A stretch of 64,000 bases of DNA, taken from contig NZ_JAQMYP010000003.1 in assembly GCF_028369295.1 (NCBI RefSeq), forward strand, positions 124,001 through 188,000, written 5' to 3'. Under the pieces are notes generated by a model that saw only the letters and a program-made list of their open reading frames with translations, was not told the origin of the DNA and searched no databases. The number at the start of each line of letters is the position of its first letter. Position 1 is the first letter of the stretch. Source of the DNA: Streptomyces sp. HD (lineage in GTDB: Bacteria; Actinomycetota; Actinomycetes; Streptomycetales; Streptomycetaceae). Position numbers and translations under genes: made by a program. Shown here one piece after another: positions 1-64,000 of the stretch.

Positions 1-1010
1 TGGACGACCTTGCGTTCGCGTTCGCCGAGGGTCGACAGGACCGCCTCCAGGTGTTCCCTGAGCAGCAGGAACGCCGCCGACTCCACCGGCGATGTCGCGT
101 CGCCGTCCTCGATCAGATCGCCGAGGGCGACGTCGTCCTCCTCTCCCACGGGCGCGTGCAGCGAGACTGGTTCCTGGGCCAGGCGCAGCACCTCGCTGAC
201 GCGCTCGGGCAGCAGGTCCAGGTGGGCGGCGACCTCTTCCGGCGTCGGCTCGTAGCCGCGTTCCTGCAGCATGCGGCGCTGGACGCGGACGACCCGGTTG
301 ATCAGCTCGACCACATGGACCGGCACCCGGATGGTGCGGGCCTGGTCGGCGAGGGCGCGGGACATGGCCTGCCGGATCCACCAGGTGGCGTACGTCGAGA
401 ACTTGTAGCCGCGGGCGTAGTCGAACTTCTCGACGGCCCGGATCAGCCCGAGGTTGCCCTCCTGGACCAGGTCGAGCATGGTCAGCCCGCGGCCGACGTA
501 CCGCTTGGCGACCGACACGACGAGCCGCAGGTTCGCCTCGATCAGGCGCCGTTTGGCCATCCGGCCCATGACGACCAGGCGGTCCAGGTCGAGGGCCAAC
601 TGGCTGTCCAGATCGGGGGTGCTGCCCAGCTTCTCCTCGGCGAACAGGCCGGCCTCGACCCGGCGGGCGAGCTCGACCTCCTCGGCCGCGGTGAGCAGGG
701 GGATGCGGCCGATCTCCCGCAGGTACTGGCGGAAGAGGTCCGAGGAGGGGCCGCTGTTGTCGGCGCGGTTGCGGGCCGGCAGCGGCGCCTCGACCGGTTC
801 TGCGGCGTCGGCGGCGTCCAACGCCTCGGCGGGCGGCTCGGCGGGCTCGGGCGAGGCCTCCGGCTCCGGCTCCGTTTCCGTCTCCGTCTCCGTCTCCGGG
901 TGGTGCTCGACACGGCTCTGCGGCGGCACCGCGACGAGAACGTCGGGCTCCGCGTCCGGCTCCGTGGCGTCCGTACTTGCGTCGGTCTGGATAAGGGTCT
1001 GGGTCTGCAC
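1..1010 (-). CDS. hrdA: RNA polymerase sigma factor, HrdA-like group 2 (3' end cut by window edge)
   Basis: Primary-like sigma-70 factor that recruits RNA polymerase to promoters. The first 80 residues are acidic and contain a Thr-Glu repeat. Region 1.2 follows (residues about 88-125, around [15 protein letters not shown]), then regions 2.1-2.4 (about 155-225, with NLRLVVS and [10 protein letters not shown], the core-binding and -10-recognition helices) and region 3. The frame leaves the window in early region 4 at GERERKVV, so the -35-binding helix-turn-helix is not visible. The GTG start is chosen because GGAGG lies 8 nt before it. It sits downstream of dnaG on the same strand, as I recall for hrdA in Streptomyces; the choice among hrdA, hrdC and hrdD rests on that context. 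Sigma identity is sure, the paralogue name less so. Confidence 0.85.
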
Positions 1011-1362
1011 GGGGGCGACCTCCAGGATGATCGCTGCCGAGGCGTACGGCAGCGCTGCTTCGAGGGCGGAGTCGGCGGCCTCGCCGCTGTCCGTCCCGTA
1101 CGCGATGAGCGGAACCGCGGGGGTGTGGGACCCGTGGGGAACGGATCGGCCGCGCTCCGAGGACTCAGGCACCGGAACCCAGTGTGGAGTACGACACATC
1201 GCCGCCACGAGGGGCGTGCGGTGACTTTTTGAGTCCGGTCCGTGACCGGTCGGTTACTCAGATCGTTTGGCCGTCGGACTCACGTACGAGGACCCGGATG
1301 TCCGATGACCACCGGTGACCACCAGTGACTTTCGGTGACGCGGCTGGAGCGCGGCAAGGCGC
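1011..1362. other. Gene-free spacer between dnaG and the sigma factor gene
   Basis: No credible coding sequence here. The side next to dnaG carries four 10-bp-phased TGAC repeats, listed separately. The rest is probably the promoter and leader of the sigma factor gene. I see no convincing -35/-10 pair and no terminator hairpin after dnaG. Confidence 0.5.
1305..1339. repeat. Four direct repeats of RTGAC at exact 10-bp spacing
   Basis: On the plus strand ATGAC, GTGAC, GTGAC and GTGAC begin at 1305, 1315, 1325 and 1335. On the transcribed minus strand this reads as GTCAC boxes, one per helical turn. The array lies just after the dnaG stop codon and about 300 bp before the sigma factor start. 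A multimeric activator or repressor site is the simplest reading; chance duplication is possible. Confidence 0.55.
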
Positions 1363-3279
1363 TCACAAAGCCGCGGCTCCCCGCTCCCGCAACGCCTGGT
1401 CGTACTGCTGCAGAACCCACAGTTCGTTCTGAACGGCGGCCAGTTGGGCCGGGTCGCCGCCCGCGCCGAGGCGGGTGAGCTGGCTCTGGACGTCACGGAT
1501 GCGGCGCTCCACGGCGCGGCGGCGGACGGTGACGAGTTGCTCGCCGGCGTAGTTCTCGTCGACCGTTCTGCGCATGATCGCCTCGACCGCCAGCTCCGTG
1601 ACCATCGCGCGGACCTGGTCGTCGGGGGCCGCGTCACGGACGCGGACCAGGTACTCCTGCGGATCCTGGATGCCGTACTCCGCGCCGGACGCGTCCATGA
1701 TCGCCTGGCGTACGGCGGCGTAGGGCGCGGCGGTGAACTCGTCGACGCCGTACGCGTCGAACGCCGGGGAGACCAACTCGGGGCGCTGGAGGGCGAGTTT
1801 GAGCAGTTCGCGTTCGGTGGCGTAGACGGGGTTGCGCAGGGTCAGGGCCGGGCCGGAGGTGCGGGGGCCGGCGGCGGCGTCGTACTGCTGCTGCGGGTTG
1901 CGGGATCCCGGGCCGGACGCCGGCGCCTGTCCCCTGCCGCCCCGGTCCCGTGCCCAACGCGCCAGCTGCGCCACCCGCTTCACCACGAACTGCGTGTCGA
2001 GGATGCCGAGCATGCCCGCGAGCTGGACGGCCACCTCGTGCTGGGCGCCGCTGTTCTTGATGCGGGCGACGATCGGCGCCGCCTCGTCCAGCGCCGCCGC
2101 GCGGCCCGCCGGGGTGTCGAGGTCGTAGCGCAGGACGATCTGGCGCAGCGCGAACTCGAAGAGCGGGGTGCGCGGTTCGGCCAGGTCGGCGACCGCCTCG
2201 TCGCCCTTGGCCAGGCGCAGCTCGCAGGGGTCCATGCCGTCGGGCGCGATCGCGATGTACGTCTCGGCCGCGAACTTCTGGTCGTCCTCGAAGGCGCGCA
2301 GGGCAGCCTTCTGGCCGGCCGCGTCGCCGTCGAAGGTGAAGATGACCCGTGCGCTGCCGTTGTCCATCAGCAGCCGGCGGAGGATCTTGATGTGGTCGCC
2401 GCCGAAGGCCGTGCCGCAGGTCGCGATGGCTGTGGTGACGCCGGCGAGGTGGCAGGCCATGACGTCCGTGTAGCCCTCGACGACGACCGCGCGGCTGGCC
2501 TTGGCGATGTCCTTCTTCGCGAGGTCGATGCCGTACAGGACCTGGGACTTCTTGTAGATCGCCGTGTCGGGGGTGTTGAGGTACTTCGGGCCGCTGTCCG
2601 CCTCGTAGAGCTTGCGCGCGCCGAAGCCGACCACCTCTCCGCCGATGTCGCGGATCGGCCACATCAGACGGCCCCGGAAGCGGTCGATCGGGCCGCGGCG
2701 GCCCTCCTGCGACAGCCCGGAGAGGAGCAGTTCCTTGTCGGTGAAGCCCTTGCCGCGGAGGTAACGGGTGAGGTGGTCCCAGCCCTGGGGGCTGTAGCCG
2801 ACGCCGAAGTGGACCGCGGCGGCCTGGTCGAAGCCGCGCTCGGCGAGGAAGACCCGGCCGGTGTCGGCCTCGGCGCTGGTGGCGAGCTGCTCCGCGTACC
2901 AGTCGGCGGCGATCTTGTGGGCCTCGACCAGGCGGATGCGTTCGCCGCGCTGGTGGGAGGGGTTGTAGCCGCCCTCCTCGTAGCGCAGGGTGATGCCGGC
3001 CTGGGCGGCGAGCCGCTCGACCGCCTCGGAGAAGGAGAGGTGGTCGACCTTCATCACGAACGTGATGGTGTCGCCGCCCTCCTGGCAGCCGAAGCAGTGG
3101 AAGAGTCCCTTGCTCGGGCTGACCTGGAAGGACGGCGACTTCTCGTCGTGGAAGGGGCACAGCCCCTTGAGGTTCCCGCCGCCCGCGCTGCGCAGCTGGA
3201 GGTACTCGGACACCACGGCGTCGATCGGGACTGCGTCCCGGACCGCCTTCACGTCCTCGTCGTTGATCCGTCCTGCCAC
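1363..3279 (-). CDS. dnaG: DNA primase DnaG
   Basis: Synthesises RNA primers on the lagging strand at the replication fork, together with the DnaB helicase. At 638 residues it has full family length. The N-terminal CHC2 zinc-binding domain shows Cys41, His44, Cys62 and Cys65. The RNA polymerase core has the TOPRIM glutamate in VVVEGYTDVM (about residue 265) and the acidic FTFDGDAAG motif (about 316). After a Gly/Pro-rich linker near 450 the C-terminal region is the DnaB-binding part. The start is GTG. The gene is part of a minus-strand run with the dGTPase-like gene, the flavoprotein and the sigma factor; the dnaG and sigma factor neighbourhood recalls the macromolecular-synthesis operon of other bacteria. 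Identification is secure. Confidence 0.98.
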   Translation of the reverse strand: MAGRINDEDVKAVRDAVPIDAVVSEYLQLRSAGGGNLKGLCPFHDEKSPSFQVSPSKGLFHCFGCQEGGDTITFVMKVDHLSFSEAVERLAAQAGITLRYEEGGYNPSHQRGERIRLVEAHKIAADWYAEQLATSAEADTGRVFLAERGFDQAAAVHFGVGYSPQGWDHLTRYLRGKGFTDKELLLSGLSQEGRRGPIDRFRGRLMWPIRDIGGEVVGFGARKLYEADSGPKYLNTPDTAIYKKSQVLYGIDLAKKDIAKASRAVVVEGYTDVMACHLAGVTTAIATCGTAFGGDHIKILRRLLMDNGSARVIFTFDGDAAGQKAALRAFEDDQKFAAETYIAIAPDGMDPCELRLAKGDEAVADLAEPRTPLFEFALRQIVLRYDLDTPAGRAAALDEAAPIVARIKNSGAQHEVAVQLAGMLGILDTQFVVKRVAQLARWARDRGGRGQAPASGPGSRNPQQQYDAAAGPRTSGPALTLRNPVYATERELLKLALQRPELVSPAFDAYGVDEFTAAPYAAVRQAIMDASGAEYGIQDPQEYLVRVRDAAPDDQVRAMVTELAVEAIMRRTVDENYAGEQLVTVRRRAVERRIRDVQSQLTRLGAGGDPAQLAAVQNELWVLQQYDQALRERGAAAL

Positions 3280-3327
3280 GCGTGAATTCTACGGTGGCGG
3301 ACCGACATCTCTGGGCGAGCTGCGACG

Positions 3328-3360
3328 CCCCAGGGGCGCGGGGAACTGCGCGACCAGCCA
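3328..3360 (+). repeat. Dispersed Streptomyces intergenic repeat, copy A1
   Basis: A GCCCC-A-GGGGC hairpin runs into GCGGGGAACTGCGCGACCAG. The same unit is found inverted at 6241-6269, and longer relatives at 14651-14710 and 52813-52870. It lies in the 123-bp gap between the flavoprotein and dnaG genes. Motifs like this are common between Streptomyces genes; no function is assigned. Confidence 0.7.
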
Positions 3361-3402
3361 CCCGCGACCCGCACCCGCGAGACGACGGAACCCGGCAGAC
3401 GC

Positions 3403-4668
3403 CTAGGCGATCAGGCTTTCAAGGGCGACGTGCGGGTCCGCCAGGGCCTGGGTGTCCACCTGTGCCTTCGAGCGGATCAGCTGCTGGATGGGTTCTGTGA
3501 CGTCCCACACGTTCACGTTCATCCCGGCCAACACCCGGCCGTCCTTCACCCAGAAGGCGACGAACTCCCGCTTCCCGGCGTCCCCGCGAATCACCACTTC
3601 GTCGTACGTCCCCGGCGGCGCCCACCCGCTGTACTCCATCCCCAAGTCGTACTGGTCGGAGAAGAAGTAGGGCACCCGGTCGTAGGTGACGTCCTGTCCG
3701 AGCATCGCCCGGGCCGCCGCCGGGCCGCCGTTGAGCGCGTTGGCCCAGTGCTCGACGCGGATCCGGGTGTCGAAGAGGGCGTGCGGGAAGGACGCGACGT
3801 CGCCGGCCGCGTAGATGTCGGGGTCGGAGGTGCGCAGCCGCTCGTCGACCACGACGCCGCGGCCGTGGGCACGGTCGGCGATCTCAAGGCCCGCCGCCTC
3901 CGCGAGAGCGACCCGCGGGGCCGCGCCGATCGCCGCCAGGACGTCGTGCGCGGGGTGCTCCTCGCCGTCGTCGGTGCGGGCGGCCAGCACCATGCCGTCC
4001 TGGCCGACGATCTCCGTCAGCCGCCGGCCGAAGTGGAAGCGCACCCCGTGGTCGCGGTGCAGCTCCCCGAAGAGCCCGCCCAGCTCCGGGCCCAGCACGC
4101 CGTGCAGCGGGGTCGGCTCCGGCTCGATGACGGTGACCTCCGCGCCGTACTCCCGGGCCGCCGCCGCGACCTCCAGGCCGATCCAGCCGGCGCCGGCGAT
4201 CACGATGTGCCCGTTGTCCCGGCCGAGCGAGGCGAGGACGCCCTTGAGGCGCTCGGCGTGCGCGAGGCGGCGCAGATGGTGGACGCCGGCCAGGTCCGTG
4301 CCGGGGATGTCCAGGCGGCGCGGTTCTGCGCCGGTGGCCAGCAGGAGCTTGTCGTAGTGGACGACGGTGCCGTCCTCGCCGAACCGCACCGTCTTCGCCG
4401 CGCGGTCGATCGCGTCGACGGTCTGGCCGAGGTGCAGCTCGATGTCGTTGCGCGCGTACCAGGCGGGCTCGTGCACGAAGACGCTGTCGCGCTCCTCCTT
4501 GCCGAGGAGGTAGCCCTTGGAGAGGGGCGGCCGCTCGTACGGGTGGTCGCGCTCGTCGCAGATCAGTATCACCCGCCCGGTGAAGCCCTCCGCGCGGAGC
4601 GTCTCGGCCGCCTTCGCGCCGGCGAGTCCTCCTCCGACGATGACGAATGTCTGATCCGCGTCGACCAC
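3403..4668 (-). CDS. NAD(P)/FAD-dependent oxidoreductase, ferredoxin-reductase type
   Basis: A 421-residue flavoprotein of the class that moves electrons from NAD(P)H to a ferredoxin or rubredoxin. The N-terminal FAD fold shows VIVGGGLAGAKAA (residues 9-21). The NAD fold has IAGAGWIGLEVAAAA near 155-170. The second FAD motif is TSDPDIYAAGDVA near 280. The C-terminal domain resembles that of CamA/ThcD-type ferredoxin reductases. GTG is taken as start because AGGAGG sits 7 nt upstream. It lacks the disulfide pair of dihydrolipoamide dehydrogenases and any iron-sulfur motif. The electron acceptor is unknown; no ferredoxin or P450 gene is adjacent. Family is clear, physiological role open. Confidence 0.88.
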   Translation of the reverse strand: MVDADQTFVIVGGGLAGAKAAETLRAEGFTGRVILICDERDHPYERPPLSKGYLLGKEERDSVFVHEPAWYARNDIELHLGQTVDAIDRAAKTVRFGEDGTVVHYDKLLLATGAEPRRLDIPGTDLAGVHHLRRLAHAERLKGVLASLGRDNGHIVIAGAGWIGLEVAAAAREYGAEVTVIEPEPTPLHGVLGPELGGLFGELHRDHGVRFHFGRRLTEIVGQDGMVLAARTDDGEEHPAHDVLAAIGAAPRVALAEAAGLEIADRAHGRGVVVDERLRTSDPDIYAAGDVASFPHALFDTRIRVEHWANALNGGPAAARAMLGQDVTYDRVPYFFSDQYDLGMEYSGWAPPGTYDEVVIRGDAGKREFVAFWVKDGRVLAGMNVNVWDVTEPIQQLIRSKAQVDTQALADPHVALESLIA

Positions 4669-4689
4669 TTGATGCCTCCTACGGGGGGT

Positions 4690-4708
4690 CTGGGGGGTGT
4701 CCCCCCAG
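4690..4708. repeat. G/C hairpin repeat upstream of the flavoprotein gene
   Basis: CTGGGGGG-TGT-CCCCCCAG, an 8-bp stem with a 3-nt loop. It is followed on the plus strand by an AA..CACAGC tail. A diverged copy with the same tail lies inside a coding region at 25433-25450. Here it occupies the 5' untranslated region or promoter of the minus-strand flavoprotein gene and could also end transcription coming from the dGTPase-like gene. Confidence 0.6.
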
Positions 4709-4898
4709 AAAACACAGCGGGTGCCGCCACATGCGAGCGTCCCGCACGCAGCGTGATGCGGGAAGAGGGGGTGACCCGATCAGGCCACGCAGGGTCACTT
4801 TCGGGTATCCGTTCGCCTCCTGCGTCTCATCTGTCCCGAGCGGGTGTACGCACCGTCCCGACGCGCCGTCCCGCGCGCCATCACTCGGGCGCGTGCGC

Positions 4899-6152
4899 TC
4901 AGCCCCGTTGGGTGAGCCGCGCGTGCAGGGAGCGGGCGGAGGCGTCCGTCAGGGAGGCGATCTGGTCGACGATCACCCGCTTGCGGGCACGGTCGTCGCC
5001 GGCCGCGTCGAACAGGGCACGGAACTGCGGGTCCAGCCCGTCGGGGGCGCGGGCGGTGAGCGCCTCGGCCAGTTCGGCGACCACGATCCGCTGGTCGGCA
5101 CGGAGCCGCTCCTGCTCGGCGCGCTGCATGACGTACCGGTCGGCGACCGCCTTGAGGACCGCGCACTCCAGGCGGGTCTCGCGCGGTACGACGAGTTCGG
5201 CGCCGTAGCGGGTGAGCCGGCCGTCGCCGTACGCCGCGCGTGTGGCGGCCTCGGCGGCCAGGCAGAAGCGGCCGATGAGCTGGCTGGTGGCGTCCTTGAG
5301 GCGGGCCTGTGCCACGGCCGAGCCGTCGTAGCCGTGCGGCCACCAGGGTTCCTCCTGGAGGCGGTCGAGCGCGGCGGCCAGTTCCGCCGGATCGGTGTCC
5401 TCGGGGACGTACCGTCCGACGGCGACCGCGAAGACGGCCGCGCGCTCGGGTTCGGCGTGCAGGCAGTTGGGGTCGATGTGGCCGGCGTGCAGACCGTCCT
5501 CGACGTCGTGCACCGAGTACGCCACGTCGTCGGACCAGTCCATGACCTGGGCCTCGAAGGTGGTGCGGGTGCCGGGGGCGTCCTTGCGGACCCAGTCGAA
5601 GACGGGGCGGTCGTCCTCGTAGACGCCGAACTTCGGGGACTTCGGGTCGGTGGGGTGGGCGCCTCGGGGCCAGGGGTACTTGGTGGCGGCGTCGAGGGTG
5701 GCACGGGTGAGGTTGAGGCCGACGGAGCCTTCCGGGGTGAACCGTTTGGGTTCGATGCGGGTGAGGAGTCGCAGGGACTGTGCGTTGCCCTCGAAGCCGC
5801 CGCAGTCCTCGGCGAATTCGTTGAGGGCGACTTCGCCGTTGTGGCCGAACGGGGGGTGGCCGAGGTCGTGGGAGAGGCAGGCGGCTTCCACGAGGTCGGG
5901 GTCGCAGCCGAGGGCTGCGCCGAGTTCCCGGCCGACCTGGGCGCACTCCAGGGAGTGGGTGAGGCGGGTTCGGGGGCTCGGGTCCCAGGCGTTGCTGTGG
6001 GTTCCCGGTGTCACGACCTGGGTTTTGCCGGCGAGCCTTCTGAGCGCGGCGGAATGCAGGATTCGGGCGCGGTCTCGTTGGAAGGCGGTCCGGCCGGGGC
6101 GCTTGTCCGGTTCGGGGGCCCAGCGTTCGAGTGACGGCAGGTCGTACGGCAT
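4899..6152 (-). CDS. dgt: Deoxyguanosinetriphosphate triphosphohydrolase-like HD protein
   Basis: A 417-residue metal-dependent phosphohydrolase of the HD superfamily. Relatives cleave dGTP to deoxyguanosine and triphosphate and so control dNTP pools. Metal-binding residues are seen as His66 in RLTHSLE and His95-Asp96 in [15 protein letters not shown], with a later Asp in [13 protein letters not shown] near 205. The N-terminal arginine-rich segment (about 20-45, [20 protein letters not shown]) is typical of the bacterial dGTPase-like family. No strong ribosome-binding site precedes the ATG. It is upstream of the flavoprotein and dnaG on the same strand, and placement near dnaG fits a nucleotide-pool role. 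True nucleotide specificity cannot be read from sequence. Confidence 0.92.
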
Positions 6153-6240
6153 GACTCGACAGTACGGGCAGGTAGTGACAAACGGAGCGCGCCTTTGCGT
6201 CTGCCGGGTTCTGTCGTGTTGCGGGTGCGGGTTGTGTGTG

Positions 6241-6269
6241 GTTGATCGCGCAGTTCCCCGCGCCCCTGA
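6241..6269 (-). repeat. Dispersed Streptomyces intergenic repeat, copy A2
   Basis: Inverted copy of the unit at 3328-3360. Read on the minus strand it is AGGGGCGCGGGG then AACTGCGCGATCAACC. It lies between the chelatase stop codon and the dGTPase-like gene, again in a short intergenic gap. Confidence 0.65.
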
Positions 6270-6291
6270 GCGCGCGTCCCTGCCCGGCGTT

Positions 6292-7179
6292 TCAAGCCGA
6301 CGCCAATTCCTGTGTCGTCATGACCGGCGTTGTGACCATCCGGTCGTAGCGGTGCAGCAGCAGCCTCGCCATCGCCGGGTGCGTGCCCAGCGGGGCCGAC
6401 GCCATCCATGGAGCCGCCTCCGCGGACTCCGTCGCGAAGCGGCCGGGGGCCGTGAAGTAGGAGGCCACGGCCACCCTGGTGCGGCCCCGGGCCGCCAGTG
6501 CGGCCAGCGCGTCCGGCACCGTGGGGGCCGCCGTCGTCGCGTAGGCCGGGACGACCGGGACGCCCAGGCGGTTGGCGAGGAGGTGGGCGGTGCGGGCGGT
6601 GTCGACCTTCGACTCGGGGTCGCGGGAGCCCGCCGCGGCGAGGACCACCGCGCTCTCGCGGCGTGTCGGCTCGTCCATGCGGGTGCGCCAGCCCGCCTCC
6701 ACGAGGCGGGAGTAGAGGGCCTCCACCAGCAGGGGGTGCGGGCCGAGGGCGCCGGCCACGCGTGCGCGTACCTGCGACTCGGCGGCCATCTCGGGGATGT
6801 CCCGCTTGATGTGGTAACCGCGGCTGAGCAGGAGGGGGACGAGGACCGCCTCGCGGTCGCCGAGGGCGGCGAGGGTGTCGGGGAGCAGGGGCTCGTTGAG
6901 CTCGATGTGGCCGAGGTGGACCGGCAGGGTGGGGCGCAGCTCGCGGACCTTGTCGAGGAGCGCGCTCACGGTGCTCAGGGCGCGCGGATCGCGGCTGCCG
7001 TGGGCCACGACGACGAGCGCGGGCGGTTCAGGACGCCGCCGGCCGTCGAGCGCGACGAGGCTGAGCTGGCTGGCTAGCTGGCTGCTGATCCGGTTCATGA
7101 TGTGCGCCGTACTGTCGAGGTGGGCCCCCGGGCCGGGGAGGGTCGTGGACTCGTCGTGAAGCGGGTTCGACGCCGTCAT
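6292..7179 (-). CDS. Sirohydrochlorin chelatase (CbiX family)
   Basis: Inserts ferrous iron (or cobalt) into sirohydrochlorin, giving siroheme for nitrite and sulfite reductases. The 295-residue protein is a tandem of two CbiX-type repeats. The first carries [12 protein letters not shown] with the metal-binding His60; the second carries [13 protein letters not shown], where the histidine is lost, as expected for a long form with one active half. A second histidine lies in HIELNEPLL near 95. The first 50 residues are not conserved and the real start may be the ATG at MNRISS, residue 28. Siroheme is the cofactor of NirB encoded at 26352, so this gene belongs functionally to the nitrate-assimilation set, although it could equally serve sulfite reductase. 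Confidence 0.9.
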
Positions 7180-7403
7180 GAACCGATGGTGGCGGCGGCA
7201 CGTTGCCGCCCCGTTTCACAGGAATAACGGGTTCTTACGCCGGGTTCACGCAAGGGTGCCAGGGCTGTGTGAGGCGGTGTGACCTGCGGCTTCGAGGAAT
7301 GGAGTGAAGCTGGTCACGTTGCGTACGGTGAACCGTCGAGGGCGACAGGACGTCCCTGAGTGTCGAGGGCGGGCCGTGAGCCGCCCCGGGGAGGGACCGT
7401 CCG

Positions 7404-8090
7404 ATGAGTCTGCCGAAGCCGCGCCGACCAAGACTGCCGCGCACCCGTACCGGGCAGCGGCGGCTGGTGCAGGCCGTGATGGCCGGGTGCGTGCTGGCGC
7501 TGCTGCCGGCCACCTGGATGTACGTCGTGACCGGTGACCGGCTGCGCACCACGGCCGATGCGCCGCGCACCGACGTCGCCGTCGTCTTCGGTGCCGGGCT
7601 GTGGGACGGCGAGCCGTCGCCGTACCTCGCCCACCGGCTCGACGCGGCGGCCGAGCTGTACCGCGCGGGGCGGATCGAGGTCGTCCTCGTCACCGGTGAC
7701 AACAGCCGGGAGGACTACGACGAGCCCGACGCGATGCGCGCGTATCTGACCCGGCACGGCGTGCCCGACTCGCGGATCGTGAGTGACTACGCCGGTTTCG
7801 ACACCTGGGACTCCTGTGTCCGGGCCAAGGAGATCTTCGGGGTCGACAAGGCGGTGCTGATCAGCCAGGGCTTCCACATCCGGCGGGCGGTCGCGCTGTG
7901 TCAGGAGGCGGGGGTGGCGTCGTACGGCGTCGGGGTCGACGCCAAGCACGACGTGACCTGGTACTACGGCGGTACGCGGGAGCTCTTCGCGGCCGGCAAG
8001 GCTGCCCTGGACGCCGTGTTCGAGCCGGACCCGCGGTTCCTCGGGCCGAAGGAGCCGGGGGTGGCGAACGCGTTGGCGGCGGGGCGATAG
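7404..8090 (+). CDS. SanA/YdcF-type (DUF218, ElyC family) membrane-anchored protein
   Basis: A 228-residue protein with a basic N-terminus (about 1-22) and one membrane segment (about 25-43, VMAGCVLALLPATWMYVV). A DUF218 domain facing outward follows: DVAVVFGAGLWDGEPSPYLAHRLDAA near 58-83, VLVTGDNSRE near 94, and the conserved VLISQGFHIRRAV near 153-165. Family members such as SanA affect envelope permeability and vancomycin resistance; the reaction is not established. It is divergent from the chelatase gene across a 224-bp gap and convergent with the enoyl-CoA hydratase gene, with a strong hairpin between. Family is clear, function only by analogy. Confidence 0.85.
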   Translation: MSLPKPRRPRLPRTRTGQRRLVQAVMAGCVLALLPATWMYVVTGDRLRTTADAPRTDVAVVFGAGLWDGEPSPYLAHRLDAAAELYRAGRIEVVLVTGDNSREDYDEPDAMRAYLTRHGVPDSRIVSDYAGFDTWDSCVRAKEIFGVDKAVLISQGFHIRRAVALCQEAGVASYGVGVDAKHDVTWYYGGTRELFAAGKAALDAVFEPDPRFLGPKEPGVANALAAGR

Positions 8091-8130
8091 CGGCGCCCGG
8101 GGCGGCCTCCTGTGGCCAGGGACCGCCCCC

Positions 8131-8172
8131 GGACGGGCGGGAGCGGGGCCCTCGCCCTGCTCCCGCCCGTCC
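8131..8172. terminator. Bidirectional hairpin terminator between convergent genes
   Basis: A perfect 14-bp inverted repeat, GGACGGGCGGGAGC and its complement, separated by 14 nt. It lies between the SanA-like gene and the convergent enoyl-CoA hydratase gene. There is no T tract, as is usual in Streptomyces terminators. Confidence 0.8.
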
Positions 8173-8198
8173 GCGCTCGGGACCCCGGAGAGGGTGCC

Positions 8199-8966
8199 TC
8201 AGCGTCCGGTGAAGCGCGGCCGGCGTTTGTCCAGGAACGCCGTCATCCCCTCCTTCTGGTCGTCGGTCGCGAACAGGGCGTGGAACACCCGGCGTTCGAA
8301 GAGGATGCCGTCGCGGAGCCCGGTTTCCAGGGCCCGGTCGACGCACTCGCGGGCCGCCGTGACCGCCGCACGGCCGTACGAGGCGATCGTCGCCGCCGCC
8401 TCCAGGGCCTCCGGCAGGACCCGGTCGTCCGGGACCACCCGGGAGACAAGACCGCAGCTTCCGGCCTCCCGTGCGTCCATGGTGCGGCCGGTGAGCACCA
8501 GGTCCATCGCCTTCGCCCGGCCGACCAGCCGGGTCAGGCGCTGGGTGCCGCCGATGCCCGGGATCACCCCCAGCTTGATCTCCGGCTGGCCGAAGACCGC
8601 CGACTCCCCCGCGATGACCAGGTCGCACATCATCGCCAGCTCACAACCACCGCCCAGCGCAAAGCCGTTGACGGCCGCGATCTTCGGGGTGCGGAACGAC
8701 GCGAACTCCTCCCAGGCTCCGAAGTAGTCCTCCGCCGCCATCTCCGCGGCCGTCTTCCCGGCCATCTCCTTGATGTCGGCGCCCGCCGCGAACACCCGTT
8801 CCGAGCCGGTGACGACGAAGCAGCCCACCTCGGGGTCGGCGTCCAACGGGCGCAGGGCGTCCAGGAGTTCGGCCAGCAGGTCGCCGCTCAGCGCGTTGAG
8901 CACATGCGGGCGGTGCAGGCGTACGGTCACCACGGCGCCGTCGCGCTCGATCTTCAGGTTGTCCAT
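8199..8966 (-). CDS. Enoyl-CoA hydratase/isomerase family protein
   Basis: A crotonase-fold enzyme of 255 residues. The two catalytic glutamates of true hydratases are present: Glu109 in GGGCELAMMCD and Glu129 in PEIKLGVIPGIGG. The oxyanion-hole segment is VFAAGADIKEM near 58-68. GGAGG stands 5 nt before the ATG. The gene starts 25 nt after the stop of the membrane flavoprotein gene on the same strand, so it is the third gene of an operon with the adenylation enzyme. The hydratase may therefore act on a product of those two rather than in general fatty-acid oxidation; that is inference. A housekeeping beta-oxidation role is the alternative. Confidence 0.92.
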   Translation of the reverse strand: MDNLKIERDGAVVTVRLHRPHVLNALSGDLLAELLDALRPLDADPEVGCFVVTGSERVFAAGADIKEMAGKTAAEMAAEDYFGAWEEFASFRTPKIAAVNGFALGGGCELAMMCDLVIAGESAVFGQPEIKLGVIPGIGGTQRLTRLVGRAKAMDLVLTGRTMDAREAGSCGLVSRVVPDDRVLPEALEAAATIASYGRAAVTAARECVDRALETGLRDGILFERRVFHALFATDDQKEGMTAFLDKRRPRFTGR

Positions 8967-8991
8967 GAGTGCCTCCAGGTTCCTCGGGGGT

Positions 8992-10251
8992 CTACGAGTC
9001 CCAGATCGCGCCGTACGCCGGGATCCCGCGCCGTTCCAGGCCGTGCACCACCTGCCAGGTGAGCTTCTTGTTGGAGATGCAGATGACGGCCTCGGCCCCG
9101 AAGTCCCGGTACGCCTCGTAGGCGAGCCGCACCATGTCGGGCTTGCCGCGCCGGGAGGTGTCCCAGACCAGGGCGTGCGGCTGGACGGCGAGGATCTCCT
9201 CGACCAGGGCGTCGCCGTAGGTGGTCCGGGGGTCTCGGGTCGCCCAGACCAGGCGGGCGGGGACCTCGGCGGCCAGCAGATGGGGCAGACAGGGGCCGAT
9301 GCCGCTGCCGGTGGCGACGTAGACCACCTTCTTGAACAGGGTCTCGATGTTGGCGACGCCCGCCGTGGTGATGCCCTTGACCCACACCTTCGGCGGGAGG
9401 TCGTCGATGAAGGCGCCCGTCCAGTCCCCGGCGCGGGAGATGGTGAGCCGGAAGCCGGACTCGCCGGGCGTCGGGACGTTGGCGAAGGAGTGCCACTGGG
9501 TCAACGGGCTGCGGCTGATCGCCGTGGACGAGCCCGCGAAGGGGGTCTCGCCGTGGTCGAAGCGGGCGAGGACGACGTGCGGGGAGGGGCGTTCGAGGCG
9601 TACGGCGACCTTGCGCAGCCGTAGCCAGGGCAGGGCGACGCTGAAGGTGACGACCGCCAGGACGGACACCTCCACCGGGCCCGGCGTGGACAGGAGCGTG
9701 TGCGCCCAGAAGAGGGCGAGGGCGCTCCAGCCGCCGAAGCGGTGGATCTTCTCGAAGTGGTCGTGGTGGCGGGAGCGGAACGGCGGCAGCGCGGTGGCGA
9801 CGATCACGGCGAGGAGGGTGACGAGGGTCCAGCTCACCGCCACCGTCAGGCCGTCGGCGCCGGTGAGCGTCGACCTCGTCGTCAGCGCCAGGAACCAGGC
9901 CGCTCCCGCCAGCGCCCCGCCGATGTGCAGCCCGCCGAAGTGGTACACCTTGCCCAGCGTCCAGCGGATCTTCAGTGGCCAGGTGGGCGGCGGCCAGGTG
10001 GCCAGCCGGAAGAAGAGGTTGATGACGTACTGCTGGCGGACGAGGACGGCGAGCGCGAGGTCGGCGAGGGCCGCGTGGCCCATGGTCCGCGGGGACGGGG
10101 CCCAACTCGCCCACAGGTAGGCCAGGTTGGCCGCCAGGACCAGTGCCGCCAGCCGGTTGTGGTGCATCAGCCGGGGGTGCTTGAGCAGGCGGCGCGGGAG
10201 CGAGGTGGGCGGGGGGAGTTCGACGGCCTCGCGGCGCAGGGAGGTGGTCAT
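8992..10251 (-). CDS. Membrane flavoprotein, ferric-reductase-like, with FAD/NAD(P)-binding domain
   Basis: A 419-residue protein with an N-terminal membrane half (residues about 35-210, four to five hydrophobic helices). Histidine pairs in YHFGGLHIGG and HHDHFEKIHRFGG could bind haem. The C-terminal half resembles ferredoxin-NADP reductase. QWHSFANVP near 263 stands where ferric reductases have the FAD-binding HPF motif, and VYVATGSGIGPCLPHLLA near 310 is the NAD(P) loop. The ATG overlaps the stop codon of the upstream adenylation gene as ATGA, so the two are translationally coupled. I recall related membrane flavoproteins from fungi (TmpA type), some linked to adenylation domains, but this was not checked. 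Expected role: a redox step at the membrane on an adenylate-derived product. Substrate unknown. Confidence 0.8.
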   Translation of the reverse strand: MTTSLRREAVELPPPTSLPRRLLKHPRLMHHNRLAALVLAANLAYLWASWAPSPRTMGHAALADLALAVLVRQQYVINLFFRLATWPPPTWPLKIRWTLGKVYHFGGLHIGGALAGAAWFLALTTRSTLTGADGLTVAVSWTLVTLLAVIVATALPPFRSRHHDHFEKIHRFGGWSALALFWAHTLLSTPGPVEVSVLAVVTFSVALPWLRLRKVAVRLERPSPHVVLARFDHGETPFAGSSTAISRSPLTQWHSFANVPTPGESGFRLTISRAGDWTGAFIDDLPPKVWVKGITTAGVANIETLFKKVVYVATGSGIGPCLPHLLAAEVPARLVWATRDPRTTYGDALVEEILAVQPHALVWDTSRRGKPDMVRLAYEAYRDFGAEAVICISNKKLTWQVVHGLERRGIPAYGAIWDS

Positions 10252-11786
10252 CGGGCCACCGCCATGCGCTCCTCGACCATCCGCAGCAGCGCCTGCTTGT
10301 CGATCTTGCCGCGGTCGGTCTCCGGCAGGAATGGCAGGGGCATGACATGCTCGGGCACGCAGTAGTACGGCAGCGCGTCCGCCACCGCGCGCCGGGCCGT
10401 GTCCGGGTCGACGTCCGCCGGGCAGACGAAGGAGACGAGGGTGCGGGCGTCCCGCTTCAGGGTCACCGCGCGCAGACAGCCGTCCACCCGCTCCAGTACG
10501 GAGGAGACGGAGTCGAGCTCGACCCGGAAGCCGCGCACCTTCACCTGGTCGTCGGTGCGGCCGAGGTGTTCGAGTGCGCCGTCGGGGGTCCAGCGGCCGA
10601 GGTCGCGGGTGCGGAACATACGGCGGCCGGCGCCCAGGAACGGGTCCGCTGCGTAGCGCTCCGCGTCGAGGGCGTCGTTGCCGAGATATCCGGCCGACAC
10701 ACAGTCGCCGCCCGCCCACATCTCCCCCACCTCGCCGATGGGCAGGGGGCGGCGGTCGGCGTCGAGGACGTAGACCGTGTTGTTGGGGGTGGGGCGGCCG
10801 ATGCCGAGCAGCGGGTCGGACGGGCGGTGGCGCTGCATCGTGTTGACGATGGTCGTCTCGGTCGGGCCGCAGCAGTTGTGGAAGGCGGCGGTGCGGGCCC
10901 ACCGGTCGGCGAGCGGGCGCGGGCAGGGCTCCCCGGCGACGGCGACCGTACGGACGCTCGGGCAGGCCGCCGGATCGATGCCGGACAGCACGGTCGGGGT
11001 CGCGACGATGACGTCGGCCGTACGGGCCGCCGCCGCGATGTCCTTGCCGCGGAGCACGAGGGTGCCGCCGTGGGTGAGACAGCCGAGGATCTCCCAGGCG
11101 GCCATGTCGAAGGCGACGTTGAGCAGCTGCGCGACCCGGTCACCGGGGCGGATACCGAGGCCGCCGGGTTCGGTGAGGAGGATGTTGGAGACGTTGCGGT
11201 GGGTGACCTTCACCCCGTTGGGGCGGCCGGTGGTGCCGGAGGTGAACAGGACGTAGCAGCCGTCGCCCGGCCGCGCCGGCGTGCGGGGTCCCGGGGCGTA
11301 CGGCTGTGGCGTGTCCAGCGTGATCATCAGGTGGCCGTCGGGCAGCGGCACGCGGTGGGTGTGCTCGGCGGTCGTGAGGACGACGCGGGTACGGGCGGTG
11401 CGGACGACGTGCGCGAGCTGGTCCGGGGGTGTGAGGCCGATGTCCTGGGGGACGTAGGCGGCGCCCGCCTTCAGGATGCCGAGCAGGCCGACGAGCATCG
11501 GGATCGAGCGGCGCACGAAGAGGCCGACGTGATCACCGGGGCGTACACCCTCGCGGGCGAGCCGGGCGGCGAGGGCGTCTGCGTGCCGGTCCAGCTCGCC
11601 GTAGGTGATGCGGTCGCCCAGGTGCTCGGCGGCGACGGCGTGCGGGGCGGCCGCGGCCTGCCGTTCGACGGCGCGGTGGACGAGCGGGTCGGGGACGGGG
11701 ACGGTGGGGCCGCGACCGTACTGCCAGAAGAGGCGCTGGTCACGGGGGGTGAGGTGGCCCAGGGGGCCTGGGGTGCGCAGGGGCAT
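10248..11786 (-). CDS. Stand-alone NRPS-type adenylation enzyme (AMP-binding)
   Basis: A 512-residue amino-acid-type adenylate-forming enzyme without condensation or carrier domain. Core motifs in order: A3 FTSGTTGRPNGVKVTH (about 183-198), A4 FDMAAWEIL with the aspartate that usually binds the substrate amino group, A5 NCCGPTETT (about 307), A7 RTRDLGRW, A8 GRTDDQVKVRGFRVEL (about 400-416), and the A10 lysine in DRGKIDKQAL near the C-terminus. The chosen ATG has AGGAGG 10 nt upstream; an in-frame ATG 63 nt earlier lacks one. Its stop overlaps the next start by 4 nt, and a hydratase follows. It may load an amino acid onto a carrier in trans or release an adenylate for reduction. No carrier-protein gene lies nearby. 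Confidence 0.9.
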   Translation of the reverse strand: MPLRTPGPLGHLTPRDQRLFWQYGRGPTVPVPDPLVHRAVERQAAAAPHAVAAEHLGDRITYGELDRHADALAARLAREGVRPGDHVGLFVRRSIPMLVGLLGILKAGAAYVPQDIGLTPPDQLAHVVRTARTRVVLTTAEHTHRVPLPDGHLMITLDTPQPYAPGPRTPARPGDGCYVLFTSGTTGRPNGVKVTHRNVSNILLTEPGGLGIRPGDRVAQLLNVAFDMAAWEILGCLTHGGTLVLRGKDIAAAARTADVIVATPTVLSGIDPAACPSVRTVAVAGEPCPRPLADRWARTAAFHNCCGPTETTIVNTMQRHRPSDPLLGIGRPTPNNTVYVLDADRRPLPIGEVGEMWAGGDCVSAGYLGNDALDAERYAADPFLGAGRRMFRTRDLGRWTPDGALEHLGRTDDQVKVRGFRVELDSVSSVLERVDGCLRAVTLKRDARTLVSFVCPADVDPDTARRAVADALPYYCVPEHVMPLPFLPETDRGKIDKQALLRMVEERMAVAR

Positions 11787-11852
11787 GACGTGGGGACCTC
11801 CTGGCTGTTTCGAGTACCGAATGCCGTGCGGAGTCCATGCGTCGTACAACGC

Positions 11853-12040
11853 CAGGGCCTGTCCGGCGGATCATGCCGGCGGCGCGGGCCCTGGCACGCA
11901 CATCTGCTGCGTTGTCGTCGGTTGCCGACGCTCCGCGTCGTCGCCCTCCTCCGCCTTGCAGCTGCACGCACCAGACCCCGCTCGGCTTGGCCGGTCTGCG
12001 CCGTTTCTTGCAGCCGGCCTGATCCGCCGGACAGGCCCTG
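11853..12040. mobile_element. MITE-like element with 21-bp perfect terminal inverted repeats
   Basis: The 188-bp element starts CAGGGCCTGTCCGGCGGATC and ends with its exact complement; 8 of the next 10 bases also match. A CGC triplet flanks both ends, which may be a 3-bp target duplication. The right terminal repeat is itself nearly palindromic (GGCCTG-A-TCCG-C-CGGA-CAGGCC), so each end could fold as a hairpin. The inside has no credible ORF. A solo copy of the end with one mismatch is at 22816-22840. It sits about 70 bp upstream of the adenylation gene start. Non-autonomous mobility is inferred from structure. Confidence 0.8.
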
Positions 12041-12246
12041 CGCAGTGCTGGACGTGCGCACGACTGTAGCCCTGGTTTTTCAACTCTCAACAAGGCGTGA
12101 CCGGCCAACTACTAGACCGAATGAGCCACATGTGGTGTCTTTCACAACAGCGGCAACCTTCGTACCGCCCGGCGGCGACTCCATGCGGGGCGCCTGTGCG
12201 CCTCACGGCGGCCGGGCGGCGACGGGGAGGTCACCGTCCCGGCCGC

Positions 12247-12284
12247 GTAACAGGGAGCCGTCCCGCACGTAACACGCCCGACTC
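12247..12284 (+). promoter_or_regulatory. GlnR-like box before nitrate reductase
   Basis: The consensus is GTnAC-n6-GAAAC-n6-GTnAC-n6-GAAAC. Here GTAAC occurs at 12247 and 12269, exactly 22 bp apart. The intervening b-half sites are weak (CCGTC at 12258, GACTC at 12280). It ends 12 nt before the ATG. GlnR activates nitrate assimilation in Streptomyces, which fits the gene. Confidence 0.5.
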
Positions 12285-12296
12285 ACGCTGGACGGC

Positions 12297-14528
12297 ATGC
12301 CGAACTCCGCGACGCCCACGCACTGCCCGTACTGCGCCCTGCAGTGCGGAATGAACCTCACGCCCTTGCAGGACGGGGGTGTCGCGGTGGTCGAGCGCCC
12401 GGACTTCCCGGTGAACAAGGGGGCGCTGTGCGGCAAGGGCCGTACGGCTCCCGCGGTGCTGTCGTCGAGCGTCCGCCTGACGTCGCCGCTGGTGCGGTCG
12501 CCGGCCGGCACGCTCGTGCCGGCCACCTGGGACGAAGCGCTCGACCGCATCGCCGAGGGCCTGGCACGCACGCGTACGGAACATGGCCCGGACGCGTGCG
12601 GGGTCTTCGGCGGGGGCGGCCTGACGAACGAGAAGGCCTACAACCTCGGCAAGTTCGCGCGGATCGTGCTCGGCACCTCACAGATCGACTACAACGGCCG
12701 GTTCTGCATGTCCTCGGCCGCCGCGGCCGGGATGAAGGCGTTCGGCCTGGACCGGGGGCTGCCGTTCCCGCTGGAGGACATCCCCAGGACGGGCTGCGTC
12801 ATCCTCGTCGGCTCCAACCTCGCCGAAACGATGCCGCCGTCGCTGCGGTTCTTCAACGAGCTGCGCGAGAACGGCGGCACGCTGATCGTCATCGACCCGC
12901 GCCGCACGAAGACCGCCGAGCAGGCCGACCTGCACCTCGCTCCCCGCCCCGGCACCGACCTCGCGCTGGCCCTCGGCCTGCTGCACCTGGTCGTCGCCGA
13001 GGGGCGGGTGGACGAGGAGTACGTCCAGGAGCGCACGGCCGGCTGGGAGGACGCGCGGGCCGCCGCGATGGCGCACTGGCCGGAGTACGTGGAGCGGATC
13101 ACGGGAGTGTCCGTTCCCCAACTCCGGGAAGCCGTACGGATGTTCTGCGAGCCCGAGCACGCGATGGTGCTGACCGCGCGCGGGCCCGAGCAGCAGTCCA
13201 AGGGCACCGACACGGTGGGCGCGTGGATCAACCTGTGCCTGGCGACGGGACGGGCGGGTCGCCCGCTGTCCGGCTACGGCTGTCTCACCGGGCAGGGCAA
13301 CGGACAGGGCGGGCGCGAACACGGCCAGAAGGCCGACCAGCTGCCCGGCTACCGCAAGCTGGACGACCCGGCGGCGCGGCGGCACGTCGCCGAGGTGTGG
13401 GGCGTCGACCCGGACAGCCTGCCCGGCCCCGGCCGCAGTGCGTACGAGCTGCTGGACGCGCTGGGCACGGACATCAGGTCGCTGCTGCTGATGGGCTCCA
13501 ACCCGGTGGTGTCGGCGCCGCGTGCCGCACACGTCGAGGAGCGGATCAAGTCCCTCGACTTCCTTGCCGTGTGCGACGTCGTGCTGTCGGAGACGGCCGC
13601 GCTCGCGGACGTGGTCCTGCCGGTCACGCAGTGGGCGGAGGAGTCGGGCACGACGACCAACCTGGAGGGCCGCGTCCTGCTGCGCCGCCGCGCCGTGACC
13701 CCGCCGGAGGGCGTCCGCAGCGACCTGGAGGTCATGCACGAGCTCGCGGCACGGCTGGGTGGGGAGCGCGGGCTGGAGAAGGGCTTCCCGACCGACCCCG
13801 AGGAGGTCTTCGAGGAGCTGCGGCGGGCCAGCGCGGGCGGGGCGGCGGACTACTCGGGGATCACGTACCGGAGGCTGGCGGAGGAGAACGGGGTGTTCTG
13901 GCCGTGCCCCGCGGCGCCGGGAACGACGGGAGCGACCGCAGCGGACGCCGTCGAAGGCCCCGAGGGCTCCGCCGGCACCGAGGACTGCGAGGACGCCTCG
14001 CTGGACGCGATCGCGGTGGCCGACGACCCGGCGCAGGACGACGAGGCGACGGGCACCGCCGTACACCCGGGCACGCCCCGCCTCTTCCTCGACCGCTTCG
14101 CCACGCCCGACGGCCGCGCGAGGTTCGTCCCCGTCACGCACCGGGCGGCGGCCGAGGAACCCGACGACGAGTACCCGGTGCTGCTGACGACGGGGCGGGT
14201 CGTGGCGCAGTACCAGTCCGGCGCCCAGACCCGCCGCGTGGACGAGCTGAACGCCGCCGCGCCGGGCCCGTTCGTGGAGCTGCACCCTCGCCTTGCGGCG
14301 CGGCTCGGGGCGGCCGAGGGCGACCCGGTGGCCGTGGTCTCGCGGCGGGGCCGGGCGGTGGCGCCCGCCCGCATCACGACCGGCATCCGCCCGGACACCG
14401 TCTTCATGCCGTTCCACTGGCCGGGCGAGGGCCGCGCCAACACCCTGACCAACCCGGCGCTGGACCCGACGTCGCGGATGCCGGAGTTCAAGGCGTGTGC
14501 GGTGCGGGTGGAGGCGGTGCAGCAGTAG
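12297..14528 (+). CDS. narB: Assimilatory nitrate reductase, molybdopterin catalytic subunit
   Basis: Reduces nitrate to nitrite in the cytoplasm for nitrogen assimilation. This 743-residue NarB/NasA-type protein binds one 4Fe-4S cluster through Cys10, Cys13, Cys17 and Cys45 (HCPYCALQCGM and ALCGKG). The molybdenum-ligating cysteine is Cys137 in YNGRFCMSS. The bis-MGD-binding core follows, and the C-terminal molybdopterin-dinucleotide domain starts near residue 615 (EYPVLLTTGR). An acidic Ala/Asp/Glu-rich stretch at about 540-585 looks like a lineage-specific insert. There is no export signal, so it is assimilatory. The ribosome-binding site is weak. A GlnR-like box lies just upstream. Its electron donor may be the flavoprotein at 25033. 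The last codons are part of a tandem duplication. Confidence 0.95.
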   Translation: MPNSATPTHCPYCALQCGMNLTPLQDGGVAVVERPDFPVNKGALCGKGRTAPAVLSSSVRLTSPLVRSPAGTLVPATWDEALDRIAEGLARTRTEHGPDACGVFGGGGLTNEKAYNLGKFARIVLGTSQIDYNGRFCMSSAAAAGMKAFGLDRGLPFPLEDIPRTGCVILVGSNLAETMPPSLRFFNELRENGGTLIVIDPRRTKTAEQADLHLAPRPGTDLALALGLLHLVVAEGRVDEEYVQERTAGWEDARAAAMAHWPEYVERITGVSVPQLREAVRMFCEPEHAMVLTARGPEQQSKGTDTVGAWINLCLATGRAGRPLSGYGCLTGQGNGQGGREHGQKADQLPGYRKLDDPAARRHVAEVWGVDPDSLPGPGRSAYELLDALGTDIRSLLLMGSNPVVSAPRAAHVEERIKSLDFLAVCDVVLSETAALADVVLPVTQWAEESGTTTNLEGRVLLRRRAVTPPEGVRSDLEVMHELAARLGGERGLEKGFPTDPEEVFEELRRASAGGAADYSGITYRRLAEENGVFWPCPAAPGTTGATAADAVEGPEGSAGTEDCEDASLDAIAVADDPAQDDEATGTAVHPGTPRLFLDRFATPDGRARFVPVTHRAAAEEPDDEYPVLLTTGRVVAQYQSGAQTRRVDELNAAAPGPFVELHPRLAARLGAAEGDPVAVVSRRGRAVAPARITTGIRPDTVFMPFHWPGEGRANTLTNPALDPTSRMPEFKACAVRVEAVQQ

Positions 14529-14669
14529 CGGACGGGACCCCGACGCCCCTCAGGGGCGGGTGGAGCCGGTGCAGTCGTAGCGAACGGCGCCGCAACGCCC
14601 CCCCCCAGGGGCGGGGGAGGCGGTGCAGTCCAGCGAACCGGGACCCCAACGCCCCAAGGGGCGCGGGGC
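14510..14669 (+). repeat. Three tandem copies of a 52-54-bp unit at the nitrate reductase 3' end
   Basis: Copies begin at 14510, 14562 and 14616. Each has GGAG-G/C-CGGTGCAG, then AGCG-A/G-AC, then a GCCCC/GGGGC hairpin. The first copy contains the last six codons and stop of narB; copies two and three are non-coding duplicates. Each hairpin could end transcription, giving three terminators in series. The third hairpin continues into the dispersed repeat that starts at 14651. Confidence 0.75.
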
Positions 14670-14710
14670 TGTGTCAATATGCGGCTCCGCCGCGTGGGCG
14701 CGACCAGCCA
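14651..14710 (+). repeat. Dispersed Streptomyces intergenic repeat, copy B1
   Basis: GCCCCAAGGGGCGCGGGGCT is followed by ATATGCGGCTCCGCCGCGTG and a GGGCGCGACCAGCC tail. The inner GCGGCTCCGCCGC is a hairpin. An inverted copy lies at 52813-52870, where it codes for the tail of a regulator. The short forms at 3328 and 6241 share both flanks. Confidence 0.75.
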
Positions 14711-14762
14711 CAACGGCGCCGCAGCCGCACAACGACCGATCGCGGCACCCGCAGTGGCCCCC

Positions 14763-15191
14763 TCAACGCCGCCCCCAGTCCCCGCTCTCGATCGCCGCAC
14801 CCCTCACCCGCAGCCGCGCGGCGACAGCCGGAGCAGCCACATACACCCACGCCCGCACAGAGGTTCCGTCGGCACCGCGGAGCACCTCGCGGTCGACGCG
14901 CTCGTAGAGGTTGCGCGGGTCCCCCGGGGCGTACTCCTCCAGCAGGTCGAGGGCGGTCAGTAGCGCGGGGTACTCCTCCGGCCTGGCGACAACCAGATCG
15001 CCGAACACGACGCCACCCCCGCCCACCTCCTCGACGACATACGGATACCCCGGCCCGTCGTACAGCACCGCCCCTTCCATCCGCGCCGGTTCCTCCGCCC
15101 GGACGCGCCCCCGCAGGAAGGCGTCGTGGTTGGGCTCGCCGGGGCGCAGGGTGCCGTAGACGAAGAACGGCAGTCGAGGAGAGAGGGTCAC
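14763..15191 (-). CDS. Gamma-glutamylcyclotransferase-fold (GGCT/AIG2-like) protein
   Basis: A small 142-residue GGCT-like protein. The substrate-binding loop is FFVYGTLRPGEPN (residues 9-21, family signature YGTLR). The acidic residue expected for catalysis could be in DLLEEYAPGDPRN near 82-94. Relatives remove gamma-glutamyl groups as 5-oxoproline or open related amine linkages; the substrate here is unknown. It is downstream of nitrate reductase on the opposite strand and divergent from the protease gene. No ribosome-binding site better than GAGAG is seen before the ATG. Fold assignment is good, reaction uncertain. Confidence 0.85.
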   Translation of the reverse strand: MTLSPRLPFFVYGTLRPGEPNHDAFLRGRVRAEEPARMEGAVLYDGPGYPYVVEEVGGGGVVFGDLVVARPEEYPALLTALDLLEEYAPGDPRNLYERVDREVLRGADGTSVRAWVYVAAPAVAARLRVRGAAIESGDWGRR

Positions 15192-15302
15192 GGAAACGAT
15201 TCTCTCCTCTCACACACCTCCACGTATTCACCCTGGCCACGGCATGTGCATGCCCCCTTGAATCTTGGTCACCCTTCTGTGCCGTTCAGTTCGAGGAGAC
15301 CG

Positions 15303-16955
15303 ATGAGCCGAATACGGCCGCACATCCGAGGTTCCCGACTCGCCACGGCGGGCATCGCCGCCGCCGCGGTCGCCACCCTCATGGCCACCGCCCTGTCCCC
15401 CACCGCCGCCGGCGCGGACGACAAGCCGAGCAGGGCCACCGCGCTGGAGAACGCGTCGTCGGTCCTCACAGACCTGGCGGGAAGCCTGGGGCTGGCACCC
15501 GAGCAGGGCACGACCGCGCGGGACGTGGTCGTCGACGCGGACGGTACGCAGCACGTCCGCTACGACCGCACGTACCGCGAACTCCCCGTACTGGGCGGCG
15601 ACTTCGTCGTCCATCTGGCCAAGGACGGCACGTATCGCAACGCCTCCCGCGCCACGAAGGGCGCCGTCTCCCTGCCGAGCGTCACACCCGAGGTGTCCGC
15701 GCCGAAGGCGGCCGACCTCGCGGCGAAGGCGCTGCGTGCCGCGAACGTCGGCGAGACGCTGAAGCGGCTGACGTCCAGGCCCGAGCTGGTCGTGGACGCC
15801 CTGCACGGCGCCCCGAAGCTGGCCTGGCGGACCAATGCGGCCGCGCAGGACTCCCTCGGCAACCCGGTCGCCCGCACGGTGCTGACCGACGCCCGCACCG
15901 GCGCCCGGATCGACGCGTGGGACAGCATCGAGACGGCGTCGGGCGACGGGAAGTCGCTGTACGGCGGCACGGTGCCGTTGGAGACGACGCAGTCGGGATC
16001 GACGTACCAGTTGAAGGACCCGACGCGGGGCGGCACGTACACGGGTGACGCCGGCAACAAGACGGACCTGTGCGTCCTGACCGTCTGTCTCAACCGCGCC
16101 CCCGCGACGGTCTTCACCGACGCCGACAACCACTGGGGCACGGGCACGGCGGCCGACCGCTCGACGGTCGCGGTGGACGCGCAATACGGCACGGACATGA
16201 CCTGGGACTACTACAAGGACGTGCACGGCCGCAGCGGCATCGCGGGCGACGGCAAGGGCTCGTTCAACCGCGTCCACTACGGGAACGCCTACAACAACGC
16301 CTTCTGGGACGACAACTGCTTCTGCATGACGTACGGCGACGGTGACGGCACCCAGCTCGGTCCGCTGGTGTCGCTGGACGTGGCGGGCCACGAGATGTCC
16401 CACGGGGTCACCTCGAAGACGGCCGCGCTGACGTACTCGGGCGAGTCCGGCGGGCTGAACGAGGCGACGTCCGACATCTTCGGCACGCTGGTGGAGTTCC
16501 ACGCGGGCAACACCTCGGACCCCGGGGACTATCTGATCGGCGAGAAGATCGTCCGGTCGGGCCTCGGGCGGGACGCCCTGCGCTTCATGGACAAGCCGTC
16601 GAAGGACGGCAAGTCGGTGGACTGCTGGAGCACGACGGCGAAGGACCTCGACGTCCACTACTCCTCCGGCATCGGCAACCACTTCGCGTATCTGCTGGCC
16701 GAGGGCAGCGGTGCGAAGACGGTCAACGGGGTCCAGTACAACTCGCCCACCTGCGACGGCTCTTCGGTGAACGGGATCGGCCGGGACAAGCTGGGCAGGA
16801 TCTGGTACCGGGCGCTGACCGTCTACATGACGTCCTCGACGAACTACGCGGGGGCGCGCACGGCGACGCTGAGCGCGGCGAAGGACCTGTACGGCGCCGG
16901 GAGCACGGAGTACGGCGCGGTGGCCGCGGCCTGGAGCGCGGTGAACGTCGGCTGA
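15303..16955 (+). CDS. Secreted neutral zinc metalloprotease, M4 (thermolysin) family
   Basis: Extracellular endopeptidase of 550 residues. The Sec signal peptide is at 1-38 (RLATAGIAAAAVATLMATAL, then an AGA-type cleavage site). The fungalysin/thermolysin propeptide covers about 40-215, and the mature peptidase follows. Zinc ligands are His363 and His367 in HEMSH plus Glu387 in GGLNEATSD; Glu364 is catalytic. A distal histidine is in VHYSSGIGNHF near 455. GAGGAGAC precedes the ATG at 5 nt, which decides the start over an upstream in-frame codon. A terminator follows. Four extra cysteines (CVLTVC, NCFC) suggest disulfides. Expression is probably tied to growth phase; no operator was recognised. 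Confidence 0.95.
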   Translation: MSRIRPHIRGSRLATAGIAAAAVATLMATALSPTAAGADDKPSRATALENASSVLTDLAGSLGLAPEQGTTARDVVVDADGTQHVRYDRTYRELPVLGGDFVVHLAKDGTYRNASRATKGAVSLPSVTPEVSAPKAADLAAKALRAANVGETLKRLTSRPELVVDALHGAPKLAWRTNAAAQDSLGNPVARTVLTDARTGARIDAWDSIETASGDGKSLYGGTVPLETTQSGSTYQLKDPTRGGTYTGDAGNKTDLCVLTVCLNRAPATVFTDADNHWGTGTAADRSTVAVDAQYGTDMTWDYYKDVHGRSGIAGDGKGSFNRVHYGNAYNNAFWDDNCFCMTYGDGDGTQLGPLVSLDVAGHEMSHGVTSKTAALTYSGESGGLNEATSDIFGTLVEFHAGNTSDPGDYLIGEKIVRSGLGRDALRFMDKPSKDGKSVDCWSTTAKDLDVHYSSGIGNHFAYLLAEGSGAKTVNGVQYNSPTCDGSSVNGIGRDKLGRIWYRALTVYMTSSTNYAGARTATLSAAKDLYGAGSTEYGAVAAAWSAVNVG

Positions 16956-16965
16956 GGGGTCTTCA

Positions 16966-16985
16966 GGGGCCTTGAGGGAGGCCCC
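16966..16985 (+). terminator. Hairpin after the protease gene
   Basis: GGGGCC and GGCCCC form a 6-bp stem with an 8-nt loop, starting 10 nt after the protease stop codon. Confidence 0.6.
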
Positions 16986-17072
16986 GTGACGACCGCGACC
17001 GGCAAGGAGACGCGCCGAGTACGTCCACGAGGACGACGGCACCTCCCAGCTGGTCCGGCGCTGACACCGGAA

Positions 17073-17099
17073 GAGGGGACCGGCCGTGCCGGTCCCCTC
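17073..17099. terminator. Strong bidirectional hairpin, 12-bp stem
   Basis: GAGGGGACCGGC, a CGT loop and GCCGGTCCCCTC form a perfect stem. It stands just after the stop codon of the minus-strand acetyltransferase gene and downstream of the protease gene. Confidence 0.85.
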
Positions 17100-17127
17100 G
17101 GCTCGCCTCTTGGCCGCCGGGCGGCGG

Positions 17128-17670
17128 CTAACCCTTCGGGTTCGGCTTCCAGTCCTGGGCGAGGAGGCCGAGGAGCACCTCGTCCAGGAACTCGCCCAGT
17201 ACCCAGGCCGAGGAGCGGAGCACGCCCTCGCGGACGAAGCCGTTGTGCTCGGCGGAGCGCAGCATCGCGAAGTTGTCCGCCAGCGTCTCGATCTGGAGCC
17301 GCTGCAGACCGCGTACGACGAAGCCGTAGTGGCACAGCGTCGCGACCACGTCGGTGCCGTAGCCCTTGCCGCGTGCGGCCGGCAGCAGCCCGAGGCCGAT
17401 GTGTGCGCATCGGTTGTGGTTGTCGATGCCCCACAGGGTCGCGGTGCCGATCAGCGTGCCGCCGTCCAGCTCGACCACGGAGAACGGGACGGAGCCCTGC
17501 ACGCTGTCGTCCACCACGAGCCGCGGGTCCTTCGAGCCCGGTGTGATCGGCCGCCACGGCCCGCCCTCGGCCCGCGAGCCGTTGACCACGTCGTCGTAGA
17601 GCTCGGTCCGCAGGACCGGTATGTCGTCCTCGTGCCGGGCCCGCAGCCCGACCTTGTTCCCCTTGAGCAT
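17128..17670 (-). CDS. GNAT family N-acetyltransferase (RimJ/RimL type)
   Basis: A 180-residue acetyl-CoA-dependent acetyltransferase. It begins LKGNKVGLRARHEDDIPVLR, the usual first strand and helix of the RimL class. The acetyl-CoA pyrophosphate loop is LLPAARGKGYGTDVV near 95-109 (R/Q-x-x-G-x-G/A form). NFAMLRSAEHNGFVREGVLR near 133-152 matches the C-terminal helix-strand, where the family usually has N.AS...EK.GF. AGGAAG precedes the ATG. The VOC gene ends 51 nt upstream on the same strand, so the two probably share a transcript. The substrate, a protein N-terminus or a small molecule, cannot be told. Confidence 0.88.
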   Translation of the reverse strand: MLKGNKVGLRARHEDDIPVLRTELYDDVVNGSRAEGGPWRPITPGSKDPRLVVDDSVQGSVPFSVVELDGGTLIGTATLWGIDNHNRCAHIGLGLLPAARGKGYGTDVVATLCHYGFVVRGLQRLQIETLADNFAMLRSAEHNGFVREGVLRSSAWVLGEFLDEVLLGLLAQDWKPNPKG

Positions 17671-17721
17671 GCAGGCTTCCTATCCGACCGGACTGACCTG
17701 AGGCAACCGAATACCTCGGTG

Positions 17722-18096
17722 TCAGTGCAGGCAGAGGCAGAACGGATGGCCTGCCGGGTCCGCGTAGACCCGCCAGTTGGTCCCCGGGCGGATCTGGTCC
17801 GTCCGCTCCAGCACGGTCGCGCCGAGGGCGAGCGCCCGCTTCTCCTCCCCGTCGAGGTCGTCCACGTCGAAGTCCAGGTGGATCTGCTGCGGGCGCTCCT
17901 GGCCGGGCCACTCCGGCGGCCGGTAGCCGTCCACCTGCTGACAGGCAATCGGCGTCCCCTCGAACCCGTGCACCTCGACCCACTGGGGCTCCTCAGGGTC
18001 CGCGACCACCCGGCCGCCGAGCAACTCCGCGTAGAACGCGGCGAGCCGTACCGGATCGGCGCAGTCCAGCGCGACCGCCTGCAGCTTTCGAATCAC
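17722..18096 (-). CDS. VOC superfamily (glyoxalase-like) protein
   Basis: A 124-residue vicinal-oxygen-chelate protein with two beta-alpha-beta-beta-beta modules: LQAVALDCADPVRLAAFYAE at 5-24, and HLDFDVDDLDGEEKRALALG at 73-92. It ends with ADPAGHPFCLC. Members bind a metal and act as glyoxalases, dioxygenases or drug-binding resistance proteins. The GTG start is chosen because AGGAG lies 8 nt upstream; an in-frame GTG 9 nt earlier overlaps that site. It is upstream of the acetyltransferase gene and divergent from the phosphotransferase-like gene, a grouping often seen in resistance-type accessory loci. Specific function unknown. Confidence 0.85.
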   Translation of the reverse strand: MIRKLQAVALDCADPVRLAAFYAELLGGRVVADPEEPQWVEVHGFEGTPIACQQVDGYRPPEWPGQERPQQIHLDFDVDDLDGEEKRALALGATVLERTDQIRPGTNWRVYADPAGHPFCLCLH

Positions 18097-18358
18097 TTCC
18101 GACACTCCTCGCTCTTCGGCCGCTTCCGCGACGCCCGCGTACGGGATGCGTCGTACCCGCCATGGCGGCGGGCATGCGCGCAAGCCTGCCCACGACGGCG
18201 GAGCCGTACCTCGCAGACGGCCGGTCGGCCCAACTCCCGGGGCCGGGGCGAAAAGCGGTGGCCGCGGTGCCGTGGGCGCGGATACGCTCCGCTGCCGGCT
18301 GACCGGCGGTCCCCGGCGGTCCCCCCACCCTGCCCGCCCCCAGCCATCACGGAGCCGT

Positions 18359-19270
18359 ATGCCGTCGCCCACGAAGATGCACGCCGACGAGTTGGACATC
18401 GACGAGGAGCTGGTCGCCCGGCTGGTCGCGGCGCAGTTCCCGGAGTGGGCCGGGCTGCCGGTGACACGGGTCGCGTCGGCCGGGACCGACAACGCCATGT
18501 ACCGGCTGGGCGGCGAGATGGTCGTACGGCTGCCGCGGCTTCCCGGTGGGGCCCGGCAGATCGACAAGGAACACCGGTGGCTGCCGCTTCTGGCGCCGCG
18601 CCTTCCCCTGGCCGTGCCGACACCGCTGGCGAAGGGGGAACCGGCCGCCGGTTATGAACTCCCCTGGGGCGTGTACGACTGGCTGGACGGCGAGAACGCC
18701 CACGACGCTCCGCTCACCGAACTACGGGACGCCGCCGCGGAGTTGGGCCGTTTCGTGGCGGCGCTGCGGGAGGTGGACGCGGTCGGGGGTCTGCCGTCCT
18801 GGCGGGGCGGCCCGGTGCGCGGGAACGACGAACACGTCCGCGCCGCGATCCGCGACCTGGGCGCCGCCGGCACGCTGGAGGCGACGGCGGCGACGGCCGT
18901 CTGGGAGGACATCCTCCGCCTCCCCCAGTGGGACGCCGCCCCCGTCTGGCTGCACGGCGACCTGCTCCCGGGCAATCTGCTGACCTCCTCCGGCCGCCTC
19001 ACCGCCGTCATCGACTTCGGCGGCCTCGGGGTAGGGGACCCGGCCGCCGACACCCTCGCGGCGTGGGCGGTCTTCGACGCCGGGACCCGTGAGGTGTTCC
19101 GCGCGGCGGCCGACGTGGACGACGCGACGTGGGCGCGGGGGCGGGGGTGGGCCCTGTGCTTCGGGCTGACCGCGGAGCACTACTACGGCGAGGTCTGCGG
19201 GAACGGCACCAATCCGGTGCTGGCGGGGATCGGGAGACGGGCCGTGGGCGAGGTGCTGGCCGAGTACTAG
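18359..19270 (+). CDS. Aminoglycoside phosphotransferase (APH) family protein
   Basis: A 303-residue kinase-fold protein. The N-lobe has VTRVASAGTDNAMYRLGGEM with an ATP-contacting loop (about 35-54). The catalytic loop is WLHGDLLPGNLL near 199-210 (HGD...N, the Brenner motif). The metal-binding motif VIDFGGLGVGDP is near 219-230. The pattern matches APH/choline-kinase-like phosphotransferases that act on aminoglycosides, macrolides or sugars. The ATG is preceded by ACGGAG at short spacing. It is divergent from the VOC/acetyltransferase pair across 262 bp. An antibiotic-modifying role is possible but not shown; many Streptomyces carry uncharacterised members. Confidence 0.87.
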   Translation: MPSPTKMHADELDIDEELVARLVAAQFPEWAGLPVTRVASAGTDNAMYRLGGEMVVRLPRLPGGARQIDKEHRWLPLLAPRLPLAVPTPLAKGEPAAGYELPWGVYDWLDGENAHDAPLTELRDAAAELGRFVAALREVDAVGGLPSWRGGPVRGNDEHVRAAIRDLGAAGTLEATAATAVWEDILRLPQWDAAPVWLHGDLLPGNLLTSSGRLTAVIDFGGLGVGDPAADTLAAWAVFDAGTREVFRAAADVDDATWARGRGWALCFGLTAEHYYGEVCGNGTNPVLAGIGRRAVGEVLAEY

Positions 19271-19456
19271 GCGGGCGGCCACCGGGGGGAGCCACCGGGG
19301 GGGGGCGGCAACTGGGGGGGCGGCCACTGACGCCTCGGCCGCTCCCGGCCGCCGTACGATCCCGACGAGCTCATCGGGAGATCCGGACAGACACTGTTCG
19401 GGATCTGCTCGCGCCCGAGACCAGGCCAACCCGTCCGCACCGGAGGAGAGCACACC

Positions 19457-19849
19457 GTGAAGATCCATCTGACCAGCGTCTTCGTCGACGACCAGGCCAA
19501 GGCCCTGAGCTTCTACACCGAGATCCTCGGCTTCGTGAAGAAGTACGACGTCCCGGTGGGCGAGCAGGACCGGTGGCTGACCGTCGTCTCGCCCGAGGAG
19601 CCCGGCGGCACCGAGCTCCTCCTGGAGCCCGCCCGCCATCCGGCCGCCAAGACCTACCGCGACACGCTCGTCCAGGACGGCATCCCGCTCGCCCAGTTCG
19701 CCGTCGACGACGTGCGGGCGGAGTACGAGCGCCTGCGCGAGCTCGGCGTCCGCTTCGTCCAGGAACCCCTGGAGATGGGCCCCGTCACCACCGCCGTCTT
19801 CGACGACACCTGCGGCAACCTGATCCAGATCGCGACTCAGCCGCAGTAG
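19457..19849 (+). CDS. VOC family protein, glyoxalase/bleomycin-resistance-like
   Basis: A 130-residue VOC protein with both half-modules visible: HLTSVFVDDQAKALSFYTEI at 4-23 and QFAVDDVRAEYERLRELGVR at 80-99. It ends FDDTCGNLIQIA, where the CGN stretch is typical of the PhnB/glyoxalase-like subgroup. GTG is the start, with GGAGGAGAG upstream. The 186 bp before it are poly-G rich and hold no gene. It stands alone between the phosphotransferase-like gene and a secreted-protein gene. Substrate unknown. Confidence 0.87.
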   Translation: MKIHLTSVFVDDQAKALSFYTEILGFVKKYDVPVGEQDRWLTVVSPEEPGGTELLLEPARHPAAKTYRDTLVQDGIPLAQFAVDDVRAEYERLRELGVRFVQEPLEMGPVTTAVFDDTCGNLIQIATQPQ

Positions 19850-20133
19850 CCGCCGACGCCGCCACCGCCGCCGGTCACCCGTTCACACCCCTGGCCCTCC
19901 GCTCATCGGATTCTCTTCCCCTGCACACCCCGGCCCCGGCGATGACCTGCTGAAACACCGTTGGCTAGGTCACTCCGACGCTCCCTGCGACACCCGTTCA
20001 CCCCGTTTCCGCCGTTTCCCCGACAAGCGCTCCCGCCCCGCTTCCCCTTACCTCGAAGGGCAGGGGTCTCGGCCGAGGCGGCGGCACAAGGGGGTGTCGC
20101 GGGTCGTGAGTCCGTGAGCTCGGAGGAGCATCG

Positions 20134-20652
20134 ATGCGACGTACCGCCCGTCTGCTGACCGGGACCGCGCTGGCCGTCGGTGCCGCCGCTCTCGCCGTCG
20201 CGCCCGCGCACGCCGACGGGGGCGGCCTGGAGGTGTCCCCGGCCTCGGTGGTGCCCGGCGGGGACGTCACGGTGAGCACGGCCGACTGCGGGGACGGCGG
20301 TACGGCGGCGGGTGACGCCAGTGCCGTGGGCGCCGGTGACTTCACCCTGGCGCCGGACAGCGACGAGCAGCGGGCGGCCGGGGAGTTCCGGGTGCCGCCG
20401 AGCGCGCAGCCGGGGACGTACGAGATCGTCGTGACCTGCTCGGAGGGCGGCAAGCGGGTGAGCGGGGACCTCGTGGTCACGCTGACGGCGCCGCGCGAGC
20501 AGGTGCATCCGAGAGGAAGTGTGAAGACGGGGGTCGGCGGTGCCTTTGACCGCGATCCCGTGCAGACCGCGGTCGGCGTGTCGGCTCTCGCCGTCGCCGC
20601 CGCGGGCGGTACCTGGCTCCTGCATCGCCGGGCGAGAGGCGACGGGTTCTGA
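20134..20652 (+). CDS. Secreted membrane-anchored protein, sortase neighbour
   Basis: A 172-residue exported protein with a signal peptide at 1-27 ending in APAHA. A beta-rich, Ala/Gly-rich ectodomain has two cysteines (TADCGDGG near 49, VVTCSEGG near 108) that may form a disulfide. A single C-terminal membrane helix (about 147-163, TAVGVSALAVAAAGGTWLL) is followed by a basic tail HRRARGDGF. This is the layout of sortase substrates, but no LPxTG or LAxTG motif precedes the helix. GGAGGAG stands 5 nt before the ATG. The class F-type sortase gene begins 117 nt downstream on the same strand. The pairing is common in Streptomyces; the function of the protein is unknown. Confidence 0.85.
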   Translation: MRRTARLLTGTALAVGAAALAVAPAHADGGGLEVSPASVVPGGDVTVSTADCGDGGTAAGDASAVGAGDFTLAPDSDEQRAAGEFRVPPSAQPGTYEIVVTCSEGGKRVSGDLVVTLTAPREQVHPRGSVKTGVGGAFDRDPVQTAVGVSALAVAAAGGTWLLHRRARGDGF

Positions 20653-20769
20653 CGGACACCCTCCGCTGTCCGTCCACTGGTACCGCACGTCCCCTCCCCT
20701 TCCGGGTCCGATGCCCCTCGCGGCCCGGAGGGGGATCGGGGCGGCCTAGGAAAGACCCGGGAGGCTCCC

Positions 20770-21456
20770 GTGCGCGTTCACCGCGGCGTCGGCAACGGCG
20801 CGATAGCCGCCGTCACCGTACTGGCCCTGTGCTCCGGCGCCTGGCTGCTGAGCAGCGGCGCCGAGACGGACGCCCCGCCCCAGCCGTCGGCTGCGCAGGC
20901 CAGGGGGGACGGAGACGGCGGGGAGGCCCCGCACACCGGGGAAGCCGGGGAGCCGAGGGGGGCTCACACCCACCCGCGCTCCGTCGCCCCCGCTCTCCCG
21001 CCCTCCCCTCCCGACCGCATCCGCATCCCCGCCATCCGCGTCGACGCCCCCCTCATGGGCCTGGGGCTGACGAAGACCGGCAGCCTCGATGTGCCGCCCG
21101 CCGAGCGGAAGAACCTCGCCGGCTGGTACGAGGCCGGGACCACGCCCGGCGAGACGGGCACCGCGATCGTCGCCGGGCATGTCGACAACGCCGACGGGCC
21201 CGCCGTCTTCTACCGGCTCGGTGCCCTGCGCAAGGGCACCGTGATCGAGGTGGACCGGCGCGACGGCGGCACGGCGCGCTTCTCCGTGGACGCCGTGGAG
21301 GTGTACGACGCGAAGGCCTTCCCCGACGAGAAGGTGTACGGCCCGGCGCCACGCCCCGAGCTGCGGGTGATCACCTGCGGCGGCGGTTACTCACGGTCGA
21401 CCGGGTATCGGGGCAATGTCGTGGTCTTCGCGCACCTGGTCGGCAGCGGTCGCTGA
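20770..21456 (+). CDS. Class F-type sortase
   Basis: Cysteine transpeptidase of 228 residues acting outside the membrane. The N-terminal membrane anchor is at about 10-28. A Pro/Gly-rich stalk leads to the sortase barrel starting near 80 (PDRIRIPAIRVDAPL). The catalytic triad is visible as His137 in IVAGHVDN, Cys203 in VITCGGGY and the Arg in STGYRGNVVVF. GGGAGG lies 5 nt before the GTG. The upstream membrane-anchored protein is its likely partner, although it lacks a sorting motif. The last 66 nt overlap the 3' end of the convergent HxlR gene. Class F sortases in actinobacteria are poorly characterised and their substrates mostly unknown. Confidence 0.92.
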   Translation: MRVHRGVGNGAIAAVTVLALCSGAWLLSSGAETDAPPQPSAAQARGDGDGGEAPHTGEAGEPRGAHTHPRSVAPALPPSPPDRIRIPAIRVDAPLMGLGLTKTGSLDVPPAERKNLAGWYEAGTTPGETGTAIVAGHVDNADGPAVFYRLGALRKGTVIEVDRRDGGTARFSVDAVEVYDAKAFPDEKVYGPAPRPELRVITCGGGYSRSTGYRGNVVVFAHLVGSGR

Positions 21457-21795
21457 CTCCCGCCCACGCTCCTCCAGGATGTTCTCCCGGCCCCACGCGC
21501 CCAGCGGGGCCAGCGCCGCGTTGAGCGTCGTGCCGAGCGGCGTCAGTGAGTACTCGACGCGCGGGGGCACCTCGTCGTACGCCTCCCGGTGCACGATGCC
21601 GTCGGCCTCCAGCTCCCGCAGCTGTGCGGCGAGCACCTTCTCCGTCACGCCCTTCACCTCCCGGCGCAGCTCCCCGAAACGGCATGGGCGCACGCTCAGC
21701 GCCCAGAGGATGAGCACCTTCCACTTCCCGCCCACCACGTCCATCGCCGCGTCTATCCCACAGACGTACGACTCCGGCCGCCGTCCGACCGCCAT
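21391..21795 (-). CDS. HxlR family winged-helix regulator
   Basis: A 134-residue HxlR/DUF24 regulator. Residues 12-100 form the winged helix: CGIDAAMDVVGGKWKVLILW at 12-31 with the conserved N-terminal cysteine of redox- or electrophile-sensing members, recognition helix VTEKVLAAQLRELEADGIV at 50-68, and wing VEYSLTPLG. GGGAGGGG precedes the ATG. It is divergent from the imine-reductase-like gene and a perfect 12-bp palindrome lies between, so it probably controls that gene and itself. Its last 22 codons overlap the sortase coding sequence on the other strand. Family is certain; the ligand is unknown. Confidence 0.92.
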   Translation of the reverse strand: MAVGRRPESYVCGIDAAMDVVGGKWKVLILWALSVRPCRFGELRREVKGVTEKVLAAQLRELEADGIVHREAYDEVPPRVEYSLTPLGTTLNAALAPLGAWGRENILEERGRESATAADQVREDHDIAPIPGRP

Positions 21796-21845
21796 GTCGC
21801 CCCTCCCCTGCCTGGACTCTTTCCCTGCGGTAACCACCCACTCGT

Positions 21846-21857
21846 AAGTACGTACTT
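21846..21857. promoter_or_regulatory. Candidate HxlR operator, perfect palindrome
   Basis: AAGTACGTACTT lies midway in the 97-bp divergent promoter between the HxlR gene and its neighbour. HxlR dimers bind short palindromes of this kind. No footprint is known to me for this member. Confidence 0.6.
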
Positions 21858-21892
21858 GAGCAGGCCATTCCCATGCGACGAGCCTAAACGCC

Positions 21893-22804
21893 ATGACTGA
21901 CAACGCACTTGCCTCCACCGGCACGACCGCGCCCCCGACCCCGCTCACCCTCCTCGGCACCGGCGCCATGGGCACCGCCCTGGCCCGCGCCTGGCTCGCC
22001 GCCGGGCACCCGGTGACCGTCTGGAACCGCACCCCGGCCCGCACCGAATCCCTGGCCGCCGAAGGCGCCACCGTCGTCGCGAGCGCCGCCGCGGCGGTGG
22101 CCGCGAACCGGCTGGTGGTCGCGTGTCTGCTGGACGACGCCTCGGTCGGCGAGGCCCTCGAAGGCGCCGACCTGACCGGCCGTGACCTGGTCGACCTCAC
22201 CACCGGAACGCCCGCCCAGGGCCGCGCCCGCGCCGCCTGGGCCGAAGCGCGCGGCGCCCGTTTCCTGGACGCGGGGATCATGGCCGTACCGCCGATGATC
22301 GGGGCCGCGGAGTCGGGGGCGTACGTCTTCTACAGCGGTTCGCCCGGCCTCTTCGAGGAGCACGCCGACACCCTCGCCGTCCCGGCCGGCACCCGCTACG
22401 TCGGCGCGGACCCGGGCTTCGCGGCGCTGCACGACGTGGCGCTGCTGAGCGCGATGGGCGGCATGTTCGCCGGCATCCTGCACGCCTTCGCGCTGATCCG
22501 CCGGGAGGACGTCGCCCCGAAGGACTTCGCGCCGCTGCTCGTGTCGTGGCTCGGCGCGATGGCGCCGTCCGCCCTCAAGGCGGCCGAGCAGGTGCAGAGC
22601 GGCGAGTACGGCGGCGACGTCGTCTCCAACCTCGCGATGCAGGTCGCGGGCAACGCCACCCTGCTGGCCACGGCCGAGGAGCAGGGCGTCAGCCCGGAGC
22701 TGCTGACGCCGTACATGTCCCTCCTGGAGCGGTGGCTCGCCGAGGGACACGGCGAGGAGGACACCACCGGCGCGGTCGAACTGCTCGACCTGCGGCGGGC
22801 GTAG
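21893..22804 (+). CDS. NAD(P)-binding oxidoreductase, imine-reductase-like
   Basis: A 303-residue beta-hydroxyacid-dehydrogenase-superfamily enzyme. Dinucleotide-binding TLLGTGAMGTALARAWLAAG is at 18-37, followed by VTVWNRTPAR with the arginine that favours NADPH. DAGIMAVPPMIGAAESGAYV near 125-144 and the interdomain helix ADPGFAALHDVALLSAMGGM near 168-187 match the imine reductase (IRED) subgroup. The aspartate in ALHD fits the position of the catalytic Asp/Tyr of that group. It lacks the conserved lysine helix of hydroxyacid dehydrogenases. It is divergent from the HxlR regulator, which probably represses it. The natural substrate is unknown, as for most IREDs. Confidence 0.85.
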   Translation: MTDNALASTGTTAPPTPLTLLGTGAMGTALARAWLAAGHPVTVWNRTPARTESLAAEGATVVASAAAAVAANRLVVACLLDDASVGEALEGADLTGRDLVDLTTGTPAQGRARAAWAEARGARFLDAGIMAVPPMIGAAESGAYVFYSGSPGLFEEHADTLAVPAGTRYVGADPGFAALHDVALLSAMGGMFAGILHAFALIRREDVAPKDFAPLLVSWLGAMAPSALKAAEQVQSGEYGGDVVSNLAMQVAGNATLLATAEEQGVSPELLTPYMSLLERWLAEGHGEEDTTGAVELLDLRRA

Positions 22805-22815
22805 AGCCGGGCCGC

Positions 22816-22840
22816 CAGGGTCTGTCCGGCGGATCAGGCC
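22816..22840. repeat. Solo end of the 11853-12040 MITE family
   Basis: CAGGGTCTGTCCGGCGGATC plus AGGCC matches 24 of 25 bases of the MITE end. It fills the 36-bp gap between two convergent genes and touches the stop codon of the exporter gene. It folds as a near-perfect hairpin (GGGTCTG-TCCG...CGGA-CAGGCCC with one G-T pair), so it may serve as a shared terminator. Confidence 0.75.
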
Positions 22841-23623
22841 CTAGGCCACCCACTGCTCGTACGCCAGCTTGGCCACGAGTGCGAACACCACCGTCAGCAG
22901 CACGCCCCGGACGAAACCGCTGCCCTTCTTCAGCGCGGTACGGGCCCCCAGCATGCCGCCCGCCAGGTTGAACACGGCCATCAGGGCGGCGAGTTGCCAC
23001 AGGACCGTGCCCTGCCAGGCGAAGGTGGCCAGGGCGCCCGCGTTGGTGCAGCAGTTGACGATCTTGGCGGTGGCGGACGCGGTGACGAGGTCGAGGTGCA
23101 GGACCGCGGTGAGGGTGAGGACCAGGAAGGTGCCGGTGCCGGGTCCGATCAGGCCGTCGTAGAAGCCGATGCCCAGGCCGGCGAGGCCGATCGCGGAGAG
23201 GACCTGGCGGCGGGTGGCCGGGCCCGTCGCCGGGGCCGTGCCGAAGGCGGGGCGCAGGATCACGAAGGCGGCCACGGCGAGCAGCACCACCATGATCACG
23301 GGCTTCAGCACCTCGGTGCTCATGCCGGCCGCGAAGAAGGCGCCGGCGGAACTGCCCGCGAGCGCCGCCAGGCCGATGCGTACGGCGAGGCGCACGTCCA
23401 CGGGCGCCTTGCGGACGTAGGTCACCGCGGCGCCCGACGTGCCGACGATGGCGACGGCCTTGTTGGTGCCGAGCGCGTACGCGGCCGGGGTGCTCGCCGG
23501 GAGGCCGAGCAGCAGGGCCGGGAGCAGGAGCAGGCCTCCGCCGCCGACCACGGCGTCGATCCAGCCGGCCGCGAGAGCTGCGATACACAGGACGACGACC
23601 ATGGTCAGCGATATGTCGGGCAT
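22841..23623 (-). CDS. TauE/SafE (TSUP) family membrane exporter
   Basis: A 260-residue polytopic membrane protein with about eight hydrophobic helices in two four-helix halves. The signatures are GWIDAVVGGGGLLLLPALL at 20-38 in the first half and LGIGFYDGLIGPGTGTFLVL near 149-168 in the second, the paired G-rich motifs of TSUP proteins. Members move sulfite, sulfonates or other small organosulfur and organic acids; the substrate here is not predictable. It is divergent from the prenyl-synthase-like gene across 127 bp and convergent with the imine-reductase-like gene. Confidence 0.9.
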   Translation of the reverse strand: MPDISLTMVVVLCIAALAAGWIDAVVGGGGLLLLPALLLGLPASTPAAYALGTNKAVAIVGTSGAAVTYVRKAPVDVRLAVRIGLAALAGSSAGAFFAAGMSTEVLKPVIMVVLLAVAAFVILRPAFGTAPATGPATRRQVLSAIGLAGLGIGFYDGLIGPGTGTFLVLTLTAVLHLDLVTASATAKIVNCCTNAGALATFAWQGTVLWQLAALMAVFNLAGGMLGARTALKKGSGFVRGVLLTVVFALVAKLAYEQWVA

Positions 23624-23725
23624 GATCGCGACCCTAGGCAGAGGGTGCGTGTGCGGTCCATGTACATGAGGAGCATCTGAGGTTCAGGAACCGGCCCGAT
23701 GACGGAAAAGCGATCTTGACCGGCT

Positions 23726-23743
23726 TGGTCCGGCGCCGGACCA
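23726..23743. promoter_or_regulatory. Perfect 18-bp palindrome just before the prenyl-synthase-like gene
   Basis: TGGTCCGGCGCCGGACCA ends 7 nt before the GTG start. TTGACC, a possible -35 element, lies at 23716-23721. It may be an operator or a hairpin hiding the start codon. No ribosome-binding site fits between it and the GTG. Confidence 0.5.
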
Positions 23744-23750
23744 TCCGGAC

Positions 23751-24881
23751 GTGGATACGGACGGGAACGTGGACGCCGTCGTACGCAGTGACGCCGCGCT
23801 GGTGGAGGACGACCTGCGCGCGTTCCTCGACGCGCTGACGTCCGGCCCGGCAGGCGGTCCGGCCGACGGCACCGCGTCCGTGTACGCCACCGCCCTGCAC
23901 CACTGCCTCCACGCCCCGGTGGCCGACGCGCTCGGCTCCAGGGCGGGCCAGCAGGCACTGCCCCCGTCCCCGGGGGCGCCTGGCGGTACGGCTCCGCTGC
24001 GGCCGTCGATGGTGTTCTGGGCGTACCGCAACTACCGGGGCTTCCCCGACGGTCCTCGGGACGCGCCCGACGCCTCCCCCGACCTCGCGCTCGTCCGGCG
24101 GGTGGCCGTTGCGGTGCGCGTGCTGCTGAAGGCGGCGGTCGTGCTCGACGACATCCAGGACGGCAGCGGCATGCGCTACGGCGAGCCCGCGCTGCATGTC
24201 GCCCACGGGGTGCCGGTCGCCCTCAACACCGGCTCCTGGCTGATCACGGCGGCGCTGCGGCACGCGGCCGACCCGGCCGTGGTGGCCGGCCTGGTCCGCG
24301 AGGTCGGCCACGGCTTCACCGGCCAGGCGCTCGACCTGGCGACCAGGACGGCGGAGGTCCGGGCGGGGCTGTCGGCAGTGTCGCGCGAGGAGCGGGTGCG
24401 GTTCTGGGAGTCGGTCGCCGAGCACAAGACCGGCACGCTGTTCCGGATGCCGCTCGACGCGGCCCTCGCGGCGCTGCGGGTCGTCGAGGAGGAGCGGCAC
24501 GTCCTGGACGGGGCCATGCGGCGGCTCGGGCTGGCCAGCCAGCTGTTCAACGACCTCACCGATGTCGTACCGGAGCCGGGCGGCGCCAAGAGCCACGAGG
24601 ACTTCGACGGGCTGGGCAACCGGGTCTTCCTTGAGCTGCTCGACTCGGCACCGCCGCCGACGGGCGGGCGCCTGAAGGAGTACGTCCTCGGCCACCCCGG
24701 ACTGCGGGACACCCTCCTGGACCTCTCCGCCGAGGCGGTCGAGCTGAAGCGGTCGGCGAAGGAGGCCGTGCACAGTGTGTGCCGATCACGTCACAGCGCC
24801 GATTACTTCGACGTGACGATCGAGCGCAAGGGCCACCTCATCGACCGCCTGCACGAGACGCTGAGCCGACGGGGCGGCTGA
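23751..24881 (+). CDS. Polyprenyl synthetase family protein (trans-isoprenyl diphosphate synthase fold)
   Basis: A 376-residue all-helical protein of the isoprenyl diphosphate synthase family, which condenses allylic diphosphates with isopentenyl diphosphate. The first aspartate-rich motif is intact: Asp133, Asp134 and Asp137 in VLDDIQDGS, followed by RYGEPALHVAHG. The second motif is altered: QLFNDLTD has Asn267 where DDxxD has its first aspartate. GQALDLATR near 192 and the lysine in AEHKTGTLF near 225 are conserved. The N-terminal 80 residues are unusually long and divergent. Altered second motifs occur in ComQ-like and regulatory-subunit homologues, so catalysis may differ from a standard synthase. 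The GTG start lacks a ribosome-binding site. A tiny ORF overlaps its stop. Confidence 0.85.
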   Translation: MDTDGNVDAVVRSDAALVEDDLRAFLDALTSGPAGGPADGTASVYATALHHCLHAPVADALGSRAGQQALPPSPGAPGGTAPLRPSMVFWAYRNYRGFPDGPRDAPDASPDLALVRRVAVAVRVLLKAAVVLDDIQDGSGMRYGEPALHVAHGVPVALNTGSWLITAALRHAADPAVVAGLVREVGHGFTGQALDLATRTAEVRAGLSAVSREERVRFWESVAEHKTGTLFRMPLDAALAALRVVEEERHVLDGAMRRLGLASQLFNDLTDVVPEPGGAKSHEDFDGLGNRVFLELLDSAPPPTGGRLKEYVLGHPGLRDTLLDLSAEAVELKRSAKEAVHSVCRSRHSADYFDVTIERKGHLIDRLHETLSRRGG

Positions 24882-24964
24882 TGGCCCGGTCCTCCCCGGC
24901 CGACCTCACAGCCCGCCCCGACCTCCCCCTCCGAACCCTCACACCGGCCCCCGGCCCCTGCTGA
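24881..24964 (+). CDS. Possible 27-residue peptide ending in cysteine, coupled to the prenyl-synthase-like gene
   Basis: The ATG shares its A with the stop codon of the upstream gene (TGATG). The frame encodes MARSSPADLT... ending PAPGPC, with 23 of 26 sense codons after the start ending in G or C. The single cysteine is the last residue. A prenyl transferase-like gene followed by a coupled short peptide recalls ComQ/ComX, although ComX is modified on tryptophan. The ORF could be accidental, since GC-rich DNA has few stops and the peptide is proline-rich without a known motif. No own ribosome-binding site is seen. The GlnR-like box of the next operon begins 8 nt after it. Confidence 0.3.
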   Translation: MARSSPADLTARPDLPLRTLTPAPGPC

Positions 24965-24971
24965 GGGCAGC

Positions 24972-25009
24972 GTTCCTCGCGGGAAACAGAGGTGATGCGG
25001 TCGGGAAAC
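24972..25009 (+). promoter_or_regulatory. GlnR-like box of the nitrite reductase operon
   Basis: GTTCC, GAAAC, GATGC and GAAAC begin at 24972, 24983, 24994 and 25005, an exact 11-bp period. This fits GTnAC-n6-GAAAC-n6-GTnAC-n6-GAAAC with both GAAAC halves perfect. It lies 23 bp before the first gene of the operon. GlnR control of nirB in Streptomyces is established; this particular site is inferred. Confidence 0.75.
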
Positions 25010-25032
25010 ACCGGCACCGCACGCTCCTGGAC

Positions 25033-26352
25033 ATGACCTCGAATACGCGTGTGGTGGTGATCGGCGCCGGCCTCGCGGGCGTACGGCTCGCCCGGCGGCT
25101 CGGCGAGCTCGGCACGCCCGTGACGCTCGTCGGCGAGGAGGAGCACCGCCCGTACAACAGGGTGCTGCTCGCCGAGGTGCTGGCCGGACGCTACAGCCCC
25201 GACGTGATCGCCCTCCCGACGCCCGCGGAGCTGACGCGCGGCCGGGTCACCGGCATCGACCGCGAGATGCGGACCGTACAGCTCGCGGACGGACCGGAGA
25301 TCGCATACGACACGCTCGTCCTGGCCACCGGCTCCAACCCGGTGCTGCCGCCGCTGCGCGGCCTGTTCACGGACATGTACCTCGCATCGAATCACCGGGC
25401 CGGCGACCCGACCCGCCCTTCCGGCCGGGGGTCCGGGGGTCGTCCCCCGGGAAGGCACAGCACTCCCGACCATGTGCTGCCGGAGGGCGTTCACGCCTTC
25501 CGCACGATGGACGACTGCCTGGGCCTGTCCAAGGCGGTCCGGCCGGGTGCGCGGGCGGTCGTGATCGGCGGCGGGCTGCTCGGGGTCTCCGCGACCCGGG
25601 CCCTCGCGCTGCGCGGCGCACAGGTCGTGCTCGCCCAGCAGGGCGAGCGGCTCATGGAGCGCCAGCTCGACCCGAGCGCCTCGAAGCTCGTACAGCGGCA
25701 CCTGAAGGACCTCGGCGTCGAGATCCACACCGAGTGCCGCGTCCGTGACGTGCGCTGTGTCGGCGGCGCGGTCCGTTCGGTGGAGATGGCCGACGGTTAC
25801 GCCCTGGACGCCGACATCGTGGTCCTGGCCTGCGGTGTCCGCCCGCGTGCGGGCCTCGCCCAGGCCGCGGGACTTCAGGTGCGCAAGGGGATCGTCGTGG
25901 ACGACGAACTGCGTACGTCCGACCCGCACATCCGGGCCGTCGGGGACTGCGCACAGCACGACGGGACCGTGTACGGGCTGGCCGCGCCCGCACTCGAACA
26001 GGCCGACGTGCTCGCCGAGTTGCTGGCCGGGGACGGCGCCGCCGCCCGCTACACCGGCACCCGGGCGCTGACCCGGCTCACCCTCGCCGGGCAGGACAGC
26101 CCGCTGGGTTCCTTCGACCTCGCCGCGTTCGGCGAGACGGAGGCCCGGCCCGGCGACGACGTCGTGCAGCTCGCCGACGCCACCCGCGGCACCTACCGCA
26201 AGGTCGTCGTCCGCGACGACCGCCTGGTCGGCGGGGTCCTCGTCGGCGAACTCGGCACCGTCGGCGCGCTCGCCCGCGCCTGGGAGGGAGCAGAGCCGCT
26301 CCCCGACGACGGCCCTCTGCTCCACCTGCTCACCAACGATGGAGGCTCCTGA
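25033..26352 (+). CDS. FAD-dependent oxidoreductase, nitrite/nitrate reductase electron-transfer partner
   Basis: A 439-residue flavoprotein resembling the N-terminal half of NirB and NasB-type electron-transfer subunits. FAD-binding VVVIGAGLAGVRLARRLGEL is at 7-26, the NAD fold VVIGGGLLGVSATRALALRG is near 177-196, and SDPHIRAVGDCAQHDG is near 296-311. It lacks iron-sulfur cysteines. Residues about 118-146 are a Gly/Pro/Arg-rich insertion between two conserved strands; the DNA there is a dispersed hairpin repeat. It is the first gene of the operon, and its stop overlaps the nirB start as TGATG. It probably passes electrons from NAD(P)H to the nitrate reductase encoded at 12297 or to NirB. 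It is controlled from the GlnR-like box upstream. Confidence 0.9.
   Translation: MTSNTRVVVIGAGLAGVRLARRLGELGTPVTLVGEEEHRPYNRVLLAEVLAGRYSPDVIALPTPAELTRGRVTGIDREMRTVQLADGPEIAYDTLVLATGSNPVLPPLRGLFTDMYLASNHRAGDPTRPSGRGSGGRPPGRHSTPDHVLPEGVHAFRTMDDCLGLSKAVRPGARAVVIGGGLLGVSATRALALRGAQVVLAQQGERLMERQLDPSASKLVQRHLKDLGVEIHTECRVRDVRCVGGAVRSVEMADGYALDADIVVLACGVRPRAGLAQAAGLQVRKGIVVDDELRTSDPHIRAVGDCAQHDGTVYGLAAPALEQADVLAELLAGDGAAARYTGTRALTRLTLAGQDSPLGSFDLAAFGETEARPGDDVVQLADATRGTYRKVVVRDDRLVGGVLVGELGTVGALARAWEGAEPLPDDGPLLHLLTNDGGS
25433..25450. repeat. Hairpin repeat embedded in a coding sequence
   Basis: CCGGGGG and CCCCCGG form a stem, followed by AAGGCACAGC. It matches the intergenic hairpin and tail at 4690-4717. 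The surrounding in-frame insert (roughly 25385-25470) is absent from the conserved fold, so an intergenic-type repeat appears to have been taken up into the gene. Confidence 0.6.
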
Positions 26353-28973
26353 TGACCGCCACCCCGGAGGCCACGGAGGCCACGGAGGCCACCCCCACGA
26401 TCGTGCTCGTCGGCCACGGCATGGTCGGCCAGCGCTTCCTCGAAGCGCTCGCCGAGCGCGGCATGACCGCCACGCACCGCGTGGTCGTGCTGTGCGAGGA
26501 GCCGCGTCCGGCATACGACCGCGTGGCGCTGACCTCGTACTTCTCCGGCAAGACGCCCGAGGACCTCTCCATGACGGACATGGAGTTCATCAAGGACCAC
26601 GGCATCGAGCTGTACGTCGGTGACCCGGCGGTCTCCGTCGACCGCGAGGCGAAGAAGGTCACCGCCAGGTCCGGCGAGGTCTTCGAGTACGACACCCTCG
26701 TCCTCGCCACCGGCTCGTACCCGTTCGTGCCGCCGGTCCCCAACAAGGACGCCGAGGGCTGCTTCGTCTACCGCACGATCGAGGACCTCCTCGCCATCGA
26801 GGAGTACGCGAAGACCCGCACGACGGGTGCCGTGGTCGGCGGCGGTCTGCTCGGTCTGGAGGCGGCCGGTGCCCTGAAGGGGCTCGGACTCACCTCCCAC
26901 ATCGTGGAGTTCGCGCCCCGGCTGATGCCCGTCCAGGTCGACGAGGGCGGCGGCGCGGCGCTGCTGCGCACCATCGAGGACATGGGCCTGACGGTCCACA
27001 CCGGTGTGGGCACGCAGGAGATCGTCACCGACGAGTCCGGCGCGGTCACCGGTATGAAGCTGTCCGACGGATCCGAACTCGCCACCGACATGGTGGTGTT
27101 CTCCGCCGGTGTCCGCCCCCGCGACCAGCTGGCCCGCGACTGCGGCCTCACGGTCGGCGAGCGCGGCGGCATCACGGTCGACGAGCAGTGCCGTACGGTC
27201 GCCGACCCGCACGTGTTCGCGATCGGCGAGTGCGCGCTGGCCTCGGACGGCCGGGTGTACGGCCTGGTGGCCCCGGGTTACGAGCAGGCCGAGACGGCCG
27301 CCGCGACGATCGCCGCCGACGAGTCGGAGCAGTTGGCGTTCACCGGCGCCGACCTGTCCACCAAGCTGAAGCTGCTCGGCGTGGACGTGGCGTCCTTCGG
27401 TGACGCGCACGGCACCGCCGAGGACTGCCTGGACGTCGTGTACTCCGACTCCCGCGCGGGCCTGTACAAGAAGCTGGTCATCGGCCGCGACGGCACGCTG
27501 CTCGGCGGCATCCTGGTCGGTGACGCGGAGGCGTACGGCACGCTGAAGGCCTTCACCGGCTCGGTCCCGCCGGTCTCGCCGGAGTCGCTGGTGCTGCCGG
27601 CCGGTGCGGGCGCCCCCGCCCAGCTCGGCCCGTCGGCCCTCCCCGACGAGGCGGTCATCTGCTCCTGCCACAACGTCACCAAGGGCACCATCCGCGGCGC
27701 GGTCACCGACCACCAGTGCACGACCGTGCCCGAGGTGAAGAAGTGCACCAAGGCCGGCACCGGATGCGGCTCCTGCGTCAAGGTGCTCGGCCAGCTGGTC
27801 ACCGCCGAGCTGGAGGCGTCCGGCGTCGAGGTCGACAAGGGCCTGTGCGGCTGCTTCTCGCAGACCCGCGAGGAGCTCTACGAGATCGTCCTCGCCCTGC
27901 GCGTCAACACCTACCAGGACCTGCTCGACCGCTACGGCCGCGACGGCGCCAAGGGCGGCGACGGCTGCGAGATCTGCAAGCCGGCGGTCGGCTCGATCAT
28001 CGCCTCCCTCGCCCCGACGATCGGCGCGAGCGGCTATGTGCTGGACGGCGAGCAGGCGTCGCTGCAGGACAGCAACGACCACTTCCTCGCCAACATCCAG
28101 AAGAACGGCTCGTACTCGGTCGTCCCGCGCATCCCCGGCGGTGAGATCACCCCCGAGGGGCTGATCGTGATCGGCGAGATCGCCCGCGACTTCGGCCTCT
28201 ACACGAAGATCACCGGCGGCCAGCGGATCGACATGTTCGGCGCGCGGGTCGAGCAGCTCCCCCTGATCTGGGCGCGATTGGTGGACGCCGGCTTCGAGTC
28301 CGGGCACGCGTACGGCAAGTCGCTGCGCACCGTGAAGTCCTGTGTGGGCCAGACCTGGTGCCGTTACGGCGTCCAGGACTCGGTCCGGATGGCGATCGAC
28401 CTGGAGCTGCGCTACCGGGGCCTGCGCTCGCCGCACAAGCTGAAGTCGGCGGTCTCCGGCTGCCAGCGCGAGTGCGCGGAGGCCCAGTCGAAGGACTTCG
28501 GCGTGATCGCCACCGCCAACGGCTGGAACCTCTACGTCGGCGGCAACGGCGGCGCGACCCCGCGCCACGCGGACCTGCTCGCGCAGGACCTGACCGACGC
28601 CGAACTGATCCGCCTGATCGACCGGTTCCTGATGTTCTACATCCGTACCGCGGACCGCCTGGAGCGCACGAGCGTGTGGCTGGAGCGGATCCCGGGCGGC
28701 CTGGACCACGTCCGTGACGTGGTCGTCGAGGACTCCCTCGGCATCTGCGAGGAGCTGGAGACGCTGATGGCGGCCCATGTCGCGAACTACCGCGACGAAT
28801 GGTCGGAGACCATCAGCGACCCGGAGAAGCTGGCCCGATTCGTCTCCTTCATCAACGCCCCCGACACCCCCGACCCGGTCGTCGGCTTCGTCCCCGAGCG
28901 CGACCAGATCAAGCCCGACCTGCCGCTGCTCACCATCGGCCACCGTCCCCTGGAAGGAAGCGCCCAGCGATGA
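26352..28973 (+). CDS. nirB: Assimilatory nitrite reductase (NADH), large subunit NirB
   Basis: Reduces nitrite to ammonium with six electrons from NAD(P)H in the cytoplasm. The 873 residues hold every expected module: FAD motif TIVLVGHGMVGQRFLEAL at 16-33, NAD fold AVVGGGLLGLEAAGAL near 159-174, a BFD-type [2Fe-2S] domain with Cys437, Cys439, Cys472 and Cys475, and a second BFD-like segment (CGCFSQTREELYEIV near 499). The C-terminal sulfite/nitrite reductase domain follows. Siroheme and 4Fe-4S ligands are Cys664, Cys670, Cys704 and Cys708 in CVGQTWC and SGCQREC. It overlaps the flavoprotein gene upstream (TGATG) and nirD downstream (ATGA). GlnR control is expected from the operon promoter. 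Confidence 0.98.
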   Translation: MTATPEATEATEATPTIVLVGHGMVGQRFLEALAERGMTATHRVVVLCEEPRPAYDRVALTSYFSGKTPEDLSMTDMEFIKDHGIELYVGDPAVSVDREAKKVTARSGEVFEYDTLVLATGSYPFVPPVPNKDAEGCFVYRTIEDLLAIEEYAKTRTTGAVVGGGLLGLEAAGALKGLGLTSHIVEFAPRLMPVQVDEGGGAALLRTIEDMGLTVHTGVGTQEIVTDESGAVTGMKLSDGSELATDMVVFSAGVRPRDQLARDCGLTVGERGGITVDEQCRTVADPHVFAIGECALASDGRVYGLVAPGYEQAETAAATIAADESEQLAFTGADLSTKLKLLGVDVASFGDAHGTAEDCLDVVYSDSRAGLYKKLVIGRDGTLLGGILVGDAEAYGTLKAFTGSVPPVSPESLVLPAGAGAPAQLGPSALPDEAVICSCHNVTKGTIRGAVTDHQCTTVPEVKKCTKAGTGCGSCVKVLGQLVTAELEASGVEVDKGLCGCFSQTREELYEIVLALRVNTYQDLLDRYGRDGAKGGDGCEICKPAVGSIIASLAPTIGASGYVLDGEQASLQDSNDHFLANIQKNGSYSVVPRIPGGEITPEGLIVIGEIARDFGLYTKITGGQRIDMFGARVEQLPLIWARLVDAGFESGHAYGKSLRTVKSCVGQTWCRYGVQDSVRMAIDLELRYRGLRSPHKLKSAVSGCQRECAEAQSKDFGVIATANGWNLYVGGNGGATPRHADLLAQDLTDAELIRLIDRFLMFYIRTADRLERTSVWLERIPGGLDHVRDVVVEDSLGICEELETLMAAHVANYRDEWSETISDPEKLARFVSFINAPDTPDPVVGFVPERDQIKPDLPLLTIGHRPLEGSAQR

Positions 28974-29320
28974 CCCTGGCACCCGAGACGACCGACCTCA
29001 AGGTCCAGCTGCAGCTGGACGGCGACTGGTTCACGGTCTGCGAGCTGACCCGGCTGCTGCCCGGCCGGGGCGTGGCCGCCCTGCTGCCCGACGGCAACCA
29101 GGCCGCCCTGTTCCGCGACCGCGCCGGCAGGCTGTACGCCATCGACAACCGCGATCCGTTCGGCGGCGCGGCGGTCCTCTCCCGCGGCCTGACCGGCACC
29201 CACCAGGGCCGCCCGTTCGTGGCCTCGCCCCTGCTGAAGCAGCGGTTCGACCTGGAGACCGGGCAGTGCCTGGACGACGAGACGGTGCGGATCACGACGT
29301 ACGAGGTGCGCAGCGCCTAG
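28970..29320 (+). CDS. nirD: Nitrite reductase (NADH), small subunit NirD
   Basis: The 116-residue partner of NirB. It has a Rieske-like beta fold (WFTVCELTRLLPGRGVAALL at 19-38, LYAIDNRDPFGGAAVLSRGL at 54-73) but lacks the Cys/His ligands of true Rieske proteins, as usual for NirD. FDLETGQCLDDETVRITTYEVR forms the C-terminus. Its ATG overlaps the nirB stop by 4 nt. The stop codon TAG shares its G with the first base of an inverted-repeat element, so insertion may have set the present 3' end of the gene. Confidence 0.95.
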   Translation: MTLAPETTDLKVQLQLDGDWFTVCELTRLLPGRGVAALLPDGNQAALFRDRAGRLYAIDNRDPFGGAAVLSRGLTGTHQGRPFVASPLLKQRFDLETGQCLDDETVRITTYEVRSA

Positions 29321-29539
29321 GGGGTGTTGTGAAAGTCCCGTGCGGTGCCCGCGCCCGCCGCGGCAGCGGCTGGTGTCACAGCCGGTGCGTGCCCTCGGCG
29401 TGCCGGACGAAGGCCCTCGTAGCGGAGCTACTTGGACCTTTGGCCGGTGCGGCGAGTGGGGGCACCTCCCACGCCCTTAAGGCAGTGGGGGAGCGTGCCG
29501 GGCCCCGCGGGTGCTGTGCGGGACTTTCACAACACCCCC
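29320..29539. mobile_element. MITE-like element, copy 1, with 21-bp terminal inverted repeats
   Basis: The element starts GGGGGTGTTGTGAAAGTCCC and ends with the exact complement. It has 220 bp and no ORF of its own. A near-identical copy (three internal substitutions noticed, plus a change in the left end) is at 47589-47810. Inside are a GTAGC-GGA-GCTAC hairpin within a longer stem and a second G/C-rich stem. Both copies begin in the TAG stop of the upstream gene. It probably also ends nirD transcription. Confidence 0.85.
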
Positions 29540-29583
29540 TGGCCCGGAGCGGCTGACCCCGGTGGCCCGCGACACCCCGGCGC

Positions 29584-30513
29584 TCACCCCTTGAGGGCGT
29601 CGTAGGCCACCCCGGTCAGCCGCTCCGACTCCTCCCAGAGGCGTTCGCCCGCCCGGTCGTCGAGGGTCCACGGTGCCCGCCAGGACGGGGCGGGTGAGCC
29701 GCGCCAGCCTGCGAAGGACGGGCCGGTGAAGGAGTCGGGGCGGACGCCTGGGGCGGTCGCGGCGTACAGGGTGGGCAGGGCGCCGGCGTCGGCGGACTGG
29801 GCGAAGACGCGATTGCCGATGCGCATGAGCCACACGCCGGCCCGGCGCCCCGCCATCCGCGGCCCCGCGGTCTGCAGATCGGTGTCCGCATACCCGGGAT
29901 GAGCCGCGGCGGCCACCACGTCCGCCGTCCCCTGCGCCGCCAGCCTGCGTGCCAGCTCATGCGTGAAGAGCAGGTTGGCGGTCTTGGAGCGGGCGTAGGC
30001 GATCCAACGCCGGTACCGCAGCTCGCTGTTGAGGTCGCGGACATCGATGTCGGCCATCGCGTGCACCGGACTGGACACGGTCACCACCCGCGCGCCGGAC
30101 GTGCCGAGCAGCGTGGGCAGCAGCAGACCGGTGAGCGCGAAGTGCCCCAGGTGGTTCACCCCGAACTGTGTCTCGAACCCGTCCACCGTGGTGCCGTACG
30201 GCAAGGCCATCACCCCGGCGTTGTTCACGAGCAGGTCGAGCCGGTCGTACGGGCAGGTCTCGGCGAACTCCCGCACGGAGGCGAGGTCCCCGAGATCCAG
30301 CCGCCTCAACTCGACGTCCCCGTCCGGCACTTCGGCGACCATCCGGTCCCGCGCCGCCTCCCCCCGCGCCTCGCTCCGACACGCGAGCACCACCCGGGCC
30401 CCCTTCCGCGCCAGCTCCCGCGCGGTGACATACCCGAGCCCGCTGTTGGCCCCGGTGACGACGGCGACACGTCCGCTCTGGTCGGGGATGTCGTGCGTGT
30501 TCCATCCGGCCAT
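29584..30513 (-). CDS. Short-chain dehydrogenase/reductase, retinol-dehydrogenase-like
   Basis: A 309-residue SDR oxidoreductase. Cofactor motif VVTGANSGLGYVTARELA is at 18-35, with a following ACRSEARGEAAR that suggests NADP preference. NNAGVMALPYG is near 92-102. The catalytic serine is in VVTVSSPVHAMADI and the Tyr-x-x-x-Lys pair in YARSK near 168-172. The extended C-terminus and overall pattern fit the WW-domain oxidoreductase/retinol-dehydrogenase-like subgroup common in actinobacteria. AAGGAG lies 7 nt before the chosen ATG. It is separated from nirD by a MITE-like element and not linked to nitrogen metabolism. Substrate unknown. Confidence 0.9.
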   Translation of the reverse strand: MAGWNTHDIPDQSGRVAVVTGANSGLGYVTARELARKGARVVLACRSEARGEAARDRMVAEVPDGDVELRRLDLGDLASVREFAETCPYDRLDLLVNNAGVMALPYGTTVDGFETQFGVNHLGHFALTGLLLPTLLGTSGARVVTVSSPVHAMADIDVRDLNSELRYRRWIAYARSKTANLLFTHELARRLAAQGTADVVAAAAHPGYADTDLQTAGPRMAGRRAGVWLMRIGNRVFAQSADAGALPTLYAATAPGVRPDSFTGPSFAGWRGSPAPSWRAPWTLDDRAGERLWEESERLTGVAYDALKG

Positions 30514-30594
30514 GGCCGAGCTCCTTCCCGAACACCGGAGGCATCGCGACACCCCCAATCGTGCCCCCGCCGCCCCACTCGGGCGAGACCACTC

Positions 30595-31098
30595 TCAGCT
30601 GTCGCAGGCCACGCCGTCGTTGTCACGGTCCAGGTGGGAGGCGTAGCCGGGCTCGCCCCGGTAGATCGGGGCGGCACCGGCGGCACGGGCCGCGCTGCAG
30701 TTGGCGTAGTAGACGTCACCCCCGGACGAGCCGCCGTCGCCGCCGGAGGAGCCGCTGTCGTCACCGGAGACGGACCCCGCGTCGGAGTCGGCGTCGGCCG
30801 CGGGTGTCGCCGTGACCGTCCTGGTGACCTTGACCGTCTTCGTGGCGGTCACGGTCGGCGCCGGTTCGGGTTCCTCCGCCGGGGCCGTCGTCGTCGCCGT
30901 GACGGTGACCGTGGGCCGCGGCGAGGCCGCCGTCGGTTTCGCGTCGGAGGTCTTCGAGTCCTGGTCGGACGCCCCCGCAGCGATGCCCACGAAGAAGGCC
31001 AGGCCGAGCGCCGGGAGTACGTAGCGCTTCCGTGCCCATCCGGGGGCGGGGCGGAAGGGCGGTCGCGGCATGGATGGTGCGGTGTACGGATTGGTCAT
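30595..31098 (-). CDS. Excalibur calcium-binding domain protein, membrane-anchored
   Basis: A 167-residue protein with one N-terminal membrane segment (about 26-43, YVLPALGLAFFVGIAAGAS). A long Thr/Pro/Ala/Glu then Ser/Gly/Asp-rich extracytoplasmic linker covers about 45-125. The C-terminal excalibur domain is at about 129-167: YYANCSAARAAGAAPIYRGE, then HLDRDNDGVACDS, with the DxDxDG calcium loop and two conserved cysteines. It probably binds calcium at the cell surface. No operon partner: the dehydrogenase gene follows after 81 nt on the same strand. Cellular role unknown. Confidence 0.9.
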   Translation of the reverse strand: MTNPYTAPSMPRPPFRPAPGWARKRYVLPALGLAFFVGIAAGASDQDSKTSDAKPTAASPRPTVTVTATTTAPAEEPEPAPTVTATKTVKVTRTVTATPAADADSDAGSVSGDDSGSSGGDGGSSGGDVYYANCSAARAAGAAPIYRGEPGYASHLDRDNDGVACDS

Positions 31099-31183
31099 GT
31101 CATCCCCCCACTGGTGTTGCGTGAGGGGATGACCGTAATGCCGGGTGACCGAATGTGAAGGAGATGTGTCTAATTCGTGACTG

Positions 31184-32341
31184 TTACGGGCGGAACGGGC
31201 CCGTCACCTCGTACGTGATGCCGTCCGACGAGCTGCCAGAGGTGCCCCGCTGGCTGGAGAAGTACAGCCGGGTTCCGTCCGGGGAGAACGCCGGGCCCGT
31301 GATCTCCGAGCTCGACTGGCCGTCGATCCGCAGGAACACGGCGACGACGTCGTCCGGGGTGATCAGGCAGATCTCCATGTTGCCGCCGTCCTCGGCGACG
31401 AACAGGTCACCGGAGGAGGAGCCGGTGATGTTGTCGACGCCGGTGAGCGGGGCCGTGCCGTTGACCAGGGAGTCGTCGTAGGCCAGCTCGTAGGTGCTGT
31501 TGGCGAGGTTGACCTGCCAGACCCGGTTGTCGCCCTTGGTCGTGAACCAGACCGTGTCGTTGGCGTAGTGGCAGCCCTCGCCGCCGTTGAAGGACTTGGA
31601 GCCCGAGACCTGGGAGCGGGTGGCCGTCGGGGAGCCGTCCGGGTCGGGGACGTTCGCCCAGGTGAAGGAGCCGGACGTGCCGCTGCCCGCGACCATCACC
31701 TGGAGCGTGCCGGCGGACAGGTTGCCCCAGGTCGTCGGCACGAAGCGGTAGAAGCGGCCGTTGGTCTCGTCCTCGGTCAGGTAGACGACCTGGCGCACCG
31801 GGTCGGCGGCCGCCGCCTCGTGCTTGAAGCGGCCCATCGCGTCCCGCCGGATCGCCGCGTTCACGCCGAAGGGGTCGGTCTCGTAGACGTAGCCGAGGGA
31901 CACCTCCTCGCAGGACAGCCACGTGTTCCAGGGGGTCTTGCCGCCCGCGCAGTTCTGGCGGGTGTTGGACAGGATCCGGTAGGCGCCGGTGATCGCGCCC
32001 GTCGACGAGAACTTCACCGCGCTCGCGCCGCCGGAGGGGTTGATCTCCGAGTTGGAGACGTAGATCCAGCCGCTGCCGTCGGCGTAACAGGCGCCGCCGT
32101 CAGGGGCGTTGTGCCAGCTGTACGACGTTCCGGAGACCGTCTGGCCGGAGCGGGCGATGACGCGGCTGCTGAAACCGCTGGGGAGTCTGATGCCGTTGGC
32201 GTCGGGGGAGCCGAGCGCTCCGTAGGGGCCGGGGCCGGGCTGGGCCGGCGCGGCGTACGCGGCGCCACGCCACAGGGTTCCGCCGAACACGGCGGTAGTA
32301 CCGCCGAGGACGGCCGCACGCAGGAGGTTACGACGTTCCAC
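31184..32341 (-). CDS. PhoX/DUF839-family secreted phosphatase-like protein
   Basis: A 385-residue exported beta-propeller protein. The N-terminus has a twin-arginine motif (ERRNLLRAAVLGG) and a hydrophobic stretch ending AYAAPA. The body shows PhoX-like blades: NAPDGGACYADGSGWIYVSN near 78-97, WNTWLSCEEV near 138 with the conserved glutamates, HEAAAADPVRQVVYLTEDET near 172-191, and ITGPAFSPDGTRLYFSSQRG near 350-369. PhoX enzymes are iron/calcium phosphomonoesterases exported folded by Tat. GGAG fits 5 nt before the second in-frame GTG, which I take as start; the upstream GTG overlaps that site. No PHO box was recognised upstream. Confidence 0.85.
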   Translation of the reverse strand: MERRNLLRAAVLGGTTAVFGGTLWRGAAYAAPAQPGPGPYGALGSPDANGIRLPSGFSSRVIARSGQTVSGTSYSWHNAPDGGACYADGSGWIYVSNSEINPSGGASAVKFSSTGAITGAYRILSNTRQNCAGGKTPWNTWLSCEEVSLGYVYETDPFGVNAAIRRDAMGRFKHEAAAADPVRQVVYLTEDETNGRFYRFVPTTWGNLSAGTLQVMVAGSGTSGSFTWANVPDPDGSPTATRSQVSGSKSFNGGEGCHYANDTVWFTTKGDNRVWQVNLANSTYELAYDDSLVNGTAPLTGVDNITGSSSGDLFVAEDGGNMEICLITPDDVVAVFLRIDGQSSSEITGPAFSPDGTRLYFSSQRGTSGSSSDGITYEVTGPFRP

Positions 32342-32581
32342 TCTCACTCCAAAGAGGTGGAGTACCGCCCCGTCACCGGTCGGCGACGGGGTCGTGCGAG
32401 GGGGGCGGCATGGAACCTAGGGGCGGATGGTTGACGGACCGTGGCCAACGCATGGCCGTCGGACGGCCTGCCTGAGTGCTGCCTGTGCGCCACTCAAGAG
32501 CGCTCACGCGAATGCCAACCGCGCACGCTCCCCGGCGTGTTACTACCCGCGTGCGCCTCTGAGTGCCCCGCCGGTGTGCGC

Positions 32582-34066
32582 TCACGCCCGCAACGCCGGC
32601 ACCCCCCGCTTCCGCTGCCCGGACCGCTCCGCGACCGGCGCGTGCCCCTCGCGCGGCGGCTCCGCCGACGGCAACCGGATCACCACGTCCAGCCCGCCCG
32701 CGGCCGCCGCGTGCAGACTCGCCTCGCCGCCACTCGCGTGCGCGAGCCGCTGCACCAGCGAAAGACCCAGCCCCGTCCCGCCCTTGGGGGCGCCCGGCGC
32801 CCGCCAGAAGCGGTCGAAGGCGCGGGCACGCTGCTCCGGCGTCATACCGGGCCCCTCGTCGGTGATGTGCAGGTCGACCCAGGCGGGACGTGCGTCGCGC
32901 AGCGCACGCCGGGCCGTCACATGGAGCCGTAGCTCCATCGTCACGGTGGAGCCGGACGGCGAGGCGCGCAGGGCGTTGGACAGCAGGTTGTCCACGATCT
33001 GCTCCACCCCGCCCGGCACCGCCAGCACCGGCCCCACGCTGCCCGCGAACAGCACGAGGCTCACCCGCTGCTTCTCGAACAGCGGCTGCCAGGTGCGGTG
33101 CCGCTCCGCACAGACGGCCCCGACGTCGACCGGCCCCGGCGTCGCGGCGTCCTCCTCCAGCCGTGCCATCGCCAGCAGCCCCTCCACCATGCGGGAGAGC
33201 CGGTCCGTCTCGGTCACCGCGGCGGCGAGGCTCCCCCGGCCGCGCACGGCGACACTGGGCTCCAGGTTCTCCAGCCGCAGCCGCAGCGCCGCGAGCGGCG
33301 TCTTCAGCTGGTGGGACGCCTCGCCCGCGAACGCGTGCTGGGCGGCGAGGAGTTGGGCGAGCCGGGCGGCCGTACGGTTGAACGCGGTGGCGAGACGCCG
33401 CACTTCGGGCGGGCCCTTCGTGATCGTCACCGGCGTGGCGAGGCCGCCGTCCGCCAACTCGTCGGTCGCCCGCTCCAGTTCACGGATGGGGCGGCCGGTC
33501 CAGCGGGCGATGGCGAACCCGACCACCGCGACCGCGGTGAGAACCCCGAGCCCGCCGAGGCCGAGCAGCAGCCACACATGGTGGACGCGCTCATGCACGG
33601 TCCGGGTCGGCAGCGTCAGCCACACCGCGCCCTGCAGCCCCGAGGTGTGCCGGACCGGCGCGGCCACCGAGAGGTACTCGACCCCGCCGATGGTCGACGT
33701 ACGGACGTCCACCGTGGACGTGCCGTGCAGGGCGGCCGCGATACCGGGGCGGGAGGCCAGGTCGGCCGACATGACGGCGGCCAGCGGATGCGAGGTGGCG
33801 AGCAGGGCGCCCGAGGCGTCCACGACCACCACCTTGCCGCCGATGCGCTCGGCGCAGTGGACCACCCGGCGGGGCAGATCACGCTCGGCCCGGCCGGCGC
33901 TGAGCGACAACGAGGCGTACGCCGACACGGACTCCGCCTCGTCCTTCGCCGCGTTGACCACCCGCTCCCGTTCACCGGCCGAGTACACGAAGCCCAGCGG
34001 GATCTCCAGACAGAGCAGCACGAGCGCGGCGAGGCTGAGGTAGCTGAGCAGCAGCCGACGGGTCAC
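32582..34066 (-). CDS. Sensor histidine kinase
   Basis: A 494-residue membrane sensor kinase. Helix 1 is at 6-28 (LLSYLSLAALVLLCLEIPLG). An extracytoplasmic sensor domain covers about 30-180, and helix 2 is at about 172-195. A HAMP segment follows (ARWTGRPIRELERATDEL). The phosphoacceptor histidine is in AGEASHQLKTPLAALRLRLE. ATP-binding boxes are DNLLSNALRASP (N), ITDEGPGMT (G1) and GGTGLGLSLVQRLA (G2). The GTG start overlaps the stop of the response regulator gene as GTGA, so the pair is coupled. The next divergent genes, carbonic anhydrase and SulP transporter, are candidate targets by position only. The signal is unknown. Confidence 0.93.
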   Translation of the reverse strand: MTRRLLLSYLSLAALVLLCLEIPLGFVYSAGERERVVNAAKDEAESVSAYASLSLSAGRAERDLPRRVVHCAERIGGKVVVVDASGALLATSHPLAAVMSADLASRPGIAAALHGTSTVDVRTSTIGGVEYLSVAAPVRHTSGLQGAVWLTLPTRTVHERVHHVWLLLGLGGLGVLTAVAVVGFAIARWTGRPIRELERATDELADGGLATPVTITKGPPEVRRLATAFNRTAARLAQLLAAQHAFAGEASHQLKTPLAALRLRLENLEPSVAVRGRGSLAAAVTETDRLSRMVEGLLAMARLEEDAATPGPVDVGAVCAERHRTWQPLFEKQRVSLVLFAGSVGPVLAVPGGVEQIVDNLLSNALRASPSGSTVTMELRLHVTARRALRDARPAWVDLHITDEGPGMTPEQRARAFDRFWRAPGAPKGGTGLGLSLVQRLAHASGGEASLHAAAAGGLDVVIRLPSAEPPREGHAPVAERSGQRKRGVPALRA

Positions 34067-35016
34067 GGCGAGGACACCTGCTGCCCGCCCGGCTCGGTCT
34101 GCACCGCCAGCCGGAATCCGACCCCGCGCAGCGTCTGGATCCATGCCGGGTCGCCCAGCTTCCGCCGCAGCGAGGCGACATGGACGTCCAGTGTCTTGGT
34201 CGGACCCTCGTAGTGCGGATCCCACACCCGGTCCAGGATCTGCTGCCGGGAGTAGACCGCACCCGGATCCTCGGCCAGCAGCGCCAGCAGCTCGAACTCC
34301 TTGGGGGTGAGGGTGACGGGCACCTCGCCGACCCAGACCTGACGGGTACGGCGGTCGACGACGAGGGGGCCGGGCGCGTACGGGGGTTGCGGCGCGGTGT
34401 CGTCGTACGACGGGGGCGGCGCGGCCTCGTGGGAGGAGGGCGGGGGTGGCGCGGCCTCGTAGGACAGGGGCGGGGGTGGCGTGGCCTCGAACGACAAGGG
34501 TGCGGATGGCACGGCCTCGAACGACAAGGGTGCGGGTGGCGCTATGGCCATCGGTTCCGGTTCCGCCCCCGCCGCCGCGCGCAGGCGCTCCACCAGTGCT
34601 TCCGTACGCCCGCTGCCGGCCGGCGTCTCCGCACGCACCGGCTCCGCCCCCGCCTCCATGCGCTGGGTGCGCCGGGTCACCGCACGCACCCGCGCCACCA
34701 GCTCCCGCACGCTGAACGGCTTCGCCAGATAGTCGTCGGCCCCGAGCTCCAGCCCGAGCACCCGGTCGGCCTCCTCACCCCGCGCACTCAGGATGATGAC
34801 CGGCACGTCCGAGAGCTTCCGGATGCCGCGGCAGACGTCGATGCCGTCCATGTCCGGCAACCCGAGGTCGAGCAGCACGACATCGCCGTACGGCCTTCTC
34901 AACCCCTCCGTCCCGGTGGTGACGTGGTCCACCGTCAGCCCGAAATGCGCCAGCCCCTCGATGAGCGGTTCGGCGATCGTCTCGTCGTCCTCGATGAGCA
35001 GCACTTGTATGCCCAT
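34063..35016 (-). CDS. OmpR-family response regulator with a repetitive Pro-rich linker
   Basis: A 317-residue DNA-binding response regulator. The receiver domain is at 1-118, with acidic pocket IEDDE, phosphoacceptor aspartate in VVLLDLGLPDMDG and lysine in YLAKPFS. The C-terminal OmpR winged helix is at about 212-305 (TLTPKEFELLALLAEDPGAV, then KTLDVHVASLRRKLGDP). Between them lies an unusually long linker, about 120-210. It contains four imperfect 10-residue repeats of the type P-x-x-P-L-S-F/Y-E-A-x, encoded at about 34398-34563. Typical OmpR regulators have linkers of 10-20 residues. The gene is first in the operon, divergent from carbonic anhydrase across 199 bp. Confidence 0.93.
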   Translation of the reverse strand: MGIQVLLIEDDETIAEPLIEGLAHFGLTVDHVTTGTEGLRRPYGDVVLLDLGLPDMDGIDVCRGIRKLSDVPVIILSARGEEADRVLGLELGADDYLAKPFSVRELVARVRAVTRRTQRMEAGAEPVRAETPAGSGRTEALVERLRAAAGAEPEPMAIAPPAPLSFEAVPSAPLSFEATPPPPLSYEAAPPPPSSHEAAPPPSYDDTAPQPPYAPGPLVVDRRTRQVWVGEVPVTLTPKEFELLALLAEDPGAVYSRQQILDRVWDPHYEGPTKTLDVHVASLRRKLGDPAWIQTLRGVGFRLAVQTEPGGQQVSSP

Positions 35017-35215
35017 GGGTTCTGTTGAGTCCCGTCTCTTGAATTCACATTCCCTGCCCTGAAGCCGACACGCTACAGGGAACAAGCGCTTCCATGGGCT
35101 TGCGACAAAGAATGTCCAATTCCTGGTCGGGCTCTGGCCTTCACTTAACCTTCGTCTGGCGCGGCCCTCTCTACGCTGTGATGACCTGGCCGAACTCCCA
35201 GCCGAGGAGGCTGCG

Positions 35216-35821
35216 TTGAAGGCATTGCTGGACCGTGCCCGCTCATTCAAACGACGGGTTGATTTCGAGAGCGGTGAATACCGGAAACTGGCCGACGGGC
35301 AATATCCCGAGGCCCTCTTCATTACCTGCGCGGACTCACGGGTCATACCCGCCCTGATTACCGGCGCACGCCCCGGAGAAATATTCGAGCTGCGCAACGC
35401 GGGCAATATCGTGCCGCCGTACGGCAGCCCCGGCCCGTCCGGGGAGGCCGCCACCATCGAGTACGCACTGGAGGTGCTCGGGGTTCAGGACATCGTCGTG
35501 TGCGGTCACTCACACTGCGGCGCGATGGGCGCGCTGAAGTCCGGCGACGACCTGACCGCACTGCCGGGCGTGGACGCCTGGCTCCAACTGGCCCGCCCCG
35601 AACTGACCCCGATCCTCACGACCGCCTCCGACGACCCGTCCCTGCCGGACGTGTCCCAGGGCAACGTCGTCAACCAGCTTGCCGTGCTGCGGACTTACCC
35701 GGTGGTGCGACAGCGGCTGGACGCGGGGCGGCTGCGGCTGCACGGCTGGTACTACGAGGTCGACACCGGGCAGGTGCACGAGCTGGAGGGGGACGGCAGG
35801 TTCCGGGTGCATAGCGGATGA
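35216..35821 (+). CDS. Beta-class carbonic anhydrase
   Basis: Interconverts carbon dioxide and bicarbonate. At 201 residues it has normal length. Zinc ligands are Cys38 in FITCADSR (with the Asp40/Arg42 dyad), His98 and Cys101 in VVCGHSHCGAM. The N-terminal helix is short. The start is TTG, supported by GAGGAGG 5 nt upstream. The stop overlaps the start of the SulP transporter gene as ATGA. Coupling to a SulP protein suggests that bicarbonate produced by, or feeding, this enzyme is moved by that transporter. It is divergent from the two-component system. Confidence 0.95.
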   Translation: MKALLDRARSFKRRVDFESGEYRKLADGQYPEALFITCADSRVIPALITGARPGEIFELRNAGNIVPPYGSPGPSGEAATIEYALEVLGVQDIVVCGHSHCGAMGALKSGDDLTALPGVDAWLQLARPELTPILTTASDDPSLPDVSQGNVVNQLAVLRTYPVVRQRLDAGRLRLHGWYYEVDTGQVHELEGDGRFRVHSG

Positions 35822-37674
35822 GCGGGGCGCATGCGCGCACTCGCGCTCCGGGACGTACGAAGGCGGCTCCCGCCCCGAACAGCGCGGGGCCGAACGCCGG
35901 GACACCATCGGTGAAGTCCGGCGGGTCCCGTGCATCCCGTGCATCCGGTGCGCCCGGTGCGGCCGGTGGCAAACCCGACCTCGCAACGGAGATCACCGCC
36001 TCCCTCGTCGTCTTCCTCGTCGCCCTGCCGCTGTGCATCGGCGTGGCCGTCGCCTCCGGTGTGCCCGCCGAACTCGGGATCATCTCCGGGGTGATCGGCG
36101 GTCTGGTCGTGGGCTCGGTACGCGGCAGCACACTCCAGGTCAGCGGCCCGGCCGCCGGGCTCGCCGCGCTGGTCGCGGAGACGGTGCTGGAGCACGGGCT
36201 CGCGATGCTCGGCGTGATCGTCCTGTTCTCGGGCATCCTGCAGATCGTCCTCGGCGTCGTACGCCTGGGCCGGATGTTCCAGGCGATCTCCATCGCCGTG
36301 GTCCAGGGGATGCTGGCCGGCATCGGGCTGCCGCTGATGTTCAGCCAGGCGTACCCGATGGCCGACGCGAAGGCGCCCGGCACGCCGATCGAGAACATGG
36401 CCGGGATTCCGGGCCTGTTCGCCGACATCCTCACCGATCCGCAGGCGATGATCGCCACGCTGCTCGGCATCGCCACGGTCGTGCTGAGTTTCGTATGGAA
36501 GAAGGTGCCGGGCCCGGTGAAGCGGGTCCCGGCCGCGCTGGTGGCGGTCGCCGTCGGCATAGTGGTCGCCGCGTTGCCCGGGGTGGACGTGAAGACGCTC
36601 CAGGTGGGCAATCTGCTGGCGTCGGTGAGGGTGCCGGGAGCGGACGAGTTCGCGGGCCTGACGGACACCGCGATCCTCACCTCCATCCTCACGTTCACGG
36701 TGATCGCCTCCGCGGAGAGCCTGTTCACCGCGGCGGCCGTGGACCGTATGCACAGCGGCCCACGCACCCGCTACAACACCGAACTCATCGCGCAGGGCGC
36801 CGGCAACACGATCGCGGGCATCCTCGGCGCCCTCCCGATCACGGCGGTCGTCGCCCGCAGCTCGGCGAACGTCCAGGCCGGCGCGAAGACCCGCATCTCC
36901 CGCACCCTGCACGGCCTGTGGCTGCTGGCCTTCGCGCTGCTGCTGCCGCAGGTACTGGCCCTGATCCCGATCTCGGTGCTGGCCGGCGTCCTGGTCCACA
37001 GCGGCTGGAAGCTGTTCGCACCGGAGGAGTTCCCGAAGATGTGGCGCCAGGACCGGGGCGAGTTCGTGGTGATGACGGTGACGACACTGGTCATCGTGGC
37101 GACGGCGCTGCTGGAGGGCGTCCTGATCGGCCTCGCGGCCGGCATCGTACTGGCGGCCCTGCGCATGTCCCAGACCGTGATCCGACAGCACATCGAGGAC
37201 GACACCGCGAAGGTCGTCATGGCCGGCAACGCGACGTTCCTGCGCCTCCCCCAGGTCATCGAGGCCCTGGAATCCGCAGCCGCTTCCGGCAGGCCCCGCA
37301 TCCGCCTGGACCTGACCGGGGTGACACACCTGGACCACGCATGCCGAAACCAGGTGGAGGAATTCACGGCGCAGCAACGGGGCTTGGGCCTGCGGGTGGA
37401 ACTCCTGCTGCCGGGGCCGGCCAGCCCGGAGCCGGCGACAGCGACAGGGGCAGGGGCAGGGGCAGGGGCAGGGGCAGGGGCAGGGGCAGCGGCAATGGAA
37501 GCCGCTCCACCCGGGCCGGCACCGAGGTCGACGCCGACTCCACCCCCTCCATCGGCCTCCCCCTCACCCCCCGGCCCGGACGCCGAGTGGTTCTACTTGG
37601 ACACGCGCCCGATGCCCGGCGAGTACGGCCACGGGTACGAGGACTACACGGGGCGACCACCGTTGGTTGGCTGA
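35818..37674 (+). CDS. SulP family anion transporter with C-terminal STAS domain
   Basis: A 618-residue SLC26/SulP transporter. Residues 1-50 are a low-complexity tail. About 11-12 membrane helices lie between 57 and 450: LATEITASLVVFLVALPLCI at 55-74, then the conserved GLVVGSVRGSTLQVSGPAAG near 94-113. The STAS domain is at about 455-540 (RIRLDLTGVTHLDHACRNQV). A Gly-Ala repeat from seven CAGGGG hexamers and a Pro/Ser-rich tail follow. The fusion with, or coupling to, carbonic anhydrase genes is typical of bicarbonate-transporting SulP proteins (BicA-like); sulfate cannot be excluded. It is co-translated with the carbonic anhydrase. Confidence 0.93.
   Translation: MSGAHARTRAPGRTKAAPAPNSAGPNAGTPSVKSGGSRASRASGAPGAAGGKPDLATEITASLVVFLVALPLCIGVAVASGVPAELGIISGVIGGLVVGSVRGSTLQVSGPAAGLAALVAETVLEHGLAMLGVIVLFSGILQIVLGVVRLGRMFQAISIAVVQGMLAGIGLPLMFSQAYPMADAKAPGTPIENMAGIPGLFADILTDPQAMIATLLGIATVVLSFVWKKVPGPVKRVPAALVAVAVGIVVAALPGVDVKTLQVGNLLASVRVPGADEFAGLTDTAILTSILTFTVIASAESLFTAAAVDRMHSGPRTRYNTELIAQGAGNTIAGILGALPITAVVARSSANVQAGAKTRISRTLHGLWLLAFALLLPQVLALIPISVLAGVLVHSGWKLFAPEEFPKMWRQDRGEFVVMTVTTLVIVATALLEGVLIGLAAGIVLAALRMSQTVIRQHIEDDTAKVVMAGNATFLRLPQVIEALESAAASGRPRIRLDLTGVTHLDHACRNQVEEFTAQQRGLGLRVELLLPGPASPEPATATGAGAGAGAGAGAGAAAMEAAPPGPAPRSTPTPPPPSASPSPPGPDAEWFYLDTRPMPGEYGHGYEDYTGRPPLVG
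37445..37486 (+). repeat. Seven tandem CAGGGG hexamers inside the SulP gene
   Basis: Perfect head-to-tail hexamers that encode a Gly-Ala dipeptide run just after the STAS domain. Copy-number changes would keep the reading frame and only alter tail length. Confidence 0.9.
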
Positions 37675-37723
37675 GCGGACGGGGGGGCGGCAGAGCCGGG
37701 CACACGGTTCCTTGGAGCACTCG

Positions 37724-37924
37724 ATGGGCCGACGCCGGACCTACCCCATCCCGGAGCCGTTGTTGTCGCTGCGGGCCGCCGTGATCCTGCTCTTCGGGAT
37801 CGTGGGCGCGTGCGCGGCGGGAGGCCTGTCCGTGCTGGCCGGGGCGCCCTGGGCGCAGGCCGTCCTGACCGGCGCGGGTGCCTTCTTGGCGCTCGTGGCG
37901 TTCCTCGACGCGATCATCGGGTGA
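37724..37924 (+). CDS. Small two-helix membrane protein
   Basis: A 66-residue hypothetical protein. After a basic start (MGRRRTYPIPEPLLSLR) it has two hydrophobic segments, about 17-35 (AAVILLFGIVGACAAGGLS) and 41-63, and ends FLDAIIG. The ATG is preceded by GGAG at about 10 nt. It follows the SulP gene after 49 nt and may be co-transcribed. No family recognised. Confidence 0.65.
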   Translation: MGRRRTYPIPEPLLSLRAAVILLFGIVGACAAGGLSVLAGAPWAQAVLTGAGAFLALVAFLDAIIG

Positions 37925-38033
37925 AACCCCGACAGACCGCGCCAAGGACAAACACCGCTCCCTGCCCGATGAACCCCCCGCCCCTCAGCCCCGTCTTCCC
38001 TCCCGGCCACCACGTGCAGAGGGAGAGCGGACC

Positions 38034-38318
38034 TTGCGGCAGAGCGACGTCGAGCAGACCGGCGAACGGGTTGGCGACCGGCGTCCCTGGTGGGCGGAGC
38101 CCTCGACGTGGGGTGCCGTCGTGCTGATCGTCCTCGGGTTCCTCCTGGCGGCGTGGACCTACTTCGGGCTGGCCGGCGCACCGGAGGAGGCGAACGGCTA
38201 CTTCGGGACCGGCAAGGTCGTGGCCTTCGGCCTGGTGTTCCTGGGAACCACCGTCCTCGGCCGTCGTGATACGACGCCGGGGGACGACACGGACCCGGAC
38301 GGTCCTGAACGTCCCTGA
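38034..38318 (+). CDS. Small two-helix membrane protein, TTG start
   Basis: A 94-residue hypothetical protein with two membrane segments at about 27-45 (WGAVVLIVLGFLLAAWTYF) and 60-77 (KVVAFGLVFLGTTVL), between a charged N-terminus and an acidic Asp/Pro tail. No ATG or GTG lies at the start of the conserved frame. TTG with GGGAG upstream is the best choice. It is the last gene of a possible run with the carbonic anhydrase, SulP and the 66-residue protein. No family recognised. Confidence 0.6.
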   Translation: MRQSDVEQTGERVGDRRPWWAEPSTWGAVVLIVLGFLLAAWTYFGLAGAPEEANGYFGTGKVVAFGLVFLGTTVLGRRDTTPGDDTDPDGPERP

Positions 38319-38331
38319 CCGACCCGGGTGT

Positions 38332-38526
38332 CGGTGGCTGCGTCACATCCTGGTGCGCGTGATCGCCGACACCCAGCGGCATGCCGGCCACGCCGACATC
38401 GTGCGCGAGTTCATCGACGGGGCGGTCGGGCGGTTGAAGGGCAACGACAGCCTGCCCTCGGGCGATCAGGCCTGGCGGGAGACGCACCGAGGCCGGCCGG
38501 AGCGCGTATCGCGCGAGGCCGGCGGC
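38332..38526 (+). pseudogene. C-terminal fragment of a DinB/DUF664 family gene
   Basis: The frame encodes RWLRHILVRVIADTQRHAGH, then ADIVREFIDGAVGRLKGNDS and LPSGDQAWRETHRGR. This matches the last third of actinobacterial DUF664/DinB proteins, including the metal-binding RHAGHAD histidines. The N-terminal two thirds and a start codon are missing, and the frame stays open past the usual end into the opposite-strand gene. Most likely a decayed remnant left by a deletion. Confidence 0.65.
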
Positions 38527-38623
38527 GCCGTCCGAGCCCGCCCGTTCAGCGTGCGCGGCGTGTCCACGATGGCCGTCCGCCGCGGTGCCGGTCGCGGCGG
38601 ACGGTCACTTCACCGGTCCGGGC

Positions 38624-39415
38624 TCACTTCACATCGACGAAGTCGGCCGAGCCGGTCGTGGCCTGGGTGAGGTTCGTGCCCGCGAAGTCGTAGCGGTAGG
38701 CGCCATCGGCCGTCGCCGGCACGGTGGCCGTGGCCCAGCCGTTGCGGTCGGTCTTGATCTTCTTCAGCGTGACGAAGGCGCCGCTCGTGCCCTTGCGGTA
38801 CTGGAGCAGCACCTGGTGCCCGATGAGGGGCACGTTCTTCTGCGTCTCCCAACCGGCGACGGTCATCCGGGCCTTGACCGTGAGGTCCTTGCCCTTCTTC
38901 ACCGGCTGCGGGGTGGCGACGGTCTGGGACATGTAGGTCTGCCGCTTGATGCGTGCGAGGTAGGCGCCGTCCCCGCGGGTGACGTTGCCGGCGCCGTCGG
39001 TGGCGACGGGACTGATGGTCCAGACACCGGCGAGGGCGTTGCTGCGGAGGTTGACGTTCGGGTCGGCGCTCACGAGGGCCTCGCAGAAGGAGGTGGTCTC
39101 GTTGAGCTTCACGCACTGGGCGGCCCCGGTCATGACCCCGTCGGCCGTCGCCCGGTCCGCCCCGTGCCACAGCTCGTACGACACGCTCTGCACGCCGGAC
39201 GGGTCGCTGACCGTCGCGGAGACCGAGAACACCCTCTTCCGCGCGGCCTCGACGCCGACGGTGTAGTCACGGCTGTGGTTGACATCGATGTTCCAGAACG
39301 TCGTGCCCGAGTCGTCCTGATCGGCCCCGGCGGCCGGTACGGCGAGAGCGGCCACGGCCAGGACGGCACTGAAGGCGGCGGCGGTGGCTATGGCGGCAGT
39401 GGCGCGTCTGCGCAT
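38624..39415 (-). CDS. Secreted protein of unknown function (Ig-like repeats)
   Basis: A 263-residue exported protein. The signal peptide is at 1-31 (RRRATAAIATAAAFSAVLAV, ending in an AGA cleavage site). The rest is beta-rich with two Ig-like parts. The first (about 40-140) has DPSGVQSVSYELWHGAD and two cysteines near 100-110. The second (about 160-263) has the YRKGTSGAFVTLKKIKTDRN GWATATV pattern of bacterial adhesin-like or calcium-dependent Ig folds. No catalytic motif. The ATG is chosen at the start of the signal peptide; a GTG 18 nt upstream is possible. It is downstream of PPDK on the same strand, separated by a hairpin. Function not recognised. Confidence 0.8.
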   Translation of the reverse strand: MRRRATAAIATAAAFSAVLAVAALAVPAAGADQDDSGTTFWNIDVNHSRDYTVGVEAARKRVFSVSATVSDPSGVQSVSYELWHGADRATADGVMTGAAQCVKLNETTSFCEALVSADPNVNLRSNALAGVWTISPVATDGAGNVTRGDGAYLARIKRQTYMSQTVATPQPVKKGKDLTVKARMTVAGWETQKNVPLIGHQVLLQYRKGTSGAFVTLKKIKTDRNGWATATVPATADGAYRYDFAGTNLTQATTGSADFVDVK

Positions 39416-39723
39416 GGTCTTCGGTTCCCCCACGCTCGATGAATTGGGTGGTGACTTCACCCGCGTGAGACAAGGGGGACTTCAGGGGGGTTGCGCCCCT
39501 TGACCGCCCCACCCCAGCTCTTCACCCTGCCGTCGCCCCGGGTTGGCGGAATCACCCCGGCGCCGCCACCGGGCCCTCATGCAGGAGAGAGCGGCACCCT
39601 CCGCACAGGGTGCCGCCCTCCTTTGGTGCACCGGAGTCGCCGCCCATCGGTCTTGAGGGTCGGGGACAGGCGACGACTCCGGAGTTTCAGTGGCCGTGAG
39701 GCCCGCCGTTGACCGGCGCCGGT
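39416..39723. other. Gene-free region between the secreted-protein gene and PPDK
   Basis: About 308 bp. Contains the strong hairpin at 39591-39616 (probable PPDK terminator) and a second inverted repeat, CCGGAGTCG at 39631-39639 with its complement at 39674-39682. No coding sequence was supported. Confidence 0.6.
39591..39616 (-). terminator. Hairpin downstream of PPDK
   Basis: GCGGCACCCT and AGGGTGCCGC form a perfect 10-bp stem with a 6-nt loop, 108 nt after the PPDK stop codon. Confidence 0.7.
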
Positions 39724-42444
39724 CTAGCGGTGGTCGCTGCCCTCCGACTGCGTCGCCGCGCGGCCGGCCTCCAGGCGGGCCACCGGGATGCGGAACGGCG
39801 AGCAGGAGACGTAGTCGAGGCCGACCTCGTGGAAGAAGTGCACCGACTCGGGGTCACCGCCGTGCTCGCCGCAGACGCCGAGCTTCAGGTCGGGGCGGGT
39901 CTCGCGGCCCGCCTTCGCCGCCGCCGCGACCAGGGAGCCGACACCGTCCTTGTCGATCGTCTCGAAGGGGGAGACGCCGAAGATGCCCTTCTCCAGGTAC
40001 GCCGTGAAGAACGAGGCCTCCACGTCGTCCCGGCTGAAGCCCCACACCGTCTGGGTGAGGTCGTTCGTGCCGAAGGAGAAGAACTCCGCCGCCTCCGCGA
40101 TCTGACCGGCCGTGAGGGCAGCGCGCGGCAGCTCGATCATCGTGCCGATCGACAGCTTGAGCTTCGTGCCCGTCGCCGCCTCGACCTCCGCGATGACCTG
40201 GTCGGCCTCCTCACGGACGATCTCCAGCTCCTGGACGGTGCCGACGAGCGGGATCATGATCTCGGCGCGCGGGTCGCCCTTGGCGTTCTTGCGTGCCGCC
40301 GCCGCCTCCGCGATCGCGCGGACCTGCATCGTGAACAGGCCGGGGATGACCAGGCCCAGGCGTACACCGCGCAGGCCCAGCATCGGGTTCTGCTCGTGCA
40401 GGCGGTGCACCGCCTGGAGCAGGCGCAGCTCGTTCTCGTGCGGCTCCTGGCGGGACTCCGCCAGCGCCACGCGGACCGACAGCTCGGTGATGTCGGGCAG
40501 GAACTCGTGCAGCGGCGGGTCCAGCAGACGGATCGTCACCGGCAGGCCGTCCATCGCCGAGAACAGCTCGACGAAGTCCTTCTTCTGCAGCGGCAGCAGC
40601 TCCGCGAGGGCTGCCTCGCGCACCGCCTCCGTGTCCGCGAGGATCAGCTTCTCGACCATCTCGCGGCGCTCGCCGAGGAACATGTGCTCCGTACGGCACA
40701 GGCCGATGCCCTGCGCGCCGAAGCGACGGGCGCGCAGCGCGTCCTCGGCGTTGTCCGCGTTGGCGCGCACCCGCAGCCGCCGCTTGCGGTCGGCGAACGC
40801 CATGATCCGGTGCACGGCCTCGACCAGCTCGTCGGCGTCCTGCGCACCCGCGTGCATCCGGCCCTCGAAGTACTCCACGACGGGAGACGGGACCACCGGG
40901 ACCTCGCCCAGGTAGACCTTGCCGGACGAGCCGTCGATCGAGATCACGTCGCCTTCCTCGACGACGTGTCCGCCCGGGACCGTCATCCGGCGGCGCTTGG
41001 TGTCGACCTCCAGCTCCTCCGCACCGCAGACACAGGTCTTGCCCATGCCGCGCGCGACCACGGCGGCGTGCGAGGTCTTGCCGCCGCGCGAGGTCAGGAT
41101 GCCCTCGGCCGCGATCATGCCGTCCAGGTCGTCGGGGTTGGTCTCCCGGCGGACCAGGATGACCTTCTCGCCCGAGCGCGACCACTTCACCGCGGTGTAC
41201 GAGTCGAAGACCGCCTTGCCGACCGCCGCACCCGGCGACGCCGCGATGCCCCGGCCGACCTGCTCGACCTTGGCCTCCTCGTCGAACTTCGGGAACATCA
41301 GCTGGGCGAGCTGGGCGCCGTTGACGCGCTGCAGCGCCTCGGCCTCGTCGATCAGGCCCTGGTCCACGAGCTGCGTGGCGATCCGGAAGGCCGCGCCCGC
41401 CGTGCGCTTGCCGACCCGGGTCTGGAGCATCCACAGCTGACCGCGCTCGATGGTGAACTCGATGTCGCAGAGGTCCTTGTAGTGGTTCTCCAGCGTCTCC
41501 ATGATCTGCATCAGCTGGTCGTACGACTTCTTGTCGATCGACTCCAGCTCCGCGAGCGGCACGGTGTTGCGGATGCCCGCGACCACGTCCTCGCCCTGCG
41601 CGTTCTGCAGGTAGTCGCCGTAGACGCCCTGGTGGCCGGAGGCGGGGTCACGGGTGAAGGCGACGCCGGTGCCGGAGTCCGGGCCGAGGTTGCCGAAGAC
41701 CATCGAGCAGACGTTGACCGCGGTGCCCAGGTCGCCGGGGATGCGCTCCTGGCGGCGGTAGAGCTTGGCGCGGTCGGTGTTCCAGGAGTCGAAGACCGCG
41801 TGGATGGCGAGGTCCATCTGCTCGCGCGGGTCCTGCGGGAAGTCCCGGCCGGCCTCCTTCTTGACGATCTTCTTGAAGGCGGTGACCAGCTTCTTCAGGT
41901 CGGCGGCCTCCAGGTCGGTGTCGACCGTGACCTTCTTGGCCTCCTTGGCCTTGTCGAGGGCCTCCTCGAAGAGCTCGCCGTCGACGCCGAGGACCGTCTT
42001 GCCGAACATCTGGATGAGGCGCCGGTAGGAGTCCCACGCGAACCGCTCGTCGCCGGCCTGCTCGGCGAGGCCCTTCACGGACTTGTCGGAGAGTCCGATG
42101 TTGAGGACCGTGTCCATCATTCCGGGCATCGAGAACTTCGCGCCGGAGCGGACCGAGACGAGCAGAGGGTTGTCGGGCTGGCCGAGCTTCTTCGCCATAC
42201 GGGACTCAAGGGCGTCGAGGTGCGCACTCACCTCGTCACGCAGTGCCGCGGGCTCCTCGCCGCTTTCGAGGTAGACCTTGCAGGCTTCCGTCGTGATCGT
42301 GAAGCCGGGGGGAACGGGGAGCCCCAGGTTGGTCATCTCGGCGAGGTTGGCGCCCTTGCCACCCAGGAGGTCCTTGAGATCCTTGTTGCCCTCGGTGAAG
42401 TCGTAAACGAACTTCGCTACGTGGGGTTCTTTGTTTTCCGACAC
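39724..42444 (-). CDS. ppdK: Pyruvate, phosphate dikinase
   Basis: Interconverts pyruvate, ATP and phosphate with phosphoenolpyruvate, AMP and pyrophosphate. At 906 residues it is of family length. The N-terminal ATP-grasp domain (about 1-340) has GGKGANLAEMTNLGLPVPPG at 28-47 and VRSGAKFSMPGMMDTVLNIG. The swivelling phosphohistidine domain has the catalytic histidine in RGGKTSHAAVVARGMGK near 460. The C-terminal TIM barrel has GLCRTEHMF and the catalytic cysteine in GVCGEHGGDP near 845. GTG is the start, with GAGGGAG 8 nt upstream; a longer in-frame ATG lacks a site. It works in central carbon metabolism at the PEP-pyruvate node. The upstream region holds several palindromes. Confidence 0.97.
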   Translation of the reverse strand: MSENKEPHVAKFVYDFTEGNKDLKDLLGGKGANLAEMTNLGLPVPPGFTITTEACKVYLESGEEPAALRDEVSAHLDALESRMAKKLGQPDNPLLVSVRSGAKFSMPGMMDTVLNIGLSDKSVKGLAEQAGDERFAWDSYRRLIQMFGKTVLGVDGELFEEALDKAKEAKKVTVDTDLEAADLKKLVTAFKKIVKKEAGRDFPQDPREQMDLAIHAVFDSWNTDRAKLYRRQERIPGDLGTAVNVCSMVFGNLGPDSGTGVAFTRDPASGHQGVYGDYLQNAQGEDVVAGIRNTVPLAELESIDKKSYDQLMQIMETLENHYKDLCDIEFTIERGQLWMLQTRVGKRTAGAAFRIATQLVDQGLIDEAEALQRVNGAQLAQLMFPKFDEEAKVEQVGRGIAASPGAAVGKAVFDSYTAVKWSRSGEKVILVRRETNPDDLDGMIAAEGILTSRGGKTSHAAVVARGMGKTCVCGAEELEVDTKRRRMTVPGGHVVEEGDVISIDGSSGKVYLGEVPVVPSPVVEYFEGRMHAGAQDADELVEAVHRIMAFADRKRRLRVRANADNAEDALRARRFGAQGIGLCRTEHMFLGERREMVEKLILADTEAVREAALAELLPLQKKDFVELFSAMDGLPVTIRLLDPPLHEFLPDITELSVRVALAESRQEPHENELRLLQAVHRLHEQNPMLGLRGVRLGLVIPGLFTMQVRAIAEAAAARKNAKGDPRAEIMIPLVGTVQELEIVREEADQVIAEVEAATGTKLKLSIGTMIELPRAALTAGQIAEAAEFFSFGTNDLTQTVWGFSRDDVEASFFTAYLEKGIFGVSPFETIDKDGVGSLVAAAAKAGRETRPDLKLGVCGEHGGDPESVHFFHEVGLDYVSCSPFRIPVARLEAGRAATQSEGSDHR

Positions 42445-42874
42445 GGTCTCGACTCCCTCGGGACGCGGTGGCTGCCCTGACGGCGAGGAACATACCCAGA
42501 TCGAAGGCGTCTGGGTATGTCTACTCATGCGTCATGCAGCCGTAACCACCCGTCCGCCAGCGGATCGAAAGTCAAGGCTTGGCAAGCCATGACGAGCGGA
42601 TGTTTTCACTTCTTGAACGCAAGCCGACCCATAGAGGCGGCTAACCGCTCAGATGAGCGCCCTAAGCGCACGTTTGATTTCGATCGATGAACGATCAAGG
42701 GGTGGCACTGAGTGCCACCCCTTGGAGAAGTGCAGTCGCCCAAGATCCGCTCATCTGAGCGCAACCCTTATCAAGGGTGGCGAGAATCACGCTGCCACAG
42801 AGAGCGAGATTTCACCATGCGGACGTGCGTCCCGAGATGGAAACGCGCCCGTCACACACCCTGCGGGAAGGCCG
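42445..42874. other. Palindrome-rich gene-free region upstream of PPDK
   Basis: 430 bp without a supported gene and with lower GC than its surroundings. It contains GGCTTG-G-CAAGCC (42576-42588), a pair of inverted 14-mers CGCTCAGATGAGCG (42646-42659) and its complement (42748-42761), and between them a 29-nt perfect hairpin. The PPDK promoter must lie here; the ROK gene ends at the right edge. Confidence 0.6.
42696..42724. terminator. Perfect 14-bp hairpin between the ROK gene and PPDK
   Basis: CAAGGGGTGGCACT, a single G, then AGTGCCACCCCTTG. It is the strongest stem of this region, flanked at about 40 and 25 bp by the inverted CGCTCA(G/T)(A/C)TGAGCG 14-mers. Either a terminator for the ROK gene or part of a regulatory leader of PPDK. 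Confidence 0.55.
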
Positions 42875-44071
42875 TCACACCCCCAGCGCGACCAGCCGTT
42901 CCTCCGCCCGCTCCGGCGCGTACAGATGCTCCACGACCAGCGCCCCGGCCCCCACCAGCCCGGCCCGCTCCCCCAGCCGCGAGGTCACGACGTCCAGGTG
43001 GGCCGTGCAGCGCGGCAGCGCCCGCTGGTACAGCAGTTCGCGCACACCGGTGAGGAAGGGAGTTCCGGCCAGATCCCCGGCGATCATCAGCACGCCGGGG
43101 TTGAGCAGCGTCACCACGGTCACCAGCACGTCCCCGACCTGCCGCCCGGCCTCCCGCGCCAGCGCCGCCGCCCCCGGATGCCCGGACGCGAGCAGATCCC
43201 GCACATCCGAGCCGGACGCCGCCCGCACCCCGTCCTCGGCCAGCCGCCGGGCCACGGCACCGCCGCTCGCGACGGCGGCCAGACAGCCGTAGGACCCGCA
43301 CCGGCACAGCGCGTCGGCGCCCACCCGGATGTGCCCGATGTCCCCCGCGCCCCCGTCGATCCCCCGGTACACCGAGCCGCCCACCACGACCCCCGCGCCG
43401 ATGCCGGTCGACACCTTGACCAGCACGAACGCCGAGCAGTCGGGGAAACCGGTGCGCTGTTCGCCGTACGCCATGAGGTTGGCGTCGTTGTCGACCAGGA
43501 CCGGCACCGGGGCGGCGCCGGTGGCCTCGGTGAAGGCTCTGGCCAGGCGGGCCCTTATGTCGTAGCCGTCCCAGCCCGGCATGATCGGCGGCTGGACCAC
43601 CCGGCCGGTGTCGGTGTCGACGGGGCCCGGTACCGCGAGCCCGATGCCGCAGACCTCCTCGGCGCGATGGCCCGCCTTCTCCAGCAGCTCGGCGAACCAG
43701 CGGCCGAGGTCGCCGAGCACCGCGTCCGGCCCGTCCTCGATGACCAGCGTCCCGGTGTGCTCGGCGAGGATCTCGCCGGTCAGCGACAGTACGGCGGCAC
43801 GCGCGTGCCGGGTCTCCAGGTCGGCGGCGAGGACGACGGCGTGGGCGTCGTCGAACTCCAGGGTGATCGAGGGGCGGCCGCCGAGCGGGGAGCCGACGGG
43901 GCCGCCGGCGCCTTCGCGCAGCCAGCCCGCGCGGAACAGCCGGTCGAGGCGCTGGCCGACGGTGGCACGGGACAGCCCGGTGGCCTGTTGAAGTGCTCCG
44001 CGTGTGACGGCCCGTCCGCTCCGCACCAGTTCGAGCAGTTCCCCGGCACTCACCTGACCCCGTGCGCTCAT
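42875..44071 (-). CDS. ROK family transcriptional regulator
   Basis: A 398-residue sugar-responsive repressor of the NagC/XylR type. The N-terminal helix-turn-helix is at about 20-42 (VTRGALQQATGLSRATVGQR). The ROK sugar-kinase-like domain follows: VDNDANLMAYGE near 195, VSTGIGAGVVVGG near 221, and the zinc motif CRCGSYGC near 254. The ATG is chosen because AGGGGG lies 5 nt before it; a GTG 6 nt upstream overlaps the site. It is divergent from the two glycosidase genes across 120 bp of AT-richer DNA, and probably represses them and responds to a sugar released by them. Effector unknown. Confidence 0.92.
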   Translation of the reverse strand: MSARGQVSAGELLELVRSGRAVTRGALQQATGLSRATVGQRLDRLFRAGWLREGAGGPVGSPLGGRPSITLEFDDAHAVVLAADLETRHARAAVLSLTGEILAEHTGTLVIEDGPDAVLGDLGRWFAELLEKAGHRAEEVCGIGLAVPGPVDTDTGRVVQPPIMPGWDGYDIRARLARAFTEATGAAPVPVLVDNDANLMAYGEQRTGFPDCSAFVLVKVSTGIGAGVVVGGSVYRGIDGGAGDIGHIRVGADALCRCGSYGCLAAVASGGAVARRLAEDGVRAASGSDVRDLLASGHPGAAALAREAGRQVGDVLVTVVTLLNPGVLMIAGDLAGTPFLTGVRELLYQRALPRCTAHLDVVTSRLGERAGLVGAGALVVEHLYAPERAEERLVALGV

Positions 44072-44191
44072 GCACACCCCCTTGTGTTTCTCAAGCTTGC
44101 ATTACATATTGGGTTTTGCGTGTTAAATAGACGTAACCCTACGGTAGCCATGACCGAACCGGTCGGCCGAACATCTTTCGGGGAGCCCCGA

Positions 44192-45655
44192 GTGGATCGC
44201 ACTGCCCAACTCACCGCCCGCCGCGCGGACCGTGACATCGCATACGATCCGCCGCCGGACGACTCACTGCATCTCAGAGCCGCCCGTGTGCTGGAGGCCA
44301 ACTGGACCGGCGCCTCGACGGTGCCCTCCCGCAGTCTGTATCCCCACCAGTGGTCCTGGGACTCGGCGTTCGTCGCGATCGGCCTCAGGCACGTCTCGCC
44401 GTTACGTGCCCAGACGGAGCTGGAGACGCTGCTGGACGCCCAGTGGGGTGACGGGCGGATCCCGCACATCGTCTTCAACCCCTCCGTACCCCTCGACGCC
44501 TACTTCCCGAGCCCCGACTTCTGGCGTTCCTCGACCGCGGGGCAGGCCGCCGGCGCCCCGCGCACCGTACAGACCTCGGGCATCGTGCAGCCACCGGTGC
44601 ACGCGCTGGCCGCCTGGCTGGTGCACCGGGCCGACCCGGGCCTCTCCCGGGCGCGGGGTTTCCTCGCCCGGACGTATCCCCGGCTCGCCGCCTGGCACCG
44701 CTATCTGCTGCACCGCCGCGACCTGGGCGGAGCCGGCCTCGCGTCCGTCGTGCACCCCTGGGAACAGGGCATGGACAACAGCCCCTGCTGGGACGCCCCG
44801 CTGAGCAGGGTGACGCCCGCCCCCGCCCGCTCCTTCCGCCGCGCCGACCTCGCCCACGGGGCGCCCGAGGACCGGCCCACGGATCTCGACTACGGACGCT
44901 ATGTGCGGCTGGCGACGGACTACCGCGACGGCGGGTACCGGGATGCCCCGGGCGGGAGGCAGGGAGCCGGGACCGGCGACTTCGCCGTCGAGGACCCGGC
45001 GTTCAACGCCCTGCTCATCGCCTCCGAGCACGCGCTGGCCCGGATCGCACAGGAGTTGGGCGCGACGGGCACGGCCCGGCACGCACGCGCCGAGCGTCTG
45101 ACGACGGCGCTGATCGCCCGGATGTGGGACCCGGCGGAGGGGATGTTCTTCTGCCACGACGTACGCACCGGGAAGCCGCTCCCGGAGCGCGGCGTCTCCG
45201 GCCTGATCCCCCTGCTTCTTCCCACCCTGCCGCGCGACATCACCGACGCCCTGGTCGGCACGGTGCACGGACCGCACTTCGGCCTTGGCGAAACGACCCG
45301 CCTGGCCCCGTCCTACGACCTCCTCGGCGAGGCCTTCGACCCGCATCGCTACTGGCGGGGCCCGGCCTGGTTCAACACCAACTGGCTGCTGGAGCGCGGC
45401 CTGCGCACCCACGGCGAGCGCGCGCGGGCCGACGCCCTGCGCACGGCGCTGCTGGACCTCGCCGACCGCTCCGACTTCGCCGAGTACGTCGACCCGTACA
45501 CCGGCGAGGCCTGCGGGGCCACCGGCTTCGGCTGGACCGCGGCGCTCACGCTCGACCTGCTGCACAGCGACACACCAACCACATCAATCACACAGGTGGC
45601 ATCGGCCACATCAGTCACGACTTCCAAGGCGTTCAAGGGAGGTAACCGGGGATGA
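44192..45655 (+). CDS. (alpha/alpha)6-barrel glycosidase, GH63/mannosylglycerate-hydrolase-like
   Basis: A 487-residue glycoside hydrolase-like protein, intracellular (no signal). Conserved segments are SRSLYPHQWSWDSAFVAIGL near 44-63, which includes the acidic active-site region of GH63/GH37 proteins, PWEQGMDNSPCWD near 190, the acidic DLDYGRYVRL near 234, YDLLGEAFDPHRYWRGPAWF near 376-395, and CGATGFGWTAALTLDL near 441. Relatives hydrolyse trehalose-like, mannosylglycerate or oligosaccharide glucosides. GTG is taken as start with GGGGAG 6 nt upstream; an in-frame ATG 42 nt earlier lacks a site. Its stop overlaps the next start by 4 nt. Control by the divergent ROK protein is likely. Confidence 0.85.
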   Translation: MDRTAQLTARRADRDIAYDPPPDDSLHLRAARVLEANWTGASTVPSRSLYPHQWSWDSAFVAIGLRHVSPLRAQTELETLLDAQWGDGRIPHIVFNPSVPLDAYFPSPDFWRSSTAGQAAGAPRTVQTSGIVQPPVHALAAWLVHRADPGLSRARGFLARTYPRLAAWHRYLLHRRDLGGAGLASVVHPWEQGMDNSPCWDAPLSRVTPAPARSFRRADLAHGAPEDRPTDLDYGRYVRLATDYRDGGYRDAPGGRQGAGTGDFAVEDPAFNALLIASEHALARIAQELGATGTARHARAERLTTALIARMWDPAEGMFFCHDVRTGKPLPERGVSGLIPLLLPTLPRDITDALVGTVHGPHFGLGETTRLAPSYDLLGEAFDPHRYWRGPAWFNTNWLLERGLRTHGERARADALRTALLDLADRSDFAEYVDPYTGEACGATGFGWTAALTLDLLHSDTPTTSITQVASATSVTTSKAFKGGNRG

Positions 45656-47589
45656 CGGACCGGCAGCATCTGCTCGTGTACGGGAGTACGTTCGCCGCCG
45701 TGGGCGACGGCGGGGACATCAGCGGAGTGCGGGGCACCGGCTCCCCGGACGGGTTATTCGTACGCGATGCCCGCCATCTGAGCCGCTGGCAGCTCACCGT
45801 GGACGGGGCCGTGCCCGAGGCCCTCACTCCGGTCGCCGACGGGGACACCACCCGCTGTGTCCTGGTCCCGCGCGGCGGCCGCAACGAACCCCCGGCGTAC
45901 ACGCTCTTTCGTGAACAGGCGGTGGGGGACGCCTCGTTCGTCGAATCGATCCGTGTGACCAGCAACCGCCCGGTCCCCACGACGGTCCGGCTCGCGATCA
46001 CCGCCGACGCCGACTTCACCGACCAGTTCGAGCTCCGTTCCGACCACCGCACCTACGCCAAGGCCGGTGCCGTCCGCTCCCGCCAAGTCCTGGACCACGG
46101 CGTGGAGTTCGCCTACCAGCGGGGCGAGTGGCGCTCGGTCACCACCGTGACGGCCGACCCCTCCCCCGACGGCGTGGAGGAGACCGGCACCGGCGCCCGC
46201 CGCCTGGTCTGGACGCTGGACCTGGATCCGCACGGCACAACGGAACTGACCGTCCGGGTGATGGCCCGACCGCACGGCGACAAACGGGCGCTGCGCGTAC
46301 CGCGCTCCCCCGCCGATCTCAACGCCCAACTCCTCTCCCTGGAGGGTGAGTTCGTGGAGGGCGTGGCCTTCCCGACCGGCTGGCCGGAGCTGGCCGCCGC
46401 CTGTGCCCGGGGCCTGGCCGACCTGGCCTCGCTCCAGGTCCCGGCGAGGGGCCCGGACGGCGAGGAGCTCCGTGTCCCGGCGGCGGGCGCCCCCTGGTTC
46501 CTGACGCTGCTGGGCCGGGATGCCCTGCTGACCTCCCTCTTCTCACTCCCGTACCGCCCCCGACTGGCTGCCGCGACCCTCCCCGCGCTGGCCGCGACCC
46601 AGGCGACGGAGAGCGGCGTCGACGCCGTCTCCCAGCCCGGCAAGATCGTGCACGAGGTACGGCACGGCGAGCTGGCGTACTTCGAGCAGGTGCCGTACGG
46701 CCGCTACTACGGCTCGGTGGACGCGACGCCGCTGTTCCTGATCCTGCTGGGCACCTACGTCGAGCAGACGGCCGACACCGCGCTCGCCCGCCGCCTGGAG
46801 CCGCACGCCCGAGCGGCGATCGGCTGGATGCTGGACCATGGCGGCCTCACCACCGTCGGCTACCTGGTCTACCGCGCCGACCAGGGCGGCCTCGCCAACC
46901 AGAACTGGAAGGACTCCCCCGGTGCCATCTGCTCCGCCGACGGCACCCGCCCCACCGGCCCGGTGATGGCGGCGGGCGCCCAGGGCTACGCCTACGACGC
47001 CCTGCGCCGCACGGCATGGCTGGCCCGCACGGTCTGGCAGGACGAGACCTACGCGGCCCTCCTGGAACAGGCGGCGGCCGACCTCCGCGACCGTTTCCAG
47101 CGGGAGTTCTGGATGCCGGACCACTCCTTCCCCGCCCTGGCGCTGGACGGCACCGGCCACCAGGTGAACGCCCTGGCCTCGGACGCCGGGCATCTGCTCT
47201 GGTCCGGCCTGCTGGACAAGGAGTACGGCGAGCTGGTGGGCCGACGCCTGCTGGAACCGGACTTCTTCTCGGGCTGGGGCGTGCGCACCCTGGCCTCCGG
47301 CCAGCCCGCCTACCATCCCCTCTCCTACCACCGCGGCTCGGTCTGGCCGCACGACAACGCCCTCATCGCCCTGGGTCTGTCCCGCTACGGCCTGCACGAC
47401 GAGGCCCGCACGGTGGCCCACGCCCTGGTCGACGCGGCGACGACAACCGGCCACCGCCTCCCCGAGGTCCTGGCGGGCTACAGCCGCGACACCCACCCGG
47501 AACCGGTCCCGTACCCCCACGCCTGCATCCGCGAATCCCGCTCGGCAGCGGCCCCGTTGGCCCTGCTGACGGCGGTGGGAGGCGCCTAG
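45652..47589 (+). CDS. Amylo-alpha-1,6-glucosidase/glycogen-debranching-like glycosidase
   Basis: A 645-residue cytoplasmic protein. The N-terminal beta domain (about 1-230) has LLVYGSTFAAVGDGGDISGV at 7-26 and GLFVRDARHLSRWQLTVDG, as in DUF4432/GDE N-terminal domains. The C-terminal (alpha/alpha)6 barrel (about 245-640) has PWFLTLLGRDALLTSLFSLP near 282, KIVHEVRHGELAYFEQVPYG near 332 and QNWKDSPGAICSADG near 421, the acidic sites of the debranching group. Translation is coupled to the upstream glycosidase gene (ATGA). The two probably degrade one oligosaccharide together. The stop TAG shares its G with an inverted-repeat element that mirrors the one after nirD. Confidence 0.87.
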   Translation: MTDRQHLLVYGSTFAAVGDGGDISGVRGTGSPDGLFVRDARHLSRWQLTVDGAVPEALTPVADGDTTRCVLVPRGGRNEPPAYTLFREQAVGDASFVESIRVTSNRPVPTTVRLAITADADFTDQFELRSDHRTYAKAGAVRSRQVLDHGVEFAYQRGEWRSVTTVTADPSPDGVEETGTGARRLVWTLDLDPHGTTELTVRVMARPHGDKRALRVPRSPADLNAQLLSLEGEFVEGVAFPTGWPELAAACARGLADLASLQVPARGPDGEELRVPAAGAPWFLTLLGRDALLTSLFSLPYRPRLAAATLPALAATQATESGVDAVSQPGKIVHEVRHGELAYFEQVPYGRYYGSVDATPLFLILLGTYVEQTADTALARRLEPHARAAIGWMLDHGGLTTVGYLVYRADQGGLANQNWKDSPGAICSADGTRPTGPVMAAGAQGYAYDALRRTAWLARTVWQDETYAALLEQAAADLRDRFQREFWMPDHSFPALALDGTGHQVNALASDAGHLLWSGLLDKEYGELVGRRLLEPDFFSGWGVRTLASGQPAYHPLSYHRGSVWPHDNALIALGLSRYGLHDEARTVAHALVDAATTTGHRLPEVLAGYSRDTHPEPVPYPHACIRESRSAAAPLALLTAVGGA

Positions 47590-47810
47590 GGGGTGTTTCG
47601 TGAAAGTCCCGTGCGGTGCCCGCGCCCGCCGCGGCAGCGGCTGGTGTCACAGCCGGTGCGTGCCCTCGGCGCGCCGGACGAAGGCCCTCGTAGCGGAGCT
47701 ACTTGGACCTTTGGCCTGTGCGGCGAGTGGGGGCACCTCCCACGCCCTTAAGGCAGTGGGGGAGCGTGCCGGGCCCCGTGGGTGCTGTGCGGGACTTTCA
47801 CAACACCCCC
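47589..47810. mobile_element. MITE-like element, copy 2
   Basis: 222 bp, near-identical to the element at 29320-29539. The right end is the same 21-mer. The left end has GTGTTTCGTG where copy 1 has GTGTTGTG, so its terminal repeat is interrupted by 2 bp. As in copy 1, the first G lies in the TAG stop codon of the preceding gene, after GCGCC. Confidence 0.85.
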
Positions 47811-48168
47811 CAGCACAGCCTTCTCGGGGCAGTTGGCCTGGTGTTTGCCCAGCGTTTGCCGAGCGCTGGGGCGTTTTGGCTGAACAGCGGCTGGGGGCCC
47901 ACCGTACGGATGGGTGGCGGGCCCGGGCGGGTCCGAGGAGGTGCGGGTGCGTTCCCGCGTCGTTCGGTGCGTGCTCTCGGTGTGCCGGGGGAAGACCCTC
48001 GTAGCGGAGCTACTTGGGTCTTCCCCCGGTGCGGCGAGTGGGGGTGCCCCCTCTGGGGGAGCGTGCCGGGCGGCGTGGGGGCGTGCTCGCACCTCCTCGG
48101 ACCCGCCACCTCCCCAGCGAGGCCCGCCGCACCACTCCACCAGGGGCCTCGCACGGAAGGACCTTCGG
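47590..48168. other. Repeat-filled region between the glycosidase and sulfatase genes
   Basis: About 580 bp with no supported gene. It consists of MITE-like copy 2, about 100 bp of unassigned DNA, a third related element (47913-48110), and about 58 bp leading to the ribosome-binding site of the sulfatase gene. Small open frames here follow repeat sequence and are not convincing. Confidence 0.65.
47913..48110. mobile_element. Third element: same core hairpin, different terminal repeats
   Basis: The right end CGCACCTCCTCGGACCCGCC plus ACC is matched at the left by GGTGGCGGG and GTCCGAGGAGGTGCG with a 9-bp insertion between them. The core shares with copies 1 and 2 the run from GTGCGTGC through CCTCGTAGCGGAGCTACTTGG to GGGGGAGCGTGCCGGGC. 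The central stem (47987-47998 with 48016-48027, enclosing GTAGC-GGA-GCTAC) is perfect here. Confidence 0.75.
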
Positions 48169-50088
48169 GTGCCTGTCTTCACTCGCCTACGTCAACTGCA
48201 CATGAAGAACGACGACTTGACCGACGAGGCACCCACGAGCGCCACGGAGACAACGTCGCCGGCCACGCCGGAATCCGCACCCACAGAGGGCGATCCCGCA
48301 GCCACAGAGGGCAATCCCGCACCCGACAACGACGGTCCCGCAGCCGCCGACGGCGGGGACGCCCCACAGGGGCCACCCGCACCCGACGACGAAAGTGACG
48401 CGGGTGGTGCGGGTGGGAACAACGAGGGCGACGGCGAAGCCGAGCCCGAGAAGCGACCGGCGCCCCCGTACCTCCGCTGGACCTTGACCGCCCTCGCCGC
48501 CGCCCTCATCCACGTCTGCCTGCAAATGCCGAACACCCTCGGCAACCTCAAACCCACGGAGTTCCTGCGCCTCCCCGCAGAGGCCGTCATCGGAGCCGCC
48601 GTACTCCTCACGCTCCCCCGCCGCCCCCGCCTGATCGCCGCAGCGACCTCCGGCGCGGCCCTGGGCGCCCTGACCGCCCTGAACCTCCTCGACATGGGCT
48701 ACAACGAATTCCTGGGCCGCCACTTCAACATCGTCCTGGACTGGGAACTCCTCGACGACGCCCACTCGTACATCGAGGACTCCCTCGGCGGCACGACCAC
48801 GGTCCTGCTCACCATCGGCCTCGTCATCCTGGTCGTACTCCTCATAGCCCTCGTCGCCCTGGCCACCGTACGCATAGCCGACCTCCTCGCCCGCCACAAG
48901 GCGGACGCCTCCAAGGGCGCCCTCATCGCCGGCACCGTATGGATCACCTGCACGGCGTTCGGCCTGCAGATAGCCGGCGTACCGATCGCCGCGGACCACA
49001 CCGCCGGCGTCATCAAGGTCCACGCCCGCCGCGCGCTGGACACCCTCCGCGACGAGGCGGCGTTCGCACAGGACGCGAAGACCGACACCTTCGGCAACAC
49101 ACCCCCGGCCCAACTGGTCCCCGACCTGCGCGGCAAGGACATCGTCTTCACCTTCATCGAGAGCTACGGCCGCAGCGCGATCGAGGACCCGGAGATCGCC
49201 CCGGGCGTCACCGGCACTCTCGACACCTCCACCCAGGCCCTGGCGAAGGCCGGCTACCACGCGAAGAGCGGCTGGCTCACGTCGGCGACCTACGGCGGCA
49301 GCAGCTGGCTGGGCCACTCCACCACCCTCTCGGGTCTGTGGATCGACAACCAGCAGCGCTACCGCACCGTCATGGCCAGCGACCACCTCAGCCTCACCAA
49401 GGTCTTCCGGAAGACCGGCGACTGGGACACGGTCGGCGTCATGCCCGGCGTCCAGAAGGCCTGGCCGGAGCAGAGCTACTACGGCCTCGACAAGGTCTAC
49501 AACGCCTTCCAACTCGGCTACAAGGGGCCGAAGTTCAGCTGGTCGACCATGCCCGACCAGTACGCCCTCGAAGCCTTCCAGCGCCAGGTCCACGGCAAGA
49601 AGCACGACAAGCCCCTGATGTCGGAGATCATCCTGACCTCCAGCCACCAGCCCTGGGCACCGATCCCGAAGATGGTCGACTGGGACGACCTGGGCGACGG
49701 TTCCCTCTTCAAGCCCATCCAGCAGGCGGGCACGAAACCGGCGGACATCATCTCCGACTCCACCCGCTCCAAGCAGGAGTACGGAAAGTCGATCTCGTAC
49801 TCGGTGACCAGCCTCACCCAGTGGCTGGAGCGCTACGGCACCGACGACACCGTCCTGGTCTTCCTCGGCGACCACCAGCCGATGGCCCGGGTCAGCGGCA
49901 CCAAGGCCAGCCGGGACGTCCCGATCTCGATCGTCGCCAAGGACCCGAAGGTGCTGGACAAGATCTCCGACTGGAACTGGACGGACGGCCTCCAGCCCGC
50001 CGCCAAGGCCCCCGTGTGGAAGATGAGCTCCTTCCGGGACCGTTTCCTGACGGCATACGGCTCGACTCCGCACCCCTCCAAGGAGTGA
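48169..50088 (+). CDS. Lipoteichoic-acid-synthase-like membrane sulfatase-fold protein
   Basis: A 639-residue alkaline-phosphatase-superfamily protein. Residues 1-105 are a cytoplasmic, Pro/Glu/Asp/Ala-rich acidic tail. About five membrane helices lie between 108 and 275. The extracytoplasmic sulfatase domain runs from about 322: IVFTFIESYGRSAIEDPEIA (first metal site), SATYGGSSWLGHSTTLSG near 365-382 (nucleophile region) and TVLVFLGDHQPM near 561 with the Asp-His metal pair. This is the LtaS/phosphoglycerol-transferase layout, so it probably transfers a phosphoglycerol-like group to an envelope polymer. GTG is the start, with GGAAGGA 7 nt upstream. Substrate is inferred, as Streptomyces wall polymers differ from lipoteichoic acid of Bacillus. 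Confidence 0.88.
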   Translation: MPVFTRLRQLHMKNDDLTDEAPTSATETTSPATPESAPTEGDPAATEGNPAPDNDGPAAADGGDAPQGPPAPDDESDAGGAGGNNEGDGEAEPEKRPAPPYLRWTLTALAAALIHVCLQMPNTLGNLKPTEFLRLPAEAVIGAAVLLTLPRRPRLIAAATSGAALGALTALNLLDMGYNEFLGRHFNIVLDWELLDDAHSYIEDSLGGTTTVLLTIGLVILVVLLIALVALATVRIADLLARHKADASKGALIAGTVWITCTAFGLQIAGVPIAADHTAGVIKVHARRALDTLRDEAAFAQDAKTDTFGNTPPAQLVPDLRGKDIVFTFIESYGRSAIEDPEIAPGVTGTLDTSTQALAKAGYHAKSGWLTSATYGGSSWLGHSTTLSGLWIDNQQRYRTVMASDHLSLTKVFRKTGDWDTVGVMPGVQKAWPEQSYYGLDKVYNAFQLGYKGPKFSWSTMPDQYALEAFQRQVHGKKHDKPLMSEIILTSSHQPWAPIPKMVDWDDLGDGSLFKPIQQAGTKPADIISDSTRSKQEYGKSISYSVTSLTQWLERYGTDDTVLVFLGDHQPMARVSGTKASRDVPISIVAKDPKVLDKISDWNWTDGLQPAAKAPVWKMSSFRDRFLTAYGSTPHPSKE

Positions 50089-50127
50089 CGACCAGTGTCG
50101 ACGCGGCCCCGGGCTGTCGAGACCGCC

Positions 50128-51282
50128 TCAGCCCCCGGAGGTGTCCAGCTCCGCGTCCTCGCTGATGCCCGCGCAGTCGTACGGGTCCTTCAGCCAGCCG
50201 TCCGGCAGCACCACCCGGTTGTTGCCGGACGTACGACCACGGGGCCCGTCCGCTCCCACCGGCCAGGGCTGGTCGAGGTCCAGCTCGTCCAGTCCGGCAC
50301 GGAGTTCCGCCAGCGACGACGTAATGGCCAACCGCTTGCGCATCTCCGAGCCGACCGCGAAGCCCTTCAGATACCAGGCGACGTGCTTGCGGAAGTCGAT
50401 GACGCCGCGCGCCTCGTCGCCGATCCACTCGCCGAGCAGCGTGGCATGCCGGACCATGACGTCGGCGACCTCGTGAAGAGCCGGCCGCGCGACGCTGGAG
50501 GCACGCCCCTCGAACACCGCCACCAGATCCGCGAACAGCCACGGCCGTCCAAGGCACCCGCGCCCGACGACCACCCCGTCGCACCCGGTCTCCCGCACCA
50601 TCCGCACGGCGTCCTCGGCCGACCAGATGTCCCCGTTCCCGAGCACCGGGATCTCCGGCACATGTTCCTTCAGCCGCGCGATGGCGTCCCAGTCGGCCGT
50701 GCCGCCGTAGTGCTGGGCGGCGGTGCGGCCGTGCAGCGCGATGGCCGTGACGCCTTCCTCGACGGCGATCCGCCCGGCGTCGAGGAAGGTGATGTGATCG
50801 TCGTCGATGCCCTTGCGCATCTTCATCGTGACGGGCAGATCACCCGCGCCGCTGACCGCCTCCCGCAGGATCGCCCGCAGCAGGTTCCGCTTGAACGGCA
50901 GCGCGGAGCCGCCGCCCTTGCGCGTGACCTTCGGCACGGGACAGCCGAAGTTCAGGTCGATGTGATCGGCCAGCCCCTCCTCGGCGATCATGCGCACGGC
51001 TTTCCCGACCGTCGCCGGGTCGACCCCGTACAGCTGGATCGACCGCGGCTTCTCGCTCTCGTCGAAGTGGATCAGCTGCATGGTCTTCTCGTTGCGCTCG
51101 ACCAGCGCCCGAGTCGTGATCATCTCGCTGACGAACAGCCCTTTGCCACCGCTGAACTCCCTGCACAGGGTGCGGAAGGGCGCGTTGGTGATCCCGGCCA
51201 TGGGGGCCAGGACGACGGGCGGCTGGACGGTGTGCGGGCCGATCCGCAGGGGCGGGGCGGTGGACGAGACGGTCGTGGGCAT
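50128..51282 (-). CDS. dusB: tRNA-dihydrouridine synthase, DusB family
   Basis: Reduces uridines in tRNA to dihydrouridine with FMN and NADPH. The TIM barrel begins RIGPHTVQPPVVLAPMAGIT at 13-32 with the FMN-binding MAGITNAPFR. The catalytic cysteine is in LNFGCPVPKVTRKGGGSAL near 110-128. HGRTAAQHYGG near 182 and IPVLGNGDIWSAEDA near 209 are the FMN phosphate site. The C-terminal helical tRNA-binding domain includes FRKHVAWYLKGF near 295. I choose the ATG at MPTTVSS, giving 384 residues; an in-frame ATG 42 nt upstream has no ribosome-binding site and lies in the divergent promoter. It is convergent with the sulfatase gene. Confidence 0.95.
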   Translation of the reverse strand: MPTTVSSTAPPLRIGPHTVQPPVVLAPMAGITNAPFRTLCREFSGGKGLFVSEMITTRALVERNEKTMQLIHFDESEKPRSIQLYGVDPATVGKAVRMIAEEGLADHIDLNFGCPVPKVTRKGGGSALPFKRNLLRAILREAVSGAGDLPVTMKMRKGIDDDHITFLDAGRIAVEEGVTAIALHGRTAAQHYGGTADWDAIARLKEHVPEIPVLGNGDIWSAEDAVRMVRETGCDGVVVGRGCLGRPWLFADLVAVFEGRASSVARPALHEVADVMVRHATLLGEWIGDEARGVIDFRKHVAWYLKGFAVGSEMRKRLAITSSLAELRAGLDELDLDQPWPVGADGPRGRTSGNNRVVLPDGWLKDPYDCAGISEDAELDTSGG

Positions 51283-51346
51283 CCACCCATTCTCACGTAC
51301 CGGACGGGGTGCGGCGAAATTCATTAGTTAGGCGTACTATCCAAGG

Positions 51347-52792
51347 ATGCCGGAGCTCAGCCCACGCCGCCGACTACTGGTCCTCGCGATCTGCTGTATG
51401 AGTCTGCTGATCGTGAGCCTGGACAACACCGTCCTCAACGTCGCCCTCCCCGCCCTGCAGCGCGACCTCGGCGCCGGCACGTCGGGCCTGCAGTGGACGA
51501 TCGACGCGTACACCCTCGTCCTCGCCTCACTGCTGATGCTGGCCGGCAGCACGGCGGACCGCATCGGCCGCAAACGCGTCTTCATGGCGGGCCTGGTCGT
51601 CTTCACCCTCGGCTCGGTCCTGTGCTCCCTCGCCCCCGACCTCGACGCGCTGATCGCCTTCCGCATGGTGCAGGCGGTGGGCGGTTCGATGCTCAACCCG
51701 GTCGCGATGTCGATCATCACCAACACCTTCACGGACCCGCGGGAGCGGGCTCGGGCCATCGGCGTCTGGGGCGCGGTGGTCGGCATCTCGATGGCCGCGG
51801 GGCCGCTGGTCGGCGGCCTGCTGGTGGAGTCGGTCGGCTGGCGGTCGATCTTCTGGGTCAACCTCCCGGTGGGGCTCGCGGCACTGCTCCTCACCCTCCG
51901 CTACGTCCCCGAGTCGCGCGCCGCGAAGGCCCGCCGACCCGACCCGGTCGGCCAGGTGATGGTCATCGCGCTGTTCGGCTCACTGACGTACGCGATCATC
52001 GCGGCGCCCACCGCTCCGGCGGCCGAGATCCTCCTCTTCGGCGGCATCGCCCTGACCGCGCTGACCGCGCTCCTCGTCCACGAACCCCGCCGCGCCGAGC
52101 CTCTGATCGACCTGCGGTTCTTCCGCTCGGCGCCGTTCAGCGGGGCCACGGTGATCGCGATCAGCGCATTCGCGGCGCTGGGCGGCTTCCTGTTCCTGTC
52201 CACGCTGTATCTGCAGAACGTGCGCGGCCTGGACGCCCTGGACGCGGGCGTGTGGATGCTGCCGATGGCCGCGCTGTGCTTCGTCTGCGCACCGGTCGCC
52301 GGACGCGTGGTCGGCAACCGGGGGCCTCGGCTTCCGCTGCTGGTCGCGGGGGTGTCGATGACGGCGAGCGGGGTGCTGTTCGCCGCGTTCGAGGCGGAGA
52401 CCAGGGACGTCACGCTCGTCCTCGGGTATGTGCTGTTCGGCCTCGGGTTCGGGTTCGTCAATGCGCCCATCACCAACACGGCGGTGTCCGGGATGCCGCG
52501 TGCGCAGGCGGGCGTCGCGGCGGCCGTCGCCTCCACGAGCCGTCAGCTGGGGCAGACGCTGGGGGTGGCGGTGGTCGGGGCGGTGCTGGCTTCGGGGGTC
52601 GGGGCGTCGTCGTACGAGTCCGCGTTCGTGGCTGCCGCCCGGCCCGCGTGGTGGATTGTCGCCGGGTGTGGGCTGGTGGTGCTGGTCGTGGGGCTGGTGA
52701 CCAGTGGGGGGTGGGCACGGGGGACTGCTGAGCGGGCGGCTGAGAGGCTGGAGTCCGCCGAGGTGCGCGAAGTGTCCAGGGTCAGTGCGTAG
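51347..52792 (+). CDS. MFS transporter, DHA2 (EmrB/QacA) drug-efflux family
   Basis: A 481-residue proton-coupled exporter with about 14 membrane helices. Motif A is GSTADRIGRKRVFMAG near 66-81, motif B FRMVQAVGGSMLNP near 105-118, and motif C GISMAAGPLVGGLLVE near 144-159. The acidic residue in VSLDNTVLNVALP (helix 1, motif D1) is typical of 14-helix DHA2 members. The ATG follows CCAAGG closely, with TACTAT 8 bp upstream, so a leaderless or short-leader transcript is possible. It is divergent from dusB and its 3' end overlaps the convergent XRE gene by 11 nt. Substrate not predictable. Confidence 0.92.
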   Translation: MPELSPRRRLLVLAICCMSLLIVSLDNTVLNVALPALQRDLGAGTSGLQWTIDAYTLVLASLLMLAGSTADRIGRKRVFMAGLVVFTLGSVLCSLAPDLDALIAFRMVQAVGGSMLNPVAMSIITNTFTDPRERARAIGVWGAVVGISMAAGPLVGGLLVESVGWRSIFWVNLPVGLAALLLTLRYVPESRAAKARRPDPVGQVMVIALFGSLTYAIIAAPTAPAAEILLFGGIALTALTALLVHEPRRAEPLIDLRFFRSAPFSGATVIAISAFAALGGFLFLSTLYLQNVRGLDALDAGVWMLPMAALCFVCAPVAGRVVGNRGPRLPLLVAGVSMTASGVLFAAFEAETRDVTLVLGYVLFGLGFGFVNAPITNTAVSGMPRAQAGVAAAVASTSRQLGQTLGVAVVGAVLASGVGASSYESAFVAAARPAWWIVAGCGLVVLVVGLVTSGGWARGTAERAAERLESAEVREVSRVSA

Positions 52793-53780
52793 TTCGGCGG
52801 CTAACGGTTGATGGGGGCTGGTCGCGCCCACGCGGCGGAGCCGCATATGTCACAGCCCCGCGCCCCTTGAGGGCAATTTCGTGCAGCCTCTTCATACGGT
52901 CCCGCGACTCCTCGTCCGCCGGTACGTACGTCACCATCCGCGGACCGACCTCCGGGCTCAGCCACAGGTCCGTGTGGTCGACCACGATCCGGCCGACGTG
53001 ACGGTTGAGGAACTCCTTCCGCTTCGTCCGGTGGGCCACCACCTCGTGCCGGTCCCATGCCTCGCAGAACTCGGGTGACTCGGTACGCAGGCGTTTGAGG
53101 AGCATCTTCCAGGCGGGCTCGGCGAGATGGCCGGCCATGCTCGCGCGGAAGCGGGCGGCCATCAGGCGCTGGGTCTCCTCCAGACGCACGATCGAGGAAC
53201 GCCACTCGTCGTGCGTGTAGGAAAGGATCATGCAGTTGCGGTCCTCGGGCGGCACCGTGTCGAGGTCGCACAACAGCATCCCGTAGGTGCGGTTGTAGGC
53301 GAGGATGTCGTACCGGCTGTTCTGCAGACAGGCCGGATAGGGCTCCATCTGCTCCAGTACGGCCCGCAGGGCGGGCGTCACCGAGGGGCAGGTCGTCGCC
53401 GGGGTCGGGTCCACCGCGCCGGCCAGCTGGAAGAGATGGGACCGCTCGCTGGGGTCGAGCATCAGCGTGCGGGCGAGGGCGTCGAGGACCTGCACCGAGA
53501 CCTGGATGTCGCGGGCCTGCTCCAGCCACGTGTACCAGGTGACGCCGACCGCGGCGAGCTGGGCGACCTCCTCGCGGCGCAGGCCGGGGGTGCGGCGTCG
53601 GCGGCCGCGGGGGAGGCCGACCTGCTCGGGGGCGATGTGCTCGCGGCGGTGGCGCAGGAAGGCGGCGAGTTCATGGCGCCGGATCTCCGACGCGGCCGTT
53701 GTGCGGGGCGCCGGGGTCGCCGTCCCCTGAGCCACCCCTTTCCCCGTCGTCCGAGCCGTCGTCCGGGCCATCGTCGTCAT
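52782..53780 (-). CDS. XRE family regulator with MmyB-like ligand-binding domain
   Basis: A 332-residue regulator. The helix-turn-helix is at about 34-95: ELAAFLRHRREHIAPEQVGL, then RRTPGLRREEVAQLAAVGVTWYT..., the typical actinobacterial MmyB pattern with LEQARDIQVS. The MmyB-like PAS-type domain follows (about 140-300, YPACLQNSRYDILAYNRTYG, later DHTDLWLSPEVGPRMVTYVP). The last 29 residues, from GRGAVTYAAPPRGRDQP, are a translation of a dispersed intergenic repeat that extended the frame past the usual end near HEIALKGR. It is divergent from the second MFS gene, with CTGGTA half-sites between, so it probably controls that exporter. It overlaps the first MFS gene by 11 nt. Confidence 0.9.
   Translation of the reverse strand: MTTMARTTARTTGKGVAQGTATPAPRTTAASEIRRHELAAFLRHRREHIAPEQVGLPRGRRRRTPGLRREEVAQLAAVGVTWYTWLEQARDIQVSVQVLDALARTLMLDPSERSHLFQLAGAVDPTPATTCPSVTPALRAVLEQMEPYPACLQNSRYDILAYNRTYGMLLCDLDTVPPEDRNCMILSYTHDEWRSSIVRLEETQRLMAARFRASMAGHLAEPAWKMLLKRLRTESPEFCEAWDRHEVVAHRTKRKEFLNRHVGRIVVDHTDLWLSPEVGPRMVTYVPADEESRDRMKRLHEIALKGRGAVTYAAPPRGRDQPPSTVSRRTTH
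52813..52870 (-). repeat. Dispersed Streptomyces intergenic repeat, copy B2, coding here
   Basis: Inverted copy of 14651-14710: CGCGGGGCTGTGACATATGC, then the GCGGCTCCGCCGC hairpin and the GGGCGCGACCAGCC tail on the minus strand. In this place it lies inside the 3' end of the XRE gene. Confidence 0.8.
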
Positions 53781-53826
53781 GCCTCCAGCCTGCCCCGCCC
53801 CGGACCCTGTTTCCAGGTGCTCCCGC

Positions 53827-53854
53827 TACCAGGATAAGGACACTCTGGTACCAG
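53827..53854. promoter_or_regulatory. Candidate operator with three CTGGTA half-sites
   Basis: TACCAG at 53827 is inverted relative to CTGGTA at 53845, and the latter forms the perfect palindrome CTGGTACCAG (53845-53854). It lies in the 101-bp divergent promoter between the XRE regulator and the MFS exporter. The regulator is the likely binder. Confidence 0.6.
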
Positions 53855-53881
53855 TCTCGGAGCGCTCGCAGGCTCGTAACC

Positions 53882-55309
53882 GTGACCGAAACCATCACCG
53901 CACACAAGCCCCGGGCCACCCCGGCCCCACCCGCACTCGGCGGCCTGGGCCTCTTCACGGTGCTCCTGGCAGCCGCACTCCCCCTCATCGACTTCTTCAT
54001 CGTCAACGTCGCCCTGCCCACCATCGCCCACGACCTCGCGGCGAGCGAGACCGTGCTCGAACTCGTCGTCGCCGGTTACGGGTTGGCGTACGCCGTGCTC
54101 CTCGTCCTCGGCGGGCGGCTCGGCGACCTGTTCGGCCGGCGGCGGCTCTTCCTCGGCGGCATGGCGGCCTTCGGGCTGACCTCGCTTGCGTGCGGGCTCG
54201 CGCCCAGCGCGTGGGCGCTCGTCGCGGCGCGGGTCGCGCAGGGCGCGGCGTCGGCGGCGATGCTGCCGCAGGTGCTCGCCACCATCCAGGCGGCCACCAG
54301 CGGCCCGCGCCGCGCGAAGGCCATGGGCCTGTACGGCGCCACGGCCGGCCTGTCGATGGTGGCCGGGCAGATCCTCGGCGGCGTCCTGGTCGCGGCGGAC
54401 GTCTGGGGCACCGGCTGGCGCTCGGTGTTCCTGGTGAACGTGCCGGTCGTCCTCGTCGGCCTCTTTCTCGCCGCCCGCGCGGTCCCGGAGACCCGCTCTC
54501 AGCACCCGGAGCCGCTCGACGGACCCGGCACGGTCCTGCTCGCCGCCGCCCTCCTCACGCTCCTGGCCCCGCTCACCGAGGGCCGGGCGGCGGGCTGGCC
54601 GCTGTGGACGTGGCTGTCGCTGGCGGCGTTCCCGTTCGTGGCGGCGGCGTTCTACGCCGTGGAGCGCAGGGCGGACCGTCGGGGCCGTACGCCGCTCGTG
54701 CCGCCGAGCCTGTTCGCGCTGCCGTCCCTGCGCCGCGGCCTGGTGATGATCGTGCCGTTCTCGATCGGCTTCAGCGGGTTCATGTTCGTGATCGCGGTGG
54801 CGTTGCAGCAGGGCGCGGGCCGCGGCCCGGTCGCGGCGGGGCTGGCGCTCGCGCCCATGGCGGTGGTGTTCTTCTTCGTCTCGCTGGCGGGCCCGCGTCT
54901 GGTGGCCCGTCACGGCACCCGGGTGGTGACCGCCGGTGCGGCGATCCAGGCGGTGGGCGTGGCCCTGATGGCCCTGGCGGCCTGGCGCTCCTGGCCGGAC
55001 CTCGGCCTCGTCGAACTGCTGCCGGGGGCGGCGGTCGCCGGTGCGGGGCAGGCCCTTCAACTCCCCGTCATCTTCCGGATCGTCCTCTCCGAGGTACCGG
55101 CGGCGCGGGCGGGCGTGGGCAGCGGGGTGATGATCACGACCCAGCAGTCGTCGCTGGCCCTGGGCGTGGCGACGCTGGGCACCCTCTTCCTCTCCCTGAT
55201 CCCGGGCCTGGGCATGCGGGACGCCCTGGTGACCACGCTCCTGGTCCAGTTGGGCGGGGTGGCACTGACGGGGCTGCTCAGTCTGCGGCTGCCGCGCACG
55301 ATCGGCTGA
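53882..55309 (+). CDS. MFS transporter, DHA2 family
   Basis: A 475-residue multidrug-type exporter with about 14 membrane helices. The first helix has LLAAALPLIDFFIVNVALPT near 24-43 with the acidic D1 motif. Motif A is GGRLGDLFGRRRLFLGG near 79-95, and motif C GLSMVAGQILGGVLVA near 157-172. The GTG start is placed before the first helix; the ribosome-binding site is poor. It is divergent from the XRE/MmyB regulator, a layout common for autoregulated export systems. It is a separate lineage from the MFS gene at 51347. Substrate unknown. Confidence 0.91.
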   Translation: MTETITAHKPRATPAPPALGGLGLFTVLLAAALPLIDFFIVNVALPTIAHDLAASETVLELVVAGYGLAYAVLLVLGGRLGDLFGRRRLFLGGMAAFGLTSLACGLAPSAWALVAARVAQGAASAAMLPQVLATIQAATSGPRRAKAMGLYGATAGLSMVAGQILGGVLVAADVWGTGWRSVFLVNVPVVLVGLFLAARAVPETRSQHPEPLDGPGTVLLAAALLTLLAPLTEGRAAGWPLWTWLSLAAFPFVAAAFYAVERRADRRGRTPLVPPSLFALPSLRRGLVMIVPFSIGFSGFMFVIAVALQQGAGRGPVAAGLALAPMAVVFFFVSLAGPRLVARHGTRVVTAGAAIQAVGVALMALAAWRSWPDLGLVELLPGAAVAGAGQALQLPVIFRIVLSEVPAARAGVGSGVMITTQQSSLALGVATLGTLFLSLIPGLGMRDALVTTLLVQLGGVALTGLLSLRLPRTIG

Positions 55310-55449
55310 GCGAGTTGTGAGGGTGTTGGCACAGGTTGGTCAACTCGCTGGGCCGGATCTCCCGTTGATGTTGGTCTTGCTGCACACTCCTTGCTGCGCA
55401 AGCAGACTCGATGTCCGCCGACTCGATGTCCTCGGACGCTGGAGGCGTC

Positions 55450-55665
55450 ATGCTGGAGATCAACACAAGCAAGGTGAGCCGCTGGGACCAACACGGCCGG
55501 GAGCATGTCGTACGGGTGCAACGCAAAGGCGCGCAGCGTCAGATCAGATGCGACACGTGCGGCTGGCGCAAGGGCGCCCAGTTCCTGCCCTGGCTGAAGG
55601 CGGAGGAGCATCTGGCGGAGGCCCACCAGGCGACGGTGGACCCGGCGGAGGCGCAGTCGGACTGA
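55450..55665 (+). CDS. Small zinc-finger-like protein
   Basis: A 71-residue protein. It starts MLEINTSKVSRWDQHGREHV and contains RCDTCGWRKGAQF near 40-52, followed by a helix EEHLAEAHQA. The CxxC plus HxxxxH spacing could bind one zinc ion, like a C2H2 finger. GGAGG lies 4 nt before the chosen ATG; an upstream in-frame ATG lacks a site. The region before it has a direct repeat of ACTCGATGTCC. It stands alone between the MFS and TetR genes. A nucleic-acid-binding role is possible; no named family recognised. Confidence 0.75.
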   Translation: MLEINTSKVSRWDQHGREHVVRVQRKGAQRQIRCDTCGWRKGAQFLPWLKAEEHLAEAHQATVDPAEAQSD

Positions 55666-55711
55666 TGAGCCGGACTGCTGACGCCGCCGGAACCCGACCG
55701 CCCGTGACGGT

Positions 55712-56311
55712 TCAGTCGCGAGCCCGCAGCCCGCGCACCAGCAGGTCCACGACCGCCTCGAAGTCCTTCTCCACGTCCGGCTGTTCCCACGTCCTGGCGT
55801 AGTTCGGGTCGTGGAAGCGGGCCGTCGCCCCGAACAGTGCGCCGGCCGTGGTGGCCGGGTCCTCGACGGAGAAGGCGCCCGCGTCGACGCCGGCGCGCAC
55901 GATGTCGGTCAGCTGGCCGGTGAGCTCCGCCAGGTGTTCGCTGACGACCGTTTCGGCGGCCTCGGCGGCCAGCACCGAGTACGTGGCGAAGAGCTCCGGG
56001 TCGTCGGACGCCTTGCGGCGTTTGGCCGCGAACAGCGCCGCGAGCCACTCGCGCACCCGCGCCTCCGGCTCCAGCTCCGGCGCCGTGACGATCTCCGCCA
56101 GCACCCCCGTCGTACGGTCCAGCCACCGCTTCGACACCGCCTGCCGCAGCGCCGCCTTCGTCCGGAAGTGCCGGTAGACGCTGCCATGGCTGACGCCGAG
56201 CGCGCGGGCCACGTCCACCACGGTGGCCTTGGCCGGGCCGTGGCGGCGCAGCACCTCCTCGGTGACTTCGAGGATGCGCTCGGCGGTCAGGGTCTCGGAG
56301 GTCGGTGCCAT
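55712..56311 (-). CDS. TetR family transcriptional regulator
   Basis: A 199-residue TetR repressor. The helix-turn-helix is at about 9-55: TAERILEVTEEVLRRHGPAK, then VVDVARALGVSHGSVYRHFRTK. The C-terminal ligand domain fits the TetR_C_33/11-like group, ending VVDLLVRGLRARD. The aldo/keto reductase gene ends 29 nt upstream on the same strand, so the two form an operon. A palindromic operator lies before the reductase gene, giving autoregulation. The inducer is probably a substrate or precursor of the reductase. Confidence 0.92.
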   Translation of the reverse strand: MAPTSETLTAERILEVTEEVLRRHGPAKATVVDVARALGVSHGSVYRHFRTKAALRQAVSKRWLDRTTGVLAEIVTAPELEPEARVREWLAALFAAKRRKASDDPELFATYSVLAAEAAETVVSEHLAELTGQLTDIVRAGVDAGAFSVEDPATTAGALFGATARFHDPNYARTWEQPDVEKDFEAVVDLLVRGLRARD

Positions 56312-56340
56312 GAGTCAGACCGTACCCGGCGGCTCGGGCA

Positions 56341-57348
56341 CTACTTGCTGCCGAGGTGGGACATCTGCGCGGCCGGGTAGCGGTCGCCCGCGGCGGCGTC
56401 CGCCGGTACGGCCTCCTCGATGGCCGCCAGGTCGGCCGCGTCCAGCGTGACGTCCAGCGCGCCCAGCGACTCGGTGAGCCGCTCCCGGGTGCGGGCGCCG
56501 ACCAGCGGCACGATGTCCTCGCCGCGGGAGAGCACCCAGGCGATGGCGATCTGGGCGACGGAGACGCCCTTCTGCTCGGCGATCTTCCGCAGCGCCTCGA
56601 CGAGGGCCAGGTTGTGATCGAGGTTCTCGCCCTGGAAGCGGGGCGAGTGGGCCCGGAAGTCGTTCGCGGCGAGCTGCCGGTCGCGGGTGAAGTGGCCGGA
56701 GATCAGACCACGGGACAGAACGCCGTACGCGGTGATGGAGATGCCCAGCTCACGGGTGGCCGGCAGGACCGACTCCTCGACGCCGCGCGAGATCAGCGCG
56801 TACTCGATCTGCAGGTCCGCGATCGGGGCGGTGGCGGCGGCCCGGCGAATGGTGTCGGCGCCGACCTCGCTGAGCCCGATGTGCCGCACATAGCCCTGCT
56901 CGACCAGCTCCGCGATCGCGCCGACCGTCTCCTCGATCGGCACGTCCGGGTCCAGCCGGGCGGGCCGGTAGATGTCGATGTGATCCACGCCGAGGCGCTG
57001 CAGCGAGTAGGTGGCGAAGTTCTTCACGGCGGCGGGCCGGCCGTCGAAGCCCACCCAGCTGCCGTCCGGTGTGCGCAGCGCCCCGAACTTCACGCTGAGC
57101 AGGGCGTTCTCACGGCTGGCCGCGGGCGCGGTGCGCAGGGCCTCGCCGACCAGCAGCTCGTTGTGGCCCATGCCGTAGAAGTCGCCGGTGTCGAGCAGCG
57201 TCACACCCGCTTCCAGGGCGGCGTGGACGGTGGCGATGGATTCGGCCCGGTCGACGTCGCCGTACATCGGGGACATGCCCATGCAGCCGAGGCCGAGGGC
57301 GGAGACCTGGGGGCCGGTGGTTCCGAGAGTGCGCGTTTGCATCGTCAT
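56341..57348 (-). CDS. Aldo/keto reductase
   Basis: A 335-residue NADPH-dependent (alpha/beta)8-barrel reductase. It starts MTMQTRTLGTTGPQVSALGL. Catalytic residues appear as Asp and Tyr in LLDTGDFYGMGHNE near 48-61 and Lys in LLSVKFGAL near 82. The usual catalytic histidine region reads DIYRPARLDPDVPIEE, the variant of the AKR13-like subgroup. The phosphate site is PLVGARTRERLTESL near 290. The ATG with GGTGGATGGC upstream is preferred to one 36 nt earlier, which lies within the operator region. First gene of an operon with TetR. Substrate unknown. Confidence 0.92.
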   Translation of the reverse strand: MTMQTRTLGTTGPQVSALGLGCMGMSPMYGDVDRAESIATVHAALEAGVTLLDTGDFYGMGHNELLVGEALRTAPAASRENALLSVKFGALRTPDGSWVGFDGRPAAVKNFATYSLQRLGVDHIDIYRPARLDPDVPIEETVGAIAELVEQGYVRHIGLSEVGADTIRRAAATAPIADLQIEYALISRGVEESVLPATRELGISITAYGVLSRGLISGHFTRDRQLAANDFRAHSPRFQGENLDHNLALVEALRKIAEQKGVSVAQIAIAWVLSRGEDIVPLVGARTRERLTESLGALDVTLDAADLAAIEEAVPADAAAGDRYPAAQMSHLGSK

Positions 57349-57370
57349 GCCATCCACCATGACATGACAG

Positions 57371-57394
57371 CTGACAGATTTCAATATCTGTCAG
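57371..57394. promoter_or_regulatory. Candidate TetR operator, perfect 9-bp half-sites
   Basis: CTGACAGAT-TTCAAT-ATCTGTCAG is a perfect inverted repeat 22 bp upstream of the reductase start. TGACAT to the left and ATGTCA to the right extend the symmetry. It probably binds the TetR protein of the same operon. Confidence 0.75.
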
Positions 57395-57420
57395 TCCATA
57401 TATGTCACCAAGCTGCAAAA

Positions 57421-57452
57421 TGGTCCAGACCTATTGACGAAAGGTCTGGACC
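57421..57452 (+). promoter_or_regulatory. Chitinase promoter repeats, DasR-type site
   Basis: TGGTCCAGACCT (57421-57432) and AGGTCTGGACC (57442-57452) flank TTGACG (57434-57439), a good -35 element. Paired repeats overlapping the -35 region are described for Streptomyces chitinase genes, and the sequence resembles DasR boxes (TGGTCTAGACCA). Confidence 0.75.
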
Positions 57453-57521
57453 GCGAGCACTGTCATGCCTACGACACCCGACTGCCCGCCACCCTCACCG
57501 ACCCCCACCGGGAGGCCCCGC

Positions 57522-58568
57522 ATGCTCCGCCGCGCCCTGCGCCTGTTCGCCACCGCAGTGACGACCGCCTGCCTCGCCCAGCTGCCCGTCGCGACCACCG
57601 CCTCGGCGGCCGACACCTGCGCCGTGAAGTCCAAGCCCGCCGGCAAGGTCCTCCAGGGCTACTGGGAGAACTGGGACGGCGCCGCGGGCGGCGTCCACCC
57701 GCCCTTCGGCTGGACCCCGATCACCGACTCCCGTATCGCGGCCCACGGCTACAACGTGATCAACGCGGCGTTCCCGGTCATCCGCTCCGACGGCACCGCG
57801 CTCTGGGAGGACGGCATGGACAGCGGGGTGAAGGTGGCCACGCCCGCGGAGATGTGCGCGGCGAAGGCGTCGGGCAGCACGATCCTGCTGTCGATCGGCG
57901 GCGCGACGGCCGGCATCGACCTCAACTCGACCACCGTGGCGGACCGGTTCGTGGCGACGATCGTCCCGATCCTGAAGAAGTACAACTTCGACGGCATCGA
58001 CATAGACATCGAGACGGGCCTGGTGGGCAGCGGCACCATCAGCCGACTCTCCACGTCCCAGGCCAACCTGATCAGGATCATCGACGGGATACTGGCCCAG
58101 ATGCCGTCGAACTTCGGCCTGACCATGGCCCCGGAGACGGCCTACGTCACCGGCGGCAGCGTCACCTACGGCTCGATCTGGGGCGCGTACCTCCCCGTCA
58201 TCAAGAAGTACGCCGACAACGGCCGCCTGTGGTGGCTGAACATGCAGTACTACAACGGCAGCATGTACGGCTGCTCCGGCGACTCCTACTCCGCCGGCAC
58301 GGTGGAGGGCTTCGTGGCCCAGACGGACTGCCTGAACAAGGGCCTGACCGTCCAGGGCACGACGATCAAGGTCCCGTACGACAAACAGGCCCCCGGCCTC
58401 CCCGCCCAGCCCGGCGCGGGCGGCGGCCACATGCCCCCGTCCCTGGTGGCCCAGGCCTGGCGGCACTACGGCACCGCACTCAAGGGCCTGATGACCTGGT
58501 CGATCAACTGGGACGGCTCGAAGAACTGGACGTTCGGCGACAACGTGAAGGCACTGCAGGGCCGCTGA
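57522..58568 (+). CDS. Secreted family 18 chitinase
   Basis: Hydrolyses beta-1,4 N-acetylglucosamine polymers outside the cell with a retaining, substrate-assisted mechanism. The 348 residues comprise a signal peptide at 1-30 (LRLFATAVTTACLAQLPVAT, ending ASA-A) and a single GH18 barrel. The catalytic signature DGIDIDIE has Asp157, Asp160, Asp162 and the acid Glu164. The substrate-binding MQYYNG is near 242 and the end-of-barrel tryptophan is in LMTWSINWD near 325. There is no chitin-binding module, so it resembles the small bacterial chitinase D type. GGGAGG lies 6 nt before the ATG. DasR-type repeats stand in the promoter. Confidence 0.96.
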   Translation: MLRRALRLFATAVTTACLAQLPVATTASAADTCAVKSKPAGKVLQGYWENWDGAAGGVHPPFGWTPITDSRIAAHGYNVINAAFPVIRSDGTALWEDGMDSGVKVATPAEMCAAKASGSTILLSIGGATAGIDLNSTTVADRFVATIVPILKKYNFDGIDIDIETGLVGSGTISRLSTSQANLIRIIDGILAQMPSNFGLTMAPETAYVTGGSVTYGSIWGAYLPVIKKYADNGRLWWLNMQYYNGSMYGCSGDSYSAGTVEGFVAQTDCLNKGLTVQGTTIKVPYDKQAPGLPAQPGAGGGHMPPSLVAQAWRHYGTALKGLMTWSINWDGSKNWTFGDNVKALQGR

Positions 58569-58659
58569 GAGGTCGGGTGAGCGGCCGTGGAAGCGGCCGT
58601 GGCAGGCACCGCCGAAATCGCCGCGACAGCGACAGGGCACCCATGGTTCCCTGACGCCC

Positions 58660-59493
58660 GTGAACGACACGGCACCTGACGACAGCCCCCGCGCCCCCTA
58701 CACCAGGGAGGCACTGGCCCGGCTCGTGCTCAGCCAGGCCGCGGCCGATCTCGCCCTGGGCGCGGGACCGTTGGCGGTCACCCGCAACGACGCCGACACC
58801 GGCCTCGGCGGGCGGGCGAGCGAGGCCCGGCAGCTGGTCGAGCACGCGACGCAGCTGCTGGTGCGGGCGGTCGTGTTCGAGCGGGAGCGGGGCGCCTCGT
58901 GGGCGGACATCGGCCGTTACGCCGGCCTGGACGCGCAGGCGGCCGAGGAGCGGTTCGCACCCGAACTCGCGCGTTGGAGCGAGGAGTTGGAGGTGCCGCA
59001 CCTGCTCGACGAGGGCGGCCGCGGGCGGGTCCTGCGGCTGCCCTACGCCGCGTACGCCCCGCACATCGCCAGCCGCGACCTCGACCTCTGGGCGCACCTC
59101 CACCTCACCACCAGGGACCTGCACGCGGTCAGTGCCGGGCTGCGCATGGCCGGACCGGCGGAGCGGGTGACGTATCCGGAGACCGAGTCGGACGAGATGG
59201 GCGGCATCGTCCGGGGCGAGTCCCGCCTGCGTCCCTTCCTCGAACTCCTCGCCCACTACATCGACCACCCCTTCGACGACACCGACTGGGAGACGATCGA
59301 GCTCGGCCTTGAGCCGACCGACGACGAGGCGGACGTCTGGTACTCCTACCCGCTGATCGGTTCCGTGCAGTCCCTGGGCGTCCGTCTCGCGCGGGACGCC
59401 GAGACCGACATCGTCTGGGTGACCGTCACCGGCGCCGCCCTGGCCGACCTGCGGCTGCGGATCGGCACCCTCTTCGACGCCTTCAGCTGGTGA
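58660..59493 (+). CDS. Hypothetical cytoplasmic protein with sigma-like helix-turn-helix segment
   Basis: A 277-residue protein without signal or membrane segments. Residues about 50-100 (ARQLVEHATQLLVRAVVFER, then ASWADIGRYAGLDAQAAEER) look like a helix-turn-helix of the kind found before small actinobacterial effector proteins. The C-terminal part (about 200-277, TDDEADVWYSYPLIGSVQSL) has no recognised motif. GTG start. Its stop codon TGA abuts the complementary stop of the convergent LysE gene, so TGATCA ends both. Function unknown. Confidence 0.7.
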   Translation: MNDTAPDDSPRAPYTREALARLVLSQAAADLALGAGPLAVTRNDADTGLGGRASEARQLVEHATQLLVRAVVFERERGASWADIGRYAGLDAQAAEERFAPELARWSEELEVPHLLDEGGRGRVLRLPYAAYAPHIASRDLDLWAHLHLTTRDLHAVSAGLRMAGPAERVTYPETESDEMGGIVRGESRLRPFLELLAHYIDHPFDDTDWETIELGLEPTDDEADVWYSYPLIGSVQSLGVRLARDAETDIVWVTVTGAALADLRLRIGTLFDAFSW

Positions 59494-60099
59494 TCACGTC
59501 CACGCCAGCTTCGCCCCCAGTGCCACGAACGACCCCGCGAAGGTCCGCCGCAGCCATGTCATCACCCGGGGCCGGGAGGTGACGTGGCTGCGGACGGAGG
59601 CGGCGAGGATGCCGTACGCCGCGAAGACCACGAACGTCGCCGCCATGAACACGCCGCTGAGCGCCAGCATGCGCGGCAGGGCGTTCGGCTCGGACGGGTC
59701 CACGAACTGGGGCAGGAAGGCGAAGAAGAACATCGTCAGCTTCGGGTTGAGGATGTTGATCAGCACGCCCCGCACGATCACGCGGCCCGAGGAGAGCGGC
59801 GTGGCGTCGTCGTCCACCGCGATGGCCTCCTTGTCCTTCAGCGTGGACCAGGCCATGTAGAGGAGGTAGGCGACACCGGCGTACTTCAGGATCTGGAACG
59901 CGGTCGCGCTCGCGTGCAGCAGCGCGGCCACCCCGGTGACCGTGGCCAGCATGTGCGGCACGATCCCGAGGGTGCAGGCGAAGGCGGCGACCACGGACGC
60001 GCGGCGGCCCCGGGAAAGACCGGTGGCCAGGGTGTAGACGACGCCGGTGCCGGGGGTGGCCACCACGACGAGGGTGGTGAGGAGGAAGGCGATGCTCAT
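59494..60099 (-). CDS. LysE/RhtB family amino-acid exporter
   Basis: A 201-residue membrane protein with about six helices. The signature ATPGTGVVYTLATGLSRGRRAS at about 16-37 matches LysE/RhtB (G-P/T-G-P...G...G at the first loop), with later YAGVAYLLYMAW near 73 and GVLINILNPKLTMFFFAFLPQF near 111. It probably exports an amino acid or homoserine-lactone-like compound. The ATG with GAGGG 8 nt upstream is preferred over a GTG 9 nt earlier. No LysR-type gene is adjacent. CCAATCGG direct repeats lie in its upstream region. Confidence 0.9.
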   Translation of the reverse strand: MSIAFLLTTLVVVATPGTGVVYTLATGLSRGRRASVVAAFACTLGIVPHMLATVTGVAALLHASATAFQILKYAGVAYLLYMAWSTLKDKEAIAVDDDATPLSSGRVIVRGVLINILNPKLTMFFFAFLPQFVDPSEPNALPRMLALSGVFMAATFVVFAAYGILAASVRSHVTSRPRVMTWLRRTFAGSFVALGAKLAWT

Positions 60100-60311
60100 G
60101 CCCGCCACCCTCGTGCCGCCACGTACCGGGATACAGGGCCAATCGGTGGCCCGGCTGCTGGACCAATCGGCGACCGGGCCTCTGGGGCGATCCGGCTCCG
60201 TTGGACACCTTTCCCGCCCCCTCGGAGAATGGGAATTGTCGGCGAGCAGTCACTTCGGCGGCGCCTGCCGTCGGCCGCGCGGTGTTCATGCGCCGCCCGC
60301 GGGAGGCTGCC

Positions 60312-61421
60312 ATGATCGTTCGTATCGCCACCTTCAATGCGCAGAGCCTCTTCCGCCGCCCCAAGGCCTTCAACCTGCCGGATGTGACGAAGCGGAACGA
60401 GGTCCTCGCCGACTTCAGCACGTTGGTCTCACTGCTGAACCTGACGACCTACGACGCGGAGGACAGGACACGGATCTCCGCGCTGGTGAAGAAGTACCGC
60501 GCCCACACCTGGGACCCGGACAACCCCCCGCCGATCTACATCAACCAGACCCGCCCGGGAAAGCACTCCAGTCTGTTCAAGGAGGCCGGCTCCTGGGAGG
60601 TCGGCGCCGCGGGCCGTGGCGCGTGGGCCGGCTGGGCCGAACTCGTGCGGGAGGAACTCGACACGGAGGCGGTGCGCAACAGCGGCCGGGTCGTCGACGC
60701 GGTCGATGCGGACATCCTGCTCATGGTGGAGGTCGAGGACCGGCTGGCCCTGGACCGCTTCAACCAGCAGATCCTGGCCGGGGTGCTCGGCAAGCGGCAG
60801 TACCCCTTCAACATGCTGATCGACGGCAACGACAGCCGCGGCATCGACGTCGGGATCCTCAGCCGGCACCCCATCACCTCCATCCGGTCCCACCTCTTCG
60901 ACCCCGACCCGGAGCGTCCCGGCGAGCACCTGTTCAGCCGGGACTGCCCCGAGTTCGAGATCGAGCTCAACGGCACGCCCCTGGTCGTTCTCGGCAACCA
61001 CCTCAAGAGCAAGTTCAACGACGACCCCGCACTGCGCCTGGCCCAGGCCAAGCGGCTCGCGGAGATCTACGAGGCCGCCCGGGAGCGCACCCCGCACGTC
61101 GTGATCGCCGGAGACCTCAATGACGACCTGGAGAGCGAACCGCTCGACGTACTGCTCGACACCGGCCTGCGCGACGTGATGAGCCACTCCTCCTACCGAG
61201 GAGGACCCGGCACGCACGGAAAGGGCGACAGGCCGCAGGACAAGCTCGACTACCTGCTGCTCCCGCCCCCGCTGTGGCACCGGGTGCAGCACGTCGCCCT
61301 GGAGCAGCGCGGAATCTTCTGGGACCCGCCGCTCCCGGACGTCAAGCGCTTCGACGAGGTGACGTCGAAGATCGACTCGGCCTCCGACCACGCCGCGCTC
61401 TACGCCGACCTGGACCTGTGA
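60312..61421 (+). CDS. Endonuclease/exonuclease/phosphatase (EEP) superfamily protein
   Basis: A 369-residue intracellular protein of the DNase I/AP-endonuclease fold. It starts IVRIATFNAQSLFRRPKAFN with the first-strand asparagine. The metal-binding glutamate is in LLMVEVEDRLALD near 137. Further motifs are GIDVGILSRHPI near 178, the catalytic asparagine/histidine in VVLGNHLKSKFND near 228, AGDLNDDLESEP near 270 and the terminal SDHAALYADLDL. GGGAGG lies 5 nt before the ATG. It may be a nuclease or a phosphodiesterase; substrate not predictable. A long hairpin separates it from convergent glyS. Confidence 0.88.
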   Translation: MIVRIATFNAQSLFRRPKAFNLPDVTKRNEVLADFSTLVSLLNLTTYDAEDRTRISALVKKYRAHTWDPDNPPPIYINQTRPGKHSSLFKEAGSWEVGAAGRGAWAGWAELVREELDTEAVRNSGRVVDAVDADILLMVEVEDRLALDRFNQQILAGVLGKRQYPFNMLIDGNDSRGIDVGILSRHPITSIRSHLFDPDPERPGEHLFSRDCPEFEIELNGTPLVVLGNHLKSKFNDDPALRLAQAKRLAEIYEAARERTPHVVIAGDLNDDLESEPLDVLLDTGLRDVMSHSSYRGGPGTHGKGDRPQDKLDYLLLPPPLWHRVQHVALEQRGIFWDPPLPDVKRFDEVTSKIDSASDHAALYADLDL

Positions 61422-61540
61422 GCGACGGCTCCCCTCGTCCCTCGCTCACCCCTGCCGCGGCGGTATGAGCAGGTCGACCCGGAGGACTCGCGAACCGGTC
61501 ACCGCGTAGCCGGAGTTGGTGCCCGAGATCGCCGGACGGC

Positions 61541-61593
61541 AAGAACCCCGACTCCGTTACGCCTGTCACGGCCGTAACGGAATCGGGGTTCTT
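61541..61593. terminator. Very long bidirectional hairpin terminator
   Basis: AAGAACCCCGACTCCGTTACG pairs with the segment at 61573-61593 over 21 positions with one G-T/C-A-type mismatch and an 11-nt loop. It lies between the EEP gene and convergent glyS, with AAGAA/TTCTT at the base giving a short U run in both directions. Confidence 0.9.
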
Positions 61594-61621
61594 CAGTCGG
61601 TGCGCCAGGGCCCAGGGGCTC

Positions 61622-63004
<1,383 letters not shown>

Positions 63005-63163
63005 GGTGCTCTCTTCATTACGACGACGGGCGACGAAGCGAGGCGCTTCACAGCGAATGCTTCAGGGTACCGGCGGGTCCTCCCCCTCAACCAAATCGGT
63101 TCCGCTCCCAGCCCGCCCCGAGCCCTTACACGGGCCTTACAAACCCCTTACCGAGATCGTTGT

Positions 63164-63200
63164 TGACAATGGTTTCCATCTTTGCTGAAAATGACTGTCA
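63164..63200 (+). promoter_or_regulatory. Two Zur-type boxes overlapping the znuA promoter
   Basis: TGACAATGGTTTCCA (63164-63178) and TGAAAATGACTGTCA (63186-63200) both resemble the 15-bp Zur box TGaaAAtGatTttCA. They start 22 bp apart, two helical turns. The first overlaps a consensus -35, TTGACA at 63163-63168. The second covers the -10 region and the start codon. Zinc-dependent repression is expected. Confidence 0.8.
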
Positions 63201-64000
63201 TGAACGTACGACGACAGCACATATCCGGGATCGCGATCGCGGCGGCCACCGCTCTCGGCCTCGGAACCCTCTCCGCCTGCTCGACCGACAGCGCGGCCGC
63301 AGGCAACACGGAGAAGTTCGACGTCGTCGCGTCGTTCTATCCGATGGCCTTCCTCGCCGAGCAGATCGGCGGGGACCACGTCAAGGTCACCAGCCTCACC
63401 GAGCCCGGCCAGGAGCCGCACGACCTGGAGGTCAGCGCCCAGCAGCGGGGGCAGATCGAGGAGTCGGACGCCGCTCTCTACCTCAAGGGCCTGCAGCCGT
63501 CCGTCGACGAGGCCGTCGAGCAGTCGGGAATCAAGACGAAGGTCGACGCCGCCGAGCTGACCTCGCTGGAGCAGCACGGCAACGAGGTCGGCGGGCACGC
63601 GGCCGAGCACGACGAGGAGCACGGCCACGACGAGGAGGGCGGCAAGGACCCCCACATCTGGCTCGACCCGGTGAAGTACGCCGAGGTCGCCAAGGGCGTC
63701 GGCGCGGCCTTCGAGAAGGCGGACCCCGACCACGCGGCCGACTACAAGAAGAACACCGCGGCCCTGGTCGAGAAGCTCGACGAGCTCAACACCCAGTTCA
63801 AGGACGGCCTGGCGAAGACCGGCTCCAAGGTCTTCATCACCACGCACGCCGCCTTCGGCTACCTCGCCGAGCGCTACGGCCTGACCGAGGAGGCCATCGC
63901 CGGCCTGGACCCCGAGTCCGATCCCAGCGCCGCGCGGGTCAAGGATCTTGAGAAGATGGCCAAGGCGGACGGCGTCACCACCGTCTTCTACGAGACGCTC
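63200..64000 (+). CDS. znuA: Zinc ABC transporter substrate-binding lipoprotein ZnuA (3' end cut by window edge)
   Basis: Captures zinc outside the membrane and delivers it to the ZnuBC permease. 267 residues are visible. The lipoprotein signal ends TLSACSTDS with the lipobox cysteine near 28. Zinc ligands His74 in EPHDLEV, His152 in DPHIWLDP and His216 in THAAFGY are present. A His/Glu-rich loop at about 133-150 (HAAEHDEEHGHDEE) is typical of ZnuA/AdcA. The last acidic ligand lies beyond the edge. ATG at 63200 is preferred to one 9 nt upstream because the promoter elements place the transcript start near it; no ribosome-binding site exists, suggesting a leaderless mRNA. Two Zur-type boxes overlap the promoter. 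Confidence 0.95.
   Translation, partial: MNVRRQHISGIAIAAATALGLGTLSACSTDSAAAGNTEKFDVVASFYPMAFLAEQIGGDHVKVTSLTEPGQEPHDLEVSAQQRGQIEESDAALYLKGLQPSVDEAVEQSGIKTKVDAAELTSLEQHGNEVGGHAAEHDEEHGHDEEGGKDPHIWLDPVKYAEVAKGVGAAFEKADPDHAADYKKNTAALVEKLDELNTQFKDGLAKTGSKVFITTHAAFGYLAERYGLTEEAIAGLDPESDPSAARVKDLEKMAKADGVTTVFYETL

Follow-up and report, generated by a model that had tools for sequence, protein, structure and literature searches.

The fungal proteins TmpB, TmpL, and ChNPS12 each combine an adenylation domain with a membrane oxidoreductase (PMC4804170, PMC2766074, PMC2823734). In fungi, according to the published accounts, TmpA, TmpB, and TmpL influence sporulation, redox balance, and virulence (PMC4804170, PMC2766074), and a conidiation-linked product, either an exported or a signalling compound, has been proposed for TmpB in Aspergillus (PMC4804170). 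Orthologues of TmpL were stated in 2009 to occur in filamentous fungi only (PMC2766074). Lone adenylation domains of Salinispora and Hahella have been grouped in the ChNPS12/ETP clade (PMC2823734), and one from Salinispora, Sare0718 (pocket code DMWIAAAIVK), was reported to activate only L-Ala of 20 amino acids, as shown by an assay of L-Ala-dependent pyrophosphate release, with the authors noting that it may have another substrate in vivo (PMC3360062).

The present study examined a window of DNA, by which we mean the whole analysed stretch of 64,000 nucleotides from Streptomyces sp. HD, in which an adenylation enzyme (A), a membrane flavoprotein (B), and an enoyl-CoA hydratase (C) lie in one operon (Table 1). 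An earlier note, made from the letters alone, had read this operon as suggesting a small dedicated pathway and mentioned similar fungal adenylation/TmpA-type pairs; those pairs are real (TmpB, TmpL, ChNPS12), and bacterial A-B fusions were found as well. On balance, and with some reserve, we favor the reading that A-B-C is a self-contained mobile biosynthetic module, a split bacterial counterpart of TmpB/TmpL plus a hydratase, that gives a small amino-acid-derived compound.

Table 1 Features of the operon in the window
Feature	Position	Strand	Description
Gene A	10248..11786	-	Lone NRPS-type adenylation enzyme, 512 aa
A/B ATGA overlap	10248..10251	-	TGA stop of A and ATG start of B
Gene B	8992..10251	-	Membrane flavoprotein, NADPH-oxidase fold, 419 aa
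B-C gap	8967..8991	-	25 bases, GGAGG upstream of C
Gene C	8199..8966	-	Enoyl-CoA hydratase, 255 aa

The three proteins

The genes, strands, and ends that the earlier note had given were confirmed on the window sequence, and both the ATGA coupling of A to B and the hydratase 25 nt downstream can be read in it; the start of A is supported by an AGGAGG upstream of the ATG at 11786. A matched PF00501 (Pfam) and TIGR01733 at 344.5 bits (cut-off 317.4). The Pfam search also bore out the claim that A stands without a carrier or condensation domain, as neither family was among its matches, which besides PF00501 were weak and sub-threshold. The pocket code of A in the window is DMWVAACIVK (D227, M228, W231, V261, A282, A284, C305, I313, V314, K494), and the pocket is nearly constant among 97 A proteins of the trio (D235 in 96/97; M236, W239, and K517 in 97/97 each), a set that excludes L001 (which repeats the window), L002, and the short L080. 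The published Sare0718 code is that of 15 of these 97 proteins, three Micromonospora among them (PMC3360062). In the specificity prediction from pocket residues that the earlier note had proposed, the window code equals that of the L-Ala-specific Sare0718 at 8 of 10 positions and differs at two; A would activate L-alanine or a small relative.

B matched no Pfam or NCBIfam family, and a single-sequence search of the PDB with B returned no match. The structure model of B (pLDDT 92.6) matched NADPH oxidases over the whole chain, in keeping with the ferric-reductase-like membrane flavoprotein of the earlier note, and contains the FAD/NAD-binding geometry for which that note had suggested a structure prediction. 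The predicted fold aligned with SpNOX at Z 24.5 over 360 residues and with the isolated dehydrogenase domain 8qq5 at Z 14.6, which points to a cytosolic FAD/NADPH domain of the FNR fold, and a profile of B found NOX2 at E 0.0011. The transmembrane part aligned with STEAP1 at Z 13.9 over 163 residues, a value near what helical bundles reach by arrangement alone. Six membrane-length helices (30-48, 54-70, 102-129, 134-154, 163-187, 192-210) precede the FNR-like FAD/NAD(P) domain, and B carries the motifs WHSFA (253-257), GDWT (275-278), and GSGIGP (315-320) and a C-terminal W417-D-S. Of the TmpA-type motifs, GSGIGP is exact, and the counterpart of RLHFD reads LARFD (228-232).

The conserved histidines of B (H104, H109, H163, H170) lie on the inner, cytosolic side only, a pattern that is new here. 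The set of four NOX haem histidines (NOX2 101, 115, 209, 222) is not complete in B: H170 is paired with NOX2 H209 by a part of the profile alignment worth only 3.2 bits, and H109 probably lies equally deep in helix 3. Besides the inner-side histidines, no column of helix 3 or 5 held histidine in at least 3 of 58 rows, with the exception of 184 (H 10, Q 42). B is rejected as a plain NOX, since no histidine is conserved where the outer haem would bind, and for the same reason it is doubtful that B works simply as a ferric reductase or NOX. From the helix register and the 3-bit profile stretch, B would hold a putative haem on the cytosolic side only; we know of no other NOX-fold protein with a cytosol-side haem site alone, so B would be the first.

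C matched PF00378 at 253 bits, EchA8/PRK05862 over the whole length at 376 bits (under the PRK05862 cut-off of 396 bits), and PDB 3pzk at E 6.6e-92. E109 and E129, which we take to be the catalytic glutamates by the crotonase family motif, are present in 75/75 trio C members of the clade described below. T93 is found in 74/75 of them and a lysine at that position in 14/18 paralogues; threonine at a site where lysine is the rule could point to a thiol carrier other than CoA. Paralogous hydratases were drawn from 32 non-trio matches, 21 of them taken as loci, with L149, L154, and L156 omitted because a stop interrupts their aligned part, leaving 18 from eight genomes for the tree. In this tree, 75 of the 76 trio rows form one clade (100/99), within which C proteins of five phyla are closer to each other than to the sampled paralogues. 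The idea that C is a housekeeping hydratase that happens to lie nearby is rejected by this separation; the hydratase of one locus (L072) is unrelated to the clade.

Conservation and spread of the trio

The reading of the earlier note would have been refuted had A and B not been neighbors in relatives; a genome-neighborhood search found them to be neighbors. In the own genus and G450, the order A-B-C was present in 27/27 loci whose contig reaches A (window included; counted without L004, a 34% partial match due to chance, and L029, with a broken B), and all 27 with A and B share a 4-nt ATGA/GTGA overlap. In the genome collection, the 80 of 407 relatives that most resembled a Pantoea protein, a choice whose proportions are hence not those of a random sample, included 72 loci with A-B in five phyla; C was present in 68 of these 72 (L086 and L096, which stop soon after B, being counted as C not seen), A and B were fused in 19 of them, and of the 53 others, in which they are unfused, 28 again show the 4-nt overlap. 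Both the module across phyla and the bacterial A-B fusions are new here. One sampled pseudomonadote (G1013) has A-B with no C within the 12.4 kb examined.

Across own-genus samples, in which scoring was limited to the best 6-7 candidates of each genome, A was found in 27/242 genomes and B in 28/246, with 26 in common (hypergeometric p ~2e-31 if 242 genomes are assumed for both, a figure that ignores the kinship of species); the cases of A only or B only trace to a truncation of A in G092, a B reduced to a broken remnant in G034, and the end of the contig in G250. Random phylum samples (best 4 to 11 candidates per genome scored) gave positives in 2/247 in Bacteroidota, 4/398 in Pseudomonadota, 2/151 in Chloroflexota, and 1/146 in cyanobacteria, each sample including one center genome positive by choice, and 3/396 in the own phylum, window included.

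The flanks of the trio are common to three relatives (G057, G197, G009) and different in four others (G102, G188, G113, G450), and because flanking genes vary between relatives, the unit is exactly three genes. Granulosicoccus stands next to a Chloroflexota MAG in the B tree and in the C tree, and these trees are among the signs that the trio moves as a unit by horizontal transfer. In P. anatoliensis (L090), D235 of A is changed to G and the search downstream of B found no more of C than about its first 43 residues, while G034 and G092 each retain one broken gene in 12 kb; this joint decay supports one unit. Chance neighborhood is rejected by the order, clade, flank, and overlap evidence across relatives. 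The "small dedicated pathway" of the earlier note accordingly stands, with three genes of constant order and boundaries in five phyla and signs of joint transfer, and its view of the module as old is plausible.

B also occurs with neither A nor C nearby, in eight Erwiniaceae-type loci and three cyanobacterial plasmids. No orthologue of A was found in the 6 of the 8 Erwiniaceae-type genomes that were searched, where the best candidates were NRPS domains at 38% identity, and the lone B of Erwiniaceae may have another job.

Around the trio, 19-kb loci contained histidine kinases in 17 cases and response regulators in 19-20. DUF6733 was present in 25 loci, every one from Bacteroidota; HlyD in 7 Vibrionaceae loci and, on two scanned cyanobacterial plasmids, next to the lone B; and a tryptophanase-family lyase in 4 loci. 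Neighboring genes were set aside as a clue to function, each being tied to certain lineages.

Proposed pathway and alternatives

The trio would probably make one small molecule, the product and the chemistry after adenylation being deduced from the kinds of enzyme present. A would use ATP to convert L-alanine or a small relative to the aminoacyl-AMP, as shown for Sare0718. Because A has no carrier domain, the acyl group would be handed to CoA or another pantetheine thiol. B, a flavoprotein of the NADPH-oxidase fold, would then act on the activated amino acid in a redox reaction at the inner membrane face. The reaction that fits C most simply is one that yields an alpha,beta-unsaturated thioester, like those of early beta-oxidation, which C would hydrate. 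The outcome would be a small amino-acid-derived compound, possibly exported or signalling, as proposed for TmpB. In NOX/FNR-class flavoproteins, NAD(P)H is the electron donor for various acceptors, and we know of none that desaturates an acyl thioester; L-Ala is also small for a desaturation-hydration route, which counts against it. A model of the fused A-B protein was too weak to orient the parts (pLDDT 74, pTM 0.48). A rather unlikely extension is that one kind of small diffusible signal derived from an amino acid is shared by five bacterial phyla and filamentous fungi, with B a re-used NADPH-oxidase scaffold that has lost the outer haem and oxidizes the activated amino acid; there, the four cytosol-side histidines with E167 could form a haem or non-haem metal center.

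The electron direction expected from the fold of B would suit a different step, in which B reduces the aminoacyl-AMP or thioester with NAD(P)H to an amino aldehyde or alcohol and C acts on a later, different acyl-CoA. NAD(P)H-dependent reductases often follow adenylation domains, as in carboxylate reductases and aminoadipate reductase, and reduction of the adenylate itself would require no carrier. However, we know of no FNR-type flavoprotein that reduces an acyl-AMP, and C, present in 68 of the 72 A-B loci among the best 80 of 407, would have no evident role; we consider this step improbable. We likewise give little credence to the possibility that B works as a genuine NAD(P)H oxidase or as a quinone/metal reductase in a redox-stress device, with A and C making or modifying its cofactor or regulator. 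The whole-chain NOX fold and the NADP/FAD motifs of B are consistent with such a device, as are the catalase-related gene and cytochrome b561 that follow the module in nine Pseudomonas loci and the published observation that loss of tmpL raises oxidative-stress sensitivity in two fungi (PMC2766074); yet those neighbors belong to a single genus, deletion of A. nidulans tmpB was described as affecting sporulation with no H2O2 sensitivity (PMC4804170), a canonical hydratase has no evident role, and the lack of a conserved outer-haem histidine in B seems to remove the electron route to outside oxygen or metals. It is very unlikely that A merely supplies activated amino acid to the carriers of other assembly lines while B and C, as independent genes, stay close to it for the sake of regulation: there are known examples of stand-alone adenylation domains serving other NRPSs (PMC2823734) and a phosphopantetheinyl transferase gene adjoins sare0718 (PMC3360062), but the A-B fusions, the joint gene loss, and the common history of C favor one unit, and the trio is found in different genome contexts.

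If the extension to a shared signal is true, the conidiation signal of TmpB could be found from a bacterium. The same two activities plus a hydratase stand together in a compact bacterial operon, in genera open to culture and genetic work (Streptomyces, Pseudomonas, Vibrionaceae, Aquimarina). A published assay suggests the first substrate, and the old question of the TmpA/TmpB/TmpL product becomes one of three-enzyme reconstitution. Fusion in some loci links B to an enzyme that activates amino acids. The module can readily escape notice, since the B of the window matched no Pfam or NCBIfam model and B is labelled "hypothetical" in the annotated plasmid records examined.

Comparison with known systems

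A search of titles and abstracts in the open literature found no paper joining the bacterial trio, and no report of any reaction after adenylation was found in the literature. C resembles EchA8/PRK05862 over its whole length and in both putative catalytic glutamates, and differs in forming a separate clade with T93 for K. B shares with SpNOX and eukaryotic NOX/DUOX the whole-chain fold, the FAD and NADP motifs, and an aromatic residue third from the C-terminus, but at 12% identity, with HPFT replaced by HSFA and only the cytosol-side haem histidines kept. One haem site is expected in B, as in the single-haem YedZ/MsrQ and STEAP proteins of the ferric reductase domain superfamily; these are described as keeping the surface-side haem (PMC3591440), whereas B keeps the opposite, cytosol-side pair and, unlike them, comprises a FAD/NAD domain of its own.

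What looks like the same trio locus is sare0716-0718 of Salinispora arenicola, where a lone adenylation enzyme, a hypothetical protein, and an enoyl-CoA hydratase/isomerase are encoded consecutively; the published account treated the adenylation domain alone and left sare0717 as hypothetical (PMC3360062). The earlier note had called the module little studied, which holds, although it is not unstudied, the first step having been assayed in this apparent Salinispora locus as L-Ala activation by Sare0718 (PMC3360062). The link of Sare0718 to TmpB is new here.

Likeness to the fungal proteins was judged from published descriptions and positions, and on the window side from sequence. TmpB, TmpL, and ChNPS12, like A plus B, comprise an NRPS-type adenylation domain without carrier or condensation domain and a membrane FAD/NAD(P) oxidoreductase, and the GSGIGP motif is common to the TmpB/TmpL type and B (PMC4804170, PMC2766074). 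Residues D238, W242, C307, G309, I315, and K495 of TmpB have equal residues in A, placed by motif spacing, and an enoyl-CoA hydratase/isomerase gene adjoins A. nidulans tmpB (PMC4804170), whereas C, by position, lies in the same operon as A and B. The bacterial A-B fusions call in question the 2009 statement that confined TmpL orthologues to filamentous fungi (PMC2766074). The fungal type is one polypeptide, whereas the window holds two genes, a split counterpart rather than a TmpB protein.

The trio in the window and its linkage within the genus

The genome carrying the window (10.4 Mb, 200 contigs) contains three adjacent genes on the minus strand, referred to here as A (adenylation enzyme), B (membrane flavoprotein) and C (enoyl-CoA hydratase), with an AGGAGG motif upstream of the ATG of A. 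The earlier note had described them as an operon built on a lone adenylation enzyme, and the description was borne out: neither a carrier nor a condensation domain was among the Pfam matches of A, and the overlap and spacing were as claimed. The observation is real, well beyond chance and largely as the note put it. B returned no Pfam or NCBIfam family match and, queried as a single sequence, no PDB sequence match; the closest PDB match of C was EchA8.

Coordinates of the trio and of other features in the window
Feature	Position	Strand	Remarks
Gene A, NRPS-type adenylation enzyme, 512 aa	11786-10248	-	PF00501; TIGR01733, 344.5 bits against a cut-off of 317.4
Gene B, membrane flavoprotein	10251-8992	-	Start codon within the stop codon of A (ATGA)
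Gene C, enoyl-CoA hydratase	8966-8199	-	25 bases downstream of B
Inverted repeat	11845-12060		Arms at about 11853-11883 and 12010-12040
Molybdopterin oxidoreductase	12297-14528		Nitrate-reductase-like; divergent from A
NirB-type nitrite reductase	26352-28973
Reading frame of 724 aa	47914-50088	+	Strong coding bias; no Pfam match at E <= 1e-5

Within the genus of the window's genome, 28 of 246 genomes contained B and 27 of 242 contained A; 26 had both. The exceptions were a truncated A (G092) and a broken piece of B (G034), each without another trio gene within 12 kb, and a contig end (G250). Wherever B is intact (28 loci: 27 from the genus, the window included, and G450 from another family), C follows it, A precedes B at all 27 of these whose contig extends far enough, and the 4-base overlap (ATGA or GTGA) is retained at each of the 27 loci with A and B. 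Since flanking genes are common to the near relatives G057, G197 and G009 (dnaG, HD-domain, CbiX and DUF218 genes on one side, the molybdopterin oxidoreductase gene on the other), but only A-B-C is in common with the window within 16 kb in G102, G188, G113 and G450, the unit is exactly three genes.

Among seven relatives examined, the trio adjoins the molybdopterin oxidoreductase gene in the three nearest only; together with the NirB-type gene, this oxidoreductase suggests a nitrate-assimilation stretch in the window. The inverted repeat between it and A had at least 24 matches in its own genome at E <= 1e-5 (40 of 150 candidates scored), three of which are the element itself. The best of the others are 84-93% identical, some covering the middle only and some the ends only, and the repeat resembles a short, dispersed palindrome.

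Distribution across phyla and shared history

A scan with an 11-sequence alignment of B covered 84,980 bacterial and archaeal genomes, one for each species, and found 407 relatives, the best 80 of which were kept. At 72 of these best 80 loci A lies ahead of B in the same orientation; going by the record titles, 33 of the 72 are from Pseudomonadota, 27 from Bacteroidota, 7 from Chloroflexota, 4 from Actinomycetota and 1 from a cyanobacterium. C follows at 68 of the 72, the exceptions being two contigs that end soon after B (L086, L096), a truncated C (L090) and an unrelated hydratase further on (L072). A and B are fused in a single frame, about 1000 aa long, at 19 of the 72 loci (16 Bacteroidota, 3 Pseudomonadota), and the fused state entails at least three changes on well-supported branches of the B tree. 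The genome-neighbourhood search that the earlier note had called for found the A/B pair adjacent in bacteria, both at 27 of 27 loci from the genus and G450 and at 72 of the best 80 of 407. In random phylum samples the module was rare, at roughly one genome in 75 to one in 150 even with the chosen centre genomes included; four of the five non-centre matches carried A-B-C (L122, L124, L125, L126), and the fifth (G1013) carried A-B with no C within 12.4 kb.

In the remaining eight of the best 80 loci, from Pantoea, Erwinia, Mixta and an enterobacterium, B is accompanied by neither A nor C. The lone B of Pantoea, Erwinia and Mixta (L031/L035-L042) is more divergent (43-47% identical), lies at L041 among housekeeping genes (dnaJ, nhaA-like, ribF-like and ileS-like), and possibly has a separate function. 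Three cyanobacterial plasmids (L032:6475-9078, L033, L034) carry a distant B with 31-32% identity over the longer match, followed in each by a gene of about 415 aa that encodes an HlyD-type membrane fusion protein in both plasmids scanned (L032, L034).

Additional genes accompany the module in particular lineages. Directly after C, 25 of 27 Bacteroidota loci carry a DUF6733-like gene (e.g. L100:11145-11876), assigned by PF20507 in two scanned loci and by blastp in the remainder, which is a fourth module gene in this phylum; two of its products that were inspected begin with a signal-peptide-like stretch, and no mention of DUF6733 was found in the open-access literature searched. The same position is taken in two Pleioneaceae by a Gcw_chp gene (PF09694; L046:11171-11815, L105:11034-11696), and the Gcw_chp and DUF6733-like products could both be envelope proteins. 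In Grimontia and one Enterovibrio (L051-L053, L079), the region downstream of the module includes, at 11.5-15.4 kb, a gene for a beta-eliminating lyase of the tryptophanase family (PF01212), and HlyD and DUF2955 genes are present at L052, L053, L073 and L079.

A hydratase tree was built from 94 sequences: 76 belonged to triads, and 18 were paralogues, taken from 32 non-triad matches and found in eight of the genomes that also supplied triads. Of the triad proteins, 75, spread over five phyla, grouped in one clade (support 100/99) separate from the paralogues; only the L072 sequence lay outside it. Identity to the C of the window was 61-64% for triad proteins of other phyla and 67-69% for those of two other actinobacteria, against 47% for the best-matching paralogue in the genome of the window and 56-58% for the nearest paralogues anywhere in the sample. 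Granulosicoccus (Gammaproteobacteria) nests with a Chloroflexota MAG in the trees of both B (100/98) and C (100/92), so the genes travelled together. In P. anatoliensis (L090), A has glycine in place of the key pocket aspartate, and no more of C than roughly its first 43 residues was found downstream of B: the genes decay together. We consider it highly probable that A-B-C is one co-inherited metabolic module.

Properties of the three proteins

The structure model of B, made with 58 aligned sequences (pLDDT 92.6, pTM 0.88), had as its best whole-chain matches two NADPH oxidases, SpNOX of bacterial origin (Foldseek E 7e-13, Z 24.5, 360 residues, 4.3 Å, 12% identity) and the human phagocyte enzyme (Z 22.5). 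The sequence profile of B matched NOX2 at E 0.0011, aligning WHSFA with WHPFT and GDWT with GDWT; H170 was aligned with NOX2 H209 in a second stretch of 3.2 bits that is insignificant by itself. Because the aligned range extends to the last residue of SpNOX, W417 of B would be the counterpart of SpNOX F397, the residue changed in deposited mutants, which stacks on the flavin.

Histidines 109, 163 and 170 of B are conserved in 58 of 58 sequences and H104 in 55, at helix 3 and helix 5 ends that would, from the helix order, face the cytosol; no other column in these helices has histidine in three or more of the 58 rows, except 184 (H 10, Q 42). According to the relevant passages of PMC3591440, NOX requires four haem histidines and YedZ/STEAP proteins keep the surface pair, and algal members without one outer histidine are mentioned. 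B, whose haem site is predicted, keeps the opposite, cytosolic pair. The usual electron path to the outside thus seems to be missing, and the electron acceptor should lie on the inner side of the membrane. Modelling, which the earlier note had proposed as a check on the flavoprotein, returned a whole-chain NADPH-oxidase fold, and the conserved histidines put the predicted haem site on the inner side only.

Pocket residues of 97 A proteins were read by motif anchors in PheA numbering. M236, W239, A301, I330 and K517 occur in all 97 and D235 in 96, and the variable positions are 278 (I 88, V 9), 299 (A 88, I 9), 331 (V 70, I 27) and 322 (S 42, C 27, A 23, G 5). Such a near-constant pocket across phyla points to one substrate class. 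The window's A has the code DMWVAACIVK, and 15 of the 97, three Micromonospora included, have DMWIAAAIVK, the published code of Sare0718, a lone A domain of Salinispora arenicola (PMC3360062), which belongs to the same family as Micromonospora. Of the 20 amino acids assayed in that paper, L-Ala alone was activated, with a Km of 0.116 mM and a kcat of 12.6 per min; the authors cautioned that the in vivo substrate may differ. On one side of Sare0718 lie sare0717 ("hypothetical") and the enoyl-CoA hydratase/isomerase gene sare0716; on the other is sare0719, which encodes a phosphopantetheinyl transferase (PMC3360062). Judged by pocket code and neighbours alone, this locus is the same trio, not recognised as one in the paper's account of the locus.

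In C, glutamates 109 and 129 of the family motif are present in all 75 members of the triad clade, and at position 93 T is found in 74 of the 75, against K in 14 of 18 paralogues. C should hydrate an unsaturated thioester, perhaps one other than the standard CoA ester.

Proposed pathway and probable fungal counterpart

In the mechanism we propose, A would activate an amino acid (L-Ala in the case of Sare0718; PMC3360062), which would be moved to a pantetheine thiol; B would then perform a redox step, in its exact form a desaturation, and hydration by C would yield a small product. Activation, desaturation and hydration, by analogy with the start of beta-oxidation, would be the simplest use of all three genes, a scheme that we advance tentatively and that is rather doubtful. 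We know of no NOX-like protein that carries out such a desaturation. The explanation as a whole, that A-B-C is a biosynthetic module acting by the proposed steps, is moderately favoured; of the small dedicated pathway first suspected, linkage and shared history bear out the single unit, and the order of reactions is a proposal.

The suspected likeness to fungal TmpA-type pairs held as well, in that TmpB (989 aa) and TmpL are described as joining an A domain and a membrane oxidoreductase domain (PMC4804170, PMC2766074), the same architecture as the bacterial fusions at 19 of 72 loci among the best 80 of 407. The FAD/NAD domain of TmpL binds flavin (PMC2766074), all six pocket residues listed for TmpB in PMC4804170 are present in the window's A, and a hydratase is the third part in common, an enoyl-CoA hydratase/isomerase gene adjoining tmpB in several species of Aspergillus (PMC4804170). 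Also in favour, a study of 2010 assigned lone A domains from the bacteria Salinispora and Hahella to the ChNPS12/ETP clade (PMC2823734); against it, TmpL orthologues were reported in filamentous fungi only (PMC2766074). Compared by architecture, pocket residues and neighbours rather than by fungal sequence, the bacterial trio works, we hold with fair confidence, like the TmpB/TmpL system, and it is likely a member of it. An extracellular sporulation signal depends on AfeA, which belongs to the TmpA pathway, and TmpB has been proposed to make another (PMC4804170). The trio is an operon that spans phyla; one of its steps has been assayed in print, its NOX-like protein is unusual and its fungal counterpart carries biological weight. 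The kind of system is already known, and the variant is new.
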